A DNA stretch of 33,728 nucleotides from Ruminiclostridium sp. (GTDB lineage Bacteria > Bacillota > Clostridia > Oscillospirales > Ruminococcaceae), in assembly GCA_017941355.1 (NCBI GenBank), contig JAGAWN010000123.1, positions 1 to 33,728 of the forward strand, in the 5' to 3' direction. The first letter of the stretch is position 1. Each line of letters starts with the position of its first letter. Below the pieces are notes generated by a model, which worked only from the letters and a program-made list of their open reading frames with translations, was not told the DNA's origin and searched no databases. Of the stretch, positions 1 to 33,728 are shown in pieces. Position numbers and translations under genes: made by a program.

Positions 1-60
1 CTTTGACGGCGGAACAATTATTTTTCCGGAAAGAAATGAGGGTGTGATCTTTATATCCAT
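1..60 (-). CDS. aroA: 3-phosphoshikimate 1-carboxyvinyltransferase (EPSP synthase), N-terminal fragment
   Basis: Only the first 20 codons are inside the window; the gene runs off the left edge. On the minus strand the ATG at 60-58 opens a frame reading MDIKITPSFL followed by SGKIIVPPSK. The G-x-I-x-V-PPSK pattern is the characteristic start of EPSP synthases, where the lysine contacts the substrates. The enzyme joins phosphoenolpyruvate to shikimate 3-phosphate in chorismate synthesis. It begins three bases after the aroB stop codon, so the two are almost surely one operon and probably translationally coupled, because I see no strong ribosome binding site of its own. The identification rests on 20 residues but fits the neighbour well. 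Confidence 0.82.
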   Translation of the reverse strand, partial: MDIKITPSFLSGKIIVPPSK

Positions 61-63
61 AGT

Positions 64-1113
64 TTATTCTGTTACAAGGTTTCTGAATTCTTCAACTTTC
101 ATTTTAACAATATCCGCTTTACCGACAGTCCTGCACACGATTACATTGATATCGTCCGCAAAACGTTTCTTGTCGTTCACGGAGTTTCTGAAAAGTGTTT
201 CGGCGGGAATATCTACACTGTACGGCAGTCCGTTGGTTTCGAGGCAGTCCCTCAGTCTGTCGCTGATGTTTGATGTTATCAGTCCGTGGCGCTCGGCAGC
301 GGCGGTTATCATGTACATACCCACAGCTACAGCCATACCGTGAGAGAGTCCGCAGAAATTCTGGGTCTTTTCGATAGCGTGACCGAGGGTATGTCCGAAA
401 TTGAGTATCATACGCTGACCCTTGTCGAACTCGTCGTTCTCGACTACCTGACGCTTGATATCGACGCACTGTACTATCATTTCTTCGAGGCGGTCTTTAA
501 CGGTGCCGGAAGCGATCATGTCAAACAGCTGTTCAGACCAGATCATGCCGTACTTTACGGCCTCACCCATACCGTCATGGAAGAATCTTTCCGGCAGTGT
601 CGAAAGAGTATCCGTGTCGGCAAGAACGAGCTTCGGCTGTTTGAACGCGCCGACGAGGTTTTTTCCGGCAGGTATATCCACCGCTGTCTTGCCGCCTACC
701 GAACTGTCTATCTGCGCGAGCAGGGAAGTAGGTATCTGTACATACTTTATTCCGCGCAGATATGTAGCCGCCGCAAAACCGGCAAGATCTCCGGTAACTC
801 CGCCTCCGAGGGCGATAATGCTGTCGGAGCGGGTCACACGGTTTACGGAAAGATAATCGTACAGGTTGAGCAGAACGGTATGTGATTTACTCTGTTCTCC
901 GTGAGGAAAAACAAACTCATACACTGTAAAACCGGCGCTTTCAAGGCTTGATTTCAGCATCTCGCCGTAAAGCGGGTAAACATTGTCATCGGAAACTATG
1001 ACAGTCCTACCGGGCTTCAGCACCTCGGTTATGTAGCCGGAAGCGTTCTGCAGCAGTCCGCTTCCGATAATGACATCATAGCTGTTTGATGCTTTTACTG
1101 TGATCCTGTTCAT
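64..1113 (-). CDS. aroB: 3-dehydroquinate synthase
   Basis: A 349-residue protein of the normal AroB length. It converts DAHP to 3-dehydroquinate, the second step of the shikimate pathway, using NAD and a divalent metal in the cytoplasm. Visible signatures are the NAD-binding stretch GGGVTGDLAGFAAATYLRG (about residues 103-121), the PTSLLAQIDSSVGGKT segment with the active-site lysine region (about 128-143), the GEAVKYG motif (about 183-189) and the metal-binding GHTLGHAIE (about 240-248). The ATG at 1113 has GAGAGG about seven bases upstream. It lies 40 bases downstream of the radical SAM gene and directly before aroA on the same strand, so the three are probably cotranscribed. No frameshift or missing catalytic motif is seen. 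Confidence 0.97.
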   Translation of the reverse strand: MNRITVKASNSYDVIIGSGLLQNASGYITEVLKPGRTVIVSDDNVYPLYGEMLKSSLESAGFTVYEFVFPHGEQSKSHTVLLNLYDYLSVNRVTRSDSIIALGGGVTGDLAGFAAATYLRGIKYVQIPTSLLAQIDSSVGGKTAVDIPAGKNLVGAFKQPKLVLADTDTLSTLPERFFHDGMGEAVKYGMIWSEQLFDMIASGTVKDRLEEMIVQCVDIKRQVVENDEFDKGQRMILNFGHTLGHAIEKTQNFCGLSHGMAVAVGMYMITAAAERHGLITSNISDRLRDCLETNGLPYSVDIPAETLFRNSVNDKKRFADDINVIVCRTVGKADIVKMKVEEFRNLVTE

Positions 1114-1153
1114 ATTTTTACCTCTCAGTTGACGATATTGAGATTGTTGAGGT

Positions 1154-2674
1154 TTACTGCTTGACTTCTTTCATGGTCTTGTTCTTCAAGAAGATAAACA
1201 GCTTAGGTGATACTTTTTTAAGTGTTTTCTTAGCCCAGATGAACGCGTCCTCTTTTGCCTTTGCCGTCTTGTAAAGAAATTTGCGCGGGTAGTGCTTGGA
1301 GGTTATCTTCTTGTCGAGAGCGGCTTCTTTCTTTGCGGCTTCCTCGGGCGGGAGAGCATAGATAGCCTTGTATTTGCGGACAAGCTTGTTGAAGTTGTAC
1401 GCGATGTACAGAATATCATATTTCGGGTACTGCGGCATACGAAGCTGCACCGGATCGTTCGGGTCAACGGACGGGTCAATGAATCCGCCGTCTTTTGCGG
1501 TCTTTTCGAGTATGGTCATGGGGTAGGGGTAGAAGATATTCGGTATTACCTTATCAACATCGAGCTTTGCGTTCAGCTTTATAGTCTCCAGCGAGAGTTC
1601 GATCGTCTCGTAAGGCAGCCCGACGATATTATATGTGAGGGCAGTGATCTTGTACTTTCTGAACCACTTCGCCTGCTGGATAAGCATATCGTTCTTCATG
1701 TTGCGGTGCAGGTACTTGCGGCGGAACTCCTCATTTCCGTTTTCAAGACCGATATCTATCATGTAGCAGCCGCCCTCTTTGAGCATACGCACCATTTCTT
1801 CGTCAAGCACGTCAAAACGCAGGTTGCAGTTGAAAGGGAGGTTGATACGTTCGATGTACATGGGCATGAATTCATAGAACCATTCCTTGTACATATTGAA
1901 AATAGCGTCACGGAACTCGATGAACTTTATGAACGGATACTTTTTTATAAGCAGTTCAAGAAGCTCGATAGACTTTTCCGGACTTCTGAAACGGCAGTAT
2001 TTCTTCTTGTTGGGGTAGATGTTGCGGAACTGTGAGTTTCCGCAGTATGTGCAGCTGAACAGGCAGCCGCGCGACAGCATGACCATTGCGGTGAAGTTCT
2101 TTGAACGGTCGAGATTCTCATAATCAAAGAGGTCAAAATCGGGGAAAGGAAGCTCGTCCAGATCTTCGATGAGCGGACGGACGGGGTTCTTTTTGTATGT
2201 GCCGTCCGGGAGGTTGTAGTGCATACTGAGGATATCGGTTCTCATTTCACCGTCGCGCAGGCTGTCCATGAGTTCAAGGATAGGGTATTCGCCCTCTCCC
2301 TCACAGACAATATCCACTCCGCGAATCTTTGCGCATTCGTCCGGAACGAGGATAGCGTGATATCCGCCGATAAGGACAGGGATATCCGGCAGGTTGTCGT
2401 CAAGCCAGCCGCACATCTCGGTTATGAAAGGTATCGCTGTGGTTCTTGCTGTAAAACCGATAAGATCGGGCTTGAAGCTGTTCACCTTGTCGAGAAATTC
2501 ATTTTTCTCTGGCATATAAAGTTCATGGTACAGTTTAACGTCATGTCCGCCGCCCTTGACAACGGCAGATATGGAAGCAAGCCCCTCGCTGTAGTTGCCG
2601 AGTTTATTCTTGCTGTATTTGTCCTCTTCCAGAAAATCCGGGTAAATGAGCAGTAATCTCTTTTGTTCAGCCAT
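1154..2674 (-). CDS. B12-binding domain radical SAM protein
   Basis: About 506 residues. The N-terminal 150 residues form a cobalamin-binding Rossmann-like domain (LIYPDF start, then GFTARTT and IGGYHA), followed by a radical SAM core with the cluster motif CLFSCTYC (CxxxCxxC) near residue 210 and a lysine-rich C terminus. Proteins of this architecture do methylations, ring contractions or other radical chemistry on lipids, cofactors and natural products; the substrate cannot be read from sequence. It is the first gene of a transcript that continues into aroB and aroA, but nothing shows a shikimate role. I chose the ATG at 2674 because GGAGAA sits about six bases upstream; a longer start at 2686 is possible but has a poor ribosome binding site. 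Confidence 0.88.
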   Translation of the reverse strand: MAEQKRLLLIYPDFLEEDKYSKNKLGNYSEGLASISAVVKGGGHDVKLYHELYMPEKNEFLDKVNSFKPDLIGFTARTTAIPFITEMCGWLDDNLPDIPVLIGGYHAILVPDECAKIRGVDIVCEGEGEYPILELMDSLRDGEMRTDILSMHYNLPDGTYKKNPVRPLIEDLDELPFPDFDLFDYENLDRSKNFTAMVMLSRGCLFSCTYCGNSQFRNIYPNKKKYCRFRSPEKSIELLELLIKKYPFIKFIEFRDAIFNMYKEWFYEFMPMYIERINLPFNCNLRFDVLDEEMVRMLKEGGCYMIDIGLENGNEEFRRKYLHRNMKNDMLIQQAKWFRKYKITALTYNIVGLPYETIELSLETIKLNAKLDVDKVIPNIFYPYPMTILEKTAKDGGFIDPSVDPNDPVQLRMPQYPKYDILYIAYNFNKLVRKYKAIYALPPEEAAKKEAALDKKITSKHYPRKFLYKTAKAKEDAFIWAKKTLKKVSPKLFIFLKNKTMKEVKQ

Positions 2675-2727
2675 TTTGTTCTCCATTCCAAATGTCTTTC
2701 GACAGTCTGTATTTACATATATACTAT

Positions 2728-2756
2728 ATTTTAACTCAAAACACAGAATATGTCAA
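2728..2756 (-). promoter_or_regulatory. Sigma-A type promoter of the radical SAM-aroB-aroA operon
   Basis: On the minus strand TTGACA (2756-2751), a 17-base spacer, then TAAAAT (2733-2728), about 50 bases before the start codon. This is a perfect -35 and a five-of-six -10 at the ideal spacing. Confidence 0.72.
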
Positions 2757-2842
2757 GTATTTTCGCTTATTTTGTGTAATAATTAATTACAAAACCATAT
2801 ATATTGTTGTATAGACAAGCAAAAAGATATCGGAGGTCTGCA

Positions 2843-4489
2843 ATGAGCGCAAATAAAGGTTTTTTTCGCAACGCGGCAGTAATGTTCATAGCAATGTTCA
2901 TATCCAAGGGACTGGGCGCGGTGCTTAAAATCCCGCTCGGGAACATTCTCGGCGGTGAGGGAATGGGCTATTTCACAACCGCGTACAGTATTTTCACTCC
3001 TGTCCTGTCGTTTGCCTGTGCGGGGATACCTACTATTCTGACGCGCACGGTAGCGGGTTATACGGCAGGCGGGAAATACGGCAGGATACGGACAGCCCGC
3101 CGCTGTTCGCTGCTGCTGGCGCTGATTCTCGGAGTGGCGGGTGCGGCGGTCATATATATCACCGCTGTTCCTTTTGTATGCTATATAGCAAATTCTCCGG
3201 ACAGTCTGCCGGGTGTACTGCTGATAGCTCCGGCGACTCTGTTCTGCTCGGTCACAGCAGTTTACCGCGGATACTATGAGGGGCTTTCCGACACTCTTCC
3301 GACAGCACTTTCTCAGGTGATAGAATCATTCGTGAAAGCACTGCTCGGTGTGGGGCTATCATGGTTCGTGTATGCGAACGGAGTCCGTTTCTTCGGTTCA
3401 CAGAGCGCTGCGCTGCCTTATGCGGCTGCGGCTGCCATTCTCGGAGTAACTGTCAGCGAGTTTTGCGGAATGGTGTTCATGCTTTGCCGTTCCCGCAGAA
3501 AGTCAGACAGTTATGACGCTTACGGCGGGAAACTGTCCGGAAGTGAGTTGTTTTCGCTGTGCAGAGAACTGTTCATGCGCTCACTTCCGATATCGCTTGG
3601 AGCCGCGGCGTCGAATCTGCTTTCCCTTGCCGATATGCTTACAGTCTCAAACTGCATAAATCTCTCGGCTGATATTTTTGGCAGTTATTGGGCTGATAAT
3701 ACATTACTTTCAAAGATCTCCCAAGACTGTTCAGATGTCGGGAATTTTATGTACGGTTGCTATGCGGGGATAATAATGTCGGTGTATATGCTTGCTGCCG
3801 CCGCGTCCGGGATAGTGGCAAGATGCGCATTGCCGCGTCTGACTTATGCTGCCGAGTGCGGAAGCGGAGCAGAGCATGAGATCAAGCTGCTTATAAAGGG
3901 GACTTCTGTTATCAGCGCACCGATAACTCTGTTTATGGCAGTTCTTGCGGAACCGATACTGCGGCTGCTGTATCCGTCGCGTCTGACGGAAGCGGAAGTA
4001 AGCGCTCTGCCTCTGGCGCTGCTCAGTGCCGGCGGAACTGCCGCCGCTCTTCTCGGCTCAGTTTGCGTGATATTCCATGCTTACGGAGACTTCGGATCCC
4101 CGATAAGAATAACGCTTATATGCGGCGCATTGAAACTGCTGTTGAACATCGCGTTCATACCGGTACCGATGCTGAACATATCCGGAGCTGCCATATCGTC
4201 GGTGCTTTCAAATGCGGTGTGTCTCATATACGCGGTTAAAAGCGTCAGAAAACGTTTCGGCATAAGTACAGGCTGTATCAGATACACTTTGCCGTCTTTG
4301 TTCGCGGCAGTGAGCGGAGCTGTAGGAACGTATCTGTTTTTCCGCGGGCTTGAAGCAGGAGCCGGGATACCGGCTTCGATGCTGATATCGGTCATACTCG
4401 GCGGAATTATGTACGCTCTGATACTTTTCATCTGCGACAGTGAGGATTGTGCCGCTGTAATACGGCTGCTGCGAAGAAGAAACGCGTAG
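2843..4489 (+). CDS. SpoVB/YabM-like lipid flippase (MATE/MVF family membrane protein)
   Basis: About 548 residues, highly hydrophobic, with roughly fourteen predicted membrane segments typical of the polysaccharide transporter/MurJ-like branch of the MOP superfamily. The N terminus (AAVMFIAMFISKGLGAVLKIPLGNILGGEGMG, residues about 10-40, here given only as a location) is the family signature region. Members flip lipid-linked glycans; SpoVB acts in spore cortex formation, and the B. subtilis gene at this chromosomal position is yabM, next to yabN (MazG). That conserved order, continued here, supports assignment to the YabM/SpoVB group rather than an exopolysaccharide flippase. The ATG at 2843 has GGAGGT seven bases upstream; an in-frame ATG at 2804 has none. 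It is divergent from the radical SAM operon. Confidence 0.88.
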   Translation: MSANKGFFRNAAVMFIAMFISKGLGAVLKIPLGNILGGEGMGYFTTAYSIFTPVLSFACAGIPTILTRTVAGYTAGGKYGRIRTARRCSLLLALILGVAGAAVIYITAVPFVCYIANSPDSLPGVLLIAPATLFCSVTAVYRGYYEGLSDTLPTALSQVIESFVKALLGVGLSWFVYANGVRFFGSQSAALPYAAAAAILGVTVSEFCGMVFMLCRSRRKSDSYDAYGGKLSGSELFSLCRELFMRSLPISLGAAASNLLSLADMLTVSNCINLSADIFGSYWADNTLLSKISQDCSDVGNFMYGCYAGIIMSVYMLAAAASGIVARCALPRLTYAAECGSGAEHEIKLLIKGTSVISAPITLFMAVLAEPILRLLYPSRLTEAEVSALPLALLSAGGTAAALLGSVCVIFHAYGDFGSPIRITLICGALKLLLNIAFIPVPMLNISGAAISSVLSNAVCLIYAVKSVRKRFGISTGCIRYTLPSLFAAVSGAVGTYLFFRGLEAGAGIPASMLISVILGGIMYALILFICDSEDCAAVIRLLRRRNA

Positions 4490-4547
4490 ATATCCCCCAA
4501 AGATAACTGTTATTGATTCAGTTTCAAAATGTTTTTTCAAATTACTC

Positions 4548-4576
4548 TTGTAATTTCCTCCGGAATGTGATAGAAT
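4548..4576 (+). promoter_or_regulatory. Sigma-A type promoter before mazG
   Basis: TTGTAA (4548-4553), 17 bases, TAGAAT (4571-4576). It lies about 30 bases before the mazG start and after the yabM-like gene, so the mazG-to-divIC genes can be transcribed separately from the flippase gene. Confidence 0.6.
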
Positions 4577-4607
4577 GGTTTACATCAAATCCCGGAGGAA
4601 AAATAAT

Positions 4608-5402
4608 ATGTTTGAGATCAAAGAAAAGTACAATATCGACGATCTGCGTGAGATAATGAAAGAACTGCGCAGTGAACACGGCTGTCCGTGGGATAAGGTA
4701 CAGACACATGAATCCATACGCATGGACGTACTTGAGGAAGCATACGAAGTTGCCGAGGCGATCGACAGCGGCAGCAGCGATCTGCTCAAGGAGGAACTGG
4801 GAGATCTTCTGCTCCAGGTCGTTTTTCATAGTGAACTGGAAGATGAACAAAGCAGATTCAACTTTGATGACGTCTGCGACGGTATCTGCAAAAAGCTTGT
4901 TTACCGTCACCCTCATGTGTTCGGTGACATAACCGCAAACACTCCGGAGGAAGTGCTGAAAAACTGGGATAATCTGAAATCCGCGTCAAAGAACGAAGAA
5001 AAGGCTTCCGACAGGCTGAGAAGCGTTCCGAAGCTGCTTCCGGCGTTGATGCGGGCTGAAAAAGTCGGCAAACGTGCGTCAAGAGTAGGTATGGATTTCA
5101 GTTCGGTAAATGAAGTTATCGACAGGCTAAGAAGTGAGATTAGCGAACTTGAAACCGCACTGCAAGAAAACTCTGACGCAAAAATAGAAGAAGAGTTGGG
5201 AGATATCCTGTTTTCATGCACCAATTTGTCAAGATTTTTGGAAAAAGATAGCGAAAAAGCCTTGACATTTGCGATAAATAAGTTTATAATACGTTTTAGT
5301 GGAGTTGAGGCTATGCTTGAAAAAGAGGGCAGAACTTTTACCGAAGCTACGCCCGAAGAGCTTGAAAAGCTCTGGGAGCAGGTCAAGACCGACTCGCAGT
5401 AA
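4608..5402 (+). CDS. mazG: Nucleoside triphosphate pyrophosphohydrolase (MazG)
   Basis: A 264-residue protein, the same size as E. coli MazG. It hydrolyses (deoxy)nucleoside triphosphates to the monophosphate and pyrophosphate, clearing damaged nucleotides. Two MazG helical domains are visible: the first with [11 protein letters not shown] (residues about 24-34) and the metal-binding [10 protein letters not shown] (about 65-74), the second with [10 protein letters not shown] (about 191-200). In B. subtilis the orthologue YabN carries an added methyltransferase domain, which is absent here. The ATG at 4608 has CCGGAGG eight bases upstream; the in-frame ATG at 4575 overlaps the promoter -10 region and is unlikely. 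Its 3' part contains a consensus promoter (5262-5290) for the downstream gene. Confidence 0.96.
5262..5290 (+). promoter_or_regulatory. Consensus sigma-A promoter inside mazG, driving hup
   Basis: TTGACA (5262-5267), exactly 17 bases, TATAAT (5285-5290): a full consensus match lying within the coding frame of mazG (codons for [12 protein letters not shown]). The HU start codon is about 175 bases downstream, so HU could be expressed far above mazG. The match itself is direct observation; activity is inference. Confidence 0.75.
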
Positions 5403-5472
5403 CCCGTTGTACGGCACATACTCCGGGAAACGCATAAATTATATTCCAAATCATTTTTTATGGAGGTTTAAA

Positions 5473-5748
5473 ATGACTAAGGCAGAATTGATTTCGGCTA
5501 TTGCCGAAAAGACCGAGCTGAGCAAGAAAGACTCCGAAAAGGCTCTTAATGCAGTGGTCGGCGTTATTTCCGATACTCTTGCTAAGGGCGATAAGATCCA
5601 GCTTGTAGGCTTCGGCACATTTGAAACGCGTGAGCGCAAGGCTCGTGAAGGTATCAACCCTCAGACAAAGAAAAAGATAAAGATCCCGGCAACGAAAGTT
5701 CCCGCATTCAAGGCTGGCAGAGCATTAAAGGATGCTGTAGCTAAGTAA
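5473..5748 (+). CDS. hup: HU family DNA-binding protein
   Basis: A 91-residue histone-like protein, the standard HU length. It binds and bends DNA as a dimer, compacting the nucleoid. The N terminus [20 protein letters not shown], the [20 protein letters not shown] arm region (residues about 47-66, with the intercalating proline in the NPQT part) and the C-terminal [14 protein letters not shown] all match the family. The start at 5473 has TGGAGG ten bases upstream; the longer in-frame extension to 5299 overlaps mazG and is not protein-like. It lies between mazG and rqcP, an arrangement common in clostridia. A strong promoter inside mazG and a terminator-like hairpin after the gene suggest an independently abundant transcript. 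Confidence 0.97.
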
Positions 5749-5809
5749 GAACAGCGGTTTTGATAACAGTGCCGGTCAGTGCGCCTGTCCGCGCATGAAA
5801 ACCGGTATA

Positions 5810-5846
5810 AAGTGGATTCGGCAGCCGCTGGATCCGCTTTTGTTTT
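5810..5846 (+). terminator. Intergenic rho-independent terminator or attenuator between hup and rqcP
   Basis: A ten-pair stem (5810-5819 with 5830-5839, including two G-U pairs) is followed by TTTTGTTTT. It would end most hup transcripts just before the rqcP ribosome binding site and so lower expression of the downstream genes. The interrupted T tract suggests partial termination. Confidence 0.55.
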
Positions 5847-5856
5847 AGGAGGAAGT

Positions 5857-6096
5857 ATGAGACTTGACAAGTATCTTAAAGTATCAAGACTTATAAAGCG
5901 CCGCACAGTTGCCAATGAGGCATGCGACGCTGAGAAAGTAAGCGTAAACGGCAAGCCCGCACGCGCTTCTTACGATGTGAAAACCGGCGATGTGATTGAG
6001 ATAAATATCGGTAAAACACCGCTGAAAGTGCGTGTTGTAAAGGTTGCCGAGGTTGTCGGAAAAGACGGCGCAGGCGATCTGTATGAAGTGATCTGA
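5857..6096 (+). CDS. rqcP: S4-domain ribosome quality control protein RqcP (YabO)
   Basis: A 79-residue protein made almost entirely of an S4 RNA-binding domain: MRLDKYLKVSRLIKRRTVA, then the turn KVSVNGKPARASYDVKTGD, then the beta strand VIEINIG. Size and position (between MazG/HU and YabP) match B. subtilis YabO, now called RqcP, which binds stalled 50S subunits with RqcH and helps add alanine tails to trapped nascent chains. No RqcH gene is in this window, which is usual. The ATG at 5857 has TAGGAGG seven bases upstream; the longer frame from 5779 lacks a ribosome binding site and covers the terminator hairpin. Confidence 0.92.
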   Translation: MRLDKYLKVSRLIKRRTVANEACDAEKVSVNGKPARASYDVKTGDVIEINIGKTPLKVRVVKVAEVVGKDGAGDLYEVI

Positions 6097-6110
6097 AAAA
6101 CGTGTTCTAA

Positions 6111-6165
6111 ACGGCTCCGGCAGGACATACTATAGTTATACAAAGACTTGTACACCAGGAGCCGT
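6111..6165 (+). promoter_or_regulatory. Inverted repeat that can hide the yabP ribosome binding site
   Basis: ACGGCTCC (6111-6118) is perfectly complementary to GGAGCCGT (6158-6165). The right arm contains the AGGAG ribosome binding site used by yabP, four to eight bases before its start at 6169. In RNA the eight-pair stem with a 39-base loop would block ribosome access, so yabP translation may depend on opening this hairpin or on a transcript starting inside the loop. Confidence 0.5.
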
Positions 6166-6168
6166 AAT

Positions 6169-6426
6169 ATGAACAGCAGCATAACTATTGAACACCGCAG
6201 CATGATGACGTTATCCGGAGTGAGATCCGTTGAACGCATAACCGACAGTTCTGTTTCCGTATTCACTGAGGAGGGCGATATGGTTATACGCGGAGAAAGA
6301 CTGGAAACGGACGAGTTTAACCCTGAATCCGGCATTCTTGTTATTAAAGGCAGGATAGATTCGCTGGTATATACAACGGAAAAGCACCACCTTTCCGACA
6401 ACATTATAACCAGATTGTTCAGGTAA
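6169..6426 (+). CDS. yabP: Sporulation protein YabP
   Basis: An 85-residue protein of the YabP/YqfC family. It begins MNSSITIEHRSMMTLSGVRS and contains the family pattern of short beta strands ending in KGRIDSLVYT. YabP is required at an early stage of sporulation in B. subtilis, where it is made in the mother cell under SigE together with YabQ; its biochemical role is unknown. The gene order rqcP-yabP-yabQ-divIC is the classic one. I chose 6169 because AGGAG is seven bases upstream. An in-frame ATG at 6148 has no such site. The ribosome binding site lies in the arm of an inverted repeat. Confidence 0.9.
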   Translation: MNSSITIEHRSMMTLSGVRSVERITDSSVSVFTEEGDMVIRGERLETDEFNPESGILVIKGRIDSLVYTTEKHHLSDNIITRLFR

Positions 6427-6440
6427 GGCGGTGATCGTGA

Positions 6441-6998
6441 ATGTTTGAATCCGATGAAACGATCCTTGCAATGCTTGGCATATATTCGGCAGTCGGCTTC
6501 TGCCTTGCAGTCCTGTACAATGTTCTGCGCTTTTTCAGACTGGCTTTCCCGGAATTCAGGAAAGCGGCTGCCGTATCTGACTTTATGTTCGCGGCAACAG
6601 CCGGATTGGTTATGTTCGCTTTTTCGGTTGACAACGGGACCGGTTTTTTCAGACTTTACTATGTGGCGGCTGCTGCATTCGGCTTTGCGCTGAACATGGT
6701 AACTCTGGGACTTGCTGTTCCGCCGGCTGCAAAGCTCTCGGGAAAGCTGTTCAGGCTGATCGGGAATATGATCTGCCGTATTGTCATGGTTCCTGTGAAT
6801 TTGCTTTGTAATATTTCGACATATATTTGTTCAAATCTACAAAAATATGTGTCAAAAATAGCTGAAAAGCGTAAAACATACTTGAAAAAACGCAGGGAAA
6901 TGGTGTATAATAATTTAGATCATAAAATAGGAGAGATATATACGGAAGGCGGTGAAAACAGAAATGCCATTAAAGCAAAAGTCAGGAAAATCATTTAA
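6441..6998 (+). CDS. yabQ: Spore cortex biosynthesis protein YabQ
   Basis: A 185-residue membrane protein with about four to five hydrophobic segments in the first 130 residues and a basic cytoplasmic tail (AEKRKTYLKKRREM region). YabQ is a SigE-dependent membrane protein needed for cortex formation in B. subtilis. The assignment rests on its length, the hydrophobic pattern, the YNVLRFFRL motif near residue 26 and its place between yabP and divIC. The ribosome binding site AAGGCGGTGA is repeated almost exactly in front of divIC. The end of the gene overlaps divIC by 35 bases. Confidence 0.87.
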   Translation: MFESDETILAMLGIYSAVGFCLAVLYNVLRFFRLAFPEFRKAAAVSDFMFAATAGLVMFAFSVDNGTGFFRLYYVAAAAFGFALNMVTLGLAVPPAAKLSGKLFRLIGNMICRIVMVPVNLLCNISTYICSNLQKYVSKIAEKRKTYLKKRREMVYNNLDHKIGEIYTEGGENRNAIKAKVRKII

Positions 6999-7266
6999 GC
7001 TTCCTTTCATATTTGCGTTTGCTGCTTTTGTTGCATTGGCATACGCTGTTGTAAACCTTGTCGCTATGCAGGTTGAGATATCACAGAAATCCGCCGAATA
7101 CGATGCGCTTTCCGAAAAGCTATATGCTCTTCGCACCGAGAATGAGCGGCTTGAACGCTATACAAGCGATGAATACAGAAGCGGTTATGTTGAAGAAATA
7201 GCCCGCGAGGAACTGGATTATTCCTATTCCGATGAAAAAATCTACTATTTTGTACCGAGTAATTGA
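6964..7266 (+). CDS. divIC: Septum formation initiator, DivIC/FtsB family
   Basis: About 100 residues: a short basic cytoplasmic tail, one membrane segment (FAFAAFVALAYAVVNLVAMQV, around residues 15-35), then a coiled coil (EISQKSAEYDALSEKLYALRTENERLE) and the EIAREELDYS segment typical of DivIC/FtsB. It joins FtsL and DivIB/FtsQ in the divisome. The ATG at 6964 is preferred over a GTG at 6952, because AAGGCGGTGA, also used for yabQ, lies eight bases before it. The gene overlaps the end of yabQ, implying coupled translation of a division and a sporulation protein, as in Bacillus. Confidence 0.9.
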   Translation: MPLKQKSGKSFKLPFIFAFAAFVALAYAVVNLVAMQVEISQKSAEYDALSEKLYALRTENERLERYTSDEYRSGYVEEIAREELDYSYSDEKIYYFVPSN

Positions 7267-7274
7267 GAAAAGAA

Positions 7275-7382
7275 ATGAGAAATAAAAACAGAGAAGGTTT
7301 AAAGACCGTTTACCGCGTAATCGCGCTTATCGTGGCGGTAATAATGATAATAGGAATTGTTCTCGGAAGCTTCTATGTATGA
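7275..7382 (+). CDS. Putative 35-residue single-pass membrane peptide after divIC
   Basis: A short frame from ATG 7275 to TGA 7380-7382 that encodes a basic N terminus (MRNKNREGLKTVYR) followed by about 18 hydrophobic residues (VIALIVAVIMIIGIVLGSF). It starts eight bases after the divIC stop, has a weak GAGAAAAG site upstream, and ends twelve bases before the operon terminator. The clean charge-then-membrane layout and the tight position argue for a real small protein, possibly a divisome or spore-envelope accessory. I recognise no family, and a chance frame cannot be excluded. Confidence 0.5.
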   Translation: MRNKNREGLKTVYRVIALIVAVIMIIGIVLGSFYV

Positions 7383-7393
7383 TTCCGTGTATG

Positions 7394-7426
7394 AAACCCC
7401 CGTATTCTGCTGAATACGGGGGTTTT
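7394..7426 (+). terminator. Bidirectional rho-independent terminator of the yab/divIC block and the deaminase gene
   Basis: A perfect 14-pair stem (7394-7407 with 7412-7425) with loop TGCT, flanked by AAA on the left and TTTT on the right. It lies between two converging transcripts and can serve both. Confidence 0.9.
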
Positions 7427-7432
7427 CTGTGT

Positions 7433-8053
7433 TCAGAACAGTTCTGCTGTACGGTCAAACACCTCAGAGAAAGGAATGAGATCATCAACGTATTTATCGG
7501 CGATACCCTCGCTCCAGAGCCGGTATGCAGCCGAAGCTCCGAGCGGGTACATACTGGTGAAGCTTTTATAAACCGCGCTTTCTGTACCGTTGTTTTTAAG
7601 TTCCGCACAGCCTTGCAGAGCGATCTGCATATTGGCAAGGAAGTCGTCCGCAAAAACAACATCTACAGATTTCTTCTGTGCATAGGCATTCTTTATGCAG
7701 ATATCCGACGCGCCTGCCCATGCGTCTCTGGCGGCAACACGGACTCGTTTCAGATTGCTCATGATTATTGTTCCTATGCACATGGGGCAAGGCTCCATTG
7801 ATGTGTACAGGGTGTAGTTCTTCAGATCGGGATATTTGCTGATATCAAGCTGCTGGATACATTCTGTCTCGGCATGATCGACTTTGAAGTTCGGAAAGTT
7901 TTTGCTGACGATGTAGTGATTTCTGCCTGCGGAAAGAATTCTGCCGCTGTCATCTACAATGATAGCACCTATCGGAAGATTCCCCTCGCAGAAAGACTGC
8001 CAGCCGAGTTCAAATACTTCCTGCCACGGTTTTTCGAGTTCGTTGAATTTCAT
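7433..8053 (-). CDS. Zinc-dependent nucleoside/nucleobase deaminase (cytidine deaminase superfamily)
   Basis: A 206-residue protein of the cytidine/deoxycytidylate deaminase superfamily. The catalytic zinc site is complete: HAE at residues 60-62 (zinc ligand and proton shuttle) and PCPMC at 88-92 with two cysteine ligands. The core resembles TadA and guanine deaminase, but the protein is longer than TadA (about 150 residues), with an extra C-terminal part of about 70 residues, so the substrate is uncertain; tRNA adenosine editing is less likely than free base or nucleoside deamination. GGAGGGG lies about six bases before the ATG at 8053. It is 50 bases downstream of xylulokinase and likely shares its promoter. 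Confidence 0.85.
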   Translation of the reverse strand: MKFNELEKPWQEVFELGWQSFCEGNLPIGAIIVDDSGRILSAGRNHYIVSKNFPNFKVDHAETECIQQLDISKYPDLKNYTLYTSMEPCPMCIGTIIMSNLKRVRVAARDAWAGASDICIKNAYAQKKSVDVVFADDFLANMQIALQGCAELKNNGTESAVYKSFTSMYPLGASAAYRLWSEGIADKYVDDLIPFSEVFDRTAELF

Positions 8054-8103
8054 TACGGACCCCTCCTTTGCTGCAATTGTTCATATTTTTCGGAATTGCG
8101 AAA

Positions 8104-9627
8104 TCAGAGTTCGGCGAGTTCTGCGAATGTCTGTTTCATTGCCGGATAAAGTTTTCTGTAAAGAGCATAAACTTTCTCGTATTTCTCGGTGTTTTCGTGT
8201 ATCGGATTCTGTATCTTGTCCTCCTTGATGACAGCTTTGCAGGCTTCGGGAACAGAGGAGTAAATGCCGGTTCCGACCGCGGCAAGAAGTGCGACACCGA
8301 GAGCCGGACCCTCTTTATTCTGACTTGTCTTGACGGGGCAGCCGTACAGATCCGCAAGCATCTGCCGCCAGAGCGGTGAGCTTCCGCCGCCGCCGCAAGC
8401 CATCATATTGCTAACGTTGATATTCATTTCACGCATGACCTCAACACAGTCGCGCAGGGAATAGGAAACTCCCTCCATTACCGCACGGATAAGATCTTTT
8501 TTCTTGTGCATGGTCGAGAGTCCAATGAACGCTCCGCGGGCATTGGGATCGAGATGCGGTGTGCGTTCGCCGTTCAGGTAAGGCATATAAAGCAGACGGT
8601 TCGCACCGATCGGTACCTCCATTGCTGCCTTGTCTGTGAGGTAGTAGGGGTCAACTCCCATATTGATAGCAGTTTCCATTTCGCTCCAGCAAAGGTTGTC
8701 TCTGAACCATTTCAGCGATAATCCGGCGCTCTGCGTAACTCCCATAACGTGCCAGCAGCCGGGAACAGCACAGCAGAAAGTATGGACGCGACCCTGCTTG
8801 TCAATGGAGATGTTCGAAGTATGAGCGAACACGACGCCGCTGGAGCCTATGGTAGTGAATGCGGTGCCGTCTTCGACAACGCCGGTTCCGACCGCCGCTG
8901 CGGCATTATCGCCCGCGCCGCCGACAACCGGTGTGCCTGCAGCAAGTCCGGTAAGCTCCGCTACCTGCTTTGTGACTGTTCCTGTGATCTCCGGGCTTTC
9001 GTAAACCTTTGCAAGAAGGGATCTGTCGATACCGAGCTTATCCAGGACTTCATCGGACCATTGACGTTTCGGGATATCGAGAAGCTGCATACCGGACGCG
9101 TCTGAAACTTCCGTTGCAAACTCGCCGGTCAGCATGAACCTGATGTAATCCTTGGGAAGAAGAATGTGACGGCAGCGCTCGTAATTCTGAGGTTCATTGT
9201 TCTTGACCCACATTATCTTAGCCGCCGTAAAGCCTGTGATAGCGGGATTTGCTGTTATCTCCACCAGCCTGTCGTGACCTACTTTTTCCGTGATCTCTCC
9301 GACCTCTGCGGAGGTGCGCTGGTCACACCAGATTATGCTCTTTCGTATGACCTTGCACTCCTTGTCGAGCATGACCAGACCGTGCATCTGACCGGACAGA
9401 CCGATACCTTTGATCTCCGCAGAGGGAACGCCGCTTTCGCGTATGACCTCGGAAATGCCCTGTACGACAGCGTTCCACCAATCGCCGGGATCCTGCTCCG
9501 CGTAGCCGTTCTGAGGAGTATAGAGAGGGTATTCGTAAGTTGCGGAAGCAACTGCAGTACCGTTCTCGTCAAAAAGCACCGTTTTGGTTCCGGAAGTGCC
9601 GATATCGACACCTAAAATATAAGCCAT
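8104..9627 (-). CDS. xylB: Xylulokinase
   Basis: A 507-residue FGGY-family sugar kinase of the usual XylB length. It phosphorylates D-xylulose with ATP to give xylulose 5-phosphate for the pentose phosphate pathway. Signatures: the ATP phosphate loop DIGTSGTKTVLFD (residues 7-19), the substrate region GLSGQMHGLVMLD (about 75-87) with the xylulokinase-specific QMHG, IIWCDQRT (about 96-103), GAGDNAAAAVGTG (about 233-245) and a C-terminal GGGGSSPLWRQMLAD (about 400-414). The start at 9627 has GAAAGGATCT upstream. No xylose isomerase or transporter lies beside it, so the rest of the pathway is elsewhere. It has its own consensus promoter. Confidence 0.95.
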   Translation of the reverse strand: MAYILGVDIGTSGTKTVLFDENGTAVASATYEYPLYTPQNGYAEQDPGDWWNAVVQGISEVIRESGVPSAEIKGIGLSGQMHGLVMLDKECKVIRKSIIWCDQRTSAEVGEITEKVGHDRLVEITANPAITGFTAAKIMWVKNNEPQNYERCRHILLPKDYIRFMLTGEFATEVSDASGMQLLDIPKRQWSDEVLDKLGIDRSLLAKVYESPEITGTVTKQVAELTGLAAGTPVVGGAGDNAAAAVGTGVVEDGTAFTTIGSSGVVFAHTSNISIDKQGRVHTFCCAVPGCWHVMGVTQSAGLSLKWFRDNLCWSEMETAINMGVDPYYLTDKAAMEVPIGANRLLYMPYLNGERTPHLDPNARGAFIGLSTMHKKKDLIRAVMEGVSYSLRDCVEVMREMNINVSNMMACGGGGSSPLWRQMLADLYGCPVKTSQNKEGPALGVALLAAVGTGIYSSVPEACKAVIKEDKIQNPIHENTEKYEKVYALYRKLYPAMKQTFAELAEL

Positions 9628-9683
9628 AATTATCAGATCCTTTCACGTAATAGTTGCAGCAAATGCACTCATTTACTAAATTT

Positions 9684-9712
9684 ATTATAATACATCGGCT
9701 GTGATTTGTCAA
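9684..9712 (-). promoter_or_regulatory. Consensus sigma-A promoter of xylB
   Basis: On the minus strand TTGACA (9712-9707), 17 bases, TATAAT (9689-9684), about 57 bases before the xylB start. It matches the consensus at all twelve positions. I saw no clear repressor palindrome overlapping it. Confidence 0.78.
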
Positions 9713-9801
9713 CAGTTACCAAAAAAGTTTGTAGCGTTCAGGTGTCGGATTTGTTTGCACCGGCTATACAAAAATATCTTTGTGCTAAATTGTAAAATTC
9801 C

Positions 9802-9830
9802 TTGACATTTTGAAAAAATGATGTTATTAT
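9802..9830 (+). promoter_or_regulatory. Sigma-A promoter of the Tim44-like/SPFH operon
   Basis: TTGACA (9802-9807), 17 bases, TATTAT (9825-9830), 57 bases before the TTG start at 9888. Near-consensus at ideal spacing. Confidence 0.75.
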
Positions 9831-9887
9831 ATATTTGTACCGTGAGAAATTCCGGCTCTTATATGCTAATACACGGAGGACAACAAA

Positions 9888-10901
9888 TTGAAAAAGAAAC
9901 TTTTAACTGCTATTGCTTTGATTTTGTCCGCTTTCATGCTTTTTGGCATTTCTGCGGCAGCTTTTGATGCAAACGATTATGACTACAGCTACGACAGCGG
10001 CGGAAGCAGCTGGGACAGCGACTGGGACAGCGATGACGATTGGAGCAGCGGCGGATCTACATATTACAGCAGCGATGACGGAGACGGCGGCGGAAGCGGC
10101 GGTGGCTTCGGTATAATCGCAGTTGTTGTTATCATTATTATAATAGTTCTGATCCTCGCAAACAGAAACAAGAGCAGCGGCGGCGGCAATGTCACGAACG
10201 ACGGCAATACCGGCGGCGGTGTTCGTCCCGCGAACGGCGGTCAGGGACTTAACGTGAACGTTCCCGACAGAACATCTCAGATCGAGCAGATCATCAAAAA
10301 GGACGATCCTAACTTTACGGCTGATGACTTCACGTCGTTCGTAAAGGAAGTTTATATCGACATTCAGAACGCGTGGTGCAAGCGCGACCTTACACCCGTA
10401 AGACCGGTTATGCACACGAACCTGTACAATACCACCGACAAGCAGGTGCAGTCCAAGATCGAGCAGGGCGTTACTTATCATTATGAGAGCATCGCAATCA
10501 ATACCGCATACCTCACAAGCTATGTGCGCGACAACGAGTATGAATATCTGACTGCATACCTCAACGCCCGCTATATTGATTACCAGACTGACGACAAGAC
10601 CGGAAATGTTATCCGCGGCGACAGAAATACCCGCTGGGATTTCCGCTACAAGATGAAGTTCATGCGCTCTGTGGGCGTAAAGACCACAAGTGCGAGCGAG
10701 AACAACATGACAGGTCACAACTGCCCGAACTGCGGCGCTCCGCTGAACATCTCCAGCACAGGTGTCTGCGAATACTGCGGTTCAACCGTTACCACCGGTC
10801 TGTACAGCTGGGTACTCAGCGACTTCTCGACAGTCCGCAATGATACTCAGGACGACGGTATAAGAGTTCCTCAGACACCGTCTGACGGCGCACAGCAGTA
10901 A
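9888..10901 (+). CDS. Exported Tim44-like membrane protein with C-terminal zinc ribbon
   Basis: A 337-residue protein starting at TTG, with GGAGGA seven bases upstream. It has an N-terminal hydrophobic signal (LLTAIALILSAFMLFGISAA, residues 4-23), a low-complexity Asp/Ser/Gly-rich stretch (about 27-72), a second strongly hydrophobic segment (IIAVVVIIIIIVLILA, about 76-91), then a domain of the Tim44-like type (about 130-270) and a zinc ribbon CPNCGAP with partner CEYCGS (about 280-300). Tim44-like domains bind membranes or membrane protein partners. The next two genes share the zinc ribbon, and the first of them also the membrane plus Tim44-like layout. The set resembles B. subtilis ydjG-ydjH-ydjI, linked to PspA membrane stress. 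The exact function is unknown. Confidence 0.8.
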   Translation: MKKKLLTAIALILSAFMLFGISAAAFDANDYDYSYDSGGSSWDSDWDSDDDWSSGGSTYYSSDDGDGGGSGGGFGIIAVVVIIIIIVLILANRNKSSGGGNVTNDGNTGGGVRPANGGQGLNVNVPDRTSQIEQIIKKDDPNFTADDFTSFVKEVYIDIQNAWCKRDLTPVRPVMHTNLYNTTDKQVQSKIEQGVTYHYESIAINTAYLTSYVRDNEYEYLTAYLNARYIDYQTDDKTGNVIRGDRNTRWDFRYKMKFMRSVGVKTTSASENNMTGHNCPNCGAPLNISSTGVCEYCGSTVTTGLYSWVLSDFSTVRNDTQDDGIRVPQTPSDGAQQ

Positions 10902-11647
10902 TGACACCGATACTGACAGCACTGGGAGTCGTGGGAGTCTTCGCGGCGGCTATAGGCATAGGGATCATGGTTATCCGCGCGAAGCTCAACTCCGCGACAA
11001 AACGCTACCTCGGCATGAATCTTCAGCAGACCGCCGATCTTATCGGCAAGGGGCTTAAAGATGAAGTCACGACTCCGCGCTCGATATCCAACGTTTCGGC
11101 TATGTATAAACCGAAGCTTATGCGGGATTTTCCGGATATGACATACGACCGCTTCCTTGAAATGGCAAACACATCGCTTGTGCAGATACTTACCGCCATT
11201 GAAAAGGAAAGCACATCACGCTTGGAACTTGTGACTGACAGCTTGAAAAGTCAGGTAAATGACCGTATCTGCGATAACCACAACCGCAATTGTATCGAGC
11301 ATTTCGATGAGATCAGGATACACAGGACAGCTATCGCTGATTACAAGACTTCCTCCGAGACTGCAACGGCTGTATTTGAGATATCGTTCCAGTGTGTGCA
11401 TTTCTTCGAGGGAAAGGACAAGGAAGTTCCCGAAACCCCGTCACAGTTAGCGGCAAGTGTTACACTCAGCTACGGCAGGGAATTCGCGGAGGATTCAAAA
11501 TCTCTCACATATTCGCACAACTGCCCCAACTGCGGCGCGCCGGTGTACGCTGTCGGCGGCAGAATGATGAAATGTACATACTGCGGTACGGGAATTACGG
11601 AAGAAGTTTATAAGAGCTGGCTCACCAGCGCTTATAAATTTATATGA
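10901..11647 (+). CDS. Membrane-anchored Tim44-like protein with C-terminal zinc ribbon
   Basis: A 248-residue relative of the preceding protein. It has one N-terminal membrane segment (ILTALGVVGVFAAAIGIGIMV, about residues 4-24), a Tim44-like alpha/beta region (about 60-195) and a zinc ribbon (CPNCGAP with CTYCGT, about 208-230), followed by a Trp-containing tail of the same type as in its neighbour (YKSWLTSAYKFI compared with LYSWVLSDFSTV). The start codon shares its A with the last base of the upstream stop codon (TAATG), so translation is coupled. The two proteins look like diverged paralogues that act together; I infer a membrane complex with the SPFH protein that follows. Confidence 0.78.
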   Translation: MTPILTALGVVGVFAAAIGIGIMVIRAKLNSATKRYLGMNLQQTADLIGKGLKDEVTTPRSISNVSAMYKPKLMRDFPDMTYDRFLEMANTSLVQILTAIEKESTSRLELVTDSLKSQVNDRICDNHNRNCIEHFDEIRIHRTAIADYKTSSETATAVFEISFQCVHFFEGKDKEVPETPSQLAASVTLSYGREFAEDSKSLTYSHNCPNCGAPVYAVGGRMMKCTYCGTGITEEVYKSWLTSAYKFI

Positions 11648-11690
11648 TAAACAGCAATGTTTAACTAACGATGAAAGGAATTGATAACTT

Positions 11691-13124
11691 ATGGGACTTA
11701 TCAAAGCTGCAATAGGCGCGGTAAGCGGAACTCTGGGAGATACCTGGAAGGAACAGATACACTGCGGTACTATTGACAACAAAACACTTCTGAAAGTCGG
11801 CACCAAGATGCATGACGGTTCAAACCGCTCCAGCAACACAAAGGGTTCCGATAACTACATCAGCAACGGATCCGCTATCATGGTAGAGCAGGGAACCTGT
11901 ATGCTCACTATCGACAACGGCAAGATCACAAACATAGTTACCGAGCCGGGACGCTATATCCTCGACAATTCTTCCGCACCCTCTATTTTTGCGGGAAACA
12001 TCAAGGATTCCCTCAAGGACGTTCTGAGCAGATTCACATTCGGCGGAACTCCCGCTGCCGAGCAGAAAGTTGTTTACATCAACCTGCAGGAAATTCCCGG
12101 TATCCCGTTCGGCACAAGCGAACCTATGCCGTATTTCGATCCGTATTACAATACATCTATCGAGCTTCGCTGCTACGGACGTTTCTCGGTACAGATCCCC
12201 GATGCCGAAGCCGCTGTAAGATTCTACACAGAAGTTGCCCCCAAGGGCGTTGACGCAGGCGATCTTTCCGCGTCCGCGATATTCTCGAACGGTCAGTACA
12301 AGAGCGAGTTCATTCAGGCTCTTCTCGGCGGTCTTGCCGAACTTTCCGATCAGGGCGTTATGTACTCGAAGATCCAGACAAAGCTTGTTCCTCTTGCTCA
12401 GGCTACAGCAAAGAACGCTGTGAACTGGCAGGAGCGCGGTCTTGTTATCAAGAGCGTAGGCTTTGAAGGACCGGTTACTCTTTCCGAGGATTCCAAGAAG
12501 AGACTCGGTGCGCGTCTCGAAGCGGATACGCAGCTTGACGACCGTGTACAGAAAGCTATGATGAACAAGAGCATCGCTGCCGGTATCGAAGCTATGGGCT
12601 CCAACGAGGGCAGCGGCGGCGGCATGATGGGTGTCATGGGAATGGGCGCTATGATGAACATGGGCGGCAACCTCATGAATTCATACAATACTCAGCAGTC
12701 TGTAATGCCTCAGAGCAGTCAAAATCCCAACGCAGCTGCAGGAATGGCGTGGAGTTGTCCTTCATGCGGCGCATCGAATCCTATGAACGCGAACTTCTGT
12801 TCCGGCTGCGGCGCCAAGAAGCCTGCTCCTCCCGAGAGCTGGGTATGTTCAAGCTGCGGTGCTACAAATACCACAAACTTCTGCTCCAACTGCGGAGCTA
12901 AGAAGGGCGAAGCTGCACCTGCTAAGGCTGTTCCCGCTGCGTGGACCTGTGAATGCGGTGCGCAGAACACTACTAAGTTCTGCTCCAACTGCGGTAAGCC
13001 GAAGCCCACAGCACCTCCGAAGTACAAGTGCGACAAGTGCGGCTGGGTTCCCGCTGACCCGACAAAACCGCCGAAGTTCTGCCCTGAGTGCGGAGATCTC
13101 TTCGACGAAAACGACATTCAGTGA
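11691..13124 (+). CDS. SPFH-domain protein with four C-terminal zinc ribbons (YdjI-like)
   Basis: 477 residues with no membrane segment. Residues about 20-300 form a band-7/SPFH domain of the YdjI / virion-core-like group. Residues 300-345 are Gly/Met-rich (GMMGVMGMGAMMNMGG). Residues 354-477 hold four zinc-binding modules: CPSCGAS...CSGCG, CSSCGAT...CSNCG, CECGAQ...CSNCG and CDKCGW...CPECG. SPFH proteins form large membrane-bound oligomers; the ribbons probably mediate protein binding. The AAGGAA site precedes the ATG at 11691. It is 43 bases after the Tim44-like gene and probably the last gene of that operon. By analogy with B. subtilis ydjGHI it may recruit a membrane-stress protein, but no PspA is present here. 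Confidence 0.85.
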   Translation: MGLIKAAIGAVSGTLGDTWKEQIHCGTIDNKTLLKVGTKMHDGSNRSSNTKGSDNYISNGSAIMVEQGTCMLTIDNGKITNIVTEPGRYILDNSSAPSIFAGNIKDSLKDVLSRFTFGGTPAAEQKVVYINLQEIPGIPFGTSEPMPYFDPYYNTSIELRCYGRFSVQIPDAEAAVRFYTEVAPKGVDAGDLSASAIFSNGQYKSEFIQALLGGLAELSDQGVMYSKIQTKLVPLAQATAKNAVNWQERGLVIKSVGFEGPVTLSEDSKKRLGARLEADTQLDDRVQKAMMNKSIAAGIEAMGSNEGSGGGMMGVMGMGAMMNMGGNLMNSYNTQQSVMPQSSQNPNAAAGMAWSCPSCGASNPMNANFCSGCGAKKPAPPESWVCSSCGATNTTNFCSNCGAKKGEAAPAKAVPAAWTCECGAQNTTKFCSNCGKPKPTAPPKYKCDKCGWVPADPTKPPKFCPECGDLFDENDIQ

Positions 13125-13132
13125 TGACTATA

Positions 13133-13165
13133 CGGCTCCCTCCATGCGAGGAAGTCCGTTATTTT
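13133..13165 (+). terminator. Probable terminator after the SPFH gene
   Basis: An imperfect hairpin (CTCCCTC with GAGGAAG, plus flanking GG/CC pairs, loop CATGC) just after the stop codon, followed by TTATTTT. Imperfect, so moderate confidence. Confidence 0.45.
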
Positions 13166-13247
13166 GAACAAATATTTTTGATGTTCATACGATAAATGGT
13201 GAAACTATACGAAGTTTTACGGATTTTGACTTTTTGATCCCAAAACG

Positions 13248-13274
13248 TGCAACCTTTTATCCCGGAAATCCGTT
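13248..13274 (+). promoter_or_regulatory. Candidate ECF-sigma promoter of the ABC export operon
   Basis: TGCAACC (from 13248) and CGTT (13271-13274), separated by 17 bases counted from TGCAAC. The AAC-containing -35 and CGT-containing -10 are the hallmark of promoters read by extracytoplasmic-function sigma factors. No sigma-A promoter is evident in the same stretch. It would start a transcript with a leader of about 200 bases carrying the hairpin element at 13304-13443. No sigma or anti-sigma gene is in the window. Confidence 0.5.
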
Positions 13275-13303
13275 TATTAATATAGTGAGATGTATTTGTT
13301 CCG

Positions 13304-13443
13304 ATAATTAATGTCTGCTTATCAAGGAATGTGTCCGTTGTTCCAATGCGCCGCAGATGCATTGGAACAACATCTGAAAGTCTGTTTTACAGACTTTCAG
13401 GCAATAACTGCCAAAAGGCAGTTATTGAGGACACATTAATTAT
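13304..13443 (+). repeat. Three-hairpin structured element with alternative closing stems
   Basis: Three perfect hairpins follow one another: 13337-13349 with 13359-13371 (13 pairs), 13374-13384 with 13390-13400 (11 pairs) and 13402-13412 with 13417-13427 (11 pairs, AAAA loop). They are closed by a nine-pair stem (13328-13336 with 13429-13437), giving a four-way junction. A second, perfect 11-base left arm (13304-13314) competes for the same right side (13433-13443). It lies in the expected leader of the ABC operon. It may be a mobile palindromic element or a regulatory RNA. It is not a tRNA: loop sequences and stem lengths do not fit. Confidence 0.75.
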
Positions 13444-13489
13444 ACCAAAAAGGTATTATATAAATATGATTCAGTAAGAAGGTGAGAGA

Positions 13490-14236
13490 TTGGCGTTTAT
13501 TACTGTTAAAAACCTGAGAAAGGTGTATAAACTCGGAAAAGAAAAAGTTTATGCTCTCAAACAGATAGACCTTGAGATCAAAAGAGGAGAGATATGCTGT
13601 ATTCTCGGTACGTCCGGTTCCGGAAAATCGACCCTGCTGAATATGCTTGCGGGACTTGAAAAGCCGACGCGCGGTGACATTTTCATTAACGGTGTAAATA
13701 TAGCGCAGCTTTCTGAATCAAAGCTGGCAAGATTCAGACAGGAGAACACCGGATTCATTTTCCAGTCGTATAACCTTATCGGTCAGTTCAACGCTCTGGA
13801 AAATGTCGGTATGCCGCTGATGTTCAAAGGATATCCCAAAGCAAAGCGTGATAAGCTTGCCGCAAAGATGCTGAAACTCGTGGGACTGGGAAAAAGACTC
13901 AGACACCGTCCGAATCAGATGTCCGGCGGTCAGCAGCAGCGTGTCGGTATAGCGAGAGCGTTTGTTGCAAAACCAAAGGTCGTGTTTGCGGACGAACCGA
14001 CAGGTAACCTCGATACCAAAACCACGGACGAAGTAATGCGTCTTATGGTGCGTATGTGCCGCAAGTATAACATTACACTTATCATAGTTACACATGATCT
14101 TGAAATTGCGGCATACGCCGACAGGATCGTACATATTATTGACGGCGAGATCACAAGCATTGAAGAAAACACTTCGATCTATTCGCCCGAAGAAGATGAA
14201 GAAAATACAAGCATAAGTGAGGTCAAGTCAACATGA
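13490..14236 (+). CDS. ABC transporter ATP-binding protein (MacB/LolD type)
   Basis: A 248-residue ATPase with all core motifs: Walker A GTSGSGKST (residues 40-48), Q-loop region FIFQSYNL, signature SGGQQQRVGIARA (about 144-156), Walker B VVFADEPTGNLD and the switch histidine in IIVTHD. The closest class is the LolD/MacB/FtsE group, which powers mechanotransmission-type permeases rather than substrate import. Translation starts at TTG, with AAGGTGAG seven bases before it. The gene overlaps the next by four bases (ATGA). Its partner permease is the third gene of the operon. The C-terminal 20 residues are acidic and Ser/Thr-rich. Confidence 0.94.
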   Translation: MAFITVKNLRKVYKLGKEKVYALKQIDLEIKRGEICCILGTSGSGKSTLLNMLAGLEKPTRGDIFINGVNIAQLSESKLARFRQENTGFIFQSYNLIGQFNALENVGMPLMFKGYPKAKRDKLAAKMLKLVGLGKRLRHRPNQMSGGQQQRVGIARAFVAKPKVVFADEPTGNLDTKTTDEVMRLMVRMCRKYNITLIIVTHDLEIAAYADRIVHIIDGEITSIEENTSIYSPEEDEENTSISEVKST

Positions 14237-16677
14237 ATTTTTTGAAAAAGTTTTTTGCGGGAATGCTCGCTGCTGTGATGATGTCCGTGTCCTGTGTTCC
14301 TGCTGTTTATGCGGAATATGATGCGCAGTCGGCAGAGGAGAGTGACGCAGTGCCGGAATTTGAACTGGCAACAGGCAAGATATTCGAGATGTCGGCAGGC
14401 ACTAAAGCGCTGGTCCCGATCAGCCTGAGACTTAAAAGATCCGGTTCATATTCCGAGATCGTCGTGAAGCTTACCGGCGGCAGCAGCGATGTTCAGGCTG
14501 AGGAGCAGGAGAAGATCATCGGCTCCGACAGCCTCAGCACCGGATTTATCATTACCGCAAGCCCTACCGCTGCACAGAGTTCATACGATTTTACCGTTTC
14601 TGCGACGATATATAAAAACGGAAGTGCGGTAGGAACTCAGACATTTCCGATAAAAGTAAAGGTAAAGAGCGACCTGCAGGTCAAGGGTCTGAACATTGAG
14701 TCCTATTCGGTAAGCAAGACCGGTATCAAGGCAGGCGATAAGTTCAGCATCACTGTTATCCTTAAAAATAACAGCGGTATTGATGTCAAGAGCGCCGAGC
14801 TGTTCCTTGACGGTATAGATACCACAAAGTTTGTACTGGATAACGGATTTTCAAAGCAGTATGTAGATATTCCCAACGGAAAGACGGGAGCGATAACATA
14901 TAATCTGATAGCACAAAAGGGAATCAAGCTGGAGCGTGAGAATCTGACGCTTACTCTCTCGTACTCGCTTGATTCAAGCAAATCCGAACTGTCGCGTCAG
15001 ACAAGCACTCAGGTGATCCTTAATTGTGTTCCCGAAGAGAGCGAGCAGGAAGCAAAGTACGGCGCTCATGATCTCGCTATGACCGGATATACTGTCAGCA
15101 GCACATCTGTAGAGAAAGGTACTAAATTCGAGCTTAACGTGACCGTAAAGAACAACGGCAAGGAAGAGATCAAGAGAGCGCGCGTAGCTGTAACTCCCGA
15201 CGGAACGAAGTTCGCTGTTGAAAGCGGTCTTAGCTACAACGATTTTGATATCAAGCCCGGTGAAACCAAGAGACTTACATTCAAGCTTATCGGCGGAACG
15301 GGTATCACTGCCGAAAGAGAGAATGTGCCGATTGAGATCGAATTCGGTTCCAATAAGTCAACGGTTCAGGCTGCTATTTCCTGCAAGCCCGAACCTTCCG
15401 CCGAGAAAAACGGAAAATACGACATCACGATGTCCAACTACAACGTAAGCGTGCCTAATGTTGCAGAGAACACACCCTTTACGCTTACCGTAACTGTACA
15501 TAACAGCAGCAAGAAGAAGATCGAGAGCGCACGCATCAATCTGCAGAATCTTGACGGTTCAAAGTTTGCTATGGATACCGGACTTCCTTTCTATGATTTT
15601 GACATAGAATCCGGTGAATCCAAGACTTTCACATTCCAGCTCATAGGCTGTAAGGGAATTGCTTCGGTAAGAGAAGTGATCTCTGTCGAGATAAACTACG
15701 GAGAGATAACAAATACCTCCTACGCTACAGTTGCCTGTGTTCCAAAGGAGGAAGAAAAGAAGGACGAGACCAAGACGTTCGCTCCTACCATAATCATTGA
15801 GAGCTACGATTTCGGCGGAGAATATGTTACAGCCGGACAGCAGTTCCCGCTGAATCTGGTTATCAAGAACGCTTCCGCAAATGCGGTCATCGACAACCTC
15901 AAGGTAACTATAAACGGTGTTGCCACAAAATCTGACGGTGCGGTCGCGTATTCTCCTGCGAACTCATCAAACTCTTTCTTCTTCGAGAATTTAGGTATTC
16001 ACGAAACAAAGAATATCTCTATGGATATTCTTGCGAGATCCGACGCCACACCTAACAGCTATCCTCTGGAGATCAGCTTTACTTACGAATACACGGTAAA
16101 GAAAGATCACTATCAGGCAAATCCTGTTTCCGAGAATATCACTATCCCGCTTCGTCAGGAGGACAGACTCGAAATAGGCGAACCGGAGAATCCGAACTAT
16201 CCTGTTCCCGTAGGAACACCGGTAACGATCAACGTGAACCTTGTAAACAAGGGCAAGAGCGATACATTCAACGTTTCCGCGGAAGTCAGCGGTGAGGGCT
16301 TCACAGTCGAGACTCCGAAATACTATGTCGGAAACATCAAGAGCGGCGTTGAAGAGATCTATGACGCAAAGATCACTCCCACACAGGCGGGAGGAGTTAC
16401 CGGAACGATACTTTTCACCTATGAGGACGCAAACGGTTCCGCCAAGAGCAAGGAAGTTGAGTTCAGCTTTGATTCCATGGAAGAATCCTTCGGTGGCATG
16501 GATATGTCTTTTGAGGGAATGTACGAGGATGTACCGGAGCAGGAGCCTGTGAATATCTGGCTTTTTGTCGGGATAGGCGCGGCTGTGCTTGTAGCGGTAA
16601 TTATCATAATCGTTGTTATAGTAAAGCACGCAAAGAAGAAGAAAGCCGAAGCAGAGGACGACGATGAAGATCTATGA
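14233..16677 (+). CDS. Secreted, membrane-anchored protein with CARDB-like repeats
   Basis: An 814-residue surface protein. It has a signal peptide (residues 1 to about 27, ending VYA), then at least three tandem beta-sandwich repeats of about 125 residues starting near residues 155, 280 and 390. Each has the pattern of an FSITV-type strand, NN or NSS, and a closing GETK or GESK turn before FxLIG. Two more Ig-like domains follow (about 530-740), then one membrane segment (about 776-798) and a Lys-rich, Asp/Glu-rich tail. CARDB-like folds mediate adhesion or protein contacts. Between the ATPase and permease genes it takes the place of a MacA-like adaptor, so I infer an extracellular sensor or chaperone for the exporter. 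Confidence 0.85.
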   Translation: MNFLKKFFAGMLAAVMMSVSCVPAVYAEYDAQSAEESDAVPEFELATGKIFEMSAGTKALVPISLRLKRSGSYSEIVVKLTGGSSDVQAEEQEKIIGSDSLSTGFIITASPTAAQSSYDFTVSATIYKNGSAVGTQTFPIKVKVKSDLQVKGLNIESYSVSKTGIKAGDKFSITVILKNNSGIDVKSAELFLDGIDTTKFVLDNGFSKQYVDIPNGKTGAITYNLIAQKGIKLERENLTLTLSYSLDSSKSELSRQTSTQVILNCVPEESEQEAKYGAHDLAMTGYTVSSTSVEKGTKFELNVTVKNNGKEEIKRARVAVTPDGTKFAVESGLSYNDFDIKPGETKRLTFKLIGGTGITAERENVPIEIEFGSNKSTVQAAISCKPEPSAEKNGKYDITMSNYNVSVPNVAENTPFTLTVTVHNSSKKKIESARINLQNLDGSKFAMDTGLPFYDFDIESGESKTFTFQLIGCKGIASVREVISVEINYGEITNTSYATVACVPKEEEKKDETKTFAPTIIIESYDFGGEYVTAGQQFPLNLVIKNASANAVIDNLKVTINGVATKSDGAVAYSPANSSNSFFFENLGIHETKNISMDILARSDATPNSYPLEISFTYEYTVKKDHYQANPVSENITIPLRQEDRLEIGEPENPNYPVPVGTPVTINVNLVNKGKSDTFNVSAEVSGEGFTVETPKYYVGNIKSGVEEIYDAKITPTQAGGVTGTILFTYEDANGSAKSKEVEFSFDSMEESFGGMDMSFEGMYEDVPEQEPVNIWLFVGIGAAVLVAVIIIIVVIVKHAKKKKAEAEDDDEDL

Positions 16678-18064
16678 TATGATTAGTATTTGTTTCCGCA
16701 ATCTGTGGAGACGAAAAGGAAGAACCATGCTGACGGTCATTGGTGTCGTTATCGGTTCGTGCGCCGTTATTGTAATGATATCTCTCGGTCTCGGAATGAG
16801 TCAGGCTATGGACAATATGCTTGCTTCATGGGGCGATCTGACATCGGTAACTATATACGGCGGTTCACGGGGCGGTATGTTTGACGAGGGCAGCAGCAGT
16901 TCCAAAACAACGGAAAAACCGAGACTTGATGATTCCGCTCTTGAGATATTCAAGGCAATGGAAGATGTTGAGGATATTGTTCCTAAAATGGAACTGTCAA
17001 GCGAGATGGTAGTAACAACTTCCGGAAGAAATGACAGATATCTTCTGTCCTATACCACAATAGTCGGTATAGATTTCACACAGTTCGACAAACTCGGATA
17101 TGAAGCTGAGCAGGGGATACTTCCCGACGAAAACAATAAAAAGGATTCTATTGTTTTCGGTCTTGAGGTACCATATTCCTTCACTGATACCAAAAAGCAC
17201 GGAGAAGCCGCTTATGCGAGAAAAACGGAGCTTCCGGACGGTACGGTAACACCTCCGTTCATAGACCCTATAGCCGATGATTTCAAAATTGCTATCGTAA
17301 ATACCAAAAAGACGAATGAGGACGGTTCTCACCCTGTCGGCGGAAAGGGATATGAATACACACTGCACGGTACATCTGTACTGAAGCAGGACACTATGTG
17401 GGAAACCCCTTACAGTATGTTCATTGATATCGAACTTGCGAAAGATATAATGGAGGCATACAATAAACTGAACAATGTGAAGAATGCAAAAGCGCCCGAA
17501 TATACACAGGTAAAGCTGCTCTGCAAGGATATCAACAGCGTTGACGCAGTTCAGAAGGCTGTGACCGATCTCGGATACAATGCGACAAGTATGGCGCAGG
17601 TAAGACAGCAGATGCAGGGTGAACTGGGAGTTATCCAGCTTGTACTGGGCGGTCTTGCGGCGATAAGTCTGCTTGTTGCAGCAATAAGTATCACGAACAC
17701 AATGATAATGTCTATTTACGAGCGCACAAAGGAGATAGGCATTATGAAAGTGCTGGGCTGCTACATCGGCAATATAAGACTTATGTTTCTTATGGAGGCC
17801 GGAATGATAGGACTGCTCGGAGGGATCATAGGCACGGTCATCAGCTACGGCATTTCGATAATAATGAACTCGTTTGCGGGTTCGGCTTTTTCGGAGGCGC
17901 TCGGTATCTATACCGAGGGTGATGCCGGTCAGGTCTCGATAATCCCGCTGTGGCTGGTACTTCTGGCACTTGTTTTCTCAACTATCATCGGACTTATCTC
18001 AGGTTACTATCCGGCAAACCGCGCTGTAAAGATAAGCGCGCTCGAAGCTATCAGAAACGAATGA
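16664..18064 (+). CDS. MacB/FtsX-type ABC transporter permease
   Basis: A 466-residue permease with the MacB plan: a first membrane segment (about residues 20-45) after the NLWRRKGRTMLTVIGVVIGS motif, a large extracytoplasmic domain (about 46-320) and three C-terminal membrane segments (about 327-350, 372-398 and 420-445). The cytoplasmic loop YERTKEIGIMKVLGC is the coupling motif that contacts the ATPase. Such transporters push lipids, peptides or antibiotics outward, or act as signal transmitters, without carrying substrate through the membrane. The ATG at 16664 overlaps the CARDB gene by 14 bases, giving a tightly coupled three-gene operon. A strong terminator follows directly. Confidence 0.93.
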   Translation: MKIYDMISICFRNLWRRKGRTMLTVIGVVIGSCAVIVMISLGLGMSQAMDNMLASWGDLTSVTIYGGSRGGMFDEGSSSSKTTEKPRLDDSALEIFKAMEDVEDIVPKMELSSEMVVTTSGRNDRYLLSYTTIVGIDFTQFDKLGYEAEQGILPDENNKKDSIVFGLEVPYSFTDTKKHGEAAYARKTELPDGTVTPPFIDPIADDFKIAIVNTKKTNEDGSHPVGGKGYEYTLHGTSVLKQDTMWETPYSMFIDIELAKDIMEAYNKLNNVKNAKAPEYTQVKLLCKDINSVDAVQKAVTDLGYNATSMAQVRQQMQGELGVIQLVLGGLAAISLLVAAISITNTMIMSIYERTKEIGIMKVLGCYIGNIRLMFLMEAGMIGLLGGIIGTVISYGISIIMNSFAGSAFSEALGIYTEGDAGQVSIIPLWLVLLALVFSTIIGLISGYYPANRAVKISALEAIRNE

Positions 18065-18073
18065 CAGATATGC

Positions 18074-18116
18074 AAAAACGTACTTAAATCGGTATTGCGG
18101 TTTAAGTACGTTTTTT
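18074..18116 (+). terminator. Rho-independent terminator of the ABC operon
   Basis: A perfect 15-pair stem (18074-18088 with 18101-18115) with a 12-base loop and a run of six or seven T, ten bases after the permease stop codon. Confidence 0.92.
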
Positions 18117-18198
18117 GTATGTTGTATATCAGATGATTAAATAACGGCAGCGAAAAAAAACGTGGAGTAGAAACTGTCCCGCGGAGTCGCCGCGGCTC

Positions 18199-18607
18199 GT
18201 CCGTGTCTCTGCCGAACGCTTTAGATCTTCTGAAAACTCCGGACTGCGGGGCAGAAAAAGCCGCCCGTTACTGAAAAGTAACGAGCGGTAAAACGGGCGA
18301 ATGCCCGTGTCTCTGTCTAACGTTTTAGATGTTACTCCGGACAGCGGGGCAGAAAAAGCCGCCCGTTACTGAAAAGTAACGAGCGGCAAAACGGGCGAAT
18401 GCCCGTGTCTCTGCCGAACGCTTTAGATGTTACTCCGGACTGCGGGGCAGAAAAAGCCGCCCGTTACTGAAAAGTAACGAGCGGCAAAACGGACGAATGC
18501 CCGTGTCTCTGTCTAACGCTTTAGATTTTTTGAAAACTCCGGACTGCGGGGCAGAAAAAGCCGCCCGTTACTGAAAAGTAACGAGCGGCAAAACGGGCGA
18601 ATGCCCG
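18199..18607 (-). repeat. Tandem array of terminator-bearing repeats downstream of tRNA-Leu
   Basis: Four nearly identical copies, with the shared CAGAAAAAGCCGCCCG motif at 18252, 18350, 18448 and 18552 (periods 98, 98 and 104), plus a partial unit at 18199-18250. Read on the minus strand, each unit has a small hairpin (CGGGCATTCGCCCG), then a 13-pair hairpin with loop TTTC and a T run: a complete intrinsic terminator. The array starts directly at the CCA end of the tRNA gene. Copies differ by only a few bases, indicating recent duplication. The rest of 18117-18198 holds only a short CCGCGG palindrome (18179-18195). Confidence 0.88.
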
Positions 18608-18690
18608 TGGTGCGGGTAACAGGAGTTGAACCTGCACGGTTGCCCACCGGAACCTAAATCCGGCGCGTCTGCCAATTCCGCCATACCCGC
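18608..18690 (-). tRNA. tRNA-Leu (anticodon UAG), CCA encoded
   Basis: The minus strand reads GCGGGTA (18690-18684) paired with TACCCGC, then A and an encoded CCA. The anticodon stem CCGGA/TCCGG encloses TTTAGGT, giving anticodon UAG, which reads CUN leucine codons. The T arm has the GGTTCAA sequence. The long variable arm (around TGGGCAACCG) is the class II feature of leucine tRNAs. Length is 83 bases with CCA. Confidence 0.95.
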
Positions 18691-18705
18691 ATAAATGATG
18701 TTAAT

Positions 18706-18734
18706 ATTATAGCACCATTTTTCGATGTTGTCAA
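18706..18734 (-). promoter_or_regulatory. Consensus sigma-A promoter of tRNA-Leu
   Basis: On the minus strand TTGACA (18734-18729), 17 bases, TATAAT (18711-18706), preceded by TGC as an extended -10. It lies 16 bases before the tRNA 5' end. Confidence 0.82.
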
Positions 18735-18740
18735 TATATA

Positions 18741-18780
18741 AAGGAAAAGAAACTCCCGCAGTTTTATTGACTGCGGGAGT
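18741..18780 (-). terminator. Terminator of the TIM barrel/acyl-CoA synthetase gene
   Basis: On the minus strand a perfect ten-pair stem (18780-18771 with 18761-18752) is followed by TTTCTTTTCC. It lies twelve bases after the stop codon and just before the tRNA promoter. Confidence 0.85.
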
Positions 18781-18792
18781 CAGTGAGTGTTA

Positions 18793-21318
18793 TTATGCCG
18801 TAACTATCTTGTTTGCGCTGTGCAGACCGAGCTTTTCGACTGCCTGTTCGCGCATCTTGTATTTGAGGATCTTTCCGGCTGCGTTCATCGGGAATTCGTC
18901 AACAAAGTCAACATACCTCGGTACTTTATGCTTTGCCATGTGATCGAGAACGAACTGTTTGATCTCTTCCTCAGATGAAGTTTCACCGTCGTTGAGGATT
19001 ATGCAAGCCATGATCTCTTCGCCGTAGTCCTTATCCGGAACACCGATGACTTGAACATCCTTTACTTTCGGGTGAGTGTAGAGGAAGTCCTCGATCTCTT
19101 TCGGGTAGATGTTCTCACCGCCGCGGATTATCATATCCTTGATACGTCCGGTGATCTTATAGTATCCGTCGGAGGAGCGGCGTCTTGCAAGGTCGCCTGT
19201 ATGCAGCCAGCCCTCGGAATCTATCGCCGCCGCGGTCGCTTCGGGCATCTTGTAGTAGCCCTTCATTATATTGTATCCGCGTGCTACGAACTCGCCGTCA
19301 GTATCGTCCGGCAGATCCTCGTTTGTTTCGGGATCAACGATCTTGCACTCAACACCGAATATCGGTCCGCCGACAGTGTTCACGCGCTGCTCGATAGAGT
19401 CTGTGGTCTTTGACATCGTGGTGGCGGGAGAAGCTTCGGTCTGACCGTAGGTAATGCAGATCTCGCTCATGTGCATCTTCTCGATGACTTCTTCCATAGT
19501 CTTGATAGGGCAGGGGGAGCCGGCCATGATACCTGTTCTCATGTGCGAGAAGTCTGTAGTCGGGAAGTTCTCATTGTTGAGCATAGCAATAAACATGGTC
19601 GGAACACCGTGGAAGCAGGTTATCTTCTCTTTGTTTATGCAGTTGAGTCCCTTGCGGGGCGAGAATGCCGGGATAGGCGACATTGTAACTCCGTGGGTAA
19701 CAGAGGCTGTCATTGCAAGCACCATACCGAAGCAATGGAACATAGGAACCTGTATCATCATTCTGTCGGCAGTTGATAAGTCCATGCAGTCGCCGATAGC
19801 CTTGCCGTTGTTGACAACATTGTAGTGTGTGAGCATTACACCTTTCGGGAATCCTGTCGTTCCGGAGGTGTACTGCATATTTGCAACATCGTCTTTATTG
19901 ATAGTGCGGCGGAACTTCTCAACCTCGCTGTAGGGAACTTCGGAAGCCTTGGCGTTAGCTTCCTCCCATGTGTAAGCACCGGGCATCTCGAAGCCGTCTG
20001 TTATGATGTTTTTCAGTACAGGCAGACGCTTGGAGCTGAGCTTGCCTTTTTCGCAGCTGTCAAGTTCGGGACATATCTCGCGGATTATCTCCTTGTAGTT
20101 GCTGTCCTTATAGCTGTCGATCATAACGAGAGTGTGAGTGTCGGACTGACGGAGCAGATACTCTGTTTCGTGTATTTTGTAAGCGGTATTGACAGTAACA
20201 AGAACCGCGCCTATCTTTGTGGTAGCCCAGAAAGTGATGTACCATGACGGAACATTGGTTGCCCAGATAGCCACATGATCGCCCTTTTTCACACCCATTG
20301 CGATGAGCGCGCGTGCGAAGTTGTCAACATCGTCACGGAACTCGGGGTATGTTCTTGTGTAGTCAAGCTCGGTATAGCGGAAAGCGTACTGATTCGGGAA
20401 TTCCTCGCATACGCGGTCAAGAACGTCCGGGAATGTGTAGTTTATCAGGCGCTCCTTAGGCCAGATGTACTTGCCTGCCTTGCGGTTGTCGTCCTGGAGC
20501 GGGTGCTTGTGGTGAACGTGATAAGGTGCCATGAAGTTTGCAAAGTGGGGGACAACGATACCGGCATCGCAAAGCTCGTTTGACCAGCGCTTTACCCATT
20601 CGAGAGTAACGTAACCGCCATAGTTTATGCTTCTGAGAGCTTCGAGGATATCCTTTATCGGCATATCGCCCTCGCCCATGAGTTTGTATTCCAGCTTTCC
20701 GTTATTGTAGGTGCTGTCCTTGATGTGAGTATATTTGATGTGTTCTCCGAGATTTGCGACTGTTGTTTCGGGCTTTTCACCAGTGAATCTGTAGGGGTGG
20801 TGGGTATCCCAGAGCGCGCCGACTTTACGGCTTCCCACAGCTTCAAGCACCTTGCACAGACGTTTTGTATCGCAGTAATCACCGTTTGTCTCGACAAGCA
20901 GAGTAACGTTGTATTCCTCGGCAAGAACTGCAAGTTCTTTCAGTTCCGAAATAACAAATTCGTCGTCAACAAGACCGGAGGGTGCAAGTCCGTCGTCCGC
21001 GAGGATACGAACGAACTGAGTTCCCATTTTACTTGCAAGCTTCATGTATTCGATTATTTCTGTCTTGTTTTCGGCAGATTTCTCCTTGAAGCGAAGAGTT
21101 GCGCCGGACGAGAAGCATGAGATCTCAAGTCCGAGACTGTTCAGCTTTGCGATAGTTGCGGGGAGCTGCTTTTCCGTAAACGGCTTTGCCTTGACAGAGA
21201 AAATGTCGTTTCCGAGACCGCGCATCTCGATTCCGTCGAAGTTCAGGTCTTTAGCCATTGAGTAGATGTCCGACCATTCAAAATCGGCACAGGCGAGAGT
21301 TGAGAAGCTTAATTTCAT
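18793..21318 (-). CDS. Fusion of a xylose-isomerase-like TIM barrel and an AMP-forming acyl-CoA synthetase
   Basis: 841 residues in one uninterrupted frame. Residues 1-265 form a sugar phosphate isomerase/epimerase-like TIM barrel with metal ligands in VETN (Glu143), WDTHH (Asp171), THIKD (His198) and LEWV (Glu240). Residues about 290-841 form an acyl-CoA synthetase: YTSGTTGFPKGVMLTH (483-498), YGQTEASP, GWLHTGDLARR, GRIKDMIIRGGENIYPKEIE and the C-terminal catalytic lysine in NAAGKILKYK. This half activates a carboxylic acid with ATP and joins it to CoA. The ATG at 21318 has GGAGG about ten bases upstream; an in-frame extension to 21429 reads through the T-box terminator and is not real. A T-box leader controls it. 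The substrates of both halves are unknown. Confidence 0.92.
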   Translation of the reverse strand: MKLSFSTLACADFEWSDIYSMAKDLNFDGIEMRGLGNDIFSVKAKPFTEKQLPATIAKLNSLGLEISCFSSGATLRFKEKSAENKTEIIEYMKLASKMGTQFVRILADDGLAPSGLVDDEFVISELKELAVLAEEYNVTLLVETNGDYCDTKRLCKVLEAVGSRKVGALWDTHHPYRFTGEKPETTVANLGEHIKYTHIKDSTYNNGKLEYKLMGEGDMPIKDILEALRSINYGGYVTLEWVKRWSNELCDAGIVVPHFANFMAPYHVHHKHPLQDDNRKAGKYIWPKERLINYTFPDVLDRVCEEFPNQYAFRYTELDYTRTYPEFRDDVDNFARALIAMGVKKGDHVAIWATNVPSWYITFWATTKIGAVLVTVNTAYKIHETEYLLRQSDTHTLVMIDSYKDSNYKEIIREICPELDSCEKGKLSSKRLPVLKNIITDGFEMPGAYTWEEANAKASEVPYSEVEKFRRTINKDDVANMQYTSGTTGFPKGVMLTHYNVVNNGKAIGDCMDLSTADRMMIQVPMFHCFGMVLAMTASVTHGVTMSPIPAFSPRKGLNCINKEKITCFHGVPTMFIAMLNNENFPTTDFSHMRTGIMAGSPCPIKTMEEVIEKMHMSEICITYGQTEASPATTMSKTTDSIEQRVNTVGGPIFGVECKIVDPETNEDLPDDTDGEFVARGYNIMKGYYKMPEATAAAIDSEGWLHTGDLARRRSSDGYYKITGRIKDMIIRGGENIYPKEIEDFLYTHPKVKDVQVIGVPDKDYGEEIMACIILNDGETSSEEEIKQFVLDHMAKHKVPRYVDFVDEFPMNAAGKILKYKMREQAVEKLGLHSANKIVTA

Positions 21319-21370
21319 TTGTTTTTCCTCCTTAAATGAAACTGTGGGTTTCGGACGGCTTTTAAAAAAT

Positions 21371-21625
21371 AAAAAACCGTCCCAAAGAATTTCTTTGAGA
21401 CGGGAATAAACATATACCCGCGGTACCACTCAAATTGCGCATAAACGCGCCACCTCAGGCTCCAATAAGCCTTATGCCTTAACGCGGCAGAACGGGAAAC
21501 ACTACTTGAAACTTCGTTCACATTTCCGACTCGGAAGGGAGCTGTCCTGGTATGTCCGCTGCCGTTTCGCATCACCCAACGGCTTTCTGAAAACATTCAT
21601 ACCGACGATCTTCGTCATAGTCATT
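21371..21625 (-). promoter_or_regulatory. T-box riboswitch leader
   Basis: On the minus strand the leader holds the T-box core TGGTACCGCGGG (21428-21417), which can pair with the NCCA end of an uncharged tRNA, followed by a terminator stem (21403-21391 with 21389-21377) and six T (21376-21371). Upstream a Stem I-like hairpin is formed by GGTATG and CATACC around an inner CCGTT/AACGG apical hairpin with a GGTGATGCG loop. I cannot assign the specifier codon safely: the candidate bulge after CATACC reads AGGACAGCTCC. The next gene is the fusion enzyme, starting 53 bases after the terminator. The T-box motif is observed; regulation by an amino acid follows from the class. Confidence 0.9.
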
Positions 21626-21631
21626 GTTGGT

Positions 21632-21660
21632 ATAATATCACATTTTTTCAGATTTGTCAA
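21632..21660 (-). promoter_or_regulatory. Sigma-A promoter of the T-box transcript
   Basis: On the minus strand TTGACA (21660-21655), 17 bases, TATTAT (21637-21632). It puts the transcript start near 21625 and gives a leader of about 300 bases. Confidence 0.78.
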
Positions 21661-21832
21661 CACTTTTTTGAAAAAATTTTGATTTTTACGGAATTTTCAC
21701 CCTGCGTATGTCTCAAAACCGAAGTATCCTTCCGCGCACATTGTCCGGGGATCTTTCTTATCAGAGTCACTTACATTCTCACAGCATTTCATGCACCTCC
21801 GTTTATCAGCATACAGTTGTATTATGACATAT

Positions 21833-21939
21833 TTAGGGAACCGCTGATTAAATCGCTTTTACCAAAGAATCGACACCGTGAAAGGCGTATAATATCAACA
21901 TTGATATTTCTGATGTCGATTTAATCAGCGGTTCCTTAG
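21833..21939. mobile_element. Small inverted-repeat element (MITE) with TTAG target duplication
   Basis: GGAACCGCTGATTAAATCG (21837-21855) is repeated in perfect inverted form at 21917-21935. Direct TTAG repeats flank it at 21833-21836 and 21936-21939. The interior (61 bases) holds an eight-pair palindrome around 21891-21908 and no gene. A four-base YTAR duplication is typical of IS5-group transposases, so this is probably a non-autonomous element moved by one. The bases on either side (21661-21832 and 21940-22047) show no gene, RNA or clear regulatory site. Confidence 0.75.
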
Positions 21940-22047
21940 ATATATCTGTCAAGAAAAGATTTGTGTGGAAATACATTATAATAAGCAGCGTGTTTGAGAT
22001 TAAACAGACAAGCTTTAAGAAAAATGTAAATATTTTACAAAAGCCTA

Positions 22048-22076
22048 TTGATTTTGTTGAAAAAATGTGTTATATT
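22048..22076 (+). promoter_or_regulatory. Sigma-A promoter of the GGDEF-EAL gene
   Basis: TTGATT (22048-22053), 17 bases, TATATT (22071-22076). A small bulged hairpin (GGAT-AACT with AGTT-AT-ATCC, 22085-22107) lies in the leader just before the ribosome binding site. I do not recognise it as a known riboswitch. Confidence 0.6.
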
Positions 22077-22130
22077 TATATATAGGATAACTTGGGTAGT
22101 TATATCCTGTTTTGGACAGAAGGTGGTTAA

Positions 22131-24686
22131 ATGTTCGACCTGTTCTCTTTATTAAAAAAATACAACTGCATAGATATAATAGTACGAACCGCCGGAAGCG
22201 TAACATTGACAGTTACCGGAGAATATGAGGGTGTCAGTTTCGGCAAGCCGCTCGCATTCTCGGATTTTGTCTATATAGACGATTTCCCGCCGCTTATGGA
22301 TACTATAAACGAGTTTGCAAACGGTAAAGTGTCCCGTATGCACACCCATTTCAGAATGGAGCATGACGGACAGCTGCACTGGGCGTATATGTGCGTTTCA
22401 AAAACCTCTCCGGGACGCTTCACGGGAATACTCCTCGATGTGTATGAATATATAGACTGCATACCAAACGACAGCGTTATCAGCGAGTTTGAAAAGCGTC
22501 AGGGAATGAAGATATCGGCACTCAACAACAACACTGCTTCACTTCTCGAAATATGCGGAAAGGATTACCTCAGACGCATACAAAGCCCGTTTACCTCAGA
22601 CCCTAAACTGTACACCGCCATACTTGACGAAAGCGGCGCTGTGATCTGCGCTCCCTCATATATTGAAAAGACAGACTATCCCTATTCGGCAAAAGAGCCG
22701 GTAAGGTTCAGCTTCAGAACCGGTGCTTACTGGTACATAGGTTCGGAAGATCAGGAATCCGTAAAGAACGCGGAACCGTATCTGAAAGGACTTGCCGAAT
22801 GTCTGTCGAGTATCGCTCATTCGATAATCGCACTGTATAACGAAGCCGAAAACTCCAATGCTGTCAATAAACAGCTCGGTGCCAACGTTGAACAGCAGAT
22901 GCTCATAAACAGTATGCAGTCGGTAATTATGCAGGAATCGAAAGCAAGCGACGCTCTTGTGCGTGTCGTGAATATGGCGGGGAGCTATCTGCATATCGAC
23001 GCTGTATTCGCGTTCGGAGACAGCACAGACGGTACCCGGAAGGAGTTCTGCCGGTATGACAGGGAAGGCGGATCCGATGAATGCTTTGAATTCTTAAAAA
23101 AGCACTACGATTACATTCAGCGCGAACTCGGCGAGACCGAGAACTACTTCTCCGGCGAGGAAGAAACACGCATGATGAGTGTGGGTGTCAATGATTTCGC
23201 AATATCAAATCTCAATGACAACAACGGCGTGAACGGATTCATCGTCTATATGATGCGCGGCGGCAGTCACAAGTGGAGTTATAATGACCGCAAGATGATA
23301 AGAAGCATCTCTCAGGTGCTTTCTACCGTGATATTCCGCTGCGAATCCGAAAAACAGATCGAGGACAAGAACAGACAGCTATACAACCTTGCGTTTTTCG
23401 ATTCCATGCTCGGGATCAAGAACCGCTCGCGGCTCGATATCGACACTGCCGAACTTGTAAAGAATCACAGCTCCGGTGCGGCGATGGCTGTACAGATCAT
23501 CAATACACGTTTTCTCAACGAGGTTTTCGGTCAGCGATATACCGACAAGCTGCTCCGACAGATAGCTGAGTTCCTCTCATTGCCGGAGATCGGCGGTGAC
23601 GGTGTTTACCGCTATTCGGGCAGCATAATGATGATAATTGCAAAAGACTGTTCGGCGGAAGAAGCGCAGGAAAAAACCAAGGCTATCCTGAAAAGGATCC
23701 GGGATCCGTTCTATATCGACGGTGTTGAGCAGTTTGCGGAAACCGCAATAGGAATAGCAGTCTTTAACGGCTCGACCGTTTCCGGCGAAGATCTTTACCG
23801 CGCGGCAACGCTTTCTCTGTACAGAGCGAACGAGTACGGCAAGAATACATTTGCTTTCTACAACCGCGAGTTCCTTGACGCAAAGGGTGAAGCTTTCAAT
23901 CTCGAAAGTGAACTGCGCCGCTGTATTGCGGATAATATGCGCAATTTTGAAGTCACATTCCAGCCTGTGTTCAGAACTCAGGGAGAGATAGATCATTACG
24001 AAACGCTTCTTCGCTGGAAGAGCGAGCGTATGGGAAGCATATCTCCGAAAGTCTTTATGAGAATGATGGAGAAAGTAGGTCTTGATACCTCAATAGATCT
24101 GTGGGTACTTCCGCGGGCGTGCAGATTCTGCCGTCAGATACGCGACGCTACCGGCAAGGATATCAGTGTAAGCGTTAATCTGACTACTCACGAGATGCAG
24201 ACCGGCGCACTTACGGAGAGATTCCGCGCGGAACTTGAACGAAGCGGACTTACGGGACCCGAACTGATAGCGGAAGTCCCGGAAGCGGCGCATATCGTGT
24301 CATATAACGATACCGCGTCAACTCTCGGAAAGCTGAAAAGACTCGGTATGTCGATATGTATAGACAGCTTCGGCAATGAATACCTGCCGCTTCATGTAAT
24401 GAAAAACTCTTATGTCGATATGATAAAGGTGGGTTCAAGCTTTGTCACGAATTCCGGCGGTGAGTTTGACGATGTTCTCCTGAGTACGACATTCTCTCTT
24501 GCCGCAAGCAGGGGAATCGTCACAGGCGTCAAGAACGTGGAATACCGCAGTCAGCTTGAAGCTGCCAATCATGCGGGCGCAGATGTGATTCAAGGCGGTT
24601 ATCTTGCTGCTCCTGCAACAGCCGATGAGATACTGTCATCGCTTAAACTCAGCGTGCCCGAAACGATAGGCTCTCTGAAAACATAA
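22131..24686 (+). CDS. Degenerate GGDEF-EAL protein with N-terminal sensory region
   Basis: 851 residues. Residues 1-400 are a sensory part, with a GAF-like section near 270-400. Residues about 415-580 are a GGDEF domain whose signature site reads YSGSIM (495-500) instead of GGDEF, so cyclic-di-GMP synthesis is not expected. Residues about 600-835 are an EAL domain: the first Glu is kept in YETLLRW (Glu624) and the Asn in VNLT, but the DDFG motif is DSFG (745-748), the K-x-D motif is KVG (766-768), and the EGVE motif is TGVK. Metal binding and hydrolysis are therefore probably lost, and I infer a binding or scaffold role. AAGGTGG precedes the ATG. It is followed after 12 bases by the EF-hand gene. 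Confidence 0.9.
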   Translation: MFDLFSLLKKYNCIDIIVRTAGSVTLTVTGEYEGVSFGKPLAFSDFVYIDDFPPLMDTINEFANGKVSRMHTHFRMEHDGQLHWAYMCVSKTSPGRFTGILLDVYEYIDCIPNDSVISEFEKRQGMKISALNNNTASLLEICGKDYLRRIQSPFTSDPKLYTAILDESGAVICAPSYIEKTDYPYSAKEPVRFSFRTGAYWYIGSEDQESVKNAEPYLKGLAECLSSIAHSIIALYNEAENSNAVNKQLGANVEQQMLINSMQSVIMQESKASDALVRVVNMAGSYLHIDAVFAFGDSTDGTRKEFCRYDREGGSDECFEFLKKHYDYIQRELGETENYFSGEEETRMMSVGVNDFAISNLNDNNGVNGFIVYMMRGGSHKWSYNDRKMIRSISQVLSTVIFRCESEKQIEDKNRQLYNLAFFDSMLGIKNRSRLDIDTAELVKNHSSGAAMAVQIINTRFLNEVFGQRYTDKLLRQIAEFLSLPEIGGDGVYRYSGSIMMIIAKDCSAEEAQEKTKAILKRIRDPFYIDGVEQFAETAIGIAVFNGSTVSGEDLYRAATLSLYRANEYGKNTFAFYNREFLDAKGEAFNLESELRRCIADNMRNFEVTFQPVFRTQGEIDHYETLLRWKSERMGSISPKVFMRMMEKVGLDTSIDLWVLPRACRFCRQIRDATGKDISVSVNLTTHEMQTGALTERFRAELERSGLTGPELIAEVPEAAHIVSYNDTASTLGKLKRLGMSICIDSFGNEYLPLHVMKNSYVDMIKVGSSFVTNSGGEFDDVLLSTTFSLAASRGIVTGVKNVEYRSQLEAANHAGADVIQGGYLAAPATADEILSSLKLSVPETIGSLKT

Positions 24687-24698
24687 AGGAGGCAGGAT

Positions 24699-24872
24699 AT
24701 GTTTGACAATATTTTCCCGTTCGGTATAGACTTCAACGGAGACGGAAAGGTTGATTTCACCGAGGGTTTTCTGACATACAAGCTTATGGAGGGAAGCTTC
24801 GGAAAAGACTGCCTGTTTGCGGATCTGATGCCCGATGACGATCCGGAAGACGATCCGGACGATGAACCTTAA
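24699..24872 (+). CDS. Small EF-hand protein, 57 residues
   Basis: A short gene with an excellent ribosome binding site (AAAGGAGG, about seven bases before ATG 24699). It contains one canonical calcium loop, DFNGDGKVDFTE (residues 11-22), with ligands at positions 1, 3, 5, 9 and 12 all acidic or amide and Gly at 6. A short helix (GFLTYKLMEG) follows, and the C-terminal 15 residues are almost all Asp, Glu and Pro. The loop also resembles dockerin repeats, but one loop alone is not a dockerin. It starts 12 bases after the GGDEF-EAL stop codon and ends before a terminator, so the two are cotranscribed. I know no named family for it; a calcium-responsive partner of the upstream protein is speculation. 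Confidence 0.8.
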   Translation: MFDNIFPFGIDFNGDGKVDFTEGFLTYKLMEGSFGKDCLFADLMPDDDPEDDPDDEP

Positions 24873-24880
24873 TTTATCAA

Positions 24881-24911
24881 AAAGCGCCGGCAGCTTTACT
24901 GACGGCGCTTT
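24881..24911 (+). terminator. Terminator between converging EF-hand and spo0A genes
   Basis: Nine pairs (AAAGCGCCG at 24881-24889 with CGGCGCTTT at 24903-24911), with A residues on the left side giving a T run for the minus-strand spo0A transcript. Probably used in both directions. Confidence 0.75.
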
Positions 24912-24926
24912 AAGGTGTTCCTGCGG

Positions 24927-25697
24927 TCATATCGGGAGGTGCGGAAAATACTGAAGTCTCAGCTTGTCCGCAATAAGAGCGATGAACTCGGAATTAGTCG
25001 GCTTGCCGCGTGAAGTATGGATAGTGTAACCGAACAGACCGTTCAGTACATCTATGTCGCCTCTGTCCCATGCGATCTCGATAGCATGACGGATAGCGCG
25101 TTCAACTCTCGATGATGTTGTTCCGTATCTTTGCGCAACAGTCGGATACAGTAGCTTTGTCACACTGTTTATCATCTCGTCGTCATTGATTGACAGGATG
25201 ATTGCCGTGCGGAGATAGTGATATCCCTTGATGTGCGCAGGAATACCGATCCTGTGTATCATATCCGTTACTATGTACTCGATGTTTGCAATGTCGCGGG
25301 TACCGTTCTGACCGTTCATGTTGCGGTACTTTTTGAGGGAGTTTACCTTGCTGACAAGTACCTCCGGCGCGAAAGGCTTCACCATGAAATAGCTTGCCCC
25401 GGCGTCCATTACTTCCTTTTCAAGTTCGGGAGTGTTGATATTGGATACAACTATCGTGACCGGCAGGGTGCCTTTCAGCTTCATGATCTCGTCGAGCAGC
25501 GAAGCGGCGTCGAGTTCGGGCATCTTTGCTTCAATTATCAGAAAGTCCGGCATATCGTTCTTTACTGATTCAAGAATGACTTTGCCGTTCTTGTGTCTTG
25601 CGGCGGTGAACATACCCTCTTTTTTGAGCAGTGTTGCCCAAGTAAGTCCGAATTCCGATGAATCGTCTCCGATCAGTATTTTGATTTTTTCTGTCAT
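24927..25697 (-). CDS. spo0A: Spo0A family transcription factor with Glu at the phosphorylation site
   Basis: 256 residues, the normal Spo0A size. The N-terminal receiver keeps the acidic pair (Asp11, Asp12), the lysine of MVKPF (Lys107) and a hydroxyl residue (Ser85). At the position of the phosphorylated aspartate it has Glu56 (IIEAKMP instead of the usual LLDxxMP); the codon is GAA at 25532-25530. The C-terminal Spo0A DNA-binding domain is highly conserved: SSRVERAIRHAIEIAW, GLFGYTIHTSRGKPTNSEFI and IADKLRLQ. Spo0A is the master regulator of sporulation and stationary phase. A glutamate often mimics phosphorylation, so this form may be always active or controlled differently. GGAGGT precedes the ATG by eight bases. 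Confidence 0.95.
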   Translation of the reverse strand: MTEKIKILIGDDSSEFGLTWATLLKKEGMFTAARHKNGKVILESVKNDMPDFLIIEAKMPELDAASLLDEIMKLKGTLPVTIVVSNINTPELEKEVMDAGASYFMVKPFAPEVLVSKVNSLKKYRNMNGQNGTRDIANIEYIVTDMIHRIGIPAHIKGYHYLRTAIILSINDDEMINSVTKLLYPTVAQRYGTTSSRVERAIRHAIEIAWDRGDIDVLNGLFGYTIHTSRGKPTNSEFIALIADKLRLQYFPHLPI

Positions 25698-25728
25698 TTT
25701 AATGACCTCCTAAAGAAATTGTGACCTT

Positions 25729-25757
25729 ATTGTAGCATATATTTTTCCGATTGGCAA
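25729..25757 (-). promoter_or_regulatory. Sigma-A promoter of spo0A
   Basis: On the minus strand TTGCCA (25757-25752), 17 bases, TACAAT (25734-25729) with TGC before it as an extended -10. Transcription would start about 25 bases before the start codon. No SigH-type promoter was evident. Confidence 0.65.
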
Positions 25758-25892
25758 TATTTTACAGCAAATTTAAAAAGCGTTAAAAAGTTATTCTGTC
25801 ATATTTAGTATGTGCAGCTAATCTGTAAACCGGAGAGCCTTTATATACTGCGGTTCGGAGAGAATTATCCGGAATATTTTCTGAAATCGTAT

Positions 25893-25901
25893 TTTGTCGA
25901 A
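25893..25901 (+). promoter_or_regulatory. Candidate Spo0A binding site (0A box)
   Basis: TTTGTCGAA, an exact match to the 0A box core, lies between the divergent spo0A and GH3 genes, about 195 bases before spo0A and 170 before the glucosidase. It suggests autoregulation or control of the glucosidase. A nine-base match can occur by chance, but the position is telling. The rest of 25758-26071 is AT-rich, with a TATAAT at 26043-26048 that may belong to the GH3 gene. Confidence 0.5.
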
Positions 25902-26071
25902 AACATTAAAAACCGGTGTTCCCTGACATTGGGAAAAATACTGAAAAAAATCAAATTTGTAGAAATATACAATTATTTTTTTTGATTCTGCGTTAATTGA
26001 TCGTCTTTTAAAACTCTATGAATAATAATGTAAAAACATAGTTATAATTGTGGCATAAGGAGGAACTTTGT

Positions 26072-28879
26072 ATGTCAAAAACACTCGATTGGAGCAAGTA
26101 TGTCGAAGCAGCTGTGCAGACAGTCTCGGAGGGCGTGGTACTTCTGAAAAATGAGAATCATGCTCTTCCGCTTGACAAATCGGAAAACACGGCAGTATTC
26201 GGCAGAATACAGCTCCACTATTACAAGAGCGGTACAGGCTCCGGCGGAATGGTGAATGTATCAAAGGTAGTCGGCATAACCGACGGTCTTATCGAAGCGG
26301 GAGCGAAGATAAACGAAACGCTTCTTGAAACCTATAAAGCGTGGGATAAGGAAAACCCGTTTGACATGGGTGAGGGCTGGGGCGGTGAACCCTGGTCACA
26401 GAAGGAAATGCCTCTTGATGACGATGTTGTTAAAGCTGCTGCGGCGGAAAGCGTCAGCGCGGTAGCGGTCATCGGAAGAACTGCCGGCGAGGAGCAGGAC
26501 AACAAGCTTGAAAAAGGCTCCTACTACCTTACCGATGCCGAATTGGATATGCTGAAAAAAATCCGTAAGCATTTCGGGAAAATGACCGTGCTGCTCAATA
26601 TCGGCGGCATAATAGACCTGTCGTTCATGGACAGTCCCGAAACTGCTCCGGACGCGCTTATGATCGTTTGGCAGGGCGGAATGGTCGGCGGGACGGGAAC
26701 AGCCCGCGTGCTGCTCGGTGAAGTCTCGCCCAGCGGAAAGCTTCCCGATACGATAGCTTACAATGTATCCGATCACGCGTCAGACAGGAACTTCGGCGCA
26801 CCGGACAAGTGCATCTACGCCGAGGATATCTATGTTGGTTACAGGTACTTTGAGACGTTCGCAAAGGATAAGGTGCGTTATCCGTTCGGATTCGGCTTGT
26901 CATACACGGATTTCTCGATTGTATGCGATAAAGCTGAACTTAATGAGAACGGGGAAGTCGAGATACATCTGACGGTAAAGAACATCGGCGGAAAATACAG
27001 CGGAAAACAGGTAGTGCAGCTGTATTACGAAGCTCCGCAGGGAAAACTCGGAAAGCCGGCGCGTGTTCTTCGCGCTTTCAGGAAAACCGGGACTCTCGCT
27101 CCCGGTGAAAGTCAGACACTCTCATTTTTTGCGCACCCGGACTCACTTAACTCATACGATGATTCGGGAAAGACTGGTTTCAGGGACAGCTTTGTTGTAG
27201 AAGCCGGAAAGTACAATATGTATGTCGGAACAGATGTCCGGACAGCGGAAAAGTGTTTTTCTTTCGATATTGACGAGACAAGAAAAGCCGGAAAATATAC
27301 CGGAATTCCATACAGGCACAACGACGGGCAGCAGCTTCTCGCACCGCACACCGCGTTTGAACGCATTCTTCCTGTCGCTGAAGGTGAAGGCTATTCCGAG
27401 GGCAGCGAACCTGTGCCATTGAACGAGATCGACACCGACGCAATAATTGCGGCAAACCTGCCCGCCGAGATACCTCAGACAGGCGATAAGGGCATAAAAC
27501 TCGCCGACGTAAAGAGCGGAAAGAACACAATGGACGAGTTTATCGCGCAGCTCTCCGACAATGACCTTGCCTGCATTATCCGCGGCGAGGGTATGGGCAG
27601 CCCGAAGGTAACTCCGGGTACTACATCTGCATTTGCCGGAGTTTCGCAGTCACTTATCGACTTCGGCATACCGAGCTGCTGCACATCTGACGGTCCGTCG
27701 GGAATGAGACTGGACTGCGGTACAAAAGCGTTCAGCCTTCCGAACGGAACTCTTATCGCTTCCACGTTCAACACAGAACTTGTGTATGAGCTGTTCTCGC
27801 TTGCGGGACTTGAAATAGCGTACAACAAGGTCGATTGCCTGCTGGGACCCGGAATGAACATTCACCGTCACCCGCTCAACGGGCGCAATTTCGAGTATTT
27901 CTCGGAGGATCCGCTGCTGTGCGGAGAAATGGCGGCACATGAGCTTGCCGGCTTGCAGTCTGCGGGAGTAACCGGTACGATCAAGCATTTCTGCTGCAAC
28001 AATCAGGAACTAAACCGCCACTTCCTCGACTCGATAGTATCGGAAAGGGCGCTTCGCGAGATATATATCAGAGGCTTTCAGATCGCAGTGAAGAAGGGAA
28101 ATGCCAAGACCATAATGACCACCTACGGTTCGCTGAACGGAGTGTGGACAGCGGGCAACTACGAACTCAACACTATGCTGCTGCGTGACGACTGGCATTA
28201 CGACGGAGTTACCATGACTGACTGGTGGGCGAATATCAACCGCCGCGGAAACGCCCCGGACAAGAAAGATTTTGCTGCAATGGCGCGTGCGCAGAATGAT
28301 ATGTACATGGTATGCACCGACGGAGCGAACAACGATGACAACACGCTTGAAATGCTTGCTGCCGGAAAACTCACACGCGGGGAACTGCAAAGGAACGCTG
28401 CGAATATATGCAGGTTTGCAATGAACACCCGTGCAATGGACAGACTTCTCGGCTGTGCGGAGGAAGTTGAGATAATCGGCAGACCAAAAGAAGACGATGA
28501 TGTAACGAACGAGAATGTCGAGGTATTCGTACTCGACAGCGAAGTCACCGTTCCGCTGGGAGACGCGGCTGCAACAAAGGGTTCAAGTTATGTGTTCGTA
28601 CTTGATGTGAAGCACTTCGGAGAGTTTGATGTTGAAATGACGGCAAGCTCCGAAAGCGGAGAACTCGCGCAGATTCCGGTAACGATGTTTGTACTTGGTA
28701 TCGCGTGGAGCAATTTCACATTTAACGGCACCGGCGGTAAACCGGTAACGATACCGCGAACGACACAGTTCTACTCGCGTTACACAACTGTTCGTCTGTA
28801 CTTTGCGCAGAACGGACTGAAACCTGAGAGTATAAGGTTTAAGCTCAAAAGGGAAGGGAAGACTTTCACAGATGGATGA
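26072..28879 (+). CDS. Beta-glucosidase, glycoside hydrolase family 3, permuted domain order
   Basis: 935 residues with no signal peptide, so cytoplasmic. The usual GH3 order is reversed: the C-terminal-type alpha/beta sandwich comes first (residues about 15-280, with LLKNENHALPL and ending PFGFGLSYTDF), then a fibronectin-like domain (about 290-400), and last the TIM barrel (about 470-790) with SDGPSGMR, the KHF-type loop GTIKHFCCNNQE and the nucleophile Asp717 in MTDWW. This inverted layout is known from Ruminococcus albus beta-glucosidase. It hydrolyses cello-oligosaccharides or aryl-glucosides from plant fibre. The ATG at 26072 has GGAGG eight bases upstream. It overlaps the Nudix gene by eight bases. 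Confidence 0.93.
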   Translation: MSKTLDWSKYVEAAVQTVSEGVVLLKNENHALPLDKSENTAVFGRIQLHYYKSGTGSGGMVNVSKVVGITDGLIEAGAKINETLLETYKAWDKENPFDMGEGWGGEPWSQKEMPLDDDVVKAAAAESVSAVAVIGRTAGEEQDNKLEKGSYYLTDAELDMLKKIRKHFGKMTVLLNIGGIIDLSFMDSPETAPDALMIVWQGGMVGGTGTARVLLGEVSPSGKLPDTIAYNVSDHASDRNFGAPDKCIYAEDIYVGYRYFETFAKDKVRYPFGFGLSYTDFSIVCDKAELNENGEVEIHLTVKNIGGKYSGKQVVQLYYEAPQGKLGKPARVLRAFRKTGTLAPGESQTLSFFAHPDSLNSYDDSGKTGFRDSFVVEAGKYNMYVGTDVRTAEKCFSFDIDETRKAGKYTGIPYRHNDGQQLLAPHTAFERILPVAEGEGYSEGSEPVPLNEIDTDAIIAANLPAEIPQTGDKGIKLADVKSGKNTMDEFIAQLSDNDLACIIRGEGMGSPKVTPGTTSAFAGVSQSLIDFGIPSCCTSDGPSGMRLDCGTKAFSLPNGTLIASTFNTELVYELFSLAGLEIAYNKVDCLLGPGMNIHRHPLNGRNFEYFSEDPLLCGEMAAHELAGLQSAGVTGTIKHFCCNNQELNRHFLDSIVSERALREIYIRGFQIAVKKGNAKTIMTTYGSLNGVWTAGNYELNTMLLRDDWHYDGVTMTDWWANINRRGNAPDKKDFAAMARAQNDMYMVCTDGANNDDNTLEMLAAGKLTRGELQRNAANICRFAMNTRAMDRLLGCAEEVEIIGRPKEDDDVTNENVEVFVLDSEVTVPLGDAAATKGSSYVFVLDVKHFGEFDVEMTASSESGELAQIPVTMFVLGIAWSNFTFNGTGGKPVTIPRTTQFYSRYTTVRLYFAQNGLKPESIRFKLKREGKTFTDG

Positions 28880-29360
28880 GAAAACACTTCCGACACATAT
28901 AGTGGCTGCCGCGGGAATTGTGAGGAACGGCAGCGGTGAGATACTGATGATAAAGGGGCGGCGCGGTTGGGAGTTCCCCGGCGGTATCATCGAGAACGGC
29001 GAGAATATCATTGAAGGAGTAAAGCGCGAGATATCCGAGGAGACCGGTGCCGATGTGCAGGTGGGAGAACTTTTCTGCGTATCGTCGAATACCTGTTCTT
29101 ATCCCGGTTATAATGGGGTAAAGGTCGTGCCGACGAAACTTCTTCTGGATTTTATCTGCACTTATGAGGGCGGTGAGCTCAGATCGTCGGAGGAAAATAC
29201 AGAAACGATATTTGTTCCGGAATCGGACGTGCTGGGAATGATGACAAACGAGGTGTATATAGAGCGCTTCAAAGCATACCTCGGACACAATGGCAGACCG
29301 ACGTATCTCGCATACAAAAGCAAGCCCGAATTTATCTCCGAGCTTAAAACACAAATATAA
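28872..29360 (+). CDS. Nudix hydrolase
   Basis: A 162-residue protein with a perfect Nudix box, Gx5Ex7REUxEExGU, read as GIIENGE then REISEETGA (residues about 37-59). Nudix enzymes cleave nucleoside diphosphates linked to another group, such as oxidised nucleotides, ADP-ribose or nucleotide sugars; the substrate cannot be told here. It starts inside the last codons of the GH3 gene (ATGGATGA overlap), so translation is coupled, which may hint at a sugar-nucleotide link but could simply be compact packing. A terminator follows directly at its stop codon. Confidence 0.9.
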   Translation: MDEKTLPTHIVAAAGIVRNGSGEILMIKGRRGWEFPGGIIENGENIIEGVKREISEETGADVQVGELFCVSSNTCSYPGYNGVKVVPTKLLLDFICTYEGGELRSSEENTETIFVPESDVLGMMTNEVYIERFKAYLGHNGRPTYLAYKSKPEFISELKTQI

Positions 29361-29394
29361 AAACATCGCTCCGGGCTTCCGGAGCGGTGTTTTT
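29359..29394 (+). terminator. Terminator after the Nudix gene
   Basis: A 16-pair stem (29359-29374 with 29379-29394, one G-U pair) with loop GCTT and five T within the right arm. It begins within the Nudix stop codon. Confidence 0.88.
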
Positions 29395-29405
29395 CTGTAT
29401 TCGTT

Positions 29406-29636
29406 TTAGGGAACCTCTAAAAACCCTATTTGAGAGAAAAAGAGCTATCCACTTTATGCCGCTTTGTATGCGCGCGTCCTGCGCGCTTTTGGCGGCAATA
29501 CCACGGCTTCCTGCCGTGACCGTCTACTGCGTCAAGTCTCCTCACCGGGCGCCAGCCCGCTTTCGGAGCCTTTCCTTGTATTCGACACGCCTATCTCATT
29601 TTCTCTTTTCAAAGCGGTTTTTAGAGGTACCCTTTA
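29406..29636. mobile_element. Second inverted-repeat element, about 230 bp
   Basis: The left end TTAGGGAACCTCTAAAAACC (29406-29425) is inverted at 29616-29636 with one mismatch in the core; imperfect similarity continues inward for about 20 bases on each side. The tip GGAACCNCT is shared with the element at 21833. The interior has three small hairpins in a row (GCGCGC, CACGGC and CGGGC stems). The right end touches the stop codon of the chemoreceptor gene. No clean target duplication is seen. Short open frames inside look like by-products of the repeat. Confidence 0.7.
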
Positions 29637-31586
29637 TCAATTGACCTTGAACCTTGAAACCTGCTCTTTGAGTATCCTTGACTGTCCGCTGAGTTCCTCG
29701 CTGGAGGCAGCGGTTTCTTCCGCAGTCGCGGAGTTCATCTGAACTACCTGAGATATCTGATCTATTCCCATTGTTATCTGACCGATCGCATCGTTCTGCT
29801 CGGCGCTTGCGTCGGCGATAAGACCGATGATCTCGGCTGACGCTGCGGTCTTTTCTTTTACTTTCTTCATGGATTCCGCAGTCTCGTCCGCGATCTTTGA
29901 GCCGTTTTCCACAGCGTTGATAGCAGCGTTTATAAGCGCGTTTGTACTCTTTGCAGCTTCGGCGCTTTTGTTTGCGAGATTACGGACTTCGTCAGCAACG
30001 ACCGCAAAACCTTTTCCGGCATCTCCCGCACGCGCAGCCTCAACGGCCGCGTTGAGCGCAAGAATATTGGTCTGGAAAGAAATATCCTCGATCGTTTTGA
30101 TGATCTTCTCGATCTCTTTGGAAGTGGTGCTGATCTCGTTCATAGCGGAAACCATGTTTGTGATAGATGTATCCTGCAGGTTGACTTCCGCTTCCGTTTC
30201 TTTCGATATCTCGCCGGCTCTTTCAGCATTTTTGGCTGTAGCAGCCACTTTTGCTGAAACGTCTGCGATAGTTGCCGATATCTGCTGGATAGCGGCAGCC
30301 TGTCTCGTCGTACCGTCAGCGAGGGACTGAGAACCCTCAGCCATCTGGCTCGAACCGGAAAGCACCTCATCGGAGGACATATTCATGCTGCTGAGTGTTT
30401 CGCCGAGGTCTGTTTCGATTCGCAGGATATTGTTTCTTATCTCTTCAAAATCTCCGGGGTAAATAACATTGGGCTGTGCGGTGAAATCACCCTGTGCCAT
30501 GTAACCCATAATATTTGATATATCGGCAATGCAGCCGCTGAGTTCCTGTTTTGCGATCCTCAGTTTTTCCGCGAATTTTCCGACTTCATTGTCCGCAAAA
30601 ACATAATTGACATCTGTAGTGCTGAGTTTGCCGTTCTGCATCTCGTCCGCAAGTATAGTAACCTGTGCGATAGGGATAATGACTTTCTTGCGTGTAAATA
30701 TGAACAGTATAAAAGATGTGACCGCAATTGCACCAAGCGCGGCTATAATACAGATAAGAGTTATCGTTGAGAACTCGTCGTATGCCGCACTTGCGTTGTT
30801 GCCGGCAAAGTATGCACCCACAATCTTGTTTTGGTAGTCGTACATAGGTTCGTAGGAAACGTAATACGGCTTTCCGACGATCGTGGTTTTTCCGGTATAT
30901 GCCTGTCCGGAGCTTATAACGGTCTTTTCGATATCACCGGGCATTGCTGTTCCTACAATTCGCTGACCTGTTGCGGGATCTGATATTGTGGTCGAATAAT
31001 GAGTATTTCCTTTGAAAATGGTAATGTCGCAGTCTATCATCTTTGTGAGCGAGTCGAGCCAGTCGTAAGAGTCAAGGCGGAATCCGACAGCAATGCCGCA
31101 AGAAACGCCGTTCGCGGTTACCTGACCTATGTACACTGCCGCAAGAACATCGTCCTGCACCATTATGCCGTGAACCGAAAGATTACCCGTAGCGGCTGCC
31201 GAAAGATCAAGTGTGGTAAAGGGATAATTTGAACTCTGGTAATATGAGAACCCCGACGGAGCAGCAATAGAACAGAAATAACCGTCTCCTTCAGCAAGCT
31301 CGTTCCAGTTCTTCTCGAAATAACTTGAATCGTTGAAAGTCATTGCGCTTATAAAACTTGACTGTCCTGTCCAGTTATCGGCAGTGGATTTCAGCGAACC
31401 GATACGTTCCTGTATCTCGTTTTCAAGCACTTCCATACCGACATGAGAACGTTCAATAAGTATTGAATCGTTGTAAGTCCCGAACATGACCAGTGATACG
31501 GTAAGTACGATTATTACGGTAACTGCAAGAGAAGCCATAGAAATCAATATAATCTGTGTGCCAAGCCTTTTGAAAAAGTCTTTCAT
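29637..31586 (-). CDS. Methyl-accepting chemotaxis protein
   Basis: 649 residues with the classic receptor plan: a membrane segment (about 12-38), an extracytoplasmic Cache-type sensory domain (about 40-270, with an AVYIGQV strand and a YVSYEPMYD motif), a second membrane segment (about 278-303), a HAMP linker (about 305-380) and a long cytoplasmic coiled coil whose hairpin tip is [20 protein letters not shown]. The tip binds CheA and CheW. The ligand is unknown; Cache domains often bind amino or organic acids. The ATG at 31586 has GGAGGAT six bases upstream; the longer in-frame start at 31607 lacks one. No other chemotaxis or flagellar gene is in the window. Confidence 0.95.
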
Positions 31587-31656
31587 GGGGATCCTCCGAG
31601 AAAACATATTTAAGATCGGAAAAGAAAACCGGATTACAAATCTTATACTTATTAAT

Positions 31657-31685
31657 ATTATAGCACATTATGACAGCATAATCAA
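31657..31685 (-). promoter_or_regulatory. Sigma-A promoter of the chemoreceptor gene
   Basis: On the minus strand TTGATT, 17 bases, TATAAT, with TGC before the -10, about 70 bases before the start codon. Position is accurate to about one base. Confidence 0.7.
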
Positions 31686-31718
31686 TAGATATTTACTGAT
31701 TTGTTAAAATTTACACAC

Positions 31719-31760
31719 AAAAAAGGGTCTCATATACAGCATTTTGCCATATATGAGACC
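31719..31760 (-). terminator. Terminator after the amylase-tautomerase pair
   Basis: On the minus strand GGTCTCATATA (31760-31750) pairs with TATATGAGACC (31736-31726) and is followed by CTTTTTTG. Eleven perfect pairs. Confidence 0.87.
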
Positions 31761-31777
31761 GTACATCTCAGATACCG

Positions 31778-32014
31778 TCAAAGAAGTGATTTGGGATCGT
31801 ACTGAGGCTTTACATAAACCTTGTCGGGCTTGTCTGTTATCTCTTCTTTGAATACAGTCTGCCACTCCTCCGGAGAGTAGTCTTCGACAGTTGCCGTGAT
31901 GTAGTGATCGCTCATTCCGAGAGCTTCGGCAAGTGCATTCTTGACTGCCTCGGCAGCTTTCTTTTTCTGTTCCTCGTTTCTTCCTGCGAGCATTTTGATA
32001 CCTATGTGCGGCAT
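31778..32014 (-). CDS. 4-oxalocrotonate tautomerase family protein
   Basis: A 78-residue protein. After removal of Met the chain begins with Pro, the catalytic base of the tautomerase superfamily (MPHIGIKML). The length, the helix EEQKKKAAEAVKNALAEALG and the following beta strand HYITATVEDY match 4-oxalocrotonate tautomerase-like proteins. The physiological substrate is unknown; many members of this group in gut bacteria have no assigned pathway. AAGGAGG lies eight bases before the ATG. It is 51 bases after the amylase gene and ends at a terminator, so the two probably share a transcript. Confidence 0.88.
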   Translation of the reverse strand: MPHIGIKMLAGRNEEQKKKAAEAVKNALAEALGMSDHYITATVEDYSPEEWQTVFKEEITDKPDKVYVKPQYDPKSLL

Positions 32015-32065
32015 AATTTAAGTCCTCCTTAATGCTATTGTTCATTTGCGAAGCAAATATGTACA

Positions 32066-33373
32066 TCAGACTTTTCTGAAAACACGGGAAGAATGAGCAG
32101 GAACAGGAACACTTCCCGAAAGGTCGAACTTCTCTCCGGAGAGTATATCTTCAAATTCTCCGGGAACGTTCACATTGAAATCATACGCCTCGCCAGCGTT
32201 TATCATGGAAACAACCTGTTCACCGTTATATTCGCGCATGAACGCGTAATTGTGATTGTGCAGTTCGAGCTGTTTGTAATCTCCGTCGGCGAGAGCATCG
32301 CTTTCTGTACGGAACTTCGAGAGTTTTGCTATGTGCTTTGTAAGAGCGTTATCATCTTCTTTGACGAACTTTACACGCAAACATTCATCGCCCTGCTTTT
32401 TGTCGCCCTCCCAGCCGTACTCGCTTCCGTAGTACAGACCGGGGATGCCGGGCATGGTGTAGAGAAGTGTGTAAACCGGGTCAAGCTGCTCCTTGTCTTT
32501 GAGCATTGTGGCTATTCTGCTGACATCGTGATTGTCAACGAACGAGTAGAGCGTCTTACCTCTGTAAAGACACCAGCTTTCCTTGCCGAACTGACGGTTG
32601 AGGGAGTGAGCGATCTCAAACATATTCATATCGTTGAAAGATGAGAACAAGCCTTTGTAGCACTCATAGTTTGTGACGCTGTCACACATTTCGTTGTTCA
32701 TCCAGCGGTTATAATCGCCGTGCAGTGTTTCACCCATTATCCAGAAGTCGTTTTTAAGCCACTTGCAGTGTCCGTGCAGTTCTTTCAGGAAGTTGAGATC
32801 GAGACAGTACGCAACGTCGAGCCGCAGTCCGTCGATACCGAATTCCTTGAACCAGCCGGTTATGCAGTCCTTTATGTACTGTTTGACATCTCCGTTGTAG
32901 AGGTTCAGCTTAACAAGTTCGTAGTGACCCTCCCAGCCCTCGTAGGAGAAGTTGTCACCGTACGGAGATCTGCCGTCGCGCAGGTGGAACCAGTCCTTGT
33001 ATCTGCTTTCCCAGCGGTTTTCACGGACGTCCCTGAAAGCCCAGAACTCGCGTCCCACATGATTGAAAACGCCGTCAAGCACTACCTTTATGCCGTTTTC
33101 GTGCAGTGCGTCGCATACTTTTTTGAAATCCTCGTTTGTACCGAGTCTGCGGTCAATTTTGGTGAAATCCGCGGTGTCGTAGCCGTGATATGCCGACTCG
33201 AAAACGGGTCCGAAGTAAACGGCGTTGCAGCCAAGCTCTTTTATATGCGGGATATTGTCTATCACGCTCAGAATACGGCTGACCGGTTCGCTGCTGAAGT
33301 CGTTCGGCATCAGCGCTCCGCAGTAGCCGAGAGGATAGATGTGGTAGAATGATGATTTTTTGTACCATTCCAT
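32066..33373 (-). CDS. Alpha-amylase family glycosidase, GH13, cytoplasmic
   Basis: 435 residues with no signal peptide. The GH13 regions are all present: region I DGVFNHVG (about 100-107), region II GLRLDVAY with nucleophile Asp186, region III IMGETLHG with acid/base Glu215, and region IV FVDNHD with Asp283. A compact C-terminal beta domain follows. It acts on alpha-glucans or short maltodextrins inside the cell; the lack of accessory domains fits a maltodextrin-processing or debranching enzyme. I chose ATG 33373, with GGAG ten bases upstream, over a GTG at 33382 that would overlap the ribosome binding site. Confidence 0.93.
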   Translation of the reverse strand: MEWYKKSSFYHIYPLGYCGALMPNDFSSEPVSRILSVIDNIPHIKELGCNAVYFGPVFESAYHGYDTADFTKIDRRLGTNEDFKKVCDALHENGIKVVLDGVFNHVGREFWAFRDVRENRWESRYKDWFHLRDGRSPYGDNFSYEGWEGHYELVKLNLYNGDVKQYIKDCITGWFKEFGIDGLRLDVAYCLDLNFLKELHGHCKWLKNDFWIMGETLHGDYNRWMNNEMCDSVTNYECYKGLFSSFNDMNMFEIAHSLNRQFGKESWCLYRGKTLYSFVDNHDVSRIATMLKDKEQLDPVYTLLYTMPGIPGLYYGSEYGWEGDKKQGDECLRVKFVKEDDNALTKHIAKLSKFRTESDALADGDYKQLELHNHNYAFMREYNGEQVVSMINAGEAYDFNVNVPGEFEDILSGEKFDLSGSVPVPAHSSRVFRKV

Positions 33374-33408
33374 AATAATCACACTCCGTTTCAGAATTTA
33401 ATATGATT

Positions 33409-33437
33409 ATTATAGCACATTTTACACGATTTGTCAT
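33409..33437 (-). promoter_or_regulatory. Sigma-A promoter of the amylase gene
   Basis: On the minus strand ATGACA (33437-33432), 17 bases, TATAAT (33414-33409), with TGC before the -10. The remaining divergent region, 33438-33637, is AT-rich with no feature I can support. Confidence 0.75.
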
Positions 33438-33637
33438 CAGTTTTTAAGAATTTTTATAAAAAATTTCTGATTTCTTACCGAATATCCCTTTGTTTGCTGT
33501 GAACCGATATCGCTTTAACACAGTGTGTTTAAACTGCATAATAGTTAGCGGCTGCTAATTGGTTATATTTGTTAAATTTAAACAAAATTGATATAAAAAA
33601 TTGTAAAATAAAATCAGTAGCTTTTTTATGAGTTTTG

Positions 33638-33646
33638 TGCTATAAT
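33638..33646 (+). promoter_or_regulatory. Extended -10 promoter of the right-edge gene
   Basis: TGCTATAAT, an extended -10 element, 78 bases before the start codon at 33725. No good -35 is present, which extended -10 promoters tolerate. Confidence 0.55.
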
Positions 33647-33724
33647 CAGTATGTGTATATGTGTTATATTTTTCACATAATGCAAGGACGCTGTGCGGCG
33701 ATCCAATAAAAGGAGGTTCTATAA

Positions 33725-33728
33725 ATGA
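33725..33728 (+). CDS. Start of an unidentified gene, cut by the window edge
   Basis: ATG at 33725-33727, preceded eight bases earlier by a strong AGGAGGT ribosome binding site and by a promoter-like sequence. Only one codon is visible, so nothing can be said about the product. Confidence 0.6.

Follow-up and report, generated by a model that had tools for sequence, protein, structure and literature searches.

Why does a T-box leader RNA precede a gene for a TIM-barrel/acyl-CoA ligase fusion in the window, a stretch of 33,728 nucleotides from a Ruminiclostridium sp. genome? The first-pass annotation of this DNA had offered two answers, namely that an amino-acid-related acid is a product or substrate of the enzyme, or that the leader was recruited by rearrangement. 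The former is supported here and can be narrowed to leucine, given that the readable specifiers are Leu and that the ligase clusters or co-occurs with VOR and IlvE. We propose, with a probability of about three in four, that a Leu T-box controls an acyl-CoA ligase predicted to activate isovalerate (3-methylbutanoate) to feed leucine synthesis. The basis seen in the sequence consists of the leader, its Leu specifier, the terminator, the ligase domains, the recurrence of the T-box-ligase pair and its co-occurrence with VOR.

The leader RNA and the fusion gene of the window

The unit lies on the minus strand in the order promoter (21660-21632), T-box (21627-21393), terminator (21403-21377) and fusion gene (ATG at 21318 to stop at 18793, stop included), and the T-box core, terminator and promoter reported earlier are borne out. 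The promoter, found by motif search, is of the sigma-70 type (TTGACA-17-TATTAT, 11 of 12 positions matching), with one such match found against a mean of 0.6 in shuffled sequences. The T-box is matched by the Rfam covariance model RF00230 over its full length (1-219 of 219), with an E-value of 5.5e-20 in the window and a score of 95.6 bits, which is only slightly above the gathering cutoff of 93 bits that sets membership. The intrinsic terminator, identified by motif search and folding, is a stem-loop of 12 pairs followed by the T run TTTTTTATTT (one found, shuffle mean 0.4), and its segment folds with -18.2 kcal/mol (z -5.4). The antiterminator (21393..21434, from the RF00230 alignment and folding; -11.9 kcal/mol, z -1.4) has CCGUCUCAAAG in common with the terminator; sequence and folds reveal a UGGN bulge and an antiterminator that excludes the terminator, as expected of a T-box. 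The fold of the whole leader beats shuffled sequences modestly (z -1.85); the T-box identity is based on the covariance-model score and on conservation rather than on this fold.

The covariance search that the first-pass annotation had recommended for fixing the specifier places CUC (Leu; 21539..21541) under the specifier column, and a rule that makes no assumption on the codon selects the same triplet. It lies in Stem I, adjoining GAAG/CUUC, and is followed by C, a position at which A or G is commoner across the leader set. A matching tRNA-Leu(GAG) with an ACCA end is encoded in the genome (located using RF00005 and ARAGORN, two DNA patterns having missed it) and fits both the CUC and the UGGU contacts; the UGGU of the T-box bulge (21425..21428) is expected to pair with the tRNA ACCA, where the discriminator is A. 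We regard the T-box and its leucine specificity as nearly certain. The same genome has two further T-boxes at an E-value of 0.001, preceding a trpE-like gene (UGG) and a flavodoxin-like/ileS pair (AUC), the genes being named by eye, and a close variant of the rule assigns them to Trp and Ile.

The ORF encodes 841 residues, and its ATG stands behind AAGGAGG, 74 nt past the Rfam match and 58 nt past the terminator stem, against the 53 bases given in the first-pass annotation. The alternative GTG at 21429 (mechanical ORF, 878 aa) begins within the T-box and is an unlikely start. Domain searches bear out the fusion of a barrel with an AMP-forming CoA ligase, identifying a xylose-isomerase-like TIM barrel (AP_endonuc_2, PF01261; residues 22-244, positions 20587..21255), AMP-binding (PF00501; residues 301-689, 19252..20418) and AMP-binding_C (PF13193; residues 741-816, 18871..19098), all on the minus strand. 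Both ligase domains score above gathering cutoffs, and a TSGTTGxPKG motif and a C-terminal lysine, which we take to be acyl-CoA synthetase motifs, are present. The best NCBIfam model among the 25 of 114 listed, NF009233 (fatty acid CoA ligase, PRK12583), scores 691 bits, below its cutoff of 832. In a PDB sequence search, the best 60 of 238 matches are ligases, luciferases and peptide synthetases that all align to the ligase part, and none of these 60 aligns to the barrel.

A tRNA-Leu with anticodon UAG (18608-18690, minus strand) follows the fusion stop in the same orientation at a distance of about 100 nt, probably by chance, and is adjoined by a direct repeat in which a unit of roughly 100 nt occurs four times (18201-18609), the copies being 75-95% alike to the reference copy. 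Farther away, the plus strand encodes a glycoside hydrolase family 3 protein whose C-terminal domain precedes the N-terminal domain (26048-28879).

Spread of the ligase and of its T-boxes

A homologue search of 119 genomes of the family (E-value 1e-100) found the ligase in 44, including that of the window. These comprise 17 first-group fusions, of which the 16 others are 67 to 79% identical to the window protein (one, G077, being matched over residues 1-464 only, at a contig end), five second-group fusions (55 to 59%), 21 barrel-less standalone ligases (54 to 61%) and one fragment (G037, 49%). A T-box precedes the ligase or its operon in 29 of the 44: in 20 of the 21 standalone ligases (one partial, at 25 bits, in G070, where the leader is cut by a contig end), in four of the five second-group fusions, where a LeuA-like gene stands between it and the fusion, and in five of the 17 first-group fusions. 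Some of these leaders fall under the RF00230 cutoff with E-values of 1e-14 or below (for example, L013 at 82.1, L025 at 76.7, L176 at 89.5 and L177 at 80.2 bits).

The first-pass annotation had advised looking for the same leader before orthologous fusions; it is present in five first-group members and missing from the remaining 12, one of the same genus, in which an Rfam search at an E-value of 0.5 found no T-box within 1.5 kb upstream (0.4 kb in one). This negative result argues against the motif search having overlooked a T-box at those 12 loci, and for five of the T-box-less fusions (L122-L126) no T-box core was found farther upstream in larger stretches. Similarly, the Rfam search found no T-box upstream of the ligase in G036, G037 and G079, and no T-box core was found upstream of the Ruminococcus flavefaciens ATCC 19208 gene (L088). 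The first-pass annotation had named, as evidence against its reading, orthologues lacking the T-box together with a tRNA synthetase next to this leader in close relatives; the former is seen in the 12 fusions, but the synthetase-like genes found nearby sit behind other leaders. A valyl-tRNA-synthetase-like gene in L083 follows a separate T-box core encoded on the other strand from the Leu unit (7333 in reversed coordinates). In L050, where the fusion itself has no T-box, one located 7 kb upstream carries a Pro specifier and precedes a prolyl-tRNA-synthetase-like gene; both genes were named by eye. About 800 nt upstream of another T-box-less fusion, with a small ORF between, is a c-di-GMP-I riboswitch (L018:613-695).

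Applied to 48 leaders, the codon-agnostic rule returned Leu alone for 42, ties including Leu for two (L070 and L083) and no solution for four (L034, L069, L075 and L086), which read CUC by eye. Among the 29 T-boxes of the family genomes 28 are readable and all 28 read Leu, 25 by the rule and three by eye from the Rfam alignment (L175-L177); the Leu leader of G105 was identified by its core motif only. The scoring used for part of the family genomes, for the Ile and Val sets and for the MbcS-like loci described below differs slightly from that used for the 48 leaders.

A second collection of 80 named loci from GTDB genomes, in which T-boxes were identified by the core motif and Rfam was applied to two loci, has a T-box core directly ahead of the ligase in 14 and of the LeuA-like gene in 21, several loci being cut upstream by contig ends (for example, L035, L045, L099 and L111). 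The named loci partly coincide with the family genomes (L073 and G064, for example, have contigs of equal length), so the two sets cannot be treated as independent. In a tree of 92 ligases, whose standalone rows are the nine with loci from the homologue search, T-box bearers occur to either side of the midpoint root and belong to records of several families, and this scatter suits an old association with losses. One fusion from a record titled Salinivirgaceae (L112, Bacteroidota) falls among Bacillota sequences on the tree and may reflect transfer or a mis-binned contig. Directly after three standalone ligases lies a protein-kinase-like gene with a PASTA domain (L026:3224-4657, L028:3196-4665, L032:3206-4672).

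Operon neighbours and the predicted route to leucine

In L062 and L095 the operon order is T-box, LeuA-like, fusion, IlvE, CooC-like, VorB, VorA, VorC, XRE-cupin and MbcS-like ligase, that of L095 being assigned by similarity to L062. In L062, IlvE and VorB score above their cutoffs (NF009897, 507 against 307 bits; NF005507, 537 against 399 bits), and the last gene is termed MbcS-like because this protein, the sole one scanned, stays below the cutoff of NF047394 (411 against 850 bits). L113 has the gene order of L062, but no T-box core was found ahead of the operon. VOR genes lie within or beside the ligase operon in six of the 80 named loci (L062, L082, L095, L102, L106 and L113), and likewise in G105 and G079; ligase, VOR and aminotransferase are encoded together in four of the 80 (L062, L095, L102 and L113). 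Twelve of the 80, which gave no clean ORF, are outside the operon table.

The association with VOR extends to whole genomes: VorB is found in 39 of 44 ligase genomes against 24 of 75 others, and VorB with neither LeuC nor LeuB above cutoffs in 20 of 44 against one of 75 (p 1e-9 each, values that are too small because the genomes are related). Among 90 good-quality genomes, the latter combination occurs in 14 of 35 with the ligase and in none of 55 others. In each of the five second-group genomes VorB is present while LeuC and LeuB are missing above cutoffs; one of these genomes (G064) has a LeuA above cutoff. LeuA presence was dropped as a test since TIGR00973 puts the LeuA type of the window's genome below cutoff. 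Ligase bacteria with VorB and without LeuC and LeuB probably cannot use the isopropylmalate route, and a Leu T-box on a ligase beside VOR therefore reads naturally as a path from isovalerate to leucine. In the window's own genome, a gene of the LeuA type, which at 209 bits stays below the cutoff of TIGR00973, lies beside LeuC and LeuB on contig C29, so that the isovalerate route is not its sole leucine route; its VorBAC genes lie on contig C202, away from the fusion.

The following sequence of events would be consistent with these observations. On leucine shortage, uncharged tRNA-Leu(GAG) would pair with the CUC specifier and with UGGU, the antiterminator would form and the ligase would be made. 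The ligase would convert isovalerate, CoA and ATP to isovaleryl-CoA, VOR in its carboxylating direction would yield 2-ketoisocaproate, and IlvE would convert this to leucine; VorB is also able to run oxidatively. Leucine arising from isovalerate carboxylation is described for the rumen in an excerpt of PMC7356843.

The LeuA-like protein encoded directly ahead of the fusion gene (L062:7729-9138, L086:7682-9106 and relatives) no longer has a complete HxH metal motif in 27 of 28 cases, which argues against an active isopropylmalate synthase, and in L062 it scores 301 bits against the TIGR00973 cutoff of 598.7. The allosteric domain by which LeuA binds leucine (LeuA_dimer) is present in both LeuA-like proteins scanned and is well conserved (11 aligned). 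The conserved domain makes a leucine sensor a possible role for this partner. In the exception, L104, the order is T-box, fusion and LeuA, and the LeuA, here behind the fusion, has its motif intact. The LeuA-like partner, if catalytically dead, might dock on the fused TIM barrel, which is itself perhaps regulatory.

Two other uses of the ligase were weighed. Isovalerate or a longer iso-acid could be activated chiefly to prime the synthesis of iso-branched membrane lipids, with leucine sensed because its catabolism is the usual source of the primer; according to an excerpt of PMC10026030, MbcS of Staphylococcus aureus supplies branched fatty acid synthesis. Five of the 44 ligase genomes lack VorB above cutoff, in G084 perhaps owing to a broken assembly, and the other four (G032, G048, G100 and G109) would suit a primer. 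We nevertheless consider this use unlikely, as the recurrent operon partners are VOR, IlvE and the LeuA-like gene, no fatty acid synthesis gene was recognized in the recurring, partly annotated clusters, and the ligase is strongly tied to VorB and to the absence of LeuB and LeuC. The ligase might instead take another leucine-linked acid (such as isocaproate, a hydroxy acid or a keto acid) that the barrel and the LeuA-like protein would produce in a new leucine pathway, for which the broad retention of both, including Glu143 in 72 of 75 barrels, could speak. However, other positions of the barrel's metal site, as presumed by analogy with the superfamily, vary in the second-group members shown, the HxH motif is lost in nearly all LeuA-like proteins, and standalone ligases bear the same T-box with no barrel at all; this pathway appears quite improbable. 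That rearrangement merely set a T-box before an unrelated gene, as the patchy T-box presence among the closest relatives might suggest, is rejected as very improbable because the pair is conserved across genera. Leu T-boxes precede the ligase in records whose titles name Oscillospiraceae, Lachnospiraceae, Clostridiaceae, Peptococcaceae and Syntrophomonadaceae; a T-box is present in 29 of the 44 family genomes with the ligase and at nearly every standalone ligase; the bearers are scattered across the ligase tree; and every readable family leader specifies Leu.

Known systems and the isoleucine and valine T-boxes

Activation of isovalerate for leucine synthesis would place the locus close to older work. 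Allison and co-workers are said to have described, in 1962 and 1966, how ruminococci form leucine by carboxylating isovalerate, and studies of the 1960s reportedly identified branched-chain volatile fatty acids as growth factors for these bacteria. The predicted pathway and the habitat are the same here; the gene and its regulation are proposals from the present analysis. The isovalerate question of the 1960s becomes testable now that the activation step has a candidate gene whose regulator specifies the amino acid. If the proposal is correct, gut and rumen bacteria recycle waste isovalerate into leucine, carboxylic-acid salvage ligases join the T-box targets, and the gut bacteria that subsist on isoacids released by others could be predicted.

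As described in portions of PMC2494555 and PMC2700814, the ilv-leu leader of B. subtilis is a T-box with a CUC specifier and has leucine biosynthesis genes as targets. This leader and the leuA leaders of Geobacter, as far as the excerpted sources go, belong to the same RNA family and share with the window a target in leucine biosynthesis. The window target differs in being an acyl-CoA ligase predicted to salvage a carboxylic acid; it is neither an isopropylmalate-route gene nor a transporter or synthetase gene. In a limited search of the open literature, with two main T-box surveys outside it, no paper was found that links a T-box to these ligases, and the locus looks like a known RNA family with an apparently new target class.

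MbcS of S. aureus is likewise an AMP-forming ligase for short branched acids and, in an excerpt of PMC10026030, prefers 2-methylbutyrate and isobutyrate, which correspond to Ile and Val, and is poor on isovalerate. The fusion belongs to another ligase subfamily and is about 23-27% identical to MbcS-like proteins. In L107, L110, G105 and L103, the Leu unit has MbcS-like ligases as neighbours, each with an XRE-cupin part at its N terminus; one follows an Ile T-box (AUC) and one a Val T-box (GUA or GUC, tied with other triplets in L103). Since MbcS is poor on isovalerate, this acid would need another ligase; from the preference of MbcS and the Ile/Val set, regulation and context together would make the fusion the isovalerate ligase, leaving 2-methylbutyrate and isobutyrate to the MbcS-like ligases with Ile and Val leaders. 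As a tentative extension, which we hold to be less probable than its converse, the ligases for isovalerate, 2-methylbutyrate and isobutyrate would form a complete T-box salvage regulon, each governed by the T-box of the amino acid formed from its acid, and a catalytically dead 2-isopropylmalate synthase would be retained as a leucine-sensing regulatory partner of the enzyme for isovalerate.

Rfam detects three T-boxes in L110, with CUC, AUC and GUC in the specifier column, and three in L103 (97.5, 93.2 and a below-threshold 74.6 bits). Ligases of this type behind Ile or Val T-boxes are encoded at L103:12088-14352 and from L103:14708 onward, and also occur in L107, L110, L128 and L132. MbcS-like matches were found in 76 genomes, and a T-box core is present in 22 of the 30 MbcS-like loci examined; 19 of these 22 leaders read Ile (3 tied), and those of L133, L150 and L155 do not. 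In three relatives without the T-box (G117, G106 and G108), the fusion lies directly downstream of an MbcS-like gene on the same strand. L103 additionally harbors a THF riboswitch (L103:5335-5435).
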